Shown here: positions 1-47,768 of the stretch, one piece after another
How the letters are laid out: each line of letters opens with the position of its first letter
Numbering within the stretch: the first letter of the stretch is position 1
NCBI GenBank assembly: GCA_029262315.1
Contig: JAJCZP010000255.1
Span: forward strand, 1-47,768
Origin: Deltaproteobacteria bacterium
GTDB lineage: Bacteria > Desulfobacterota > Binatia > UTPRO1
DNA length: 47,768 nt
Direction: 5' to 3'
The notes under the pieces: generated by a model
The model's input: the letters and a program-made list of their open reading frames with translations, nothing else
Databases searched by the model: none
What the model was told of the DNA's origin: nothing
Made by a program: the position numbers and the translations under genes

Positions 1-3000
1 TTCATCGCCGCGCCGCCCGTGCCCGTGGTTGCAGGCGGGCTGCCGCTCTGCCTGATTCACGAGGTTACCGATACCGTGACGGGGACGGTCGACGGCTTGG
101 CGATGAGCATCGAGCTGCCGCTTCGGAGCGATGTGTACATAGGGGTGGCGGGCGACCAGCCGTGTCCGAGGTGTGACGCCGGGCTCTGCAACGGGGGCGT
201 TCGGGCGGGCATGCCCTGCAACTCGGATCACGGATCACAGTTCTTCGGCGCGGCGAGCTTTGATTGCCCGCCGAGTGGAGTCGTTCTCGGCTCGGCATTC
301 GATCAGACGTTGTCGTTCGATACGGGGACCCAGTTGCTTGGGGCCGGTGTGCCGTGCTCCCATGGTGCGTTCGGCGGTACGTCCTGCCCGTGCGACACGT
401 GCAACGACGCGGCGGCAACGCCGTGCTCGAGTGATGCCGAGTGTCCGGAGAATCCCCCGGGGACTCCGGGCGTGTGCGGTGGGCTTCGCTGTCTGGATGG
501 CAGCCAATCCGCGGGCGATCCCTGTACGGTCGCGGGGCCGTTCTCCACGGAGTGTGGGACGGGTGTTCTGCTTGATGTGTGCGGCCTTGTGGGTGAGCTT
601 ACGAGACCGAATAGCTGCAGTGATGGTACGTGCACACCCCTCGCTAGTGGTACGGATGGCGAATGCCTCCTCGGGCCATTCGATGGGACCTGCGTGTCGG
701 AATCTTTCCGGACATGCTTCGTCGATACCGATTGCCCGCTGGGAGGAGATACCTGCCAGCTCCTTCGCCGGCGTTGTTTTCCCGATCCGTTCAGCGCGAC
801 CGGGAGCAGTGACCCTGAAGAAGCAACGCTCGTCGCGATCGAGTGTGCCCCGGCCACGAGTAGCGCGGGCCTGAACGGCGCCTACGGGTTCCCTGGTCCC
901 GCCCGGTTGCGGTCTGTCGGGGCGCGTCGAATCGTGGCGCCCGCGCCCTGTCCCTCGGCGCTCGTGATCGGAGGATCTTCGCATCCGGGGGCGGCGGACG
1001 TCGGTTCGAGCGGGCTCGAACACGGAGAAATCTTGGTGCCGTGGAACCTTGCCGTTGAGGTGACGAACTGTTCCGGAAGTACCCAACCCTTCTGCGGCGT
1101 CTGCGACGTGCCGGGCCTCGTCCCCGAAGGCGTCGTCAACAATCGCCGCTGCGAACTCGAGAGCTCGATCGCCTGCCTCGCGGATTCGGACTGCACGGGC
1201 TTTGGGGCCTGCGTCGTTTTCGCGAGCGGGCCGCAACCGCTTTTTCTCCGGGGATTTCCACATTGTGCGCTTCCCATCCTGACGACGGTCGGGCCCGGGA
1301 CGATCGATCCTGCGGAAGGCAAACTCGATCTTCCGATCGGGCTCGAATTGCAGGTCTACGCACTGGAAACGGTCGTCGATCCCTGTCCTCGTTGCTTCGC
1401 CGGTGCGTGCGATGGCGGCACGCGGGACGGTCTTGCCTGTTCTCGGAATCTCGACTGTCCGATCAGCCCGCTCAGGTTCGTTGGGACGGTGCCCTTCGCC
1501 CCGGGCACGCTGAGTGCCAGCGATCAGAGCGTGGCGCTCACGGCGTCGAGCCCTTCGTGCACCGCGGGTGGCTTCGCCGGAGATCGGTGCTTCTGCAGTA
1601 CCTGCAACAATGCAACCTTCGATCCGTGCATGTCGGATACCGGCTGTCCCGACAATCCTCCGGGGACACCGGGCATCTGCGGCGGCCCCCGCTGCTTGGG
1701 TGGCGCATCCTCGGGGATGCCGTGTGCCGTGGCTTCCGACTGTGGTGGGAGTCCGTGCGGTGTCCTCGGCGATCTGACTAAGCCCAATACCTGCAACGAT
1801 ACGATCTGCACCCTCGGGGCCGACGGCGAGGGCTCTTGCCAGAATGGCCCGGTCGACTCTACGTGCGTCCTGGAACCCACCCGCTTCTGCTCGTCGAACG
1901 CCGATTGCCCGGCGTTTGGTGGCGTGGATACGTGCAACTTTTCCTCGCTGCGGCCGTGTTTCGCCGACAACGGTACCATCGGAGGCAGCGTGTCGGCTGA
2001 GGGACTGGAGAGTCCCTCAGATGGGGTTCTGATGGCATCCAGGTTGGGGATGCTTGCATGCGCAGGTCCAACCGGATCCGTTGCTCTCGACATCGGCATG
2101 GGACTCCCCGGTCTCGCGCGGCTCGCCATCCGGAACGATATGGAACTCGTCGCCGACTTGGCGGCCGGCAACGTGGCCGCGAACGGGACAGTCACGACCG
2201 ACAACGAGGCAGATGGGGCGACGCCGGCCGATCCTGTCGAGGCGTCCGTTACCGCGTCAGCTCCCGCGGAGATTTCCATTCGCGAGACGGCGGCCTGCGA
2301 GGATTGCGACTCCGAATTTCAGTTCCTCGGCCAGCGCGTGCGCATCGATGCGCTCCCGATATTTTCCAGCCCTGATCTTCTGACGTTGGTGTTTCGGCTC
2401 GATGCCTCGATCATCCCCGTTGGTGAGGACGAGAACACGATCGTCATTTTCCGGAATAGCAGCGAGGTCGAGCCGTGCTCCGAGCTTTCGGACCCGTGCG
2501 TTCTAACGCGCGAGCGGCTCGGTGACGGCGACGTGCAGATCACCATCGAGACCACCGACGCGAGCGACTGGGACCTCGCCGTCTCGCGGGCCCCCTGCGA
2601 TCTCGCTGATGCGACATGTAACAAGTGTCGGCGCGCCATCGCCAAGGGGACATCGAAGTTCGTGAAGGCGAAGGTGAAGGCGCTGCAAAAGTGTGAAGAA
2701 GGGAAGGTGAAGGACAAGCACGCTGACACGTGTCCCGACGGAGGTGCATCGAGTGGAAGCCCAGGTCGCAAGGCGGCGGACGCGATCGCCAAGGCGGCCT
2801 CCAAGTTTGCCGATGCGGTCGCTCGCGCCTGTGGTGGTGCCGACAAAATCTGCGGAACCTCCGACGATCTGTTCAGTGCCGGTACGGATTTCGGGCTGCC
2901 GATGTTTTGCCCGAACGTATCGGGTGGCGATTGTGCGGCCGGTCTCGCGAGCTGCGCCGACGTGGCGACCTGCGTCGAATGCGCTGCCACGGCGGCGACC

Positions 3001-3582
3001 GACCAGGCGTTGGGCCTCTACTACGGCGGACTGGTCGACACCGATGCCGGTTCGTCCGATCCGACCGAGAAGGCATTGAACCGCTGTCAGCAGCGCATTG
3101 GCAAGGAGATGGCGAAGTTCCTGCTGGCGAAGGAGAAGTCGTTGCTCAAATGTCGGGACGCGGTCCTCAAGGGGAAGGATCTCGGCAGTGCGACCTGTCC
3201 GGACGCTGGAGCGCCGCTCTCGTCGCTCGCCTTCAAGCTGGCCGCGAAAGTCGCGCGGTCTGAGGGAAAGGCGCTCGGGAAGCTCTGCCGCGAATGCGGT
3301 GGGGACGATCAGGCCTGCGACGAGGACGTCGTGCCGACGAGCCCGCTCGCGACGACGATTGTCGGCAGCAACGGCACCGACGACTTTCTACCCACCGAGA
3401 TCGGCATTGGGCCGACCTGTCCGAACGTGACGGTGCCGGGAGGTCCGGCGTGTGGTGGGATGCTCGGGACCCTCGCCGACCTCGTCGAGTGCGTCGACTG
3501 CGTGACGTCGTTCGATGTCGAGTGCGCGGACGCGGTGCGCGCGGGCGGCGTCGTTAGCCTACCGGTGGAGTGCACGCAGTAG
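1..3582 (+). CDS. Large cysteine-rich secreted/surface protein, 5' end outside window
   Basis: The frame is open from base 1 to the TAG at 3580-3582 (1193 residues visible). The first possible internal start is the GTG at 19, but no signal peptide follows it, so the true start probably lies upstream. Two long homologous units can be read. Each begins with a CPRC motif (near nt 163 and nt 1384), contains a PENPPGTPG/PDNPPGTPG loop followed by a CGG-RC motif, and ends with a run of spaced cysteines. The C-terminal third holds two lysine-rich modules starting near nt 2617 and nt 3085, of the form C-x2-C-R-x-I-x-K...KF-x3-K-x-K...KC, each ending in a CPNV segment. Extracellular, disulphide-rich and probably structural. 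I know of no function for this family; cysteine spacing and repetition argue for a cell-surface role. Confidence 0.75.
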   Translation, partial: FIAAPPVPVVAGGLPLCLIHEVTDTVTGTVDGLAMSIELPLRSDVYIGVAGDQPCPRCDAGLCNGGVRAGMPCNSDHGSQFFGAASFDCPPSGVVLGSAFDQTLSFDTGTQLLGAGVPCSHGAFGGTSCPCDTCNDAAATPCSSDAECPENPPGTPGVCGGLRCLDGSQSAGDPCTVAGPFSTECGTGVLLDVCGLVGELTRPNSCSDGTCTPLASGTDGECLLGPFDGTCVSESFRTCFVDTDCPLGGDTCQLLRRRCFPDPFSATGSSDPEEATLVAIECAPATSSAGLNGAYGFPGPARLRSVGARRIVAPAPCPSALVIGGSSHPGAADVGSSGLEHGEILVPWNLAVEVTNCSGSTQPFCGVCDVPGLVPEGVVNNRRCELESSIACLADSDCTGFGACVVFASGPQPLFLRGFPHCALPILTTVGPGTIDPAEGKLDLPIGLELQVYALETVVDPCPRCFAGACDGGTRDGLACSRNLDCPISPLRFVGTVPFAPGTLSASDQSVALTASSPSCTAGGFAGDRCFCSTCNNATFDPCMSDTGCPDNPPGTPGICGGPRCLGGASSGMPCAVASDCGGSPCGVLGDLTKPNTCNDTICTLGADGEGSCQNGPVDSTCVLEPTRFCSSNADCPAFGGVDTCNFSSLRPCFADNGTIGGSVSAEGLESPSDGVLMASRLGMLACAGPTGSVALDIGMGLPGLARLAIRNDMELVADLAAGNVAANGTVTTDNEADGATPADPVEASVTASAPAEISIRETAACEDCDSEFQFLGQRVRIDALPIFSSPDLLTLVFRLDASIIPVGEDENTIVIFRNSSEVEPCSELSDPCVLTRERLGDGDVQITIETTDASDWDLAVSRAPCDLADATCNKCRRAIAKGTSKFVKAKVKALQKCEEGKVKDKHADTCPDGGASSGSPGRKAADAIAKAASKFADAVARACGGADKICGTSDDLFSAGTDFGLPMFCPNVSGGDCAAGLASCADVATCVECAATAATDQALGLYYGGLVDTDAGSSDPTEKALNRCQQRIGKEMAKFLLAKEKSLLKCRDAVLKGKDLGSATCPDAGAPLSSLAFKLAAKVARSEGKALGKLCRECGGDDQACDEDVVPTSPLATTIVGSNGTDDFLPTEIGIGPTCPNVTVPGGPACGGMLGTLADLVECVDCVTSFDVECADAVRAGGVVSLPVECTQ

Positions 3583-3636
3583 GCCGGCGCCGCCATCAGC
3601 GTGACCGCAGGGCGCGTGCCGTGCCGTGGCCCGGGC

Positions 3637-4671
3637 TCAGGGCTCGAGGACGACCTTGAGCACCTCGCGCCGGGCATAGGCCGCGTACGCCTCCGGCGCG
3701 TCGTCGAGCTTCATGTGTTTCGTGACGATCGGAGTCGGGTCGACGTGCCCCGCGGTCATCAAGGCGAGGACGGCGTCGACGTGGCCGACGACGTTGGCCT
3801 GACCAGCGTGGATCGTGAGTCCCTTGATCCAGACGACGCCCATGTGGACCTCGCAGCGCTCGGTGTAGACGCCGGTTGCGGAGACGCGCCCAGCGTTCCG
3901 GGCGAGCCGACATGCGAGGTCGAGCGCCTTGGGGTCGCCGACTGCATCGACGGCGAGATCGACGCCGCGCCCGTGCGTCGCGGCGCGAATGGCCTTCTTC
4001 GGGTCGTCATCCGTTAGATGAATCGGCGTGGCGCCGAACCGGGCGGCCATGGCGAGTCGATCCGCCACGGTGTCGATCGCGAGGACGTTGCCAGCGCCGA
4101 GCGCCTGTGCGGCCTGTACGGCGCAGAGTCCGACCGGACCGAGGCCGAGCACGGCGACACTCTCTCCCGGGGTCAGCCCCGCTGACTGAACGGCATGGAA
4201 GCCGGTTCCCATGACGTCACCAGCGAAGAGGGCGGCATCGATGCCGAGGCCTGCGGGGACGCGTCGCAGAGTGAGGTTTGCGTGGGGTACGAGCACCTGC
4301 TCGGCCTGCGCGCCCTGCAGATTGCCGAGTGCCTTGCCGTGGCCGAACACGCGTGACGATTCGCATTTGTGAAAGTCGCGTTTCCGACAGAAGAAGCAGC
4401 GGCCACACGCGGTCAAGAAACACGCCAGAACGCGATCGCCCACGGCGACGTCGGTCACGCCTGCGCCGGCATCGAGCACCGTGCCGACGAACTCGTGGCC
4501 GAGGGTGAATCCCGGATCGACGGGGACGCGGCCGTGATAGATGTGGAGGTCGGAGCCGCAGACGCCGCTCGCCTCGACGCGAACGATGGCATCGTCGTCG
4601 GCGCTGAGGGTCGGCTCGGGGCGATCTTCGATCTGCACCTTGCCGGGAGCTTGGAAGGTGAGGGCGCGCAT
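3637..4671 (-). CDS. Zinc-dependent medium-chain alcohol dehydrogenase
   Basis: 344-residue MDR-family NAD(P)-dependent alcohol dehydrogenase, predicted to interconvert an alcohol and an aldehyde or ketone. Visible are the catalytic zinc Cys in SGVCGSDLHIYHG, the GHEFVG motif, a full structural-zinc lobe (C-x2-C-x2-C-x7-C in ACGRCFFCRKRDFHKC) and the Rossmann motif VLGLGPVGLCAVQAA. The frame stays open upstream to 4974, but the ATG at 4671 gives the normal family length and N-terminus (MRALTFQAPGKV). That ATG overlaps the stop of the upstream membrane protein gene (ATGA), implying translational coupling. It is the last gene of the four-gene operon 7161-3637. It most likely processes the aldehyde or alcohol made by the upstream monooxygenase and isomerase-like proteins; the substrate cannot be read from sequence. 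Confidence 0.9.
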   Translation of the reverse strand: MRALTFQAPGKVQIEDRPEPTLSADDDAIVRVEASGVCGSDLHIYHGRVPVDPGFTLGHEFVGTVLDAGAGVTDVAVGDRVLACFLTACGRCFFCRKRDFHKCESSRVFGHGKALGNLQGAQAEQVLVPHANLTLRRVPAGLGIDAALFAGDVMGTGFHAVQSAGLTPGESVAVLGLGPVGLCAVQAAQALGAGNVLAIDTVADRLAMAARFGATPIHLTDDDPKKAIRAATHGRGVDLAVDAVGDPKALDLACRLARNAGRVSATGVYTERCEVHMGVVWIKGLTIHAGQANVVGHVDAVLALMTAGHVDPTPIVTKHMKLDDAPEAYAAYARREVLKVVLEP

Positions 4672-5096
4672 CAGTTGGTCGCGCGTCCGCGGCTTCCCTG
4701 GATCACCAAGCCCACCGCGACGAAGATCGTCACGATCGCGACGGTGAAGAGCAGGAAGACGACGGTGTTGGCGAACTCGCCGCCGATGGCCAGGCCCCGG
4801 TTTCCCGTACTGGCGCCGAGGATCGAGGCGACGGTGTTGGCGTAGGCGGTGAACAGGAGGCATCCCGCGAGGGCTCGTCGGCCGCCGTCTCCGAGGCGGA
4901 GCGCTGGGAGCAGGGCAGCCACGCCGAAGATGAGCAAGCCGTTGGTCACGCCCTCCATGTGGGCCATCCGCCAAGCACGTTCGGTGCCCGCGAGGTCGCC
5001 GGTGACGACCATCGCGTAGGGGAAGCCCGCCAGCAGTCCCAAGAGGATCACCGCCGCGCCGTGGAATGCGAGGCGGCGTTGCATCGCATCGTTCAT
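4671..5096 (-). CDS. Four-helix membrane protein related to styrene oxide isomerase (StyC-like)
   Basis: 141 residues with four hydrophobic helices (about 12-32, 51-70, 75-95, 108-133). The start ATG at 5096 has a strong upstream AAGGAG (5102-5107). From memory of Pseudomonas StyC, a haem-b membrane isomerase that converts epoxides to aldehydes, the segment from A-H-x2-G-x2-N-G onward aligns without gaps: His46 matches the haem ligand His58, Asn52 matches Asn64, and the LP-x-L, (W/Y)AN and NRGL motifs are shared. Two positions reported as important in StyC differ: Asp95 is Thr83 and Tyr103 is Ser91. The gene sits between an FAD monooxygenase and an alcohol dehydrogenase, which fits an epoxidation-isomerisation-redox route, but the changed residues mean either another substrate or another haem function. 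Family call moderately sure; activity unproven. Confidence 0.6.
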   Translation of the reverse strand: MNDAMQRRLAFHGAAVILLGLLAGFPYAMVVTGDLAGTERAWRMAHMEGVTNGLLIFGVAALLPALRLGDGGRRALAGCLLFTAYANTVASILGASTGNRGLAIGGEFANTVVFLLFTVAIVTIFVAVGLVIQGSRGRATN

Positions 5097-5139
5097 CGTT
5101 TCTCCTTCATTGGGATCGTGAGTGATGCCCGTGTGCGCT

Positions 5140-6384
5140 CTACGGGGCGAGCAGGCGCTCCCGTGCCGTCTCGGTGAAGCCCTCCGCCGGTGGAACCTCG
5201 GGGCCGACGAACGCGGCCATCTTCGCCGAGGCGAAGACAGGGTCTTCGACCATGCGCGCGACCGCGCGCGCACGACGTTGCGCCGCCTCTGGTCCGAACT
5301 CGCATTCGAGTATCGACAGCAGACGTGAAGAGTAGCGCAGTCGTCGCATGCGTTCGGCGCGTTCCTCGACGTAGGGGGTGAAGGTCTCGGGCCGCCAATC
5401 CTGCTCGGCCAGGAGGAGGTCTCGGACGAGTCTGACGTCACGCAGCGCAATGGAGAGTCCCTGGCCGATCAGCGGATCGTTGTGGCCCGCTGCATCGGCG
5501 ATGAGGACGACGCCGGGCACGACCGGGACGTCCGTCCACGTATCGCGGTTGGGAAAGGCGGCGCACGGTCCCGCGGGTCGCCCGGCGGCAATGGCTTCGC
5601 TTTCGGGCACCGAGCGTAAGCGAAACGCTTTCAGAAAGTTCGCGGGCCCCTCTGGCCCAGCGACACGACTCGCTTGGTCGCGGCTGAAGCAGAGATAGAG
5701 ACGCGCGCGACCGCTGCCTTGGGGGAACACGAGGAAGTTGACGTCGCCCTCGGTGCCGACGGTCTGGACATCCTCGGGCCACCCCTCGATGCCGTCGACG
5801 AGGAGGCCGGCCATGAAGTGGTGCGTGGGGTCCTGATGCTCGATGATGCCGACCTGTTTCCGGACGACGGAGCTACGGCCGTCGGCGCCAACCACGAGGC
5901 GCGGTTTCAGTGCGTGTTCGGCACCGTCGTGCCGGAACTCGACGCGCGGCGGGGTGCCGCTCGTCACTTGCACGTTCTCGACGCCGCGGAGGAGCGTTGC
6001 GCCGGCGTGTGTCGCGGCCTCGTCCAGCAGGTTGCACATGGTGGGGTGCCCGAGACAGAGAGGGCCGGGGATGTCGGGGAGCATGGCGCCGAGGTCGAAC
6101 GCGTTGGCGCGCGCGGTCTCTGGATCGAGGAGTTCATCGTATTCCACATGACGGGTGGGGTGGTGCCCCCCCCCGGCGCGCAGTAGATCGTAGATTCCGA
6201 GGCGCTTGGTCTCGGCAACTCCCCATGGAGCCAGCCATTCCCCGCGGACCCGGTCTCTGTGCTCGGTGGTCTTCTCGAGGATCAGCACCGACGTTCCCGC
6301 GCGGGCCAGGGTGGCTCCCAGGGCCGCGCCTCCTATTCCGGCGCCGACAATGACGACCTCGGCGTCCAGGGTGTGTTCGGGCAT
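5140..6384 (-). CDS. FAD-dependent monooxygenase, class A (PHBH fold)
   Basis: 414 residues. The N-terminal dinucleotide motif GAGIGG (residues 14-19), the central DG motif in VVGADGRSS and the second FAD motif, here LIADAAGHNDPLIGQG with Ala in place of the usual Gly before Asp, place it in the p-hydroxybenzoate hydroxylase-like flavoprotein group. Such enzymes use NAD(P)H and O2 to hydroxylate or, less often, epoxidise a substrate. The RGEWLAPWG segment after the first motif occupies the place of the usual RG(D/E) motif. It lies 3 bp downstream of the hydratase stop and 43 bp upstream of the isomerase-like gene, so it is co-transcribed with both. It is not close to StyA, the styrene epoxidase, so the cassette is not a simple copy of the styrene pathway. 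Other possibilities are a ring hydroxylase or a saturating reductase of an isoprenoid. Confidence 0.8.
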   Translation of the reverse strand: MPEHTLDAEVVIVGAGIGGAALGATLARAGTSVLILEKTTEHRDRVRGEWLAPWGVAETKRLGIYDLLRAGGGHHPTRHVEYDELLDPETARANAFDLGAMLPDIPGPLCLGHPTMCNLLDEAATHAGATLLRGVENVQVTSGTPPRVEFRHDGAEHALKPRLVVGADGRSSVVRKQVGIIEHQDPTHHFMAGLLVDGIEGWPEDVQTVGTEGDVNFLVFPQGSGRARLYLCFSRDQASRVAGPEGPANFLKAFRLRSVPESEAIAAGRPAGPCAAFPNRDTWTDVPVVPGVVLIADAAGHNDPLIGQGLSIALRDVRLVRDLLLAEQDWRPETFTPYVEERAERMRRLRYSSRLLSILECEFGPEAAQRRARAVARMVEDPVFASAKMAAFVGPEVPPAEGFTETARERLLAP

Positions 6385-6387
6385 GAC

Positions 6388-7161
6388 CTACACTCCCTTC
6401 CAATTGGGCTTGCGCTTCTCCGCGAAGGCGAGGGGCCCTTCGGTGGCGTCGGCGCTGGTGAAGAGCTTCATCAACATGGGCCCGTCCGCTCCCATCGCAT
6501 CGGGCAGAGATTTTCCGAGGCCGCCGAGTGCGCAGTGCTTGGTCGTCTGCACCGAAAGCGGTGAGCACTCGAGAATAGTTTCGGCCCAGCGTTGTGCCGT
6601 GGGCATCAGATCGGCGAGCGTGGTCACCTCGTTGACCAGGCCGAGGTCGGCCGCCCGCGTGGCGGTGATCGGGCGCGCGGTCAGCATCATGCCCATCGCG
6701 ATCTTCAGCGGGATATGCCGCGGTAGCCTATGGATCCCGCCGGCCGCGGCAACGAGCCCGACGCGTGGCTCGGGCAATCCGAACGTCGCGTGCTCGGCGG
6801 CGATGACGATGTCGCATGCCAGCGCCAGCTCGAAGCCGCCACCAAGGGCGAAGCCGTTCACCGCGGCGATGAGGGGCTTGTCGAGGTCGGTACGTGCCGT
6901 CAGTCCGCCGAGCCCGCTCTTCGGCAAGCGCACGGTCCCGTGCTGCGCCGTCCATTTGAGGTCGTTCCCGGCCGAGAACGCCTTGTCGCCGGCACCGGTG
7001 AGGATGGCGACCCAGCAGTCGGGATCGGCGGCGAAGTCGTCCCAGACGCGGGCCATCTCCTCGTTCGCCGCTGGGTGGACAGCGTTCCTGACTTCAGGGC
7101 GATTGATCGTTACGGTCGCGATGTGATTCTGCTTCTCGTACTGCACGAACTCGTAGCTCAT
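6388..7161 (-). CDS. Enoyl-CoA hydratase/isomerase, CaiD-like
   Basis: 257-residue crotonase-superfamily enzyme. The frame extends upstream to 7674, but the ATG at 7161 (MSYEFVQYEKQNH), with a GGAGA ribosome-binding site just upstream, gives the normal family start. The oxyanion-hole region FSAGNDLK and both crotonase glutamate sites (GGGFELAL and FGLPEP) are present, so hydratase chemistry is expected. The C-terminus EGPLAFAEKRKPNWKG closely resembles crotonobetainyl-CoA hydratase CaiD as I remember it, but no carnitine genes are nearby. It is the first gene of the operon running down to 3637. Together with the monooxygenase and dehydrogenase this suggests catabolism of an unsaturated or aromatic acid as its CoA ester. 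Substrate unknown. Confidence 0.88.
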   Translation of the reverse strand: MSYEFVQYEKQNHIATVTINRPEVRNAVHPAANEEMARVWDDFAADPDCWVAILTGAGDKAFSAGNDLKWTAQHGTVRLPKSGLGGLTARTDLDKPLIAAVNGFALGGGFELALACDIVIAAEHATFGLPEPRVGLVAAAGGIHRLPRHIPLKIAMGMMLTARPITATRAADLGLVNEVTTLADLMPTAQRWAETILECSPLSVQTTKHCALGGLGKSLPDAMGADGPMLMKLFTSADATEGPLAFAEKRKPNWKGV

Positions 7162-7278
7162 GGGGAGGTCTCCTCGTGCGCTTCGTCCTGCCAGCGTCGC
7201 GCGAGCGCACCATCTGCTTAGCCGAAGGCGCCAGCTGCGCAAAGCTGCGGCCAAAGGCCGAGTTGCGCGGGTGCCGCC

Positions 7279-7326
7279 GTGGGTGCGCCGCGTCGCGGTT
7301 GTGGGTGCGCCGCGTCGCGGTTGTGG
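7279..7326. repeat. Two adjacent copies of a 22-bp unit
   Basis: Bases 7279-7300 and 7301-7322 are identical, and the first four bases of a third copy follow. They lie in the 284-bp gap between the divergent hydratase and glycosyltransferase genes. The unit is G+C rich (contains GTGCGCCGCGTCGCGG). An open frame runs through it in the glycosyltransferase frame, but the protein family starts after it, so I treat it as non-coding. A nearby GGCC-AAA-GGCC mini-hairpin precedes it. Confidence 0.7.
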
Positions 7327-7445
7327 ATGGGCCGCGGTGGTGTGCGTCCGCCGGTTCCGCGGGCCCCCGGGCGATGCTATCGAGGGTGCATGAAGGCCCC
7401 CCGCCGCCAGTGGATCGCCGCCCGCGGCGTGCGTCCCGATCCTCG

Positions 7446-8459
7446 ATGAGTCGTGCCCGACCGCTGGTCTCGGTCCTGCTCCCGGTGCGGGATGAGGCGT
7501 TGACCCTCGAAGCCTGCCTCGCGAGTGTGCGGCGACAGACGATCGACGATTGGGAGTGTGTACTCGTCGATGACGGCTCGGAGGACGCGACGGCCGAACT
7601 GGCGCGTCAGGCGGCGCGCGCCGACCCTCGCATCCGTGTCCAGACGATCGCGGCGACCGGCCTCGTCGGCGCACTGAATATCGGACTCGACGCGGCGCGC
7701 GGGCGCTTCATCGCGCGCATGGACGGCGACGATGTGATGCATCGCGCGCGATTGGCGTCGCAGCTAGCGGTGCTCGAGGTGGAGCCGACCCTTGCTGCAG
7801 TTGGGTGCCATGTGCGGCTGTTTCCCCGGTCGGGATTGCGCGAAGGGCGGCGCGCCTACGAGCGCTGGCTGAACGCGATCGACTCGCCGGCGCGCGTCCG
7901 GGCGGAGGCCTTCGTCGAGTGTCCGATCGCGCATCCGAGCTTGATGGTGCGCGGCGAGGTCCTGCGCGCATGCCGCTATCGTGATCGTGGGTGGCCCGAG
8001 GACTACGATCTCGTATTGCGTCTTCTCGGCGCCGGTCACGAGATCGGTGTCGTGCCGCGGCGCCTGCTGCTCTGGCGCGATCGCCCCACGCGTCTCTCAC
8101 GAACCAGCCCCGTGTATGGACTCGACCGATTCACTGCCTGCAAGGCGGCCTTCCTGGCCGCGGACTTCCTCGCGGACGAGGCCGGGTACGTGCTGTGTGG
8201 ATACGGCGCCACGGGGAAAGCGTTGTTTCGCGCGCTGGTGTCCCACGGCAAACGGCCCTCGCACATCGTCGAACTCCACCCGGGACGGCTTGGGAAGATC
8301 ATCCACGGCGCGCGCGTGGTTCCGCCGCGCGCGCTTGCCGAGATCCCGCGTCAACCCATCGTCGTGTCGGTTGCGCACGCCGAGCCGCGTGCCGAGGCGC
8401 GGGCGACGCTCCGCGCGATGGGCTTCATCGAGGGTCGCGACTTCGTGTGCGCGGCGTGA
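7446..8459 (+). CDS. Family 2 glycosyltransferase with C-terminal Rossmann-like domain
   Basis: 337 residues from the ATG at 7446; the longer frame from the GTG at 7176 adds an Arg-rich, low-complexity stretch and is unlikely. Residues 1-110 are a GT-A fold: PLVSVLLPVRDEA, the nucleotide-sugar loop VLVDDGSEDAT, and the metal motif as DGDD in ARMDGDDVMH. WPEDYDLVLRLL is the usual acceptor/base region. The last ~90 residues are different in kind: YVLCGYGATGKALFRAL looks like a glycine-rich dinucleotide-binding turn followed by an alpha/beta domain. It probably transfers a sugar to a lipid or polysaccharide at the cytoplasmic membrane face. A flavoprotein reductase gene follows 35 bp downstream on the same strand. 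Confidence 0.85.
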   Translation: MSRARPLVSVLLPVRDEALTLEACLASVRRQTIDDWECVLVDDGSEDATAELARQAARADPRIRVQTIAATGLVGALNIGLDAARGRFIARMDGDDVMHRARLASQLAVLEVEPTLAAVGCHVRLFPRSGLREGRRAYERWLNAIDSPARVRAEAFVECPIAHPSLMVRGEVLRACRYRDRGWPEDYDLVLRLLGAGHEIGVVPRRLLLWRDRPTRLSRTSPVYGLDRFTACKAAFLAADFLADEAGYVLCGYGATGKALFRALVSHGKRPSHIVELHPGRLGKIIHGARVVPPRALAEIPRQPIVVSVAHAEPRAEARATLRAMGFIEGRDFVCAA

Positions 8460-8494
8460 CGTGTTCGTCGCGCTTTGCTAGCGTCGCGGCGACG

Positions 8495-9694
8495 ATGCGG
8501 GAGTGGGATGTCATCATCTGTGGCGCGGGGCCGGCGGGTGCGGCAACGGCGCTGCATCTCGTCAGGCGCGCCCCGACGCTAGCCGGCCGGATCCTCATCC
8601 TCGAGAAGGCACGCCATCCGCGGCCCAAGGTGTGCGCCGGGGGGCTCATTCCGCACGTGCTCGACTCGCTGGACGAACTCGAGGTGGGCCTCACCGTGCC
8701 GCACGTGATGGTGGACCGCGCGCGTATCGAAGTGCCGAGCCGACGCGTGGAGGTGGAGGGGCGCCGTGTGTGCGCCATCATTCGGCGCGCCGAGTTCGAT
8801 GCCTCGTTGGCAGCCGCGGTTCGCGCGCGTGGGGTTGCGATTCACGAGGACGAAAAGGTGCTGACGCTCGAGCGTACCCAGGATTACGTGCGGATTACGA
8901 CCGCACGTGGTGAGTATCGGGCGGCGCTCGTCGTGGGTGCCGACGGCTCGGGGAGCATGGTACGTCGGCGGCTCGTCGCAGGCGATGAGGACAAGCGCGC
9001 GATCGGAAGGGCCGTCATGGCCGATGTGCCGGTCGAGGGCGCCTGCCTCTGGGACGGCCATCGGCGTGCGCGCTACGATTTCGACTTTCGTGCCGTGCCC
9101 TCCGGGCTGGCCGGCTATGCTTGGATGTTTCCCTGCCTCATCCGAGAGCAGCCGCACGTGAATGTCGGCGTATACGCGCGTCGAGCGGCCGAGGGGCCGC
9201 GACTCGTGCCGATGCTGGAGGCGCTCGTTCGCGAGGTCGGCGGTGCGAACGTGCGCCACGAGGCGGCTCCCATTCGGGGCTATGCGCCGACGCGGTTCGT
9301 GGCGCCACGAGTGGTATTGGTCGGCGACGCGGCGGGCGTGGAGCCGCTCATGGGTGAGGGGATCTCGTTCGCCTTCGAGTATGGGCGGTGGGCTGCTGAC
9401 GAGATCGCTATGGCGCTTGCGCGGGGCGAATGGGCGCTGACAGGCGCCGAGGATCGCTTTCGGACCTCCTGGGTCGGGAAGAAGTTGCGACGTCTGTCAC
9501 AGGCCGCGACGATGTTTTACGGCCCGGGAGCCCCGGTCTTGCTCGCTGCGGTCGCGCGGTGGCCAGGCGTGCAGAACGCGGGACTTCGCTGGTACAACGG
9601 GGTCGACGGTTGGGATCGCCGCAGTGGCTGGGAAGTGCTCTGGAGTGCGGTGCGGGGCGCTGCGGTTGCCAGAGAGCCGCTCGGAATGCGATAA
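8495..9694 (+). CDS. FAD-dependent oxidoreductase, geranylgeranyl-reductase-like
   Basis: 399 residues starting at the ATG 8495 (MREWDVIICGAGPAG). It has the FAD motif GAGPAG (10-15), a KVCAGGLIPHVL segment matching the P-x-K-x-C-(A/G)-G-(A/G) signature of geranylgeranyl reductases, the DG motif VVGADGSGS, and the second FAD motif LVGDAAGVEPLMGEGI. This family reduces double bonds of isoprenoid chains or prenyl lipids using NADPH or ferredoxin. A frame open from 7991 overlaps the glycosyltransferase and is rejected as the start because homology begins at 8495. Placement after a glycosyltransferase and before a thiolase suggests a lipid-modifying role, for example on a prenyl carrier or membrane lipid; this is inference. 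Confidence 0.82.
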   Translation: MREWDVIICGAGPAGAATALHLVRRAPTLAGRILILEKARHPRPKVCAGGLIPHVLDSLDELEVGLTVPHVMVDRARIEVPSRRVEVEGRRVCAIIRRAEFDASLAAAVRARGVAIHEDEKVLTLERTQDYVRITTARGEYRAALVVGADGSGSMVRRRLVAGDEDKRAIGRAVMADVPVEGACLWDGHRRARYDFDFRAVPSGLAGYAWMFPCLIREQPHVNVGVYARRAAEGPRLVPMLEALVREVGGANVRHEAAPIRGYAPTRFVAPRVVLVGDAAGVEPLMGEGISFAFEYGRWAADEIAMALARGEWALTGAEDRFRTSWVGKKLRRLSQAATMFYGPGAPVLLAAVARWPGVQNAGLRWYNGVDGWDRRSGWEVLWSAVRGAAVAREPLGMR

Positions 9695-9747
9695 AATAGC
9701 TATCCGCTCCGGGTCCCCGGGGCACACTCTCATCTCAGGAGGATCTG

Positions 9748-10932
9748 ATGCGAAAGGCAGTCATCGTCAGTGCGGCACGTACGGCCATTGGTACACTGGG
9801 AGGCGCCATCGCGCAGGTCCCGGCACCGGAACTCGGTGCGGTCGCGATCAAAGAGGCTTTGAAGCGGGCGAAGGATCTGCCGGGGGAGCAGGTCGACGAG
9901 GTCATCCTCGGGAACGTGCTGCCCGCCGGGCTCGGGTTGAACGCGGCGCGGGTGGCGTACCTGAAAGCTGGTATCCCGCAGGAAGTCCCGGGCTACGGTA
10001 TCAACAAAGCGTGTGGCTCGGGGTTGAAGGCGGTGGCGCTGGCCGCGCAGTCGATCGCGCTCGGCGATGCCGACATCGTGGTCGCCGGCGGCATGGAAAG
10101 CATGAGCGGCGCGCCCTACATGCTCTCGAAGGCTCGTTTCGGCTATCGGATGGGCCACGAGAAGATTCTCGATAGCATGATCAGCGACGGGCTCACGTGT
10201 CCGATCACCTTCGTGCACATGGGTGTCACCGCCGAGAACATCGCCGAGAAGTACGGCATCTCACGCGAGGAGCAGGATGAGTTCGCGGCCGACAGTCAGA
10301 ACAAGACCGCGGCGGCCATGGCAGGTGGCAAGTTCAAGGACGAGATCGTTGCCGTGCAGGTGCCCGCACGCAAGGGTGATCCGATTCCGTTCGATACCGA
10401 TGAGCACCCGCGTGGCGAGACGGCCGTCGCGAAGCTCGCTGGCCTCCGCCCCGCGTTCAAGAAAGAGGGCGGCACTGTGACGGCCGCCAACGCGTCGGGC
10501 ATCAACGACGGTGCGGCTGCAGTCGTGGTCATGGCCGAGGAGCGCGCCAAGGCCGCGAACCTGCCCATCTTGGCGACCATCCGCGCGTTCGCGTCGGCGG
10601 GTGTCGATCCGTCCATCATGGGAATGGGGCCGTGGCCGGCATCGGTCAAGGCGCTCGAGAAGGCCGAGCTCCGAAAAGAAGAGATCGACCTCTGGGAGCT
10701 GAACGAGGCGTTCGCCGCGCAGTCGCTGGGCGTCGTGCGCGAGCTGGGCATTCAGCAGAACCGTATCAATGTGAATGGCGGCGCGATCGCCCTCGGGCAT
10801 CCCATCGGGGCAAGCGGCGCTCGCATTCTCGTGACCTTGCTGCATGCAATGAAGGATCGCGACGCGCGCCTCGGCGTGGCGGCGCTGTGCATCGGTGGCG
10901 GCCAGGGGATCTCGCTGATCGTCGAGCGTTGA
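9748..10932 (+). CDS. Acetyl-CoA acetyltransferase (thiolase)
   Basis: 394 residues, the usual thiolase II length. The acyl-accepting cysteine is Cys89 in [11 protein letters not shown]. The C-terminal half has [19 protein letters not shown] with the active-site His, and CIGGGQG with the second catalytic Cys. The reaction is the reversible condensation of two acetyl-CoA or cleavage of acetoacetyl-CoA. A strong AGGAGG (9737-9742) precedes the ATG by five bases. The preceding flavoprotein ends 53 bp upstream and the HAD phosphatase follows after 20 bp, so these may be co-transcribed. It could serve fatty-acid or amino-acid breakdown, or feed isoprenoid or polyhydroxyalkanoate synthesis; no phaB or mevalonate genes are visible to decide. 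Confidence 0.93.
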
Positions 10933-10952
10933 AGCGCGATCGGGTGTGAATC

Positions 10953-11633
10953 GTGGCGATCGCTGCCTTCTTCGATATCGACGGTACGCTGCTCGCCAAG
11001 AACTCGGGCCCCCTCTACATGAAGTATCTGCGCCGGCGGGGTGAGATCCGCCGGCGCGATGCGCTCCGCACGATCTACTTCTACGTGCGCTATCGGCTGA
11101 ACATGCTCGACATCGACGCCGCGCTCGAGCGTTCGAGCGGGTGGATCCGCGGCAAGCGCGAGGATGCCGTCGCTGAGCACTGTCGGCAGTGGTACGAGCA
11201 GATGGTTCGCCAGTACGTGCAGCCAGAGCTCGTGCGCCGCATCGCGGAGCACAAGGCACAGGGGCATCTCGTCGCCATTCTCTCCAGCACGACGAACTAT
11301 CTCGCCCGACCCTTGGCCGCGGATCTCGGTATCGAGCACCTGCTGGTGTCGCGGTTGGTCGTGGAGGACGGTCGGTTCACCGGCAAGGCGGAGCAGCCGC
11401 TCTGTTACGGTGACGGGAAGATTCACTGGGCGCGACGCTTTGCCGAGGCGCACGGCGTCGATCTCGCCGAGAGTTACTTCTATACCGACTCGGCGAGCGA
11501 TCTGCCGATGCTCGAGATCGTTGGACATCCCCAGGTCGTCAATCCAGATATCGTGCTCGGCCGCGAGGCGCGTCGGCGAGGGTGGCCGGTCTTGAGGCCT
11601 CGTATCGATCGGCCGGTCGGCCAGAGCGCCTAG
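10953..11633 (+). CDS. HAD-superfamily phosphatase, subfamily IB (SerB-like)
   Basis: 226 residues from a GTG start at 10953, 20 bp after the thiolase stop. Motif I FFDIDGTLL has both catalytic Asp residues (8 and 10), motif II is ILSSTTN, and motif IV is FYTDSASDLPML, as in the HAD-IB group that includes phosphoserine phosphatase and the CicA and PlsC-linked phosphatases. The cap region is helical and basic (YLRRRGEIRRRDALR). It hydrolyses a small phosphorylated metabolite or lipid head group. It lacks the ACT domain of some SerB proteins and is not next to serine genes, so I do not call it serB. Confidence 0.85.
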   Translation: MAIAAFFDIDGTLLAKNSGPLYMKYLRRRGEIRRRDALRTIYFYVRYRLNMLDIDAALERSSGWIRGKREDAVAEHCRQWYEQMVRQYVQPELVRRIAEHKAQGHLVAILSSTTNYLARPLAADLGIEHLLVSRLVVEDGRFTGKAEQPLCYGDGKIHWARRFAEAHGVDLAESYFYTDSASDLPMLEIVGHPQVVNPDIVLGREARRRGWPVLRPRIDRPVGQSA

Positions 11634-11641
11634 CTGGAGCG

Positions 11642-12472
11642 ATGGGGAGCGCGTTCCCGACGGAGGTTCGCGATGATGCTGGGCGCCGGCTCCGGCTCGA
11701 GGCGCCGCCCGCGACGATCGTGTCGCTCGTTCCGAGCCTGACCGAGTTGCTGTTCGCGCTCGGTGCCGGTGGCGCCGTCGTGGGGATTACCCGCTACTGT
11801 ACGCATCCGCCGGCCGAGACCGCACGGCTTCCGCGCCTCGGAGGTACCAAGAATCCGGATCTGGACGCCATCGCGGCGTTGAAGCCCGCGCTCGTGCTCA
11901 TGAACGCCGAGGAGAATCGCCGCGAAGACTTCGAGGCGCTGGAGGCGTGTGGCACACCGATCTACGTCACGGAGCCGAAGACCGTCGATGCCGCGATCGC
12001 ACTGAACGCCCGGCTGGCCGCGATCGTGGGGCGCGCCTCCGCGGGCGGGGCTCTCGTGCATGCGCAACGCGAGATCCTCAGCTCGGTACGGACGTCAGCG
12101 CGGCTTGGCCGGCCGGTCCGCTATTTTTGTCCGATCTGGAAGCGGCCGTGGATGGGGTTCAACGCCGACACCTATGCGCACGATGTGCTTCGGTGTGCGG
12201 GCGGGCTGAATCTCCTTGCCGACCGTTCCGAGCGGTATCCCGCCGTCGAGCTCGGCGAGTTGGCCCCAGCGGATCCCGAGGTCGTCTTGCTGCCAGACGA
12301 GCCCTATGTCTTCACCGCCGCCGACATTTCGGCGCTGGCACCGCTGGCCGATTCCCCAGCACTGGCGCGCGATCGCGTGCACCTGGTCGATGGCAAAGCC
12401 CTGTCCTGGTACGGTCCCCGCATCGCCGATGGGGTGCGGGCGTTCGCGACGCTCTTCGACGCGGCACGTTGA
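11642..12472 (+). CDS. BtuF-like metal/cobalamin receptor without a signal peptide
   Basis: 276 residues from the ATG 11642 with a GGAG eight bases upstream; a GTG at 11582 is in frame but overlaps the HAD gene. TIVSLVPSLTELLFALGAGGAVVGITRYC and DLDAIAALKPALVL match the N-terminal half of helical-backbone receptors for cobalamin, haem or iron-siderophore ABC importers (BtuF/FecB type). The segment PIWKRPWMGFNADTYAHDVLRCAGG matches the second lobe. Neither start yields a signal peptide or lipobox, so it may be cytoplasmic, unlike classical BtuF. No permease or ATPase gene is adjacent. Similar soluble stand-alone proteins are commonly labelled cobalamin-binding protein. Ligand unknown. Confidence 0.78.
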   Translation: MGSAFPTEVRDDAGRRLRLEAPPATIVSLVPSLTELLFALGAGGAVVGITRYCTHPPAETARLPRLGGTKNPDLDAIAALKPALVLMNAEENRREDFEALEACGTPIYVTEPKTVDAAIALNARLAAIVGRASAGGALVHAQREILSSVRTSARLGRPVRYFCPIWKRPWMGFNADTYAHDVLRCAGGLNLLADRSERYPAVELGELAPADPEVVLLPDEPYVFTAADISALAPLADSPALARDRVHLVDGKALSWYGPRIADGVRAFATLFDAAR

Positions 12473-12527
12473 GGGCGCGCTCCGACATCGGAAACTCGCG
12501 ACTTCACGAAGGAAGCGTAGTTCGTTC

Positions 12528-12555
12528 TTGCTTTCTGCGGCGGCGCTCCTATAAG
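12528..12555 (+). promoter_or_regulatory. Putative sigma-70 promoter of dnaB
   Basis: TATAAG (12550-12555, five of six bases of the consensus -10) is preceded after 16 bp by TTGCTT (12528-12533, TTG conserved). It falls in the 108-bp gap before dnaB and would give a leader of about 20 bases that contains the GGAGG ribosome-binding site. Pattern match only. Confidence 0.4.
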
Positions 12556-12580
12556 CGACGAGACATGTGGAGGTGTGGCG

Positions 12581-14002
12581 ATGCCGTCTGTTGAAGATAA
12601 CCTCCGCAAGGTCCCGCCCCAGAACCTCGAGGCCGAAGAGTCGGTTCTGGGCGCGATCCTGATCGACAACGAGGCGTGTACACTCGCGCTGCCGCTCCTC
12701 CGGGGCGAAGACTTCTACCGCGAGGCGCACCGCAAGCTCTTCGAGGCGATGAGCGTGCTCCACGAGGAGGGCTCACCGGTCGACACGATTACCCTGACCG
12801 AGGCCCTGCGCCGCCACGAGCAGCTGCAGGCGGTCGGCGGGGCGGCGTTCATCGCCGAGTTGGTCGAGCGTGTGCCGACCGCTGCCAACGTCGAGTACTA
12901 CGCCAAGATCGTGCGCGAGAAGGCGCTGCTCCGAGGATTGATCGGCACAGCCACCGAGATCGCGACTTCTGCGTACGAGGCCGGGGGCGCGGTCGACGAG
13001 ATCGTCGAAGAGGCGGAGAAGAAGATCTTCAGCATCGCCGAGGCCCACGTCACGCCGACGTTCTCCACGGTCAGTGACCTTTTGCCTTTGGCCATCAAGG
13101 AAGTCGAGAAACTCTACAATCACAAGGAGATGATCACCGGTCTCCCGACCGGATTCCACGATCTCGACAAGCAGACCGCCGGCCTGCAGAAGAGCGACCT
13201 GATCATCGTGGCTGGCCGGCCCGGTATGGGAAAGACCGCCCTCGCACTCAACATGGCGACGCACGCCTCGATGCAAACCGGAGCCGCCATCGCGCTCTTC
13301 TCGCTCGAAATGGCGAAGGAGCAGCTCGTGCTTCGCATGCTGTGCTCGCAGGCGCGGGTCAACTACGGCTCCGTGCGCTCGGGCAGCCTGCACGAGCGTG
13401 ATTTCGCGCGGTTGGCGTCGGCTGCGGGTGAGCTGCATCAGGCCGCGATCTACATCGACGATTCTCCAGGGCTCACGATCTTGGAGCTCCGTGCCAAGGC
13501 GCGTCGCCTGGTGCGCGATGCGCGCAACAAGCTCGGCAAAGATCTCGGGATGATCGTCATCGATTACCTTCAGCTGATGCGGGGTTCGGGCCGGACCGAC
13601 TCGCGCGAGCAGGAGATCTCGGCGATCTCGCGTTCGCTGAAGGCATTGGCGAAGGAACTCCGTCTCCCGGTGGTGGCACTCTCCCAGCTCAATCGTCGGG
13701 TGGAGGAGGGCACCGATCGGCGCCCGGTCATGGCCCACCTTCGGGAGTCCGGCGCCATCGAGCAGGACGCCGATGTCATTCTCTTCGTCTACCGCGAGGC
13801 GGCCTACAATCGCGAGCTCTCTCCCGAGGAGGAGCGTGAGTCCGAGATCATCATCGGCAAGCAGAGGAACGGACCGACGGGAACGGTGCACGTGACCTTC
13901 CTGAAGGAGTACATGCGCTTCGAGGATCGGGCGTTCGCGGGCGACGATGTCATGGAGGCAGAGGCCGACCTCAGCGAGCACTTCGAAGTCCTGGAGCCGT
14001 AG
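12581..14002 (+). CDS. dnaB: Replicative DNA helicase DnaB
   Basis: 473 residues. The ATG at 12581 is chosen because GGAGG (12569-12573) lies seven bases upstream; a GTG at 12575 is in frame but too close to it. The N-terminal helical domain starts with VPPQNLEAEESVLGAIL, typical of DnaB. The RecA-like C-terminal domain has Walker A GRPGMGKTA (about 212-220), FSLEMAKEQL, Walker B MIVIDYLQLM, VVALSQLNRRVEEG and the DNA-binding region HLRESGAIEQDAD, all at conventional spacing. It forms the hexameric helicase at the replication fork. No intein interrupts the gene. The usual neighbour rplI is absent here. Confidence 0.97.
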   Translation: MPSVEDNLRKVPPQNLEAEESVLGAILIDNEACTLALPLLRGEDFYREAHRKLFEAMSVLHEEGSPVDTITLTEALRRHEQLQAVGGAAFIAELVERVPTAANVEYYAKIVREKALLRGLIGTATEIATSAYEAGGAVDEIVEEAEKKIFSIAEAHVTPTFSTVSDLLPLAIKEVEKLYNHKEMITGLPTGFHDLDKQTAGLQKSDLIIVAGRPGMGKTALALNMATHASMQTGAAIALFSLEMAKEQLVLRMLCSQARVNYGSVRSGSLHERDFARLASAAGELHQAAIYIDDSPGLTILELRAKARRLVRDARNKLGKDLGMIVIDYLQLMRGSGRTDSREQEISAISRSLKALAKELRLPVVALSQLNRRVEEGTDRRPVMAHLRESGAIEQDADVILFVYREAAYNRELSPEEERESEIIIGKQRNGPTGTVHVTFLKEYMRFEDRAFAGDDVMEAEADLSEHFEVLEP

Positions 14003-14050
14003 CTTCGCTTGGTCCGCGCGGCGGCCATGGCCGCGACTCGAGGAGTTCGG

Positions 14051-14671
14051 CTACGCGATCGACTCGAGGAGTTCGGCCGTCGCCCGTTCGACGTCCGGAG
14101 CACGGACGATCTCGCTGATGACCGCGATGGCGTCGGCGCCGGTCGCGAGTGTGGACGCTGCCGTCGCGGCGGTAATGCCTCCGATCGCGACCAGGGGACG
14201 GCCCACCATCTGGCGCGCCGTTGCCAGACGATCGATACCGACGACGGGGTCGGGATTGGCTTTGCTCGTGGTTGAGAAGATGGGGCCGAGCGAGAGGTAG
14301 GTGGCAGAGGTGTGCGCGGCGACGTCCAACTGATGCTCGTCGTGGGTCGAGAGGCCGATGAGTGCCTGCGGTCCGAGGAGCCGCCGCGCGGCTTCGATCG
14401 GCAGGTCGTCTTGACCGAGGTGCACGCCGTCGGCCCGCACGGCCGCGGCGATGTCGGCGCGATCGTTGATGACGAAGGTCGCTCCGGCTGCGGCCGTCAC
14501 TTCACGGATGGCGGCGGCGTGCGCGAGGAAACGGCGGGTTTCGGTTTCGTGTTTGAGACGGAGCTGGAGTAGGCGCGCGCCACCCGCCAGCATGGCCTGG
14601 GCGAGCGTGAGCGGGTCGCGGCCGGTGTCGAGCGGATCGACGATCAGATAGAGCCGAGAAGGCAGGGGCAT
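14051..14671 (-). CDS. thiE: Thiamine phosphate synthase
   Basis: 206 residues from the ATG at 14671. It joins hydroxymethylpyrimidine diphosphate and thiazole phosphate to make thiamine phosphate in the cytoplasm. The TIM-barrel signatures are present: LYLIVDP at the start, LQLRLKH, the diphosphate/Mg site INDRADIAAAVRADGVHLGQDDLP, IGLSTHD, and YLSLGPIFSTTSKANPDP with IGGIT. The gene begins 10 bp after the ntrC-like stop and so is probably the last gene of the ntrB-ntrC transcript, although no thiamine gene accompanies it. A longer frame up to 14785 overlaps ntrC and has no family homology. Confidence 0.95.
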   Translation of the reverse strand: MPLPSRLYLIVDPLDTGRDPLTLAQAMLAGGARLLQLRLKHETETRRFLAHAAAIREVTAAAGATFVINDRADIAAAVRADGVHLGQDDLPIEAARRLLGPQALIGLSTHDEHQLDVAAHTSATYLSLGPIFSTTSKANPDPVVGIDRLATARQMVGRPLVAIGGITAATAASTLATGADAIAVISEIVRAPDVERATAELLESIA

Positions 14672-14681
14672 GGCGGTTGGA

Positions 14682-16109
14682 TCACTTGCCTCCCCGGCCG
14701 AGATCGATCGCGAGCATGGTGATCTTCTTCCGGAGGGTGTTGCGATTGATGCCGAGCATCTCCGCGGCGCGCAGCTGGTTGCCATTGGTCAGGCGAAGCA
14801 CCTTTTCTATCAAGGGTCGCTCCACGGCGGCCACGACGGCGGCATGGAGATCGTTGGCCGGTCGGTTCGGGTCGTCGACGAGGCCATCGACCGCGACGCG
14901 TAGCGTTTCGGCCAGCGAAGTGGCGAGCGGGGGCGGCGGGCTCGATTCCGTCAGGGACAGATCCGCGGCGGTGAGCGTACGCCCGGGGGCGAGGACGGCC
15001 GCCCGGAGGAGGCAGTTCTCGAGCTCGCGAACGTTCCCTCGCCACGGATGGTGCACGAGCAACTCTTCGGCGTCCGCTGCCACGGCGGCAATGTCGGTTC
15101 CCATCTCGGCGTTGATCTTCCCGAGAAAGTGACGGATCAGCTCCGGAATGTCGCCCCGCCGGTCGCGGAGCGGTGGTACGTTGATAGGGACGACCTTCAA
15201 ACGAAAGAACAAGTCCTCGCGGAAGCGCTGTTCGCCCACCGCGCGCTCCAGGTTCTGATTCGTCGCCGCGATGATGCGGACATCGGTCTGCATGTTCTGC
15301 GTATTGCCCACGCGGCTGAACTCATGTTCTTGCAGTACGCGCAGGAGCTTCACCTGCAGCTCGACGGCCATGTCGCCGACCTCGTCGAGAAAGAGGGTGC
15401 CGCCCGCCGCGGTCTCGAAGCGGCCGAGGCGGCGCTCGTTGGCGCCGGTGAAGGCACCGCGCTCGTGCCCGAACAGCTCGCTTTCGAGCAGATCGCGCGG
15501 GATGGCAGAGCAGTTGAGGGCGACGAAGGGTCCACTCCAACGTGACGAGTGCGAATGGATGGCGCGAGCGATGAGCTCTTTCCCGGTGCCGCTCTCGCCC
15601 TCGATGAGTACCGTGGCATCGCTTGTCGCCACCCGGCCGATCGTCTTGAAGATCTCCTGCATACCGGTGCTGGTGCCGACCAGCGTGACGCCGGGTTCGT
15701 AGCGCTCGCCGACTTCGGTACGGATGCGTCCGACCGTGCGGGTGAGCTCTCGCATCTCGTTCGCGCGCGCCACGAGCGCGCGCACCTCGTCGAGGTCGAA
15801 GGGCTTGGTGAGATAGTTGAAGGCGCCGCGCTTCATGGCCTCGATCGCATTCGCCATCGTGTTCTGCGCCGTGATGACGAGGGTGATCAGCGACGGCTGG
15901 TGTTCGCGGAGACGCGAGAGGATGTCGAGCCCGCTCATGTCGGGGAGGCGGATGTCGAGGATGGCGATGTCGAAGTCCCCCCCGACGGCCGCTTCGATCG
16001 CGGCGCCGCCGGTGACGACCGTCTCCACGTCGTGGCCCGCCTCGGTGAGGGCGGTCTTCAAGACGACGCAGATCGACTCTTCATCATCCGCAACCAAGAC
16101 GCGTGCCAT
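14682..16109 (-). CDS. ntrC: NtrC-family sigma-54-dependent response regulator
   Basis: 475 residues. The receiver domain (1-120) has the acidic pocket ADDEE and phospho-acceptor Asp52 ([11 protein letters not shown]). The AAA+ domain has Walker A GESGTGKE (171-178), the sigma-54 contact loop GAFTGA (218-223) and Walker [11 protein letters not shown]. The C-terminal Fis-type helix-turn-helix reads [20 protein letters not shown]. It activates sigma-54 promoters when phosphorylated by the kinase encoded 3 bp upstream. Gene order and the PAS-type cytoplasmic partner fit NtrBC nitrogen control. No glnA or glnB is in view, so the regulon cannot be confirmed. Confidence 0.93.
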
Positions 16110-16112
16110 GGA

Positions 16113-17270
16113 TCAGCCCTTTCCCGGAATCGCGACTGGCAAACTGATTCGCATGCGCGTGCCATGCCCAGGTTCGCTGTCGACGTGGATGAGTCCGCCG
16201 TGTTGGGTGACCAGATGATGCGTGATCGCGAGGCCGAGTCCCGAGCCCTGGGCCTTGGTGGTGTAGAACGGCGTGAAGATGCGCTCGCAATCGTCGGCTG
16301 GGATGCCGGGCCCGGTGTCGGCGATCTCGACCGACAGGAATTGGCGACTCGCTTCCCAGTCGACGTGGCGGACATGAAAGTCGGTTTCGATGCGTGTCGT
16401 TACGATCAGGGTTCCGCTCCCGTCCATGGCGTCCAGGGCGTTCTTGACCAGGTTCAGGAGGATTTGGCGGAGCTGTGCCTCGTCAGCCCAGACGTCCGGG
16501 AGGCTCGGATCGAACCGGCAGTCGACGGTGAGCGCATCTGTGGCGCGAGACTGTTCCAGCAGCAGGACCTCTTGCACCACGCGGTGGACGTTGACGGCCT
16601 CGGGTCGTAGACGTGGGGGCTTCGTGAGCTCCAAAAGTTGGTCGAGCAGGGCAGACACGCGGTCGACCTCGCGGGTGATCAGCGCCGTGAAGCGCGAGGC
16701 GTCGGCGTCATGCGCGAAGCGTTCGGCCAGTAGCTGACCCGCGCCCTTGATACCACCCAAAGGATTCTTCACCTCGTGCGCCAAGCCAGCCGCGACGGCC
16801 GCGAGGTCGTTGACTCGCGCTCGACGCTCGGCGTTCTCCGTGTGCGGTTGCTGGGTGGTGAGATTGTGGAAGAGCAGCGCGCTGCCAATCGACTGACCGC
16901 CGGCATCGGCCAGCGGCGACATTGTGAGGCGGACGAAGCAGCGTCGGCCGAAGGGCGCGTGGAGTTCCCCGCGCTCGCTGGCGCGTCGCGCGCGATTGCC
17001 CGCGAGGTTGTGGATCTGGTCGGCCAGCCACGGGTGCGCGGCGAAGACCTCGGTGGCGGCTCGTCCAACCGCATGCGCCGCAGACACGCCCGTGAGGTCC
17101 TCGGCCTGGGGACTGACGAACACCACCTGCTGTTCGGCATCGAGCAACAGAAGCCCGTCGCCGAGGCTCGCCATGATGTCGTCGACGTGTTCACGCACGA
17201 AGCCGGAGGCCGAGGTCGGAGTGGCTTCCTCCGCGGGCGGGACGCGATGTCGTTTCGCTGGACGCGCCAT
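16113..17270 (-). CDS. ntrB: NtrB-type PAS-domain histidine kinase
   Basis: 385 residues, no membrane segment. The start ATG at 17270 has GGGAGG four bases upstream; an in-frame start at 17294 is less likely. A PAS domain (about 30-140; SLGDGLLLLDAEQQVVFVSPQAEDL) is followed by the H-box AGLAHEVKNPLGGIKG with His165, the N-box ILLNLVKNALDAMDGSGT, the G1 box DTGPGIP and the G2 box GSGLGLAI. This is the nitrogen-regulator kinase layout, which phosphorylates the NtrC-like regulator directly downstream. In the family it is controlled by PII protein; that is known for the family, not shown here. Confidence 0.92.
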   Translation of the reverse strand: MARPAKRHRVPPAEEATPTSASGFVREHVDDIMASLGDGLLLLDAEQQVVFVSPQAEDLTGVSAAHAVGRAATEVFAAHPWLADQIHNLAGNRARRASERGELHAPFGRRCFVRLTMSPLADAGGQSIGSALLFHNLTTQQPHTENAERRARVNDLAAVAAGLAHEVKNPLGGIKGAGQLLAERFAHDADASRFTALITREVDRVSALLDQLLELTKPPRLRPEAVNVHRVVQEVLLLEQSRATDALTVDCRFDPSLPDVWADEAQLRQILLNLVKNALDAMDGSGTLIVTTRIETDFHVRHVDWEASRQFLSVEIADTGPGIPADDCERIFTPFYTTKAQGSGLGLAITHHLVTQHGGLIHVDSEPGHGTRMRISLPVAIPGKG

Positions 17271-17365
17271 AACGCCTCCCAAACAGGCTACCATTAGACG
17301 CGCCGCGTCGCGAGCTCCCGCTAGGAGGAGATCCCCCCCGGCCGTAGGAGCGCGGGCTTCCAGGC

Positions 17366-17497
17366 GTGCGGCGCCTCCCCATCGAGCGCGAGACGCGACA
17401 CTGCGCGCGCTGTGGCGCGCAAAGCATCGTGTGCGTTTTCAGGCCCTGTGACCGGTGCGGCGCCTCCCCATCGAGCGCGAGACGCGACACTGCGCGC
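17366..17497. repeat. 43-bp direct repeat, two copies 89 bp apart
   Basis: Bases 17366-17408 and 17455-17497 are identical over 43 bp (core GCGCCTCCCCATCGAGCGCG). They lie in the 371-bp gene-poor gap between ntrB and ispF. The second copy runs into a long hairpin. The spacing, sequence identity and hairpin resemble a dispersed intergenic repeat family of REP/BIME type. Confidence 0.85.
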
Positions 17498-17519
17498 CCT
17501 GGGGGCGCGCAGTGTCGCG
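17483..17519. repeat. Perfect 17-bp stem hairpin
   Basis: Arm 17483-17499 is exactly complementary to 17503-17519 with a three-base TGG loop. The left arm starts inside the second 43-bp repeat copy. No T-run follows on either strand, so it is not a standard intrinsic terminator. Confidence 0.85.
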
Positions 17520-17522
17520 GGA

Positions 17523-17580
17523 GCCCCGCGAACCACGCTTCGCGGGGCGACGCCCATCGGAGCACGGCGGCGTAGCCGCC
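17523..17580. repeat. Two further hairpins: 10-bp stem and 6-bp stem
   Basis: Arm GCCCCGCGAA (17523-17532) pairs with 17539-17548 across a six-base loop. GGCGGC (17566-17571) pairs with GCCGCC (17575-17580) across GTA. They follow the 17-bp hairpin directly, making three consecutive hairpins before ispF. One may end leftover transcription or act as a structured leader for ispF, but no T-run is seen. Confidence 0.7.
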
Positions 17581-17641
17581 GCGCGCACGGGGGCGAAATC
17601 CGATTGACAGGACTCCGATCGCTCCCTAGCGTCCGACGCCC

Positions 17642-18118
17642 ATGCGGATAGGTCAGGGGTACGACATTCATCGCCTCGCGGCCGGGGAGCGGCTGGTCCT
17701 CGGTGGCGTCGAGATCGAACACACGCGCGGGTTGGTCGGCCACTCCGACGCCGACGTCGTCCTGCACGCTGTCACCGACGCTCTCCTCGGGGCCATCGCG
17801 GCCGGCGACATCGGTCGGCACTTCTCTGACCAGCAGGCCGAGAACGCCGGCCGCGCCAGCAAGGACTTCGTCCGCGAGGCCATGCGCCTGGTCGGGGCTC
17901 GGGGCTACCAGGTCGCCAACGTCGACATCACCATCCACGCCGAGGAGCCGAAACTCGCACCCCACATCGACCAGATGCGCGCCCGCATCGCGACCCTCCT
18001 CGCCGTCGCCCCCGACGCCACCAGCGTCAAAGCTACCCGCGGCGAATCCCTAGGCCCCATTGGCCGCGCCGAAGGCATCGCCGCCCAAGCCATTGTCCTC
18101 CTCGAACCAACTAGCTGA
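17642..18118 (+). CDS. ispF: 2-C-methyl-D-erythritol 2,4-cyclodiphosphate synthase
   Basis: 158 residues, normal for IspF, which forms the cyclic diphosphate of the MEP isoprenoid pathway as a cytoplasmic trimer. Zinc ligands Asp8 and His10 (GYDIHRL) and His42 (GHSDADVVLHA) are present, as are DALLGAIAAGDIG and the C-terminal IGRAEGIAAQA. Two usually conserved loops deviate: the usual HFPDTDP-like stretch reads HFSDQQAEN, and the usual KATTNEKLGFIG reads KATRGESLGPIG. The second half of the gene is unusually rich in C-ending codons compared with its neighbours. ispD is not adjacent. The hairpin island lies just upstream. Confidence 0.94.
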   Translation: MRIGQGYDIHRLAAGERLVLGGVEIEHTRGLVGHSDADVVLHAVTDALLGAIAAGDIGRHFSDQQAENAGRASKDFVREAMRLVGARGYQVANVDITIHAEEPKLAPHIDQMRARIATLLAVAPDATSVKATRGESLGPIGRAEGIAAQAIVLLEPTS

Positions 18119-18168
18119 GTCCGCTGTTCTCCAGCGAGCTCGGTCCGCCACCCCCCACCGGAATCCAG

Positions 18169-18510
18169 CTACAACTCGTCGTCGTCGCCGCCCCCGCCCC
18201 CCTCGATCTGATCGACCATTTCTTCGAGCGCGTCGCCGCCCAGTTCGTCGCCGAGGTTCGAGCCCATTCGTCGGACGAAGCGCCCCATGCTCTTCGGATC
18301 GTTCTCGTCGACGTCGCCGAAACGACTCGGATCGGCCATTGCATCGAGTCGCGCCTCCTCCGACCGCACCATCGCGAAGCGCGACATCTGGCGTTCGAGA
18401 GTTTGCGTGTCGCAGCGCGGGCACGTCGTGTCGACGTCCTCGCCTGCGCGCAGAGTCAGAATCGTCTTCCGCCCGTTGCAACGGGAGCATCGATACTCGT
18501 ACAGAGGCAC
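18169..18510 (-). CDS. FmdB-family zinc-ribbon protein
   Basis: 113 residues. MPLYEYRCSRCNGRKT and TTCPRCDTQTLERQMSRF form the two CxxC knuckles of the FmdB regulatory-protein family, followed by a variable region and an acidic Gly/Asp tail (GGGGGDDDEL). Function in most bacteria is unknown; the founder was linked to transcription of formamidase genes in Methylophilus. The gene is convergent with ispF (50 bp between stops) and divergent from the Tat-exported subunit gene (76 bp). Confidence 0.85.
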   Translation of the reverse strand: MPLYEYRCSRCNGRKTILTLRAGEDVDTTCPRCDTQTLERQMSRFAMVRSEEARLDAMADPSRFGDVDENDPKSMGRFVRRMGSNLGDELGGDALEEMVDQIEGGGGGDDDEL

Positions 18511-18586
18511 CCTCTATCTATAATCCCGGGCGCTCGACCCGCCAATCGTCTTTCACCGGCTTGACGGGCCGGGGGCGGTCCGTAGC

Positions 18587-19234
18587 ATGGCGGCCGGATC
18601 CAACCTGATGCAGTCCACCGAGGAGACGCGCCTGATGCATGACGAGATGTTGACCGCTCTCCAGGTCAATCTCTCGCGGCGGCGATTGTTGGCGACCGGC
18701 GTCAGCGGCGCGGCCTTACTCGTCTTCGGCGGGCTGCTGCCGACCGGCTGCGCCCGGTACGCACCTCCGGCGCGTCGCATGCAGTTCCTGTCTCGCAAGG
18801 AGTACGCCATCGTGAGCCAGGCGGCCGCTCGGATTCTGGGGTTGCCGCGCGATGAGGAATCGCGCGTCGGCGTCTTCATCGACGATCTTCTTGCGAATCT
18901 TCCGCCCACGTCGCAGGGGCAGGCGCGGCTCATGCTCCGGGTCGTCGAGCACGGTACGCACCTGTTCGATCTCAAGGCAAAACGATTCACCAAGCTGAGT
19001 CCGGCCGCACAGGATATCTACCTCGAAGGCTGGATGCGTAGCTCGCTCGGCGCGCGTCGGATCGTTTTTCGCGCCCTGAAGGCGCTCGCCGCCCTCGGAT
19101 ACTACGCGCAGCAAGAGTCGTGGGATGGCATTGGCTACGAGGGCCCATGGCTCGGTCGGGAGACCGTCGAGGCGCGACCGACGGGCGAAGAGCCGGTGGC
19201 ACTGGCCGAGCTGCCCCAGGTACGCCGGTCGTGA
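18587..19234 (+). CDS. Small subunit of a GMC-type dehydrogenase (gluconate 2-dehydrogenase subunit 3-like), Tat lipoprotein
   Basis: 215 residues from the ATG 18587; later in-frame ATGs at 18608 and 18635 are also possible starts. The N-terminus has a twin-arginine motif SRRRLLATG (Arg31-32), a hydrophobic stretch and a lipobox LPTGC with Cys55, so the mature protein should be a folded, lipid-anchored exported subunit. The following region (FLSRKEYAIVSQAAARILGL) resembles the gluconate 2-dehydrogenase subunit 3 family, which accompanies flavin catalytic subunits. The stop overlaps the GTG start of the GMC gene (GTGA), strong evidence that both are made together and form one complex. Confidence 0.8.
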   Translation: MAAGSNLMQSTEETRLMHDEMLTALQVNLSRRRLLATGVSGAALLVFGGLLPTGCARYAPPARRMQFLSRKEYAIVSQAAARILGLPRDEESRVGVFIDDLLANLPPTSQGQARLMLRVVEHGTHLFDLKAKRFTKLSPAAQDIYLEGWMRSSLGARRIVFRALKALAALGYYAQQESWDGIGYEGPWLGRETVEARPTGEEPVALAELPQVRRS

Positions 19235-20775
19235 TTCTCGATACCGCGACGGTCGATGCGGATGTAACGCTCGATGCGGACGTATGCATCGTGGGTTCGG
19301 GCGCCGGCGGCGCGACCGCGGCACGGGAGCTTGCCGAGGCCGGTCGGTCGGTCGTCGTGGTGGAGGAAGGCTCGTATGTGCGCAGTGCCGCGTTCGAGCA
19401 GCGCGAGGACATCATGTACCCGCGGCTCTACCGGGAGGGGGGGACGGCAGCGACCGCCGACTACACGGTCCTGGTGTCGCAGGGGCGTGCTGTCGGCGGC
19501 TCGACCGTTGTCGGCTCCTGTCTGTGCATCCGCCCCCCACGACCGATCTTGGCGAGCTGGAAGCGAAACTTCGGACTGAACGGTTTCGACTACGAGACGA
19601 TCTATCCCTTCTTTCGGCGCGTCGAGAAGCACATCGCGGCTCGACGTCTCGAGCCGAAGCAGGTCAACGCGAACAGCGGCAAGCTGTTGGTGGGGAGTGA
19701 TCGGCTCGGCTACCGGGGTTTTCTGCCGATGCACAACCGCACCGATTGCCTCGAGTGCGGATACTGCGTTCTCGGGTGTACCTACGACCGGAAGGGCGAC
19801 ATGCTTACGACGGCGATACCAGCCGCCTCGCGTGCCGGGGCGATCATCGTTCCCGACTGCGAGATCCTGCAGATCGCAACGCGGCGCGGGCGCGCGGCGG
19901 GAGTCGGCGGGGTCTTCCGTCGCTCGCGGACGGGTCGTCGGTACGCGCTCAAGGTGCGGGCACCCGTCGTCATTCTGGCGGCTGGAGCGATCAACTCGCC
20001 GCGCCTGTGGCATCAGAGTCGACTCCCCGACCCCGGGAACCGCGTGGGACGGAACCTGAGGCTACAGCCACAGGTGGTCGTTGCGGCGCTGTACGACGCG
20101 CCGGTTCGAGCGTGGCAGGGGATCCCGCAAGGCTACGTCGTCGACGAGTTTCTGTCCTTGAGCGAGCGCGACGCCGGGAGCGGCTATCTGCTCCTGCCAG
20201 CGGCGTCGCATCCGGTGGCGACGGCCAGCATGCTGCCCGGCTATGGGGCTGCGCATCGCAAACTCATGGGTCTGCTACCCCGCCTGGGGGCGATCGCGAT
20301 CGCGATCCACGATCACACGCGGGGGCATCTCGAATTCGACACCAAGGGACCGCCGACCGTCGTCTACCGTCTCGGCGCGACCGATGAGGAGCAGCTGCTC
20401 GACGGCCTGATGAAAGCGAGCGAGGTGAGTTTCGCCGCCGGGGCCGAGAAGGTGTTCCTGCCCTACAACGACATGGTTACGGTGCGGCGACGGGGAGCGT
20501 ATCAGGCCGTGCGCGACCGTGGCCTGGTCGTCAACGACCCGCTGTTTCTCTCATCCGCTCCGCATGGCACGCTGCGGATGGGCAGTGATCGCCGCAAGTC
20601 GGTCGTCGACGGGTTCGGCGAGGCGCACGCTGTCCGGAACCTCTTTGTGTGTGACGCCAGCATCTTCCCGACCAGTATCGCCGTTCCACCGCAGATTGCC
20701 GTCATGGCGCTCGCGACCAGGACGGCGGACCATATCGTGCGGAACGCGGCCCGCTACTTCGATTCGGATAGCTAG
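19231..20775 (+). CDS. GMC-family FAD oxidoreductase (large subunit)
   Basis: 514 residues from the GTG at 19231, which overlaps the upstream stop by four bases; a frame from 19120 lies within that gene and is rejected. FAD motif GSGAGG (about 22-27), GRAVGGSTVVGS and the C-terminal PHGTLRMGSD plus LFVCDASIFPTSIAVPPQIAVMALA define a GMC alcohol/sterol/sugar oxidase or dehydrogenase. The catalytic His is in APHGT. Where many members have Asn-Pro before the final helix, this one has Pro-Pro-Gln. A C-x2-C-x2-C-x3-C cluster (CLECGYCVLGC) has ferredoxin-like spacing. It has no export signal of its own and probably rides out on the Tat signal of the small subunit. Substrate unknown; long-chain or sterol alcohols are likely for this subgroup. 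Confidence 0.85.
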   Translation: MILDTATVDADVTLDADVCIVGSGAGGATAARELAEAGRSVVVVEEGSYVRSAAFEQREDIMYPRLYREGGTAATADYTVLVSQGRAVGGSTVVGSCLCIRPPRPILASWKRNFGLNGFDYETIYPFFRRVEKHIAARRLEPKQVNANSGKLLVGSDRLGYRGFLPMHNRTDCLECGYCVLGCTYDRKGDMLTTAIPAASRAGAIIVPDCEILQIATRRGRAAGVGGVFRRSRTGRRYALKVRAPVVILAAGAINSPRLWHQSRLPDPGNRVGRNLRLQPQVVVAALYDAPVRAWQGIPQGYVVDEFLSLSERDAGSGYLLLPAASHPVATASMLPGYGAAHRKLMGLLPRLGAIAIAIHDHTRGHLEFDTKGPPTVVYRLGATDEEQLLDGLMKASEVSFAAGAEKVFLPYNDMVTVRRRGAYQAVRDRGLVVNDPLFLSSAPHGTLRMGSDRRKSVVDGFGEAHAVRNLFVCDASIFPTSIAVPPQIAVMALATRTADHIVRNAARYFDSDS

Positions 20776-20796
20776 TTGAGTTTGCGGACGTTTCCA

Positions 20797-20826
20797 TTGA
20801 CAATGTACCGCGAGGTACGGTAGTAA
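20797..20826 (+). promoter_or_regulatory. Putative promoter with inverted repeat in the spacer
   Basis: A perfect -35 TTGACA (20797-20802) is followed after 18 bp by TAGTAA (20821-20826). Within the spacer, GTACC (20805-20809) and GGTAC (20814-20818) form an inverted repeat around GCGA, where a repressor could block polymerase. It would drive the small secreted peptide at 21001 and the secreted protein at 21135. The -10 match is weak. Confidence 0.4.
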
Positions 20827-20838
20827 CGCGCCGCGTTA
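20824..20838. repeat. 15-bp palindrome TAACGCG-C-CGCGTTA
   Basis: Perfect seven-base arms around a single central C, immediately downstream of the putative -10 box. Size and position suit a protein-binding operator. Confidence 0.6.
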
Positions 20839-21000
20839 TGCCGGGGCTGCGCAGCGTTCGCCCGCATATGCTGTGCGGTATATACGGATCAGGGACGGGT
20901 CGCCGGTCAGGGTCTGCAAGGTCGCAGTCGCGGTGAGTTTCGAGGTGCGTTCCGTATCGGCTCGACGGGTCGAGCGGCGATGCTAAAGGAGAGGCGCAGC

Positions 21001-21114
21001 ATGAGGACGGGGACACTTCGCAGCATCAGTGTTGGGGTGGTGCTCGCCGCGATCGTGGGGCTCGTTGCCGCGCCCAGGGCTGATGCCCGGATCATCTCGG
21101 AGGTCGTATGGTGA
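21001..21114 (+). CDS. 37-residue secreted peptide or truncated secreted-protein remnant
   Basis: The ATG at 21001 has AAGGAG (20986-20991) upstream. Residues 1-29 form a textbook signal peptide: basic start RTGTLR, hydrophobic core SVGVVLAAIVGLVAA and an ADA cleavage site. Only eight residues (RIISEVVW) would remain after cleavage before the TGA. Its end overlaps an ATG at 21108 that reads into the next secreted protein. It is either a true small exported peptide, a leader that couples translation to the next gene, or the stump of a broken paralogue. Homology to known genes is not recognisable at this length. Confidence 0.45.
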   Translation: MRTGTLRSISVGVVLAAIVGLVAAPRADARIISEVVW

Positions 21115-21134
21115 TCGTACAGAGGGAGCAGGTC

Positions 21135-22205
21135 ATGAGAGATTCGAGAGTGGTTCGATCGATGAAGGCGTTGGCTGTGTGTGTCGCTGCCGTGGGCGTC
21201 TTCGCGGCGCATGGCGCGCAGGCCCAGGGGCTCGGAGGCGTCGTCACTCTTCTCGACGAGGCTGGCACGCTGATCATGCCGTTCGACAACACGACCAACC
21301 ACGCGAGTTTTCAGATCGTTACGCGTGTCGGGCCAGGTACCGGAGGGGGCACTCCGGTTGCGACGCACTGGTCGTACTGGTCGGAGGACTGTCGCCACCT
21401 GGTCGACGTCCTGGTGTGTTTGACGCCTCTGGATACCAAAGTGATGGATCCCTCGAAGGTGCAGGGGGAGATTCAGTCCCCGAATCCTCCCAGCAACAAC
21501 GGGATTGGGAGCATCACCGACCTCACCGGCGAGCGCGGGTTGGTGATCGTCACCGCCTTCGAGGCGAACACGGGCGCTTCCGGCTTGGAGTGCAACATCA
21601 TCGACCCCGAGTCGTTCCTGCTGACCGAGATCTTCGGTGGATGGATCATCGCGGATACCTCGACCAACGCCGCCTTCGGCGCCGATGCCCTCGGCCTCCC
21701 GCCCGATGAGCTCCCCGAAGCGAGTACGCTCGTCGTTGATGGGGGTGTCATGATACCGACGTTCAACCCGCAATCGCTCGGTGCCTCTACGGTCATCACG
21801 TTTGGTCTCGAGGTGCCGGCCGGTAACGGTCTATTCACCGATTCGGAGCCAGGACCCATCAATCGTGACCAAGCCGACGGGAGTCACGTCTGTTGCAACG
21901 TTAGCTTCACCGACGATCTCGAGATTACGACCTCGCTACCCGACCTGTGCTTCGAGTGCGTGGACTTTCGCGCGATCTCTGGCGCGCAGGCCGCGGCGGG
22001 AGAGGCGTCGATCATTCCGCCCAACACGACGATCGACTCCTCAGGGTTTGTTACGCTCCGAAACTGCAGCTCCGCGGTCGAAGAAGGTGGGCCGAGCGGT
22101 CCGTTGGGGGATGAGTTCGAGCAGTTCGTCTTCGCGATCCACGGGCAGGCCGTTGGTCCGTTCGGAGTCGCGCTCTACGGAACATACACGAGCGAACGGC
22201 TGTAG
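21135..22205 (+). CDS. Secreted protein of unknown function
   Basis: 356 residues from the ATG 21135, with a GAGGGAGCAGG ribosome-binding region; an ATG at 21108 in the same frame also has a GGAGG and would only lengthen the signal peptide. Signal peptide residues 1-30 end at AQA. The mature part is acidic, predicted rich in beta strand, with few cysteines except a cluster CCNVSF...LCFECVDF near the C-terminal third. No transmembrane anchor or enzymatic motif is seen. I do not recognise the family. It shares the putative promoter at 20797 with the small peptide upstream and is convergent with the spoVR operon (56 bp between stops). Confidence 0.75.
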   Translation: MRDSRVVRSMKALAVCVAAVGVFAAHGAQAQGLGGVVTLLDEAGTLIMPFDNTTNHASFQIVTRVGPGTGGGTPVATHWSYWSEDCRHLVDVLVCLTPLDTKVMDPSKVQGEIQSPNPPSNNGIGSITDLTGERGLVIVTAFEANTGASGLECNIIDPESFLLTEIFGGWIIADTSTNAAFGADALGLPPDELPEASTLVVDGGVMIPTFNPQSLGASTVITFGLEVPAGNGLFTDSEPGPINRDQADGSHVCCNVSFTDDLEITTSLPDLCFECVDFRAISGAQAAAGEASIIPPNTTIDSSGFVTLRNCSSAVEEGGPSGPLGDEFEQFVFAIHGQAVGPFGVALYGTYTSERL

Positions 22206-22261
22206 CCGATTCGCTCGGTCCCGTTCTGAGAGCCCCGGGTCGGGTGGAATCCGGCTCGGGG

Positions 22262-23650
22262 TTACTTCAACGACTTCGCGGAGAACCCGCGGTCGTTGAA
22301 CGTCAGCATCGTGCGCTTACCGCTCACGACCGTTTCCAGGACGCACTCCCGACCCCAGAGCCGAAACGCGTAGGCCAGCGTCTTCTCCGCGTTCTCGAGC
22401 TGAAGGTCGCGCCCGTCGTGCTGGTGCACCATGTAGAGCGTGCGCTTGCGGCCGAAATCCGCGTCCACGATCTCGATTACCGGCATGCTCCCCATGCCGA
22501 CGCTCCGTAGGAACTGTTCTTTGATGTCGTGCCAGCCGTCCTCGTCGGAGACCCCGGTAACCACGAGGTCGTCACCGCGTGCTTCGTACTGGAAGAGGTC
22601 GAGCTCACGCATGGCCTCCTCGGTGAGATGGCGTCGCAGGAACGAGACGTCGCGGTCGGTCTCGCGGACTTCGAGGAGCTTCGCCATGCCGCTGGCCTCG
22701 TGACCTTCTTTCAGGTCCGTCCAGAGCTTGAGGCCGATGTGATACGGATTGAGGCCTCCGGGCGTTGGGCGGACGACCTGATTGTGGCGGACCAGGAACT
22801 CCAGATAGAGTTCTTGCGGTAGGTCGATCGAGCTCATGATCTCGCGATGGACCCACGAGGCCCAGCCCTCATTCATGATCTTGGTTTCGATCTGCGGGAT
22901 GAAATATCGGGCTTCCTCGTCGACGATCTCGAGCAGATCGCGCTCCCAGTTTGCCAGGTAGGGATTGTGCTCGGCGATGAACAGGAGCAGGTCCGGTTCC
23001 GGCGTAAGCGGTAGCCGTTGGAGATCGGGTTGCACGTACTCGGTGCGGCGGTGGAGCGCCTGGAACGGATCGGGGGCTGGCTCCGCGTCTTGGAGGAGAC
23101 GCTCGCGATGTTCGTCCTCGGAGAGCTTCCTGATGGCAAGGTTCCGCCGTCGTTGGAGCGACAGGGCGTGCGCGGCGTCGAGGATGTTTTCGACGCGGTC
23201 GGCACCGATCGACGGGTCTTCCATGTAGCCACGCACGCGTTCCGCGTGCGCTTTGAAGGTGCCGAGGGTGAACTCGGCTCGCGTCGACTTGAAGGTGAAG
23301 TTGTTCTTGAAGAAGTCGTTGTGGCCGTAAACGTGCGCGATGGTCAGAATCTGGAGGCAGAGGGAGTTGTCACGCATCAGGTAGGCGAGCGCCGGGCTGC
23401 TGTTGATCACCATCTCGTACGGGAGACCGCTTACCCCGTAGTCGTAGAGCGTTTTCAGCTTCTCGAAGGCCTTCCCGTACGACCAGTGGGGGTAGTGCGT
23501 AGGCATGCCCGAATAGCCCATGTAGGCGAGCATGTCGGTGTGATTGCACATCTCGAATTCCTGGGGGTAGCAGTCGAGGCCCAGCGCCTCGACCCGCTCG
23601 CGAATCTTTGCGTCCCAGTACTCGAGATCACTGAGGTCCCACGTTGCCAT
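22262..23650 (-). CDS. spoVR: SpoVR/YcgB family protein
   Basis: 462 residues from the ATG 23650; the longer frame to 24193 runs back into yeaH. Typical features are WDLSDLEYWDAKI, CYPQEFEMCNHTDMLAYMGYSGMP and HWSYGK...YEMVINSSPALAYLM, then HVYGHNDFF and ADRVENILDAAHAL, closely matching the SpoVR family of about 460-510 residues. In Bacillus the family affects spore cortex formation; in enterobacteria YcgB belongs to the stationary-phase set. Its biochemical role is not known. It is the last gene of prkA-yeaH-spoVR (17 bp after yeaH), an association kept in many bacteria. Confidence 0.93.
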   Translation of the reverse strand: MATWDLSDLEYWDAKIRERVEALGLDCYPQEFEMCNHTDMLAYMGYSGMPTHYPHWSYGKAFEKLKTLYDYGVSGLPYEMVINSSPALAYLMRDNSLCLQILTIAHVYGHNDFFKNNFTFKSTRAEFTLGTFKAHAERVRGYMEDPSIGADRVENILDAAHALSLQRRRNLAIRKLSEDEHRERLLQDAEPAPDPFQALHRRTEYVQPDLQRLPLTPEPDLLLFIAEHNPYLANWERDLLEIVDEEARYFIPQIETKIMNEGWASWVHREIMSSIDLPQELYLEFLVRHNQVVRPTPGGLNPYHIGLKLWTDLKEGHEASGMAKLLEVRETDRDVSFLRRHLTEEAMRELDLFQYEARGDDLVVTGVSDEDGWHDIKEQFLRSVGMGSMPVIEIVDADFGRKRTLYMVHQHDGRDLQLENAEKTLAYAFRLWGRECVLETVVSGKRTMLTFNDRGFSAKSLK

Positions 23651-23667
23651 CACCGCGCCCCTGTCCC

Positions 23668-24873
<1,206 letters not shown>

Positions 24874-24897
24874 GGCGTGGCCGTCCCGACGTCTCGG

Positions 24898-26835
24898 CTA
24901 GTCCTTCCACAGATTGTTCGCCGCGTACTTGAGTACGACGTCGACGCAACTCTCGCAGTACCCGTTCTCGAGGAGATTGCGCTCCATGGCGTCGTATTTC
25001 GACGTCTGCTCCTCGTCGCGGGTGCGGGCCGTGGTGATGATACGGCTCAATTCGCGTACCGACTCGGTGAGTTTCTTCTCAATGGCCTCTTTCAGGGGCT
25101 CGTAGCTTCGGTACGTGATCTTTTCGCTTCGTCGCCCGAGCGCCCAGAGGTACGCGATGACCTCCTGGCGGAATCCCTCGGCCGCGGAGCCGATGATGGC
25201 GATCTGCTCCTCGATGGATTTGAGGAAGGCCTCGTCTGGCTGCAGCTCCTCGCGGGTGTTGCGATCCTTGACGCGCGTCTTGTTGACGTACGCTTCGGCG
25301 TGGTCGAGGTAGTTCTGAAACAGTGCCTCGGCCTGCTCTTGGTAGGCGTAGACGAAGCCCTTGGTGACTTCTTTTCGCAGGACGTCCAGGTACTCCTTGT
25401 GCAGCACGTCCTGGAGGAACTCGAGGTATCCCTTGCGTGCGTCGTCCGAGATGTCGGCTTCCTTGACCATCGCGATCAGCGCTTCGCGCACGTTGATGGG
25501 GTTGATGCATTTGCCATCGGCGTTGTCGGAGAGCGCGTTGTCGAGCGCTTTCATGATGAAGCGCGTCGAGATCCCGCTCATGCCCTCGCGCTTCGTGTCT
25601 TCGCGGAGCTCCTGAATGTCGATCTTCTTGGTCTTGCCCTTCTCGACGACCTCCTCGCCGTTGTAGAGCTTGAGCTTGGTCATCAGATCGCACTTGTTGT
25701 TGGGCTCGAGGCGCGACAGGATCGCGAACATCGACGCCACTTCGAGGGTGTGCGGTGCGACATGGGCCTCGAAGTCGGAGTTGCGGATGATCTTCTCGTA
25801 GATCCGGACCTCTTCCGAAAGCCGCAGGTTGTACGGGACCTTGACGACGACAATGCGGTCGAGGATGGCCTCGTTCGTGTGGTCGGCTCGGAACTTTTGC
25901 CACTCCGCCTCGTTCGAGTGCGCGGCGATGACGGTATCGACGTACACGAGACCGTGACGTCCTGGCGCCGGGATGACCTTTTCTTGCGTGGCCGTGATCA
26001 TCGCATGGAGGTACTCGGTCTCGTTCTTGAAAACCTCGATGAACTCGACCATGCCGCGGTTGCCGACGTTCAGTGCGCCATTCAGGTCGAGGACGCGCGG
26101 GTCACCCTCCGAGAACGTATCGAGCTTGGAGATGTCTTCACTGCCGATCAGGACGGACGTGTCCTGATTGTTCGGGTCGACCGGCGGGACAACGCCGAGG
26201 CCCACACGATTGCGCTTCGAGAATGTATGGGACGCCACGGGGACGTCTTCGTAGCGTCCGGCGAACTCGCCCTTCAGGCGATAGCGGCACACCGGGCAGA
26301 GGTCGCCTTCGATGTGCACGCCAAGCATCTTCTGAAACTCTTGACGAAGATGGCGTGGGATCAGGTGCAGGGGCTCCTCGAACATCGGGCACCCGTCGAT
26401 GAAGTACATCGGGGGGCTCGCTTCGAGGCCGCGCTGCAGCCTCTCGACCAGCGAACTCTTTCCGGAGCCGACGGGGCCCATCAGATAGAGCACCTGCCGA
26501 CTCTCCTCGCCCTTCAACGAAGCGGCGTGGAAGTAGCGCACGATTTGCGAGACGGTCTTCTCGATGCCGAAGAACTCGTCGCTGAAGAACTTGTAGGTTT
26601 TGGTCGATTCGTCCTTGTACAGGCGCTTGACCCGCGGATCGTCCGTGGCGAGGATGTCGGACGAGCCGTCGCGTATGAGGACATCGTAGATACGCGAATG
26701 GGCGAGCTTCGGAATGCTCGGGTCCTGCTTGACGAGGTCGAGGTAGGCGAGGAACGTCCCTGACCATGGCTCTTCGTCGTGTGCGACGCGATCGTCTTTG
26801 ATCAGCTTCTCAAAGGCGCTCTTCCCGTTGTCCAT
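24898..26835 (-). CDS. prkA: PrkA serine protein kinase / AAA+ protein
   Basis: 645 residues, the usual length. The start at 26835 has AAGGAG six bases upstream. The AAA+ part carries Walker A GPVGSGKSSLV (about 120-130). A CPVC pair in GDLCPVCRYRL and the C-terminal kinase-like domain with NPINVREALIAMVKEADIS complete the family layout. PrkA (YeaG in E. coli) is a stress and nitrogen-starvation protein; kinase and, more recently, protease activities have been reported for the family. First gene of the prkA-yeaH-spoVR operon; a promoter candidate lies 85 bp upstream. Confidence 0.96.
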   Translation of the reverse strand: MDNGKSAFEKLIKDDRVAHDEEPWSGTFLAYLDLVKQDPSIPKLAHSRIYDVLIRDGSSDILATDDPRVKRLYKDESTKTYKFFSDEFFGIEKTVSQIVRYFHAASLKGEESRQVLYLMGPVGSGKSSLVERLQRGLEASPPMYFIDGCPMFEEPLHLIPRHLRQEFQKMLGVHIEGDLCPVCRYRLKGEFAGRYEDVPVASHTFSKRNRVGLGVVPPVDPNNQDTSVLIGSEDISKLDTFSEGDPRVLDLNGALNVGNRGMVEFIEVFKNETEYLHAMITATQEKVIPAPGRHGLVYVDTVIAAHSNEAEWQKFRADHTNEAILDRIVVVKVPYNLRLSEEVRIYEKIIRNSDFEAHVAPHTLEVASMFAILSRLEPNNKCDLMTKLKLYNGEEVVEKGKTKKIDIQELREDTKREGMSGISTRFIMKALDNALSDNADGKCINPINVREALIAMVKEADISDDARKGYLEFLQDVLHKEYLDVLRKEVTKGFVYAYQEQAEALFQNYLDHAEAYVNKTRVKDRNTREELQPDEAFLKSIEEQIAIIGSAAEGFRQEVIAYLWALGRRSEKITYRSYEPLKEAIEKKLTESVRELSRIITTARTRDEEQTSKYDAMERNLLENGYCESCVDVVLKYAANNLWKD

Positions 26836-27251
26836 AGTAGCTCCTTACTCAGCCGAGTCAGGAAGCGGGCGCTTGCGCGTGCCGGCACATCACGTGCGAG
26901 CGTTCGGAACTGTGTGAAAAGTATAATCGCCCGCCTAGTCCCTGGGAACCCCTCTACGTGCGGGATAACAACGCATGGTGCTCGCAAGGGTTGCGGTGGC
27001 GTATCGCCAGGGCTCCAGAGCGAAGCAACAGCTGGAGCGATCTACGTAAGGGAGGCACGCCAACCACGGATGGGGCGCTTCCTCGTTCATCCCAACAACC
27101 ACACGCGACCACGACATGTTGGTCACTCTCCCGACGCGAGAAAGCGTACCATCGCCGTTTGCGAAGTGTCAACGTTATTTTTGTGCGCAGTGCGTTGTCG
27201 GTCGGAATCGGCGCAGCGCTTGACGGACGTGCGGATTGGTAGGACACACCC
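26836..27251. other. Gene-poor divergent region between prkA and acyl-CoA ligase
   Basis: About 416 bp with no convincing gene on either strand. It contains the putative prkA promoter (26920-26948), a seven-base stem hairpin GCTCCAG (27012-27018) / CTGGAGC (27032-27038), and the upstream sequence of the ligase gene. Short open frames here lack a ribosome-binding site and protein-like composition. Confidence 0.6.
26920..26948 (-). promoter_or_regulatory. Putative sigma-70 promoter of the prkA operon
   Basis: On the minus strand TTCCCA (26948-26943) and TATACT (26925-26920) are separated by 17 bp, four and five matches to consensus. It would leave a leader of roughly 80 bases before the prkA ATG. 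The same place reads TATAAT on the plus strand, but with no -35 at the right distance. Confidence 0.4.
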
Positions 27252-28763
27252 GTGCGCATGAACGTGACCGAGGCATTGGCGCGCGCCGCCCGACGATGGC
27301 CCGCGCGCGAAGCACTGCGTGACGATCACGGCGCCATCACATTCGCGGAACTCGATGGGCGTGTGAATAGACTGGCCGACGAACTCGCCACGCTCGGGGT
27401 GCGTCCCGGAGATCGCGTGGCGACATTGTTGCCGAACTCGATCGCACAGATCGCATCGCAGTTGGCGATCCTTCGCGCCGGCGGCGCGTGGGTAGGCATC
27501 AACCGCCGCCTCGCGGGTCCCGAGATCACGTACATGTTGCTGCACTCGGGGGCACGCGTCCTGTTGAACGATGGTGACATGTCGGGGGTGGGGGCGGGGC
27601 CGGCCTCCCTGGCCGAAGTGTGCGACGTCAGCGGTGGCGACCCTACGTTCGAGCGCCGGCTCGCAACGCGGTCCTCGGAGCCTCCGAGCCTCGCTGTGGG
27701 CGAGGACGACGTCGGGCGGTTCCGCTACACCTCGGGAACGACGGGCCGCCCGAAGGCTGCGGTGCTGACGCATCGGAGTGCGCTGACATCGCTACACAGC
27801 CTGCTCGCCGAACTACACGACCTCGGTTCGGATGACGTCGTCGCCCACGTCACGCCGCTCACTCACGCCAGTGAGGCTCTCGTGGCGCCGGCGTTCTGGC
27901 GTGGTGCCCGCGCGGTGCTGTGCGCGCGCGCCGATGCTGAGTCGCTTGCGGCACTCATCGTGCGCGAACGCGTGACGACCGTATTTCTCGTGCCCACGCT
28001 CATCGCGGCCCTGGCGGACATCGCCGAAGCGGATCGTTCGGCGTTCAGCAGCCTGCGGACGATCGTGTACGGCGCTGCGCCGATGCCCGCCGATCTCATG
28101 GAGCGTGCCCTGGGGTTACTCGGCCCGGTGTTGTTGCAGATCTACGGGATGAGCGAATGTCCGTTTCCGATCACCACGCTCCGGAAAGAGGATCACTTTG
28201 ATCCGCGCGTGCGCGGCTCCTGCGGGCTACCTACGGCGATGAACAGCGTGCGTGTGGTCGATGACGAGGGCCAGTCGGTGCCTACGGGGACGCCCGGCAC
28301 GATCGCGATCAGCGGGCCGCAGGTCATGCGCGAGTACTGGGACGATCCGGATGCGACCCGCGCCGCGATCGTCGACGGGTGGTTGCGTAGTGGTGACATC
28401 GGTGTGCTGGACGAGCGCGGGTTCTTGACGTTGGTGGATCGCCGCGACGATGTCATCATCAGTGGCGGATTCAACGTGTATCCACGCGAGGTCGAGGTCG
28501 TCCTCGAAGAGCATCCCGCTGTTGCAGAAGCTGGCGTCGCGCCCGTAGCGCACGAACGTTGGGGGCAGGGCGTGGCCGCGTGGATCGTGCGCCGCGACGA
28601 CGACGCAGGGGCGGCGATCGACGAGGCCGCGCTGATCGCGTTCTGTCGCGGGCGGCTCGCGGGTTACAAGAAACCGGTGCAAGTGCGGTTCGTGCCCGCA
28701 CTTCCGAGAAACTCGACCGGCAAGCTCTTGCGCCGACGGTTGGGCGAGACCGACCCGCGCTGA
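27252..28763 (+). CDS. Acyl-CoA synthetase / AMP-dependent ligase
   Basis: 503 residues of the ANL superfamily, activating a carboxylic acid to acyl-CoA through an acyl-adenylate. The AMP loop is YTSGTTGRPKAAVLTH, the A5 motif is IYGMSECP, the A7/A8 region is WLRSGDIGVLDERGFLTLVDRRDD and the catalytic-lysine motif is PRNSTGKLLRR. The start is GTG 27252 with AGGA seven bases upstream; the ATG at 27258 is a possible alternative. The substrate may be a medium- or long-chain acid, given the convergent acyl-CoA dehydrogenase immediately downstream (39 bp between stops), but it cannot be fixed from sequence. Confidence 0.92.
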   Translation: MRMNVTEALARAARRWPAREALRDDHGAITFAELDGRVNRLADELATLGVRPGDRVATLLPNSIAQIASQLAILRAGGAWVGINRRLAGPEITYMLLHSGARVLLNDGDMSGVGAGPASLAEVCDVSGGDPTFERRLATRSSEPPSLAVGEDDVGRFRYTSGTTGRPKAAVLTHRSALTSLHSLLAELHDLGSDDVVAHVTPLTHASEALVAPAFWRGARAVLCARADAESLAALIVRERVTTVFLVPTLIAALADIAEADRSAFSSLRTIVYGAAPMPADLMERALGLLGPVLLQIYGMSECPFPITTLRKEDHFDPRVRGSCGLPTAMNSVRVVDDEGQSVPTGTPGTIAISGPQVMREYWDDPDATRAAIVDGWLRSGDIGVLDERGFLTLVDRRDDVIISGGFNVYPREVEVVLEEHPAVAEAGVAPVAHERWGQGVAAWIVRRDDDAGAAIDEAALIAFCRGRLAGYKKPVQVRFVPALPRNSTGKLLRRRLGETDPR

Positions 28764-28802
28764 CAGATCGTGCTCAGCGCGAGTCGGATCAGGTCGTGGG
28801 TG

Positions 28803-30653
28803 CTAGAAGCCGCCGTCAGGGATGTCGATGGCAGAGCGGTCGCCAGCGCCGATCGCACCGACCTTACTGTGCACGCCCGGCATGACGAAGTTCACGAAGA
28901 ACTTGGCGGCGCTCACCTTGCCCGCATAGAAGGCGAAGTCCTCCGGGCTGACCTCGTCCGGATCGTCGCCATCGGTGTCACGTTTGCTCTTCGCGATGAC
29001 AGCCGCGTCGAGCAGCAGGTGGGCGATGGTCACCTCGGCCATGGTCTCGAGGAAGAGATTGGCGACCAGGGTCACCTGATCGATCTTGCTGCTCATGAAG
29101 AAGTCCATGAGGGTCGCGGCCCCGCGCTCGAGAGCCTCGGTGGCCTCGCCGAGCGCGCGGACCTCGTCACCGAGACCTGGCTGACTCGAATGGTCGGCGA
29201 CGAACGTCTTGATCTCTTGCAAGAAGTTCTTGAAGTTCTCCCCGCCGTGCGAGGTCAGCTTGCGAGAGACGAGGTCGAGCGCTTGGATGTGATTGGTGCC
29301 CTCGTAGATCGAGAAGATCTTCGCGTCCCGGCAGTACTGCTCGACGGGGTGGTCTTCCACGTATCCGGCGCCGCCGTAGGTCTGGATTGCCAGCTCGGTG
29401 ATGCGAAAGGCTTGATCCGAGCAGTAGGCCTTGACGATCGGGGTGAGGAGGTCGACCTGGCCGAGATGATACTTCGCTTTGGCGTCGTCCTTCCCGGCCA
29501 GTGCTTCGGCCAGGTCGTAGTGGAGGGAGAGTTTGAGGGCGAGGGTGCGCATCCCCTCGACCTTGGATTTCATCTCCAGGAGCATGCGGCGGACGTCCGA
29601 GTGCTCGATGATCTTCACCCGCGGCGCGTTCGGGTCCTTGAAGTTCTTGGCCGCCGACCCTTGCTGGCGCTCCTGCGCATAGCTCAGGGCGTTCAGGTAC
29701 GCGGTCGAAGCAACGCCGATGCCTTGGACGCCGACGGCGATGCGGGCGCCATTCATCAGGCGGAACATCTGGCGGATGCCGACGTTCTCTTCGCCTCCTA
29801 GGAGATAGCCGCGGCAGCCGTCGTTCTCGCCGAAGTTGAGGACCGCGGTCGCCGAGGCGCGGATGCCGAGCTTGTGCTCGATCGCCCCTGTGATGACGTC
29901 GTTCGGCTCGCCGAGCGAGCCGTCATCGTTGACCCACACCTTCGGCACGATGAAGAGTGACAGTCCCTTGGTGCCGGACGGGGCGCCCTCGATCCGCGCG
30001 AGGACCAGATGCACGACGTTCTCGCACATGTCGTGATCGCCGGCCGAGATCCAGCACTTGGTTCCCGTGATCTTGAAGAGGTTCCCATCGAGCCGGGTCG
30101 CCTTGGTGCGGCTCGCGCCGACATCCGAGCCCGCATGTGGCTCGGAGAGGCACATCGTACCCGAGAAGCGGCCTTCGATCATCGCGGACAGGTACCGCGT
30201 CTTTTGTTTCTCCGTCCCGAACGAGGCGATGACATCGCTCGCGCCGTGCGTCAGCCCCGAGTACATGCTGAACGCCGTGTTGGCGCCGCTCCGGATCTCC
30301 TGCAGCACGCTCTGAATGGTCATCGGACCACCGAAGCCGCCGGCGTCCTGCGCAATGGGGAACGCCATGAACCCGAGTTCGAAGAGCGTCTTCCACGCCT
30401 CCTTGAATCCGGGCGGCGTGAAGGTCTGGCCGTTCTCGAGGCGGCAGCCTACGCGGTCCGCCGAGCTATTGAGCGGCCCCGTCACCTCGGTGGCATAGCG
30501 CACGCACTGATCGAGGATTGCGTCGCATTCCTCGCGTGACAGATGAGAGAAGCGCTCGTGCTCGAACACCTGCTGGACGTTCAGGTGCTCGTAGAGTGTG
30601 AACTTGATGGCGCGAAGATCGAGTTTGTAGTTGTTCTGGCCGCCTGCAGACAT
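28803..30653 (-). CDS. Long-form acyl-CoA dehydrogenase with C-terminal extension
   Basis: 616 residues, 200 more than standard acyl-CoA dehydrogenases, matching the FadE5/AcdH-type group with an extra C-terminal helical domain. FAD-contact motif MCLSEPHAGSDVG, WISAGDHDMCENVVH, and the catalytic Glu in IFSIYEGTNHIQALDL are intact. It introduces the trans-2 double bond in a saturated acyl-CoA, passing electrons to ETF. The gene is convergent with the acyl-CoA ligase and is divergently placed from the ArsR-SRPBCC operon (146 bp between). It probably acts with the ligase in fatty-acid breakdown. Confidence 0.94.
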   Translation of the reverse strand: MSAGGQNNYKLDLRAIKFTLYEHLNVQQVFEHERFSHLSREECDAILDQCVRYATEVTGPLNSSADRVGCRLENGQTFTPPGFKEAWKTLFELGFMAFPIAQDAGGFGGPMTIQSVLQEIRSGANTAFSMYSGLTHGASDVIASFGTEKQKTRYLSAMIEGRFSGTMCLSEPHAGSDVGASRTKATRLDGNLFKITGTKCWISAGDHDMCENVVHLVLARIEGAPSGTKGLSLFIVPKVWVNDDGSLGEPNDVITGAIEHKLGIRASATAVLNFGENDGCRGYLLGGEENVGIRQMFRLMNGARIAVGVQGIGVASTAYLNALSYAQERQQGSAAKNFKDPNAPRVKIIEHSDVRRMLLEMKSKVEGMRTLALKLSLHYDLAEALAGKDDAKAKYHLGQVDLLTPIVKAYCSDQAFRITELAIQTYGGAGYVEDHPVEQYCRDAKIFSIYEGTNHIQALDLVSRKLTSHGGENFKNFLQEIKTFVADHSSQPGLGDEVRALGEATEALERGAATLMDFFMSSKIDQVTLVANLFLETMAEVTIAHLLLDAAVIAKSKRDTDGDDPDEVSPEDFAFYAGKVSAAKFFVNFVMPGVHSKVGAIGAGDRSAIDIPDGGF

Positions 30654-30763
30654 TCGGAACCTCCTCGTGTACGCGGGAAAACTGCCCTAAATCCGTGCGA
30701 AGTCAAACAAACTGCGGTTTGGGCGACCCTCGCGAGTCGCCCGTGTGCAACGAAGTTCCGCGC

Positions 30764-30792
30764 TTGAATCGGGATACACGGACATGTATATA
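30764..30792 (+). promoter_or_regulatory. Putative promoter giving a leaderless ArsR mRNA
   Basis: TTGAAT (30764-30769) and TATATA (30787-30792) with a 17-bp spacer are a good sigma-70 match (four and five of six). A start site about seven bases downstream would fall at 30799-30800, the GTG start of the ArsR gene itself. The -10 is part of the perfect palindrome GTATATAC (30786-30793), a plausible ArsR operator for autorepression. No Shine-Dalgarno is seen before the GTG. Confidence 0.5.
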
Positions 30793-30799
30793 CCTGACT

Positions 30800-31135
30800 G
30801 TGGAACTGACACTTCAGGCACTCGTGGACCCCCGACGCCGCGAGATCGTCCAGATTCTCCTCGAGGAAGAACAGGTCGTTGGCGACCTCGTGCGGAGGCT
30901 GCCGATCGCTCAGTCCGGCGTGTCCCGCCACCTGCGCATCTTGAAGGATGCGGGGCTGGTCGAGTCGCGGACCGAGGGGCAGCGGCGAGTCTACTCCCTG
31001 CGCGCAGAGCCCTTCGAGAAGCTCTCGGAATGGGTGGCGCAATACCGACGGCTCTGGGAGAGCCGGCTGGGGAACTTCGAGGTCGAACTTCAGCGGCGAA
31101 CGTCCGCGCTGACAGCGAAGAACGAGGAGAGCTAG
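30800..31135 (+). CDS. ArsR/SmtB-family transcriptional regulator
   Basis: 111 residues from the GTG 30800; this start gives the usual family N-terminus (VELTLQALVDPRRREIVQILL), whereas the frame open from 30695 adds an unrelated tail. The winged helix is visible as QSGVSRHLRILKDAGLVESRTEGQRRVYSLR. It has no cysteine or histidine metal site, so it is not a classical metal sensor; this fits the subgroup paired with SRPBCC proteins. The downstream SRPBCC gene starts at the next base after the stop. It presumably represses its own promoter, and perhaps the divergent acyl-CoA dehydrogenase, in response to a ligand. Confidence 0.88.
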   Translation: MELTLQALVDPRRREIVQILLEEEQVVGDLVRRLPIAQSGVSRHLRILKDAGLVESRTEGQRRVYSLRAEPFEKLSEWVAQYRRLWESRLGNFEVELQRRTSALTAKNEES

Positions 31136-31582
31136 ATGGATGAGCGACAGGTGATCGAACGCGTATGGCAGGCCCCTATCGACGTGATCTGGGAGCTCTG
31201 GACTAGCGCCGAGGGCATCGCCTCCTGGTTCGGCCCGCGCGGTTTCGCCGTCGAAGTCGAGGAGATCGACCTCAAGGCGGGTGGGATCTTCCGCTACACC
31301 ATGCGTGCGACGGATCCCGAGAAGATCGCGGGCATGGAGAAGCAGGGGCGACCGTCCTCTTGGGCCGTCGTTTCGACGATTACCGAGGTCGATCCTCCCC
31401 ACAAGTTCGTCTACGACTCGCCGATGGGCCCCGAGACCATGACGACGTCGGTCGAGTTCTCCGAAGGCCCCGCGGGCGTCAAAATGGTGCTGGTGATCAC
31501 AGCGACGAAGGATGGCATGACGGGTGGCGCCGCCATGGGGTGGAAGAGTTCCCTGGAGCGCTTCGCGGAGCGGCTGACCTAG
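31136..31582 (+). CDS. SRPBCC/AHSA1-domain protein
   Basis: 148 residues beginning at the base after the ArsR stop (TAG-ATG). VIERVWQAPIDVIWELWTSAEGIASWFGPRG and the C-terminal WKSSLERFAERL are characteristic of AHSA1-like START/SRPBCC proteins, which enclose a hydrophobic ligand. Pairing of a small ArsR regulator with an AHSA1 protein in one operon is very common, but the ligand is generally unknown. Here adjacency to acyl-CoA genes suggests a lipid-like molecule (inference). Confidence 0.88.
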   Translation: MDERQVIERVWQAPIDVIWELWTSAEGIASWFGPRGFAVEVEEIDLKAGGIFRYTMRATDPEKIAGMEKQGRPSSWAVVSTITEVDPPHKFVYDSPMGPETMTTSVEFSEGPAGVKMVLVITATKDGMTGGAAMGWKSSLERFAERLT

Positions 31583-31722
31583 CGCGGGAGGATGTGGCCC
31601 CTTGCGAGTGGTGTGGTCGACATGGTGGCTCCGCTCGTCGCCGACGACCTCGCGCGGGTGGGCGCGCCGCCCTGGGATGGCGGTCGCCCACGTTCTCCGA
31701 CGGCTGACGGCAACCGGGGCGC

Positions 31723-33597
31723 TCAGACCCTGTGTTCGGCTACGGGTTCGCTCACGGTAGCTGGATCGTTCCGTCCCGGTATCGACACCGGTAACACGAC
31801 GGTGAACGTCGAGCCTACGCCCGCGGTGCTGGCGGCGTCGACGTGTCCACCAAGGAGGGTCACGAGGCGCCGGACGATGTGGAGTCCGAGGCCGACACCA
31901 CCAAACTGGCGCGAGTCCGAGCTGTCCCCTTGGCGGAACATGTCGAAGATCAGCGGCAGGTCGGCGGGGGCGATGCCCACTCCGGTATCCTGTACGGACA
32001 GGGCGATGCCGTCCGAGTGCGTTCCGAGCGCGACGTCGACCTGTCCGCGTGTCGTGAACTTGAGCGCGTTGCCGATGAGGTTCTTCAGAATGGTCTTGAG
32101 CTTCTGATAGTCGGTCAGGAGGGGCGGGGTCTGGCGCGCTCGCGTCCAGCGCAGGACGACTCCCGGTGCGACGATCGGCTCCAGCTCGCGTTCGAGCTCG
32201 CCGAAGAGATGGTCCACATCCACGGTGGTCGCCGTCACGGGATCGCGGCCCGCATCCAGTCGATTCAAGTCTAGGGTGGCGGTGACGAGGTCCAACAGCT
32301 CGCGGGCGCTTCGACGGACGCGCTCGACCGTGCCTTGCTGCGCCGTCGTCAGCGGATCGAACGTGCCCTCGACCAGAAGGTCGGCGTAGCCCGAGATCAC
32401 GTTCAGAGGCGTCCGGAGTTCGTGGGACATCGTCGACACGAAGTCGGACTTGAGGCGGCTCGCAGCCTGCAGGTCGGCGATGAGACTCGCGTTCTCGACC
32501 GCCACGGCCGTGGCGTGGGCGATGCCGCGTGACAGGCGGCGCTGCTTGATCGTGAAGGGGCCCGTCCGTGTCCGGTATCCGTGCATCAGCAACGCGGTGA
32601 TCTGGTCCTGCCGGCACACAGGCGTGCACAACGCCGAACTGGCCCCAGCGCGTCGCATGATTCGCGGTGGTACCCAGCACTGGTCGCTGGCATCGACGAT
32701 CTCGATCGTCTCCCCCGGCGTGAGCGCCGCGAACAGGGGCATGCTGTCGAACGGGAACTCCAGTTGAGCGAGTTCGGTACGGACGGTCTTGTGGACTCCG
32801 GCGGCCGAATGCAGGCGGAACGTTCGGCGCTCGGGATCCCAGCGGATCGTGATGCTCCAGTCGCACCCGAGCGAGGCGCGCGCCAGCCGGTTCACCTGCT
32901 CGAGCATGTCCGGTGCGTCGAGATGCGCGCTAAGTGTTTCCCCCACCTCGACGAGCGCGCCTGAGATTTCGGCCTCCTCCTCGAAAAGCGCGGCCTGCAT
33001 GAAGGCGGTGCGGCGGTATCGATCGAGGAGCGCCGAGCCGACGATCGACGCCATGACGCCGGTCATGGCGGTCGTCACGGGCGACCAGCCTCCACCGGGA
33101 TTGGGGAGATGGGGAAATGCCAAGGCGCCACCGAGCATGGCCGCCAGGGTTACGAACAGCTGCGGTCGCCATCCCCAGGGGAGCAAGACCGCGAGCGCCA
33201 ACAGATGGCACAAGTGCCCGGCGGCAACGGAGTCGGCCGAGGAGCCTACCAAGGCCTCGTAGTAGCTGATCAGCAGGGCGAACGCCGCCATCAGGACCGC
33301 ACCGACCCTGGCCGGGGCCGCCCAGGCGATCCGCAGGTGGTAGGCCAGCGCGCCTGCCCCCGAGCCCAGCACCGTCAGCCCGTACATCCACAAGACGGCC
33401 GCGGCGCGGTCTGGATGGGCGGACGACTCGGCGGCCATTGCGACGCCGAGCAGGACGACGAACAACCCGAGCGTGATGTCCAGGCGCAGGCGCAGAACCT
33501 GATCGCGCTCGGCGAGGTAGGCCCGCTCCCGGCTGATGTCTTCCGGCACCGTAACGACTGGTGGCGTCATTTTCTTTACGGCGGTCGGACCGGTCAC
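31723..33597 (-). CDS. Membrane sensor histidine kinase with GAF domain
   Basis: About 624 residues from a GTG at 33597, preceded by AAGGA eight bases upstream; an ATG at 33570 is an equally possible start and a TTG at 33621 less so. The N-terminal ~170 residues hold about six membrane helices without a large periplasmic loop. A GAF-like domain follows (from about ALFEEEAEISGALVEVGETL). The HisKA box is STMSHELRTPLNVISG, the N-box ILKNLIGNALKFTT, and G1/G2 boxes DTGVGIAPADLP and GVGLGLHIVRRLV. No receiver domain and no adjacent regulator gene: an orphan kinase. It is convergent with the ArsR-SRPBCC operon and divergent from the cytochrome c operon. Confidence 0.9.
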   Translation of the reverse strand: MTGPTAVKKMTPPVVTVPEDISRERAYLAERDQVLRLRLDITLGLFVVLLGVAMAAESSAHPDRAAAVLWMYGLTVLGSGAGALAYHLRIAWAAPARVGAVLMAAFALLISYYEALVGSSADSVAAGHLCHLLALAVLLPWGWRPQLFVTLAAMLGGALAFPHLPNPGGGWSPVTTAMTGVMASIVGSALLDRYRRTAFMQAALFEEEAEISGALVEVGETLSAHLDAPDMLEQVNRLARASLGCDWSITIRWDPERRTFRLHSAAGVHKTVRTELAQLEFPFDSMPLFAALTPGETIEIVDASDQCWVPPRIMRRAGASSALCTPVCRQDQITALLMHGYRTRTGPFTIKQRRLSRGIAHATAVAVENASLIADLQAASRLKSDFVSTMSHELRTPLNVISGYADLLVEGTFDPLTTAQQGTVERVRRSARELLDLVTATLDLNRLDAGRDPVTATTVDVDHLFGELERELEPIVAPGVVLRWTRARQTPPLLTDYQKLKTILKNLIGNALKFTTRGQVDVALGTHSDGIALSVQDTGVGIAPADLPLIFDMFRQGDSSDSRQFGGVGLGLHIVRRLVTLLGGHVDAASTAGVGSTFTVVLPVSIPGRNDPATVSEPVAEHRV

Positions 33598-33748
33598 TCT
33601 GCCATTCCTTAGCAATGGCAACGCGCATGCCGTGGCGCGTTGCTACCCTGACCCGGGGGGCCAGCAAGAACCGGTCCAGATCGCTCGCTCGCCCGCGATC
33701 CGGAGGCGTCGATTGCACTTGCCCAGACGCCAGGGCAGATAAGGCTCC

Positions 33749-34609
33749 TTGGGGACTTGGAGTAGGGTTCTGCGAGGGGTTGGGCTGGTGCTGCTCGCGC
33801 TGTTCGTGTCAGTGGCTTCGGCTGTGGCGGCCCCGCCCGGCGACACGACGCTGCGCTTTGTCCATCGGGGGCATGAGGTGACCAGCCTCGACCTCCCTGG
33901 CTTGAAGCGGGCGTTGACACCCCAGCTGGTCACGATCGAGGACCCGTACTATGGGCGCCGGAAGTCCTTTCGCGCATTCGCGCTTCGCGATGTGCTGGCG
34001 CTCGGTTTCGGTACGCGTACGCCAGCGGCGGGCGAGAGTTTCTTCTTCCGAGCGCGCGACGGCTACGTGAAGCCGGCGCCGATCGCCCGGGTTGGCGAGG
34101 CGGGTGGGTATGTTGCCTTCGAGGATGTCGACGCCGCGGCAACGGGAGCGGTTTGGGAGGCGATCGATCGACGACAGGTCGATCCCGCGCCGTACTATCT
34201 GATTTGGGCGAAGCCAGAGCAGAAGGACGTGCATCGCTACCCGTGGCCGTATCAGCTGGTGGCGATCGAGATCGCGACATTCGGGGACGAGTATCCTTAC
34301 ACTGTGCCGACCAGCGCTCCACGGACGGCGGTCGCGTGGCAGGGGTTCGAGATCTTTCGCGGCGAATGCGTTTCGTGTCACGCGATCAACAGGCAGGGGG
34401 GGACGATCGGCCCTGACTTGAACGTGCCGCAGAGCATCGTCGAGTATCGCCCCGCGGCGCAGATCAAAGCCTACATTCGCGATCCGGCGGCCTTCCGCTA
34501 CACGAGCATGCCCGCCCACACGCACCTGTCGGATGCGCAACTCGACGCGCTTCTCGCGTACTTCGAGGTGATGAGGACGTTGAAGCGCGACGAAGAGAAG
34601 ACCCCGTGA
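33749..34609 (+). CDS. Exported mono-haem cytochrome c with N-terminal oxidoreductase-like domain
   Basis: 286 residues from a TTG start with AAGG just upstream; other starts would truncate the signal peptide (GLVLLALFVSVASAVAA). The C-terminal ~90 residues are a class I cytochrome c: C207-V-S-C210-H211 (GECVSCHAIN), and Met254 in YTSMPAHTHLSD is the likely second haem ligand. The preceding ~160 residues (FRAFALRDVLALGFG, FFFRARDGYVKPA, YPWPYQLVAIEIATF) look like a degenerate sulfite-oxidase/YedY-type molybdopterin domain without the usual Cys; this is a weak resemblance. Periplasmic electron carrier. The last four bases overlap the next gene's GTG (GTGA). Confidence 0.8.
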   Translation: MGTWSRVLRGVGLVLLALFVSVASAVAAPPGDTTLRFVHRGHEVTSLDLPGLKRALTPQLVTIEDPYYGRRKSFRAFALRDVLALGFGTRTPAAGESFFFRARDGYVKPAPIARVGEAGGYVAFEDVDAAATGAVWEAIDRRQVDPAPYYLIWAKPEQKDVHRYPWPYQLVAIEIATFGDEYPYTVPTSAPRTAVAWQGFEIFRGECVSCHAINRQGGTIGPDLNVPQSIVEYRPAAQIKAYIRDPAAFRYTSMPAHTHLSDAQLDALLAYFEVMRTLKRDEEKTP

Positions 34610-35832
34610 GTGGGGCCGTCGCTGGATCGGTGCTGGCCCTGGAGACGCGACGTCTCGCGACCACCCACGGTGCCTTCGACGCCCACGTGTATCGGACCCT
34701 TTCCACGGGGAGATCCGCACTCGCGCTCGTACGCGGCGATGTGACGGGCCCGGCGTCCGTCTTGGCGCGGGTGCACTCGTCGTGCGTGACGTCCGAAGTC
34801 TTTGGGAGTTGCGACTGCGATTGTGTCGAGCAGCTGGACGCCGCCCTGGCGGCGATCGCGGACGCCGGTCGCGGCGTGCTGTTCTATCTCATGCAAGAAG
34901 GGCGCGGTGCGGGGTTCACGGCGAAGGTGCGCGATCGGATGATGGTCCAGGCCAGCGGTGAGCGCCTGACGACCTTCGAGGCGTATCAGCGGCTGGGCCT
35001 TGCGCGTGATCACCGCACGTACGGGGAGGTCGCCAGTATCGGTGCGTTGCTGGGCATCGAAGCGCCGCTCACGTTGCTGACCGGCAATCCAGAGAAGCTC
35101 GAGGAACTCGAGCTTGCCGGTGTCGTCGTGGCCGGGACGGTCCCGTTTCGCGGCGCGGCGTCGCCGTTCAACGCGCACTACCTTCGTACGAAGTTGCCGT
35201 TGTCGGAGCTTGCATCGGGGGACCAGACGCCCGTGGCGACGCTTCCCGAGTCCGTCGAGTATTTCGAGCCCTTTGTACCGGAAGGGATGCCGCACCTTCT
35301 GCGTACCGCTTCGTACCTGTTGCCGATCGTGTTGCCGGAAGCGACCGAAGCGCAGGGCGGGGCCGCGGGGTCTGAGGTGCGCTGGTTTCGCCTGCATGCC
35401 TACGTCGATCTCTTGGCGAATCACGAGCGTGCTGTGCTGCACTATCGCGCTCCTGGAGACGCCCGTGTGGACGGTGCACCGTTGGTGCGCGTACAGTCGA
35501 CGCCGCTGCTCGATCGTTTCCCGTTGCTGGACGACGCCGTGGACAAGGGGCGCTGGCGAGCGACGGTGCGCGCGTTCGTTCGACACGGGAGCGGGTACGC
35601 GGTGTTCCGTGTCGCCGAACGCGATGGCATCGCGACGCCACCCGAGGACGACGCGCTCGCCGTGTCCCGGATGCTGGCGCATCACCTCGGCGGCCGTCGG
35701 GCTCGTCCGGTGTTCGATGGGGGTGTGACGAGCCCGCGCGATGCGGTGTTGGTCGAAGGACTCCGCGCGCAAGGGATCGTCCTCGATCCTCCGCTGCTGC
35801 TCGCTTGCCGAGATGGTGACGATGTCCGCTGA
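34606..35832 (+). CDS. GTP cyclohydrolase II-like protein with ~200-residue extension
   Basis: 408 residues; ordinary RibA is about 200. Residues 10-200 align with RibA: ARVHSSC, then CDC (zinc ligands Cys60, Cys71, Cys73), YLMQEGRGAGF in place of YHRQEGRNIGL, and Asp135/Arg137 in the ARDHRTYG loop that corresponds to the nucleophile region. Changes relative to E. coli RibA include Asp before the CDC in place of Arg, and Met for Arg ahead of QEGR. The C-terminal half has no motif I recognise. It starts at the GTGA overlap with the cytochrome gene and ends inside the start of the next gene, so the three are translationally coupled. A purine/pyrimidine substrate is likely; true GTP cyclohydrolase II activity is doubtful. 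Confidence 0.72.
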   Translation: MSGAVAGSVLALETRRLATTHGAFDAHVYRTLSTGRSALALVRGDVTGPASVLARVHSSCVTSEVFGSCDCDCVEQLDAALAAIADAGRGVLFYLMQEGRGAGFTAKVRDRMMVQASGERLTTFEAYQRLGLARDHRTYGEVASIGALLGIEAPLTLLTGNPEKLEELELAGVVVAGTVPFRGAASPFNAHYLRTKLPLSELASGDQTPVATLPESVEYFEPFVPEGMPHLLRTASYLLPIVLPEATEAQGGAAGSEVRWFRLHAYVDLLANHERAVLHYRAPGDARVDGAPLVRVQSTPLLDRFPLLDDAVDKGRWRATVRAFVRHGSGYAVFRVAERDGIATPPEDDALAVSRMLAHHLGGRRARPVFDGGVTSPRDAVLVEGLRAQGIVLDPPLLLACRDGDDVR

Positions 35833-37759
35833 AACGAGCGTGCCATCCTGGCGTGCGGGCTGCGATAGCCTGCGCGCTCGGATCCGCTCGCTGCCCGATA
35901 TCTTGGGCGCCGCGCTCGTGCGGCCGATTCAACCGGTGCGGCTCGCGGTGCGTCCGGCGACGGGATTCGTCGTCACAGGTGTCGGGAGCTCGGCTGCGCA
36001 CGCGCGATTCCTCGTGTTTCTTCTGGCTGAAGGGCTGGGGCTTCGGGCACGCTTCCGGCCACTTGGGGATTTTCTCGACCCGAGCGCGCTCGATACACGT
36101 ACCGATATCCTCATCGTGATCTCGCAGGGGCTGTCTCCGAATGCGCGCGTCGCTCTTCAGCACGCCGACAACTGGGCGGGGCGTGTGCTCCTCACGGCCA
36201 CGACCGCGGCCGGCGCCAAGCGAGACGGCAAGGACGAGAAGGCAGCCTTGCTTGCGGAGCTCGAGGCGTCTGGCGTCGAGGTCCATCCGTTCCCTGCCGG
36301 CGAGGATGAGTACGACACGCTCGTTCGGGTCGTGGGCCCACTCGTCGGGTATCTTGTGGCGATTCGGCTGGTGCATGCGCTTGCAGCGGCACTCGGGCGC
36401 ACCCTGCCGATCCAGGCCGATCAGCTTGCGCTGATACCCGCACGCGTCGCCGCGGCGCCCGAGGTCGTTGCGACGATTCTCGATGGTACTCGCGATCTCG
36501 TCGAGCGTCTGGGGGGCCCGTTGACCTTGCTCGCGACGGGGGGATACGCGGAGCTGGCCGAGAACCTTCGCTACAAGGTTCTCGAGGGCATGTTGCGGCC
36601 GCTGCCTCCCGTTTTCGATCTCATGCATCTGGCGCACGGTCCCTACCAGCAGATGCATGCGCATCCGATGACCCTCGTCGCACTGACCCGGACGACGCTT
36701 GCCAGCGAGCCCGCGATGCTGGCGCGCGTGGAGGCGATGCTGGTGCCGGAGCGCCACCGACTGGTGCGTCTTCCCGCGACGCTTCCAGGTCCGCTTGCCG
36801 TCTTCGAGCACGAGGCGCTGATGAACGAGTTGATGGTGCGCGTGATCGAAGCCGATGGGCTCGACCAGGTGTCCTGGCCGGGTCGCGGCGCCGATGCGCC
36901 GCTGTACGATGTGCGCGCTTCCCCGAAGAGCCATCCCTCCGTCGCCTTTGTCGGCGGCGCGCACTCGCGGACGCCCGCGAGCACCGACGCCGCTTCCCGA
37001 CGTCTGGAGATGTTGACCTGGCCCGAGATGGCGCGACTCCTCGCTGCCGAGGCGCTGACGGCGGTGATTCCGCTCGGCTCGACCGAGCAGCACGGCGCGC
37101 ATCTTCCATTCGCGACCGACACGCGGATTGCGGAGGCACTCGGAGTTCGCTTCTGCGCACGGGTTCCCGAGGCGATCTTGCTGCCGACGTTACCGCTCGG
37201 GTGCGCTTCGGAGCACATGGGATTCCAGGGGACGCTCGACCTCCGTGCGGAAACCCTGTCTGCCGTGCTGATCGACATCGTCGCGAGCTTGCGGACGCAC
37301 GGGTTCGCGCGGGCCTTCATCTTTTCGGCGCACGGGGGAAACGTCGACGCGCTGACCGAGGCGCTGCCCACCCTGCGGGTCGCGGGGAAGCCCATGCTGG
37401 TGAGTGCCCATGCCGCGCTCGCCGATCTGACTCGCCTCTGGCACGAGGCCAGTGCCGAGCATGGTATCGGGGCCTCGGTTTCTGGCCATCATGCCGGCGA
37501 GTACGAGACGTCGATCGTGCGCGCGTTGTGGCCGGGCGCCGTCCGTGAGGACGCCGTCGCACGCGGGCTCGTCACCGCGACCGATGACCCGCAGTCCCTG
37601 TTCTATCCGAGCCTCGCGACGCACGCGCCAAGCGGCACGGTTGGCGATCCACGCGCAGCCGACGCCGCGCGTGGCGAACGCTATCTCGAGGCCTGGGTCG
37701 CGGAACTCGTTTCGACGTACCAGCTCGAGAAGAAGAGCGCGTACACGACGGGCAGGTAG
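35822..37759 (+). CDS. Fusion protein: SIS (sugar-isomerase) domains plus creatininase-family amidohydrolase
   Basis: 645 residues from the ATG 35822, 11 bp inside the preceding gene; the ATG at 35813 is an alternative. The first ~370 residues carry SIS-type signatures, VVTGVGSSAAHARFL and ILIVISQGLSPNARVAL, with a second SIS-like half, as in glucosamine-6-phosphate isomerising enzymes. From about residue 394 a creatininase domain begins: LGSTEQHGAHLPFATDT supplies metal ligands Glu422, His424 and Asp433, SAHGGNVDA and HHAGEYETS complete the site. That family includes creatinine amidohydrolase, archaeal ArfB (deformylates the riboflavin/F420 precursor) and MftE. The gene follows a GTP-cyclohydrolase-like gene, as ArfB-type chemistry would predict. 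Its 3' end overlaps the convergent membrane-protein gene by 79 bp. Confidence 0.78.
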   Translation: MSAETSVPSWRAGCDSLRARIRSLPDILGAALVRPIQPVRLAVRPATGFVVTGVGSSAAHARFLVFLLAEGLGLRARFRPLGDFLDPSALDTRTDILIVISQGLSPNARVALQHADNWAGRVLLTATTAAGAKRDGKDEKAALLAELEASGVEVHPFPAGEDEYDTLVRVVGPLVGYLVAIRLVHALAAALGRTLPIQADQLALIPARVAAAPEVVATILDGTRDLVERLGGPLTLLATGGYAELAENLRYKVLEGMLRPLPPVFDLMHLAHGPYQQMHAHPMTLVALTRTTLASEPAMLARVEAMLVPERHRLVRLPATLPGPLAVFEHEALMNELMVRVIEADGLDQVSWPGRGADAPLYDVRASPKSHPSVAFVGGAHSRTPASTDAASRRLEMLTWPEMARLLAAEALTAVIPLGSTEQHGAHLPFATDTRIAEALGVRFCARVPEAILLPTLPLGCASEHMGFQGTLDLRAETLSAVLIDIVASLRTHGFARAFIFSAHGGNVDALTEALPTLRVAGKPMLVSAHAALADLTRLWHEASAEHGIGASVSGHHAGEYETSIVRALWPGAVREDAVARGLVTATDDPQSLFYPSLATHAPSGTVGDPRAADAARGERYLEAWVAELVSTYQLEKKSAYTTGR

Positions 37760-38490
37760 AACGCGTAGTAGAGTTGGTTCGGCACCATGCGGAGCAGCCA
37801 ACCGAGGTCGACCTCGGCCATGATCAACATGTCTGCCGTCGCCCACAGCGTGTAGTAGATAGCGACGTAGCCGAGGACGTCCCGGAGGTAGGCCGCGATG
37901 GGCGCCTGGGCCCCCACGACGGTGCGTGGAACGAGGCGGTGGCGTAGCCACCAGGCGAGGCCGAGGAAGGACAGCTCGTACACGAGCCACAACACCTGCG
38001 GATGCAGGGGGCCGGCGGCCATCCGCGCGACGCCGACCAGTACTCCGGTCGTCACCGGGACCAGGAACGTCCAGGACGCGGCCCGTGCGATGACCGTGCC
38101 GAGTTCGATCTCTGGCGGGCGACCCGTGGACGCTCGACACCCGACGGCGAGCAAATAGAAGACGAGGAGCAGCACACGGAAGTCGCCGAGCAGTACGAAC
38201 GCGAACATGACGAGGGTCGCCATCCATCCGTCCGCGAGGCCGAGCCACCGTACCAAGAGCCCGCCCGCGAGTGGATCGAGGATGGTCTCGAGCCCGAAGA
38301 TGAAAGCATAGGTCGCCATGAGCCCGCTGGCGCCCGGGGCGACCATCGACGGACGAGGGCTCGGAGCCAGCCGGATGTAGAGCAGGAACGCGACTGGCAC
38401 GACCCAGAGCGCGTACACACCCTGGACATCGGTCGCGTAGAGCGCGTGCCAGTGAGCGAGCGAGGATTCCACGAGGCTAGGGCCGTCCAC
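37681..38490 (-). CDS. Polytopic membrane protein of unknown function
   Basis: 269 residues with about eight hydrophobic helices (first VYALWVVPVAFLLYIRL; last YYAFYLPVVYALFFSSWYV). The start is a GTG at 38490 without a clear ribosome-binding site; a GTG at 38472 is possible. No catalytic or transporter signature. Conserved-looking WAT, NQLYYAFYLPV and RDVLGYVAIYYTLWATADML segments suggest a defined family I do not recognise. It is convergent with the SIS-creatininase gene and its last 26 codons overlap that gene's 3' end. Confidence 0.75.
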   Translation of the reverse strand: MDGPSLVESSLAHWHALYATDVQGVYALWVVPVAFLLYIRLAPSPRPSMVAPGASGLMATYAFIFGLETILDPLAGGLLVRWLGLADGWMATLVMFAFVLLGDFRVLLLVFYLLAVGCRASTGRPPEIELGTVIARAASWTFLVPVTTGVLVGVARMAAGPLHPQVLWLVYELSFLGLAWWLRHRLVPRTVVGAQAPIAAYLRDVLGYVAIYYTLWATADMLIMAEVDLGWLLRMVPNQLYYAFYLPVVYALFFSSWYVETSSATQASR

Positions 38491-38726
38491 ACTTGTCGAG
38501 ATGTCTGCCGCGATTGCTGATGCCGCGGTAGTCTAGTTGGCGTGGGTCCGGTGTGCGAGCCCCGGTGGTCGTGTATCGCAAACGCCCGGAGACGGTGGTG
38601 GGTGTCGTGGCTGGCTGGCTCGGGCCTCGGTCCGAGCCCGCTGCGTGGCGTGACGGTGATGCCAGAATGCGACGGCCTCATCGCACCCGGGCGTCGCCGC
38701 ATGGCCCGAGGGTTAGTCAGGTTGTA

Positions 38727-39548
38727 CTAGGGGAGTAGGCATTGGCAGGCTGGTCCTCGGCCCCCCTCTGTGGTTACTCCGAGCCCGCCCGTACAGATCG
38801 CGAGCGGCGAGGGGCAAAATCCGCCGCATGTTCCCGTCTGGTTGTCCGGCGCGACCATATCGTTACTGCTGCACAGCTGCAGGGCCGGCACGCAGCTGCA
38901 TGGGACCTCACGTCCTCCTGGGTCGCCGGTGAACGCGCATTCGAATCCCGGGTCGCAGTCGCCACCGCAGATGTCCTGGGGGGTGAAGTTCTGGGCGTCC
39001 CCCTGTGCATCGATGATGAGTCGGCACGTGTTCGGATTCGGCGTGCTGGTCGGGGCCGGGGTTGGGGTGAAGGTCGGGGTGACCGTGTCCGTGGGCTCCG
39101 GGCTTGGGAGGATCTTGTTGGCCGGCATGCAGAGGAAGTCGGACTTCCGGATGCGAAGCGCCCGGGCGCCGAACCGATCGAAGGCATCGACGTCGAGGCG
39201 ATCACGATCGCATTTGAGATCGTAGCAGAGGTAGTCGCGGCTGGGGTCGGCGTTTACGGGGAACGTCTCGAAGGGCTCGCCGTCGACCTCGCCATTCACC
39301 TCGAGATCATCCGCGGCGACGTTGACGCAGAAGTGCGAGGCGGGAAGTCGAATCCGACAGTCGGCGCGGGCCGCCAACGGGGCTTCGGGGTAGATGTCGG
39401 CGAGATAGATGGTCCGGTGATTGACGAGGCTGTCGCGGATCTTGAAACACTTCAAGTTGTCGAATCCGCCGCCCGCGTGCGCGACGCCGCTGGTGACCGC
39501 GATGGCGGCGATCGCGATGGCCAGGGTGAGCCGTGGTAGTGCTTTCAT
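38727..39548 (-). CDS. Secreted cysteine-rich protein, type L (third copy)
   Basis: 273 residues from the ATG 39548 (AGAGG five bases upstream); the frame continues upstream to 39866 inside the neighbouring S gene and is not the start. Signal peptide to about residue 25. The N-terminal domain has six conserved cysteines in the pattern KCFK...DCRIRLP...FCV...YLCYDLKC...DFLCMP, followed by a Thr/Pro linker (PTDTVTPTFTPTPAPT) and a C-terminal domain with two CGG(D/F)C-x-n-C-x-n-CxC modules. A five-residue insertion before GEPFETF distinguishes it from copies 1 and 2. Last gene of the L-S-L-S-L array. Function unknown; exported and probably surface-linked. Confidence 0.85.
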   Translation of the reverse strand: MKALPRLTLAIAIAAIAVTSGVAHAGGGFDNLKCFKIRDSLVNHRTIYLADIYPEAPLAARADCRIRLPASHFCVNVAADDLEVNGEVDGEPFETFPVNADPSRDYLCYDLKCDRDRLDVDAFDRFGARALRIRKSDFLCMPANKILPSPEPTDTVTPTFTPTPAPTSTPNPNTCRLIIDAQGDAQNFTPQDICGGDCDPGFECAFTGDPGGREVPCSCVPALQLCSSNDMVAPDNQTGTCGGFCPSPLAICTGGLGVTTEGGRGPACQCLLP

Positions 39549-39595
39549 GATGACCTCTCTCGTCTCGGGGCGGTTCTTACGGGCAGCCCTGCGTG

Positions 39596-40057
39596 TCACT
39601 GGATTGGGGCGTCGACGGTGCCGGGTTGGCAGAAGTAGTCTGCACGCCGGATCTCGATCATGCGCCGGCCGAGTTGATCTTCGACCTCGATCTCGAGGCC
39701 GCTGCCTCGCGGGCCCTCGGGCGGGCACCGGACCTGGTAGCAGAGGTAGGGCTGGGCTTCTTCCGTATAGAGATGCGTGGTTTCGACGTCCTCGCCATCG
39801 CGGGTACGGACGTTGAACTTGTTGGCTGGCACACAGGCATTGCTCGAGCGCAGACGGATCCGGCATCGCTGCGCGGCGAAGAGCGGGTACTGCTCCGGCG
39901 TGAGCAGCGCCGTCGCCTTCAGGTTTGGTATCTCCCGATCGGTGTTGGCCAAGCAGTAGAGGTGATCACGTGGCTGGCCGGCGCCAGCGAGACCGCTCAG
40001 GAGCAGCGGGAGAGTCAGGGCGATCGCGATGGTCGCTGTCGTCAGTTTTGAAGTCAT
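39596..40057 (-). CDS. Secreted cysteine-rich protein, type S (second copy)
   Basis: 153 residues from the ATG 40057 with AAAGG upstream. Signal peptide about 1-26 (ALTLPLLLSGLAGAG). One domain only: DHLYCLANTDREIPNLKAT, LTPEQYPLFAAQRCRIRLR, NACVPANKFNV, PYLCYQVRCPPEG, EVEDQLGRRMIEIRRADYFCQPG. Its six cysteines align with those of the type L N-terminal domain, so S is an L without linker and tail. Nearly identical to the first S copy (40957-41415) over long DNA stretches. It lies 29 bp after the L2 stop and 47 bp before L3. Function unknown. Confidence 0.85.
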   Translation of the reverse strand: MTSKLTTATIAIALTLPLLLSGLAGAGQPRDHLYCLANTDREIPNLKATALLTPEQYPLFAAQRCRIRLRSSNACVPANKFNVRTRDGEDVETTHLYTEEAQPYLCYQVRCPPEGPRGSGLEIEVEDQLGRRMIEIRRADYFCQPGTVDAPIQ

Positions 40058-40086
40058 CTCAGAGCCTTTCTTCGTGCACGGGTGAG

Positions 40087-40872
40087 TTAGAAGGGGACGC
40101 ATGAACATTCAAGGACCGGGCGGCCACCCGACGCGCTGCCCGTCGTTGACTGACAGATCGTGAATGGCGAGATGCATGCGCCACCGCACACCGGCGCCTC
40201 GTTGGCTGGGGGGTCCAGTTGTTCCCCACACAGAGCATCCTCGGGGACGCACTGGCAATCGACGGTGCGCGTGTTTGGCCCCGTGGTGCTCGCGCAGACA
40301 CTTCCAGGCTCGCAGTCTCCACCGCAGGTTCCCAAGATGTTGCCGTTGGCGTCGGGTCCTTGATCGAACTGACACCCCATCGGCTCTGGTGTCATGGTCG
40401 GCATCGGGGTGGGCGTGTCGGTCGGCGCTGGCGTGGGCGGCGGAATCTTGTTGGCGGGCATGCAGAGGAAGTCGGACTTCCGGATGCGCAGCGTCCGGGC
40501 GCCGAATTGATCGAACGCGTCGACGTCGCGGCGGTCACGATCGCATTTGAGATCGTAGCAGAGGTAGTCGCGGCCGGAATCGGCGTCGACGGGAAAGGTG
40601 TCGAAGGGCTCGCCGTTGACCTGGACTTCCTCCTTGGCGACGTTGACGCAGAAGTGCGAGGCGGGAAGTCGAATCCGACAGTCGGCGCGGGCCGCCAACG
40701 GGGCCTGGGGGTAGATGTCGGCAAGATAGATGGTTCGGCGGTCGACCAGGCTGTCGCGAATCTTGAAACACTTCAGGTGATCGTAGTCGAGGTCGTTCGC
40801 GTGGACGGGGTTGCTTGCGCCAGCGATGGCAACGACGATGGCAGCCAGCGCGACACGGGTCAGGGATTTCAT
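40087..40872 (-). CDS. Secreted cysteine-rich protein, type L (second copy)
   Basis: 261 residues from the ATG 40872. Signal peptide about 1-24 (IVVAIAGASNPVHA). The six-cysteine N-terminal domain (HLKCFKIRDSLVDRRTIYLAD...DFLCMPANKI) is followed by a shorter, different Thr/Pro linker (PTDTPTPMPTMTPEP) and two modules, TCGGDCEPGSVC...CQC and VCGGACISPFTIC...CSC. It shares the N-terminal mature start NDLDYDHLKCF with L1 but the DCRIRLPASH stretch with L3, suggesting exchange between copies. 84 bp separate it from the S1 stop; S2 follows after 29 bp. Function unknown. Confidence 0.85.
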   Translation of the reverse strand: MKSLTRVALAAIVVAIAGASNPVHANDLDYDHLKCFKIRDSLVDRRTIYLADIYPQAPLAARADCRIRLPASHFCVNVAKEEVQVNGEPFDTFPVDADSGRDYLCYDLKCDRDRRDVDAFDQFGARTLRIRKSDFLCMPANKIPPPTPAPTDTPTPMPTMTPEPMGCQFDQGPDANGNILGTCGGDCEPGSVCASTTGPNTRTVDCQCVPEDALCGEQLDPPANEAPVCGGACISPFTICQSTTGSASGGRPVLECSCVPF

Positions 40873-40956
40873 GGTACCTCCAGGAAAGAAGAGGGAGCGT
40901 GTGTCACATGATCGCACGGATCTCATCGAGTCTCAGGACGGGCAGTCGCCAGCGTC

Positions 40957-41415
40957 TCACATCCGAGCAGGGACTTCCCCCGGTTGGCAGAAGTAGTCGG
41001 CACGTCTGATCTCGATCATGCGCCGGCCGAGTTGATCTTCGACCTCGATCTCGAGGCCGCTGCCTCGCGGGCCCTCCGGCGGGCACCGGACCTGGTAGCA
41101 GAGGTAGGGCTGGGCGTCTTCTGCATAGATATGGGTGGTCTCGACGTCCTCGCCGTCGCGGGTTCGGACGTTGTCCTTGACGGTTGGCACACAGACATTG
41201 CCCGAGCGCAGTCGGATGCGGCAGCGCTGCGCGGCGAAGAGCGGGTACTGCTCCGGCGTCAGCAGCGCCGTCGCCTTCAGGTTCGGTATCTCCCGGTCGG
41301 TGTTGGCCAGGCAGTAGAGGTGGTCGCGTGGCTCGCCCGCCGTGGCGCTTTGGACGAGCAGCAGTGGCAGCGCAATGGCAGTGGCCATGATGAAAAGAGT
41401 GAGTCTCGAAGTCAT
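40957..41415 (-). CDS. Secreted cysteine-rich protein, type S (first copy)
   Basis: 152 residues from the ATG 41415 (AAAGG upstream); the frame to 41709 runs back through the L1 gene and is rejected. Signal peptide about 1-27 (ATAIALPLLLVQSATAG). Same single six-cysteine domain as the second S copy: CLANTDREIPNLKATALL and YPLFAAQRCRIRLRSG, with the loop VCVPTVKDNVRTRDGED differing most. It sits 29 bp after the L1 stop, exactly the spacing seen between L2 and S2, which shows that an L-S pair was duplicated as a unit. Confidence 0.85.
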   Translation of the reverse strand: MTSRLTLFIMATAIALPLLLVQSATAGEPRDHLYCLANTDREIPNLKATALLTPEQYPLFAAQRCRIRLRSGNVCVPTVKDNVRTRDGEDVETTHIYAEDAQPYLCYQVRCPPEGPRGSGLEIEVEDQLGRRMIEIRRADYFCQPGEVPARM

Positions 41416-41444
41416 GAGAGAGCCTTTCTTCAGATCGTTGGTGG

Positions 41445-42215
41445 CTAGCGCAGTACGCATTGGCATTGGTCCGGGTTGCCGGCGGCATTGTCCGCGATGC
41501 AGACCTCGTGCAAACCGGGGCAAAAGCCGCCACAGCTGCCACGGTCGACGTTGGCGGTCTGTTGACCGCACGCCAGGAAATCGTCGAGGCACCTGCACTC
41601 GGCGGGCCCCCGAGCGGGAGGCTGGTTGTCGAATCCGCAGATTTGGCCCTCCGGGCAGTCGCCGCCGCACATGCCTTCGCCACCATTTGCGCCGATGATC
41701 ACCTGGCACCCCGTTGGCATGGGGGTCATGGTCGGGGCCGGGGTCGGGGTGAAGGTCGGGGTGACCGTGTCCGTGGGTTCCGGGCTTGGGAGGATCTTGT
41801 TGGCGGGCATGCAGAGGAAGTCGGACTTCCGGATGCGCAGACGCCGGGCGCCGAATTGATCGAGAGCGTCGACGTCGAGGCGGTCACGATCGCATTTGAG
41901 GTCGTAGCAGAGGTAGTCGCGGCCGGGATCGGCCTCGACGAGCAACGTGTCGAAGGGCTCTCCGTTGACCTCGACCTCCTCCTTGGCGACGTTGACGCAG
42001 AAGTGCGCGGCGGGCAGTCGGAGCCGACAGTCGGTGCGGGCCGCCAACGGGGCCTGTGGGTAGACGTCGGCGAGATAGATGGTCCGGCGGTCGGTGAGGC
42101 TATCGCGAATCTTGAAACACTTCAGGTGGTCGTAGTCGAGGTCGTTTGCGTGCGCGAGGCCACTCGTCGCGGCGATGGCGAGTACGAGGGTGGCGAGAAC
42201 GAGACGGGTCTTCAT
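41445..42215 (-). CDS. Secreted cysteine-rich protein, type L (first copy)
   Basis: 256 residues from the ATG 42215 with a GGAGG upstream (minus strand). Signal peptide about 1-23, ending AHA. The N-terminal domain carries the six cysteines (KCFK, DCRLRLP, FCV, YLCYDLKC, DFLCMP), the linker is PTDTVTPTFTPTPAPT-like, and the tail has two modules beginning MCGGDCPEGQIC and SCGGFCPGLHEVC, each closed by a CxC. First gene of the array, so its upstream region (42216-42481) should hold the promoter for all five. Exported; could be a surface adhesin or a binder of a small ligand. I do not recognise a described family. Confidence 0.85.
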   Translation of the reverse strand: MKTRLVLATLVLAIAATSGLAHANDLDYDHLKCFKIRDSLTDRRTIYLADVYPQAPLAARTDCRLRLPAAHFCVNVAKEEVEVNGEPFDTLLVEADPGRDYLCYDLKCDRDRLDVDALDQFGARRLRIRKSDFLCMPANKILPSPEPTDTVTPTFTPTPAPTMTPMPTGCQVIIGANGGEGMCGGDCPEGQICGFDNQPPARGPAECRCLDDFLACGQQTANVDRGSCGGFCPGLHEVCIADNAAGNPDQCQCVLR

Positions 42216-42341
42216 GGATGAACCTCCAGGCGGAGAAGGGGAATGATTCGCGCGAGACGCGTAGTCGCGACGGAAGGCGCGGGTAGGTGGGATGAAATGG
42301 GCATGCAAGATCCCCAAGCAAGCGACAAATCGGATACGTCG

Positions 42342-42370
42342 AACGTAGCGTGCGCCGGTCCGACGGTCAA
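42342..42370 (-). promoter_or_regulatory. Putative promoter of the L-S-L-S-L array
   Basis: On the minus strand TTGACC (42370-42365, five of six) and TACGTT (42347-42342, three of six) are 17 bp apart, giving a leader of about 120 bases before the first L gene. The -10 is weak. Confidence 0.3.
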
Positions 42371-42448
42371 CGGAAAACTTCACCGCGACGTGCAGGGATT
42401 CTCAAGTAGAGTCAGCTAGTTAGGCTGCCCTATGGCGTGTGCGGTACC

Positions 42449-42464
42449 GTTGACCTGAGTCAAC
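42449..42464. other. Six-bp stem hairpin GTTGAC-CTGA-GTCAAC
   Basis: Perfect inverted repeat 17 bp past the acyl-CoA dehydrogenase stop. No T-run follows on the minus strand, so it is a poor intrinsic terminator; it could equally be an operator for the array downstream. Confidence 0.4.
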
Positions 42465-42481
42465 TTGGCGCAGGCGCAGCC

Positions 42482-43651
42482 TCAATACGACTTGGGCAGT
42501 TCGAGGACATGCTCGGCGAGGTAGTTGAGCGCCATCTGCTGCGACACCGGGGCGATCTTGTAGAGGCGCACCTCCCGCCACAATCGCTCGACGTGGAACT
42601 CCTTTGCGTACCCGTATCCGCCGAGTGTTTGCACCGCGGCGTCGCAGGCGTTGAAGCCCGCTTCGGCTGCGATGACCTTGGCCGCGTTTGCTTCGCGGCC
42701 GCATGGGTGCCCCTGGTCGAAGAGCCACGCGGCCTTCAGGCACAGCAGTTCCGCGGCGTCGAGTTCGGCAAGGGCGTGCGCGAGCGGATGAGCGATCGCC
42801 TGGTTCTTGCCGATCGGTCGGTCGAACACGATGCGCTCCTTGGCATACTGTGTGGCGCGGGCGAGCGCGGCGCGCCCGATACCGACCGCCTCCATCGCGA
42901 TGACGATGCGTTCGGGATTCAGCGAGTCGATGAGATGGTAGAATCCGTTTCCGACGGTGCCGACGACGTCGTCGTTCGAGACCACGAGGTTCTCGATGAA
43001 GAGCTCGTTCGAGTCGACGGCGGCGCGGCCGAGCTTCGAGATGGTTCGGACGGTGATCGCCGAGCGATCGAGGTCCGCGAAGAATAGCGTCATGCCCTTC
43101 AGCGGCTTGTCGGGCGTTTCCTCTCGCGGCGTCGTCCGGGCAAGGAGCAGGATCTTGTTGGCGTTCTGTGCGTTGGTCGTCCACACCTTGTGCCCGTTGA
43201 CGACCCAGGTATCGCCGCGCCGCTCGGCACGGGTCTCGATGCGCGACGTGTCCGTTCCGGCGTTCGGTTCGGTCACGCCGAAGGCCATCACGATTTCGCC
43301 GGTACAAATGTGGGGCAGATAGCGTTCCTTCATCGCCTGCGAGCCGACCTTGATCAACGGCGTTGGCGGGAACATGTAGAAGTGGATGGGGGAGGCGCCA
43401 GAAGTGCCCGCTCCAGAGAGGCAGATCTCATGCAGCACGATCGCCGCTTCGGTGATGCCGAGGCCGGCGCCGCCGAACTCCTCGGGAATCATCAATCCGA
43501 GCCAGCCGGCTTTGGCGAACGCTTCGACGAACTCGTGCGGGTACTCGTGCCGATCGTCCTTGCCGAGCCAGTACTCGGCATCGAAACGGCATGCGAGCGC
43601 GGCGACCTCCTGGCGGATCTGCTCCTGTGCGTCCGAAAGTGCGAAGTCCAT
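42482..43651 (-). CDS. Acyl-CoA dehydrogenase lacking the usual C-terminal catalytic Glu
   Basis: 389 residues from the ATG 43651 with GGAGG upstream; the frame continues to 44353 but homology begins here (MDFALSDAQEQIRQEV). FAD-contact motif FGVTEPNAGTDTS and VWTTNAQNANKILLLAR are present, as is LNPERIVIAMEAVGIGRAAL. At the end, where most family members have a (Y/F)EGT motif providing the base, this one reads VRLYKIAPVSQQM. The base may therefore come from elsewhere, as in isovaleryl- and long-chain enzymes that use a Glu on helix G; the Glu in AMEAVG is a candidate. Divergent from the other acyl-CoA dehydrogenase (129 bp). Confidence 0.9.
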   Translation of the reverse strand: MDFALSDAQEQIRQEVAALACRFDAEYWLGKDDRHEYPHEFVEAFAKAGWLGLMIPEEFGGAGLGITEAAIVLHEICLSGAGTSGASPIHFYMFPPTPLIKVGSQAMKERYLPHICTGEIVMAFGVTEPNAGTDTSRIETRAERRGDTWVVNGHKVWTTNAQNANKILLLARTTPREETPDKPLKGMTLFFADLDRSAITVRTISKLGRAAVDSNELFIENLVVSNDDVVGTVGNGFYHLIDSLNPERIVIAMEAVGIGRAALARATQYAKERIVFDRPIGKNQAIAHPLAHALAELDAAELLCLKAAWLFDQGHPCGREANAAKVIAAEAGFNACDAAVQTLGGYGYAKEFHVERLWREVRLYKIAPVSQQMALNYLAEHVLELPKSY

Positions 43652-43780
43652 GGTGCCTCCTCGGTGGGATCGTAGCCCATGTCTTCGTCGAATGGGTACG
43701 GCGCGGGCAGACTCGCGTGGCTTCGGGGGAGGTGGTAGAGACGCGATCGCCCGAGTTGACGCTTCGGAGAGGTGGTCCCC

Positions 43781-44962
43781 ATGCTGTACGAGCCCCCCGA
43801 CTATTACGCGATCGACGAGCTGCTCTCCGACGAGGAGCGGATGGTGCGGGATACCGCCCGTCGCTTCATCGAGGACGAGTACCAACCGCTGGTCACGAAA
43901 GCGTTTCGCGACGGATCCTTTCCGATGCAGATCGTGCCCCGTCTTGCCGAACTCGGCTTCTTCGGCCCGACGCTTCCGGAGCGCTACGGCTGCGCCGATC
44001 TGAACAGCGTCGCCTATGGACTGATCAATCAAGAACTCGAACGTGGGGACAGTGGCATCCGCTCGTTTGCGAGCGTGCAGTCGGGGCTCGTGATGTACCC
44101 GATCTTCACGTACGGCTCCGAGGAGCACCGAACGCACTGGTTGCCGCGGATGGCGCGCGGGGAGGCCATCGGATGTTTCGGTCTCACCGAGCCTGACTTC
44201 GGGTCTAATCCATCGGGCATGCTGACGACCGCCCGTCGCGCCGACGGCGGGTTTATCCTGAACGGTGTGAAGCGTTGGATCACCAATGGCAACATCGCTG
44301 ACGTCGCGGTGGTGTGGGCGCGGCTCGAGGAGGACGGGCAGTCGGCTATTCATGGTTTTCTCGTCGAGCGCGATCGCCAGGGCTACTCGGCGCGTGAGAT
44401 GGAGGGCAAGTTCAGCTTGCGCGCGTCCATCACGTCCGAGCTCTTTCTCGACGACTGTTGGATCCCAGAGGAGAACCGGCTTCCTGGCACGGGCTCGATG
44501 AAGGCGCCGCTCTCGTGCCTATCGCAGGCGCGGTATGGGATCGCGTGGGGCGCGATTGGCGCGGCGAGCGCGTGTTACGATTGCGCACTCTCATACGCGC
44601 GTGAGCGCATTATGTTCGACAAGCCGATTGCCGCTTTCCAGCTCGTGCAGCGGAAGCTGGTGACGATGGTGACCGAAATCACCAAGGCGCAGCTCCTGTG
44701 TCTGCGTCTCGGTCGCCTGAAGGACGCGCAGCACGTCCGGCCCGAACAGATCAGCATGGCCAAGATGAACAACGTCAGTCAGGCTTTGAAGATCGCACGG
44801 CTGGCTCGCGACATCCTCGGCGCCAACGGGATCATCGACGAGTATCCGATCATCCGTCACATGCTGAACCTCGAGACCGTCAACACCTACGAGGGCACTG
44901 AAGACGTGCATCGCCTGATCATCGGTAAGGACATCACCGGCTTCAGCGCCTTCGGTGGCTGA
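43781..44962 (+). CDS. Acyl-CoA dehydrogenase, glutaryl-CoA dehydrogenase-like
   Basis: 393 residues from the ATG 43781 with GGAGAGG (43766-43772) upstream; a GTG at 43772 overlaps that site and is rejected. The substrate region FGLTEPDFGSNPSGM closely resembles the glutaryl-CoA dehydrogenase motif, WITNGNIADVAVVWAR is typical, and the catalytic Glu is in NTYEGTEDVH. Such enzymes oxidise glutaryl-CoA with decarboxylation to crotonyl-CoA, or a related dicarboxylic or branched acyl-CoA. I do not see enough to name gcdH. Divergent from the acyl-CoA dehydrogenase at 42482-43651. Confidence 0.9.
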   Translation: MLYEPPDYYAIDELLSDEERMVRDTARRFIEDEYQPLVTKAFRDGSFPMQIVPRLAELGFFGPTLPERYGCADLNSVAYGLINQELERGDSGIRSFASVQSGLVMYPIFTYGSEEHRTHWLPRMARGEAIGCFGLTEPDFGSNPSGMLTTARRADGGFILNGVKRWITNGNIADVAVVWARLEEDGQSAIHGFLVERDRQGYSAREMEGKFSLRASITSELFLDDCWIPEENRLPGTGSMKAPLSCLSQARYGIAWGAIGAASACYDCALSYARERIMFDKPIAAFQLVQRKLVTMVTEITKAQLLCLRLGRLKDAQHVRPEQISMAKMNNVSQALKIARLARDILGANGIIDEYPIIRHMLNLETVNTYEGTEDVHRLIIGKDITGFSAFGG

Positions 44963-45067
44963 GCGCGATCGCGTTTCTCCCGGGCGGTCCTTCTCAGTCA
45001 CGAACCTCCAGAGGGCCCTAGGACCAAGGGGCGTAGAATTACGTGCCCTGTCTGGATGTACGGCCGT

Positions 45068-45493
45068 CTACCCGGCGGGTGCCATGGTGGCGCGGACCAT
45101 CGCGCGAAAATCCTCCGGAATCCGCCGCGGCCGCCCCGCGTCGTCCATGATGGCGTGGGCCGTGCTGCCGGAGACCAGAAGGTCCGCTGAGGGCCCGCGG
45201 ATCTCGTAGCCGATTTCGAGTCGGGCGCGTCCGAGCGTGACCATCCCGACGTGGATCGCGAGATCGTCGTCGTATCGTGCCGGGCGTCGGTAGCGGCATC
45301 GCGCCTCGATGACGCCGAGATAGAGTCCCTGATCGATGTAGACCTTGAAGGGGTGGCCGAGTCGACGGAACCACTCCGCACGGCCGATCTCGAAGACCCG
45401 GAAGTAGTTAGCGTAGTACATGATGCGCATTGGATCGCAGTCGCCAAAGATGACGCGATAGCGTGCGGCCTCAGGCCAGGCGGGTTCGGCCAT
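45068..45493 (-). CDS. Hot-dog-fold acyl-CoA thioesterase (4-hydroxybenzoyl-CoA thioesterase/YbgC type)
   Basis: 141 residues. The N-terminal [20 protein letters not shown] matches the catalytic helix of the 4-hydroxybenzoyl-CoA thioesterase group, with the acidic residue in the DCD segment, and [22 protein letters not shown] matches the following strands. It hydrolyses an acyl- or aroyl-CoA thioester. It lies next to acyl-CoA dehydrogenase genes and is divergent from glnS (68 bp). Start 45493 has GGAGA upstream. Substrate not predictable. Confidence 0.88.
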
Positions 45494-45561
45494 CGTGGGT
45501 CTCCATCTTCGTTCTGGGGGCTTCTTCGACTTCCGGGTCGGTGCGGAATAGGATCGCCCGT

Positions 45562-47262
45562 GTGAGCGAGGCTCGGTCCAATTTCATCCGTACGATCATC
45601 GCGGACGATGTGTCTTCCGGCAAGCACGCCCGCGTCGTGACCCGTTTTCCGCCTGAGCCGAACGGGTATCTCCACATCGGACACGCCAAGAGCATCTGCT
45701 TGAATTTCGGCATGGCCGCCGAATTTACCGGGGTCTGTCATCTGCGGTTCGATGACACGAATCCCACGAAAGAGGACGTCGAGTACGTCGACTCGATTCA
45801 GACCGACGTCCGCTGGCTCGGCTTCGATTGGGAGGCGCGGTTGTTCTACGCGTCCGACTACTTCGAGCGCCTGTACGAGTGTGCAGAGACTCTGATTCGC
45901 GCCGGAAAAGCGTACGTCGACAGCCTGACCGCGGACGAAATCCGGGCGCACCGTGGGACTCTCAAGGCGCCGGGGACGGACAGTCCGCACCGTGGGCGCT
46001 CCGTCGACGAGAACCTCGATCTCTTTCGTCGTATGCGGGCGGGAGAGTTTGCCGACGGCGCCCACGTGCTGCGCGCCAAGATCGACATGGCATCGCCGAA
46101 TCTGAGCATGCGTGATCCGACGCTCTACCGTGTCCGCCGCGTGCCGCATCATCGCACCGGCGACACCTGGCCGATCTATCCGCTCTACGACTTCACGCAC
46201 TGTCTCTCCGACTCGTTCGAGGGCATCACCCATTCGCTGTGCACGCTCGAGTTCGAGAATCACCGGCCGCTCTACGACTGGGTACTCGACGCGCTCGAAA
46301 CGCACTGCCATCCGCAGCAGATCGAGTTCGCACGCCTCAATTTGAGCTACACCGTGCTCAGCAAGCGGAAGCTGCTGCAGTTGGTCGAGGAAGGGCTGGT
46401 CGATGGGTGGGACGATCCGCGCATGCCGACGATCTCCGGTTTCCGTCGGCGCGGCTATACCCCAGAGTCGATTCGGGACTTCTGCGAGGAGATCGGCGTG
46501 GCGAAGCGCGACAGTGTGGTCGACATGGCCATGCTCGAACACAGCGTTCGGAACGATCTCAACAAGCGGGCTCCGCGCTTCATGGCGGTGCTGCACCCGC
46601 TGCGTGTCGTAATCGAGAACTATCCCGAGGATCAGACCGAAGAGATGGAGGCGGTGAACAATCCGGAGGATCCCGCCATGGGGTCGCGGCGAGTGCCCTT
46701 CTCGCGGGTGCTGTACATCGAGCGCGACGATTTTCGCGAGGATCCGCCGCGGAAGTTCTTCCGCCTGGCTCCGGGCCGCGAGGTGCGTCTCCGCTACGCG
46801 TACTACGTGCGCTGTACCGACGTCGTGAAAGATCCCGCGACCGGGGAAGTGGTCGAGCTACGCTGCACCTACGATCCGGCGACCCAAGGTGGTGGATCAC
46901 CGGACGGGCGCAAAGTGAAGGCGACCTTGCACTGGGTGTCGGCGGCGCACGCCGTCGATGCCGATGTGCGTCTCTATGACCGATTGTTCGTCCACGAGAC
47001 GCCCGACGCGGTCAAAGATACCGACTTTCGGACCCTGATAAATCCGGAGTCTCTCGTGACGTTGCGGGGCTGCAAGCTCGAACCCGCTCTCGGCCAGGCG
47101 CAGCCCGGCGCGCGCATGCAGTTCGAGCGCCAGGGCTACTTTTGCGTCGATACAGTGGATTCGGTTGCGGGCGGTCCGGTATTCAATCGCGTCGTTCCAC
47201 TGCGTGATACCTGGGCCCGCATCGAAAAGAAGCAGCCCACAGGTGCGTCCGGCAAGGGGTGA
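45562..47262 (+). CDS. glnS: Glutaminyl-tRNA synthetase
   Basis: 566 residues from the GTG 45562, whose protein start [22 protein letters not shown] matches E. coli GlnRS residue by residue at the corresponding place; the frame continues upstream to 45463 without homology. Class I signature [12 protein letters not shown] (HIGH) and the KMSKS equivalent VLSKRKL are present, and the C-terminal beta-barrel anticodon domains complete the normal length. It charges tRNA-Gln directly, so this organism need not rely only on GatCAB for Gln-tRNA. Confidence 0.97.
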
Positions 47263-47370
47263 CCCTCGGCTCCGGACCGCGCGTTGCTATCATCTTCACG
47301 GTTGCAGTGCCCGTTGGCCTGCGGTGTCGCGAGCCCGTTCGGCGTCGCGATGCCGTTCGTGCGCTCGACG

Positions 47371-47768
47371 TCAGAACTGTGATGCGGTCAGCGTGATGTC
47401 GGCGCGGTACCAGGCCTTGCGGAACCGCGTTTCCGCATCTTCGGCCTCACCTTCCTTCGCCTGTGCCCGTAAGCTCTGCAGCAGCCCGAATAGCGCCCAG
47501 CCGTTCTCCCGGTGGTCCTCGAGGTCCTTGCGGTACACAGTCTCGGCCTCCGCGGCTCGGTCCGCCTCGAGTAGAATAGCTCCGAGGATGTGGCGCAACG
47601 GCTGGTGCCAGGTCGGAGGCTCGTTGTAGGGCAGGTCGTCCTGCAGGGTGACACCGCGCCGCAGCTCCGCGATGGCTTCGTCGAACCGACCGCGCTGTGC
47701 GGCCAGTCGCCCGGCGTTCACGGCACGGGCGATCCGCAGCACCGTGGGAGCGGGGACCGCGCCCCAGC
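47371..47768 (-). CDS. TPR-repeat protein, 5' end outside window
   Basis: The frame is open from the TGA-side end at 47371 to the last base (132 residues visible). ARAVNAGRLAAQRGRFDEAIAELRRGV and LGAILLEADRAAEAETVYRKDLEDHRENGWALFGLLQSLRAQ are two helical tetratricopeptide-type repeats, and the protein ends soon after (ADITLTASQF). It is a protein-interaction module, perhaps the tail of a larger secreted or cytoplasmic TPR protein of the kind that follows metal-binding or lipoprotein domains. The start is not in the window, so the gene cannot be named. Confidence 0.8.
   Translation of the reverse strand, partial: WGAVPAPTVLRIARAVNAGRLAAQRGRFDEAIAELRRGVTLQDDLPYNEPPTWHQPLRHILGAILLEADRAAEAETVYRKDLEDHRENGWALFGLLQSLRAQAKEGEAEDAETRFRKAWYRADITLTASQF

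Follow-up and report, generated by a model that had tools for sequence, protein, structure and literature searches.

A tandem array of alternating long and short DUF7450-type, cysteine-rich proteins in a Binatia genome

In terms of described families, the closest to the genes considered here is the Pfam repeat family DUF7450 (PF24247), whose members, as read here, share the pattern LCY...DQFG...LCxP. The family is common in the uncultured class to which the source genome belongs, and the literature searched assigns it no function. The single-domain DUF7450-like proteins of the class resemble those of the present locus in having a signal-peptide-like start followed by an N-domain with six cysteines, and many of them also carry a Pro/Thr-rich linker or a Cys-rich tail; one protein in another genome (L121/L141 of G004) comes close to the long form described below, with five modules of the same kind in its tail. 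They differ from the present locus in that most are encoded by solitary genes whose tails vary widely or are missing altogether, and no second five-gene array was seen among them.

Two further kinds of system are similar in outline. Polymorphic toxin-immunity arrays combine a conserved front and a variable tail with an alternating short gene, and variable-tip surface arrays occur in other bacteria. A STIG1-like Cys-rich domain (PF04885) is carried by one family member, L132, and has no match in the proteins of the array. A literature search for "DUF7450" or "PF24247" returned no paper and no function in print, and one on Binatota with "cysteine-rich" and "secreted" returned none. The terms secreted, cysteine, extracellular, DUF and adhesin do not occur in the main text of PMC8262859, and the titles of the papers retrieved on gene conversion in secreted paralogues do not name the DUF7450 family.

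Array layout and family membership

The stretch of DNA analysed (the window; 47,768 nucleotides of a Binatia contig, without N letters) contains five adjacent intact ORFs on the minus strand in the order L1, S1, L2, S2, L3 (Table 1). The alternation on one strand is as described in the initial annotation, and so is the distinction between a long form (N-domain, Thr/Pro linker and two-module tail) and a short form that has the N-domain only. Every L protein contains 18 cysteines and each S protein six. All five proteins have, as judged by eye, a basic start and a hydrophobic stretch, with no lipobox Cys before the N-domain, consistent with the original description of the locus as a tandem of secreted Cys-rich proteins.

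The intergenic gaps along the array are 29, 84, 29 and 47 bp, and the longest exact stretch shared from one copy to another is 69 bp. Both L-to-S gaps are indeed 29 bp, as first noted, and their likeness resides mainly in a 13-bp core, GAAGAAAGGCTCT, which includes a likely ribosome-binding site at the same offset; outside the core, 2 of 16 positions match without gaps. A gapped alignment gives 20 of 28. The shared leader core of the S genes is what an ancient duplication of one L-S unit would leave. The alternating order is not in itself improbable, because one of the ten possible orders of three L and two S genes alternates. Promoter- or terminator-like sites at the array were not above chance, and a search of positions 38000-43000 for structured RNA found none.

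Table 1. Positions of the genes, domains and leader elements of the array in the window
Feature	Coordinates	Strand	Description
L1 gene	41445..42215	(-)	ORF 256 aa; signal peptide, N-domain, Thr/Pro linker, two six-Cys modules
L1 N-domain, DUF7450-type, six Cys	41802..42134	(-)	domain profile match
L1 tail	41448..41708	(-)	two six-Cys modules: 41589-41708 and 41457-41570
S1 leader core	41419..41431	(-)	13 bp, likely ribosome-binding site, common to S2; letters of gap
S1 gene	40957..41415	(-)	152 aa, six Cys; signal peptide and N-domain only; homologous to L1
S1 N-domain	40981..41325	(-)	domain profile match
L2 gene	40087..40872	(-)	ORF 261 aa; DUF7450 25.5 bits, under cut-off
L2 N-domain	40453..40785	(-)	modelled stretch 40441-40800
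L2 tail	40090..40374	(-)	two six-Cys modules
S2 leader core	40061..40073	(-)	13 bp; offset identical to S1; letters of gap
S2 gene	39596..40057	(-)	ORF 153 aa, six Cys
S2 N-domain	39623..39967	(-)	domain profile match
L3 gene	38727..39548	(-)	ORF 273 aa; DUF7450 21.3 bits, under cut-off
L3 N-domain	39120..39464	(-)	domain profile match
L3 tail	38730..39026	(-)	two six-Cys modules

No described family was recognised for the proteins in the initial annotation; the L N-domain, however, matches the uncharacterised family DUF7450, of whose 151-position model it covers about positions 50-151. L1 scores 27.6 bits against a curated cut-off of 27, and is the only protein of the array above it; L2 and L3 fall below (Table 1), and S1 and S2 give no match at E ≤ 1. 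Since L1 is 67 and 64% identical to L2 and L3, respectively, membership carries over to these two by homology. The S N-domain aligns with that of L by BLASTP (E = 3e-17, 32% identity), and the A2 profile finds S1 and S2 at 4.8e-27 and 9.5e-27, though both are themselves among the sequences of A2. On these alignments, S and the L N-domain are homologous, with S having diverged.

The genome of the window yields 49 DUF7450 matches at E ≤ 0.001, 46 of them over the cut-off, and outside the array most of these are repeats that belong to larger open frames, 168-2028 aa in length. Eight of nine such frames scanned also carry other Pfam modules, for example TSP3, EGF-like, TIG, Big_7, SdrD_B, ephrin-receptor-like or beta-propeller repeats, which are typical of extracellular proteins; the ninth has DUF7450 alone, under its cut-off. 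We read the proteins of the array as probably exported, disulfide-stabilised and modular, with a putative function in adhesion or extracellular scaffolding, of which adhesion is suggested by the companion modules of the domain.

N-domain cysteines and tail modules

The six Cys columns of the N-domain are kept in 74, 74, 74, 73, 74 and 71 of 74 N-domains, and all six are filled in the five proteins of the window. In L082, the cysteines of the fourth and sixth columns are absent together, which suggests that these two may pair as a disulfide; the contig-cut gene L170_3, which keeps the fourth Cys and has Ser at the sixth column, speaks against this simple reading. The sixth-column gap in the first gene of L169 is a product of trimming, with a Cys directly past the cut.

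An AlphaFold2 model of the L2 N-domain, built from 15 sequences, is mainly beta (mean pLDDT 80, pTM 0.70). Sequence searches for solved relatives gave no credible hit (best E 0.67 and 0.92), and neither did comparison of the model with the PDB (Foldseek, best E 1.5; VIA-align, a single row with Z 2.2) or with viral models, although the absence of a fold match is no proof of a new fold. A model of full-length L1 computed from five rows reached a pLDDT of 41 and was discarded.

Each L tail consists of two modules that follow the pattern C-x(n)-CGGxC-x(n)-C-x(n)-CxC, and the 12 cysteines are kept in each tail. Across the family the module takes the more general form C-x(n)-C-x-G-x-C-x(n)-C-x(n)-C-x-C, of which 91 copies occur in 26 of 81 proteins (1-9 each), and a 30-row module profile finds it in 20 of 58 genomes (E ≤ 1e-4, the genome of the window included). 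It is present, too, on large frames beyond the single-domain set, e.g. L206, L209 and L210. Pfam has no match to the module in the proteins of the array or in eight relatives that were scanned as well, among which the sole tail match is the STIG1-like domain of L132, a tail that is differently built. The comparison delineates a mobile six-Cys module that other large proteins carry too.

These tails bear on the question of whether the locus is a polymorphic toxin-immunity array, in which L would join an export N-domain to a variable toxic tail and S would be the immunity protein. The alternating order, conserved front and diverged tails are similar to such arrays in layout, but we consider this reading highly improbable. 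The tails are built from a six-Cys module that many other proteins also contain, and the short gene is homologous to the front domain and has a signal-peptide-like start of its own. S does not track a tail, because the S1 and S2 N-domains are 92% alike while the L1 and L2 tails are 34% identical, and L3 is followed by no S. No toxin family was found by Pfam (all five proteins) or in the phage and defence libraries PHROGs and PADLOC (three of the five proteins), and NCBIfam gave weak matches only, far under cut-off.

Distribution across the class and the pairing of L and S

A 44-row N-domain profile gave 125 matches (E ≤ 1e-10) in 39 of 148 genomes of the class, the source genome included. When matches whose starts lie within 3 kb are joined, 106 of the 114 resulting clusters are single genes, seven are pairs, and one is the array of five in the window; the pairs exclude the neighbours G112:C3 and G112:C44, whose domains are separated by very long genes, as well as multi-repeat DUF7450 neighbours short of the E-value limit. 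Beyond the source genome, the best identity is 42% to S1 (148 genomes; the match is L086) and 41% to L1 (58 genomes). A pattern scan of named genomes for close relatives of S found none. A search with a five-row alignment returned ten named loci (five "Deltaproteobacteria", one Candidatus Binatota, three unclassified bacterium and one Phycisphaerales), the Phycisphaerales fragment being left out of use.

The 81 distinct family proteins are those read from fetched loci, a part of the 125 matches. Their tails are shorter than 25 aa in 15 proteins, longer with at least six cysteines in 57, and longer and of other composition in nine, with the proviso that contig ends cut some genes, including L122, L170_3 and the second of L147, whose tails may be longer. 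Five of the 15 short-tailed proteins are discounted, four being end domains of longer frames (L135, L144, L173 and L174) and the fifth the contig-cut L170_3. This leaves ten S-like genes, S1 and S2 included. Those of L152 and L169 sit within same-strand short-then-long pairs, those of L133 and L172 adjoin a larger DUF7450 gene, and L086, L094, L129 and L153 have no family gene in the fetched stretch.

One explanation, which follows the initial suggestion that L and S act together, casts them as dedicated partners in a single surface structure that selection has kept paired. The strict alternation, the two L-S units with their equal gap and leader core, the uniformity of the N-domains within the S copies and within the L copies, and the two further short-then-long pairs are in keeping with this idea, which we nevertheless regard as unlikely. 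Homologues of L and S occur largely as singletons, the outcome that had been named beforehand as refuting a partnership; solitary S-like genes include the very one most similar to S1; and pairs of a short and a long gene, two among six judgeable, are no more frequent than chance predicts (1.3 pairs; P of at least two, 0.38). Since S-like short genes also stand alone, a general L-S partnership is not supported, and L-S pairing is not a rule of the DUF7450 family. Of the notion that an L-S unit was duplicated and kept as a pair, the duplication fits the shared S leader core; the pairing is not general in the class, and the alternation looks like the result of local duplication. A partnership that is local, at the level of the species, is possible, though nothing in the distribution over the class requires one.

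The genes that flank the array are scarcely shared. The upstream acyl-CoA dehydrogenase is matched in one of five other family-bearing genomes (35%, E ≤ 1e-60) and the downstream membrane-like protein in two of five; in G004 the homologue of the latter lies about 14 kb from a single family domain, with no array beside it. Because of this limited synteny, no empty site can be read.

Divergence within the array and a possible role

Like copies in the window have diverged unevenly along their length, with a dS of 0.2-0.34 in the N-domain versus about 0.7-1.6 in signal peptides and tails. For the L pairs, whose N-domains are 79-89% alike at the protein level, dS in the N-domain and tail is 0.20 and 1.22 (L1-L2), 0.34 and 1.15 (L1-L3), and 0.32 and 0.97 (L2-L3), and that of the signal peptide 0.76-1.26; the tail alignments, at 34-41% identity, may inflate dS. 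For S1-S2, the N-domain dS of 0.28 compares with 1.45 in the signal peptide. When only codons for residues that both copies share are counted, synonymous differences are less frequent in the N-domain than in signal peptide and tail combined for the three L pairs (Fisher p = 1.3e-7, 0.019 and 0.0028) and less frequent than in the signal peptide for S1-S2 (p = 4.7e-5).

As controls, we used ten other family pairs. Eight of these compare different genomes and two are tandem pairs; tails are present in eight of the ten. The tail-to-N-domain dS ratio is 0.8-1.4 in seven of the eight tailed pairs and 3.3 in L087-L092, against 2.3-8 in the window, and the signal-peptide-to-N-domain ratio is 0.6-2.0 in nine of the ten (the signal peptide of L175-L177 is saturated), against 2.3-5.3. 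The ratio of L087-L092 is as high as that of two of the three L pairs (2.3 and 3.3). Within the array, L1-L2 and S1-S2 thus show a clear contrast, and the two pairs that involve L3 a milder one.

The simplest reading of this contrast, to which the dS values point, is gene conversion within the array. In the linker, dS is 0.26 for L1-L3 and 1.80 and 1.04 for the comparisons with L2, as if the linker had been homogenised between L1 and L3 and not in L2, the mosaic edge that conversion would be expected to leave. A run-length test for conversion was uneven (p = 0.038, 0.97, 0.001 and 0.045). Exchange of tails is an alternative; within the genome, the L1 tail is matched best by the L2 and L3 tails, which argues against import from other loci. 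On whether S descends from L, a 74-row tree neither supports nor rejects a single clade of all five N-domains (p-AU 0.248); exact duplicates were left out of this tree, as were L134, L137, L159, L171, L172 and, from L180, one multi-repeat ORF. A 45-row tree without L134 and L137 joins S to L086 and L093 at 81/54, too weak for use.

The same values could arise if the genes had simply been duplicated in tandem and the array as such served no special function; constraint at the codon level would then account for the low N-domain dS, and the tails would drift or have been exchanged. Tandem pairs do occur elsewhere in the class (seven clusters), tails vary freely among family members, and the L087-L092 control has a similarly low N-domain dS relative to its tail. 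Set against this are the retention of 12 cysteines in every L tail, the lack of any such contrast in the other seven tailed pairs, and an N-domain dN/dS of 0.18-0.35, from which the domain is under purifying selection. We judge this explanation possible but rather improbable.

The account that we favour, tentatively and with slightly less than even confidence, is a tandem expansion, specific to this lineage, of DUF7450 proteins that are secreted and locked by disulfides, whose N-domains are kept uniform by conversion and which serve in adhesion or as a scaffold. The five genes would form one predicted transcription unit, and their products would be exported by Sec. Ectopic gene conversion would keep the N-domains uniform within the L set and, separately, within the S set, because all would have to fit one partner, either each other or a single surface ligand. 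The L tails would diverge as variable binding tips, and S would be a tip-less platform that functions by itself or else fills or caps positions between L subunits. As to the role of the proteins, adhesion or an extracellular scaffold would be the most likely.

A more specific proposal, which we hold to be decidedly doubtful, is a surface system in which conversion keeps the L and S N-domains uniform, each within its own type, for co-assembly on the cell surface while the six-cysteine L tips diversify for binding and S serves as spacer or cap. If true, such a uniform-platform array would be the DUF7450 counterpart of the variable-tip surface arrays of other bacteria. Should conversion be the correct reading, the N-domain would be the jointly constrained part and the tail the part free to change, a distinction that would guide the choice of bait. 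The array presents a natural experiment within one genome, with one platform, three tips and two tip-less forms.

Large proteins with DUF7450 or six-Cys modules

Large proteins of the window's genome, among them L061, L062, L063, L068 and L076, join DUF7450 to eukaryote-like modules, namely TSP3, EGF, ephrin-receptor-like and TIG. The six-Cys module of the array's long proteins is present outside the single-domain DUF7450 set in the large open frames L206, L209 and L210, each of which carries 5 to 8 copies. Two large module-bearing frames, L198 and L204, have a common C-terminal end, in which a Thr/Arg-rich stretch is followed by a terminal PTSIVPPID motif; this end might be a sorting signal.

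Paired genes and array surroundings

Short-then-long pairs in other genomes are listed below with an ORF near the array and with homologues, in other genomes, of a membrane-like protein encoded near it. By Pfam, the creatininase domain is confined to residues 424–658 of its ORF, and no match at 1e-5 was found for the part ahead of it. The homologues of the membrane-like protein, from two other genomes of the class, each contain one in-frame TAG inside the match.

Coordinates of paired genes and array-neighbor features
Feature	Location	Strand	Source
Short-then-long pair, adjoining genes of the DUF7450 array family	L152:4490-6503		other genome
Short-then-long pair, adjoining genes of the DUF7450 array family	L169:1931-3438		other genome
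672-aa ORF with creatininase domain	window 35741-37759	+	Pfam
Homologues (L189, L190) of the window's membrane-like protein (37681-38490)	G004:C4:79565-80368 and G002:C25:122461-123273
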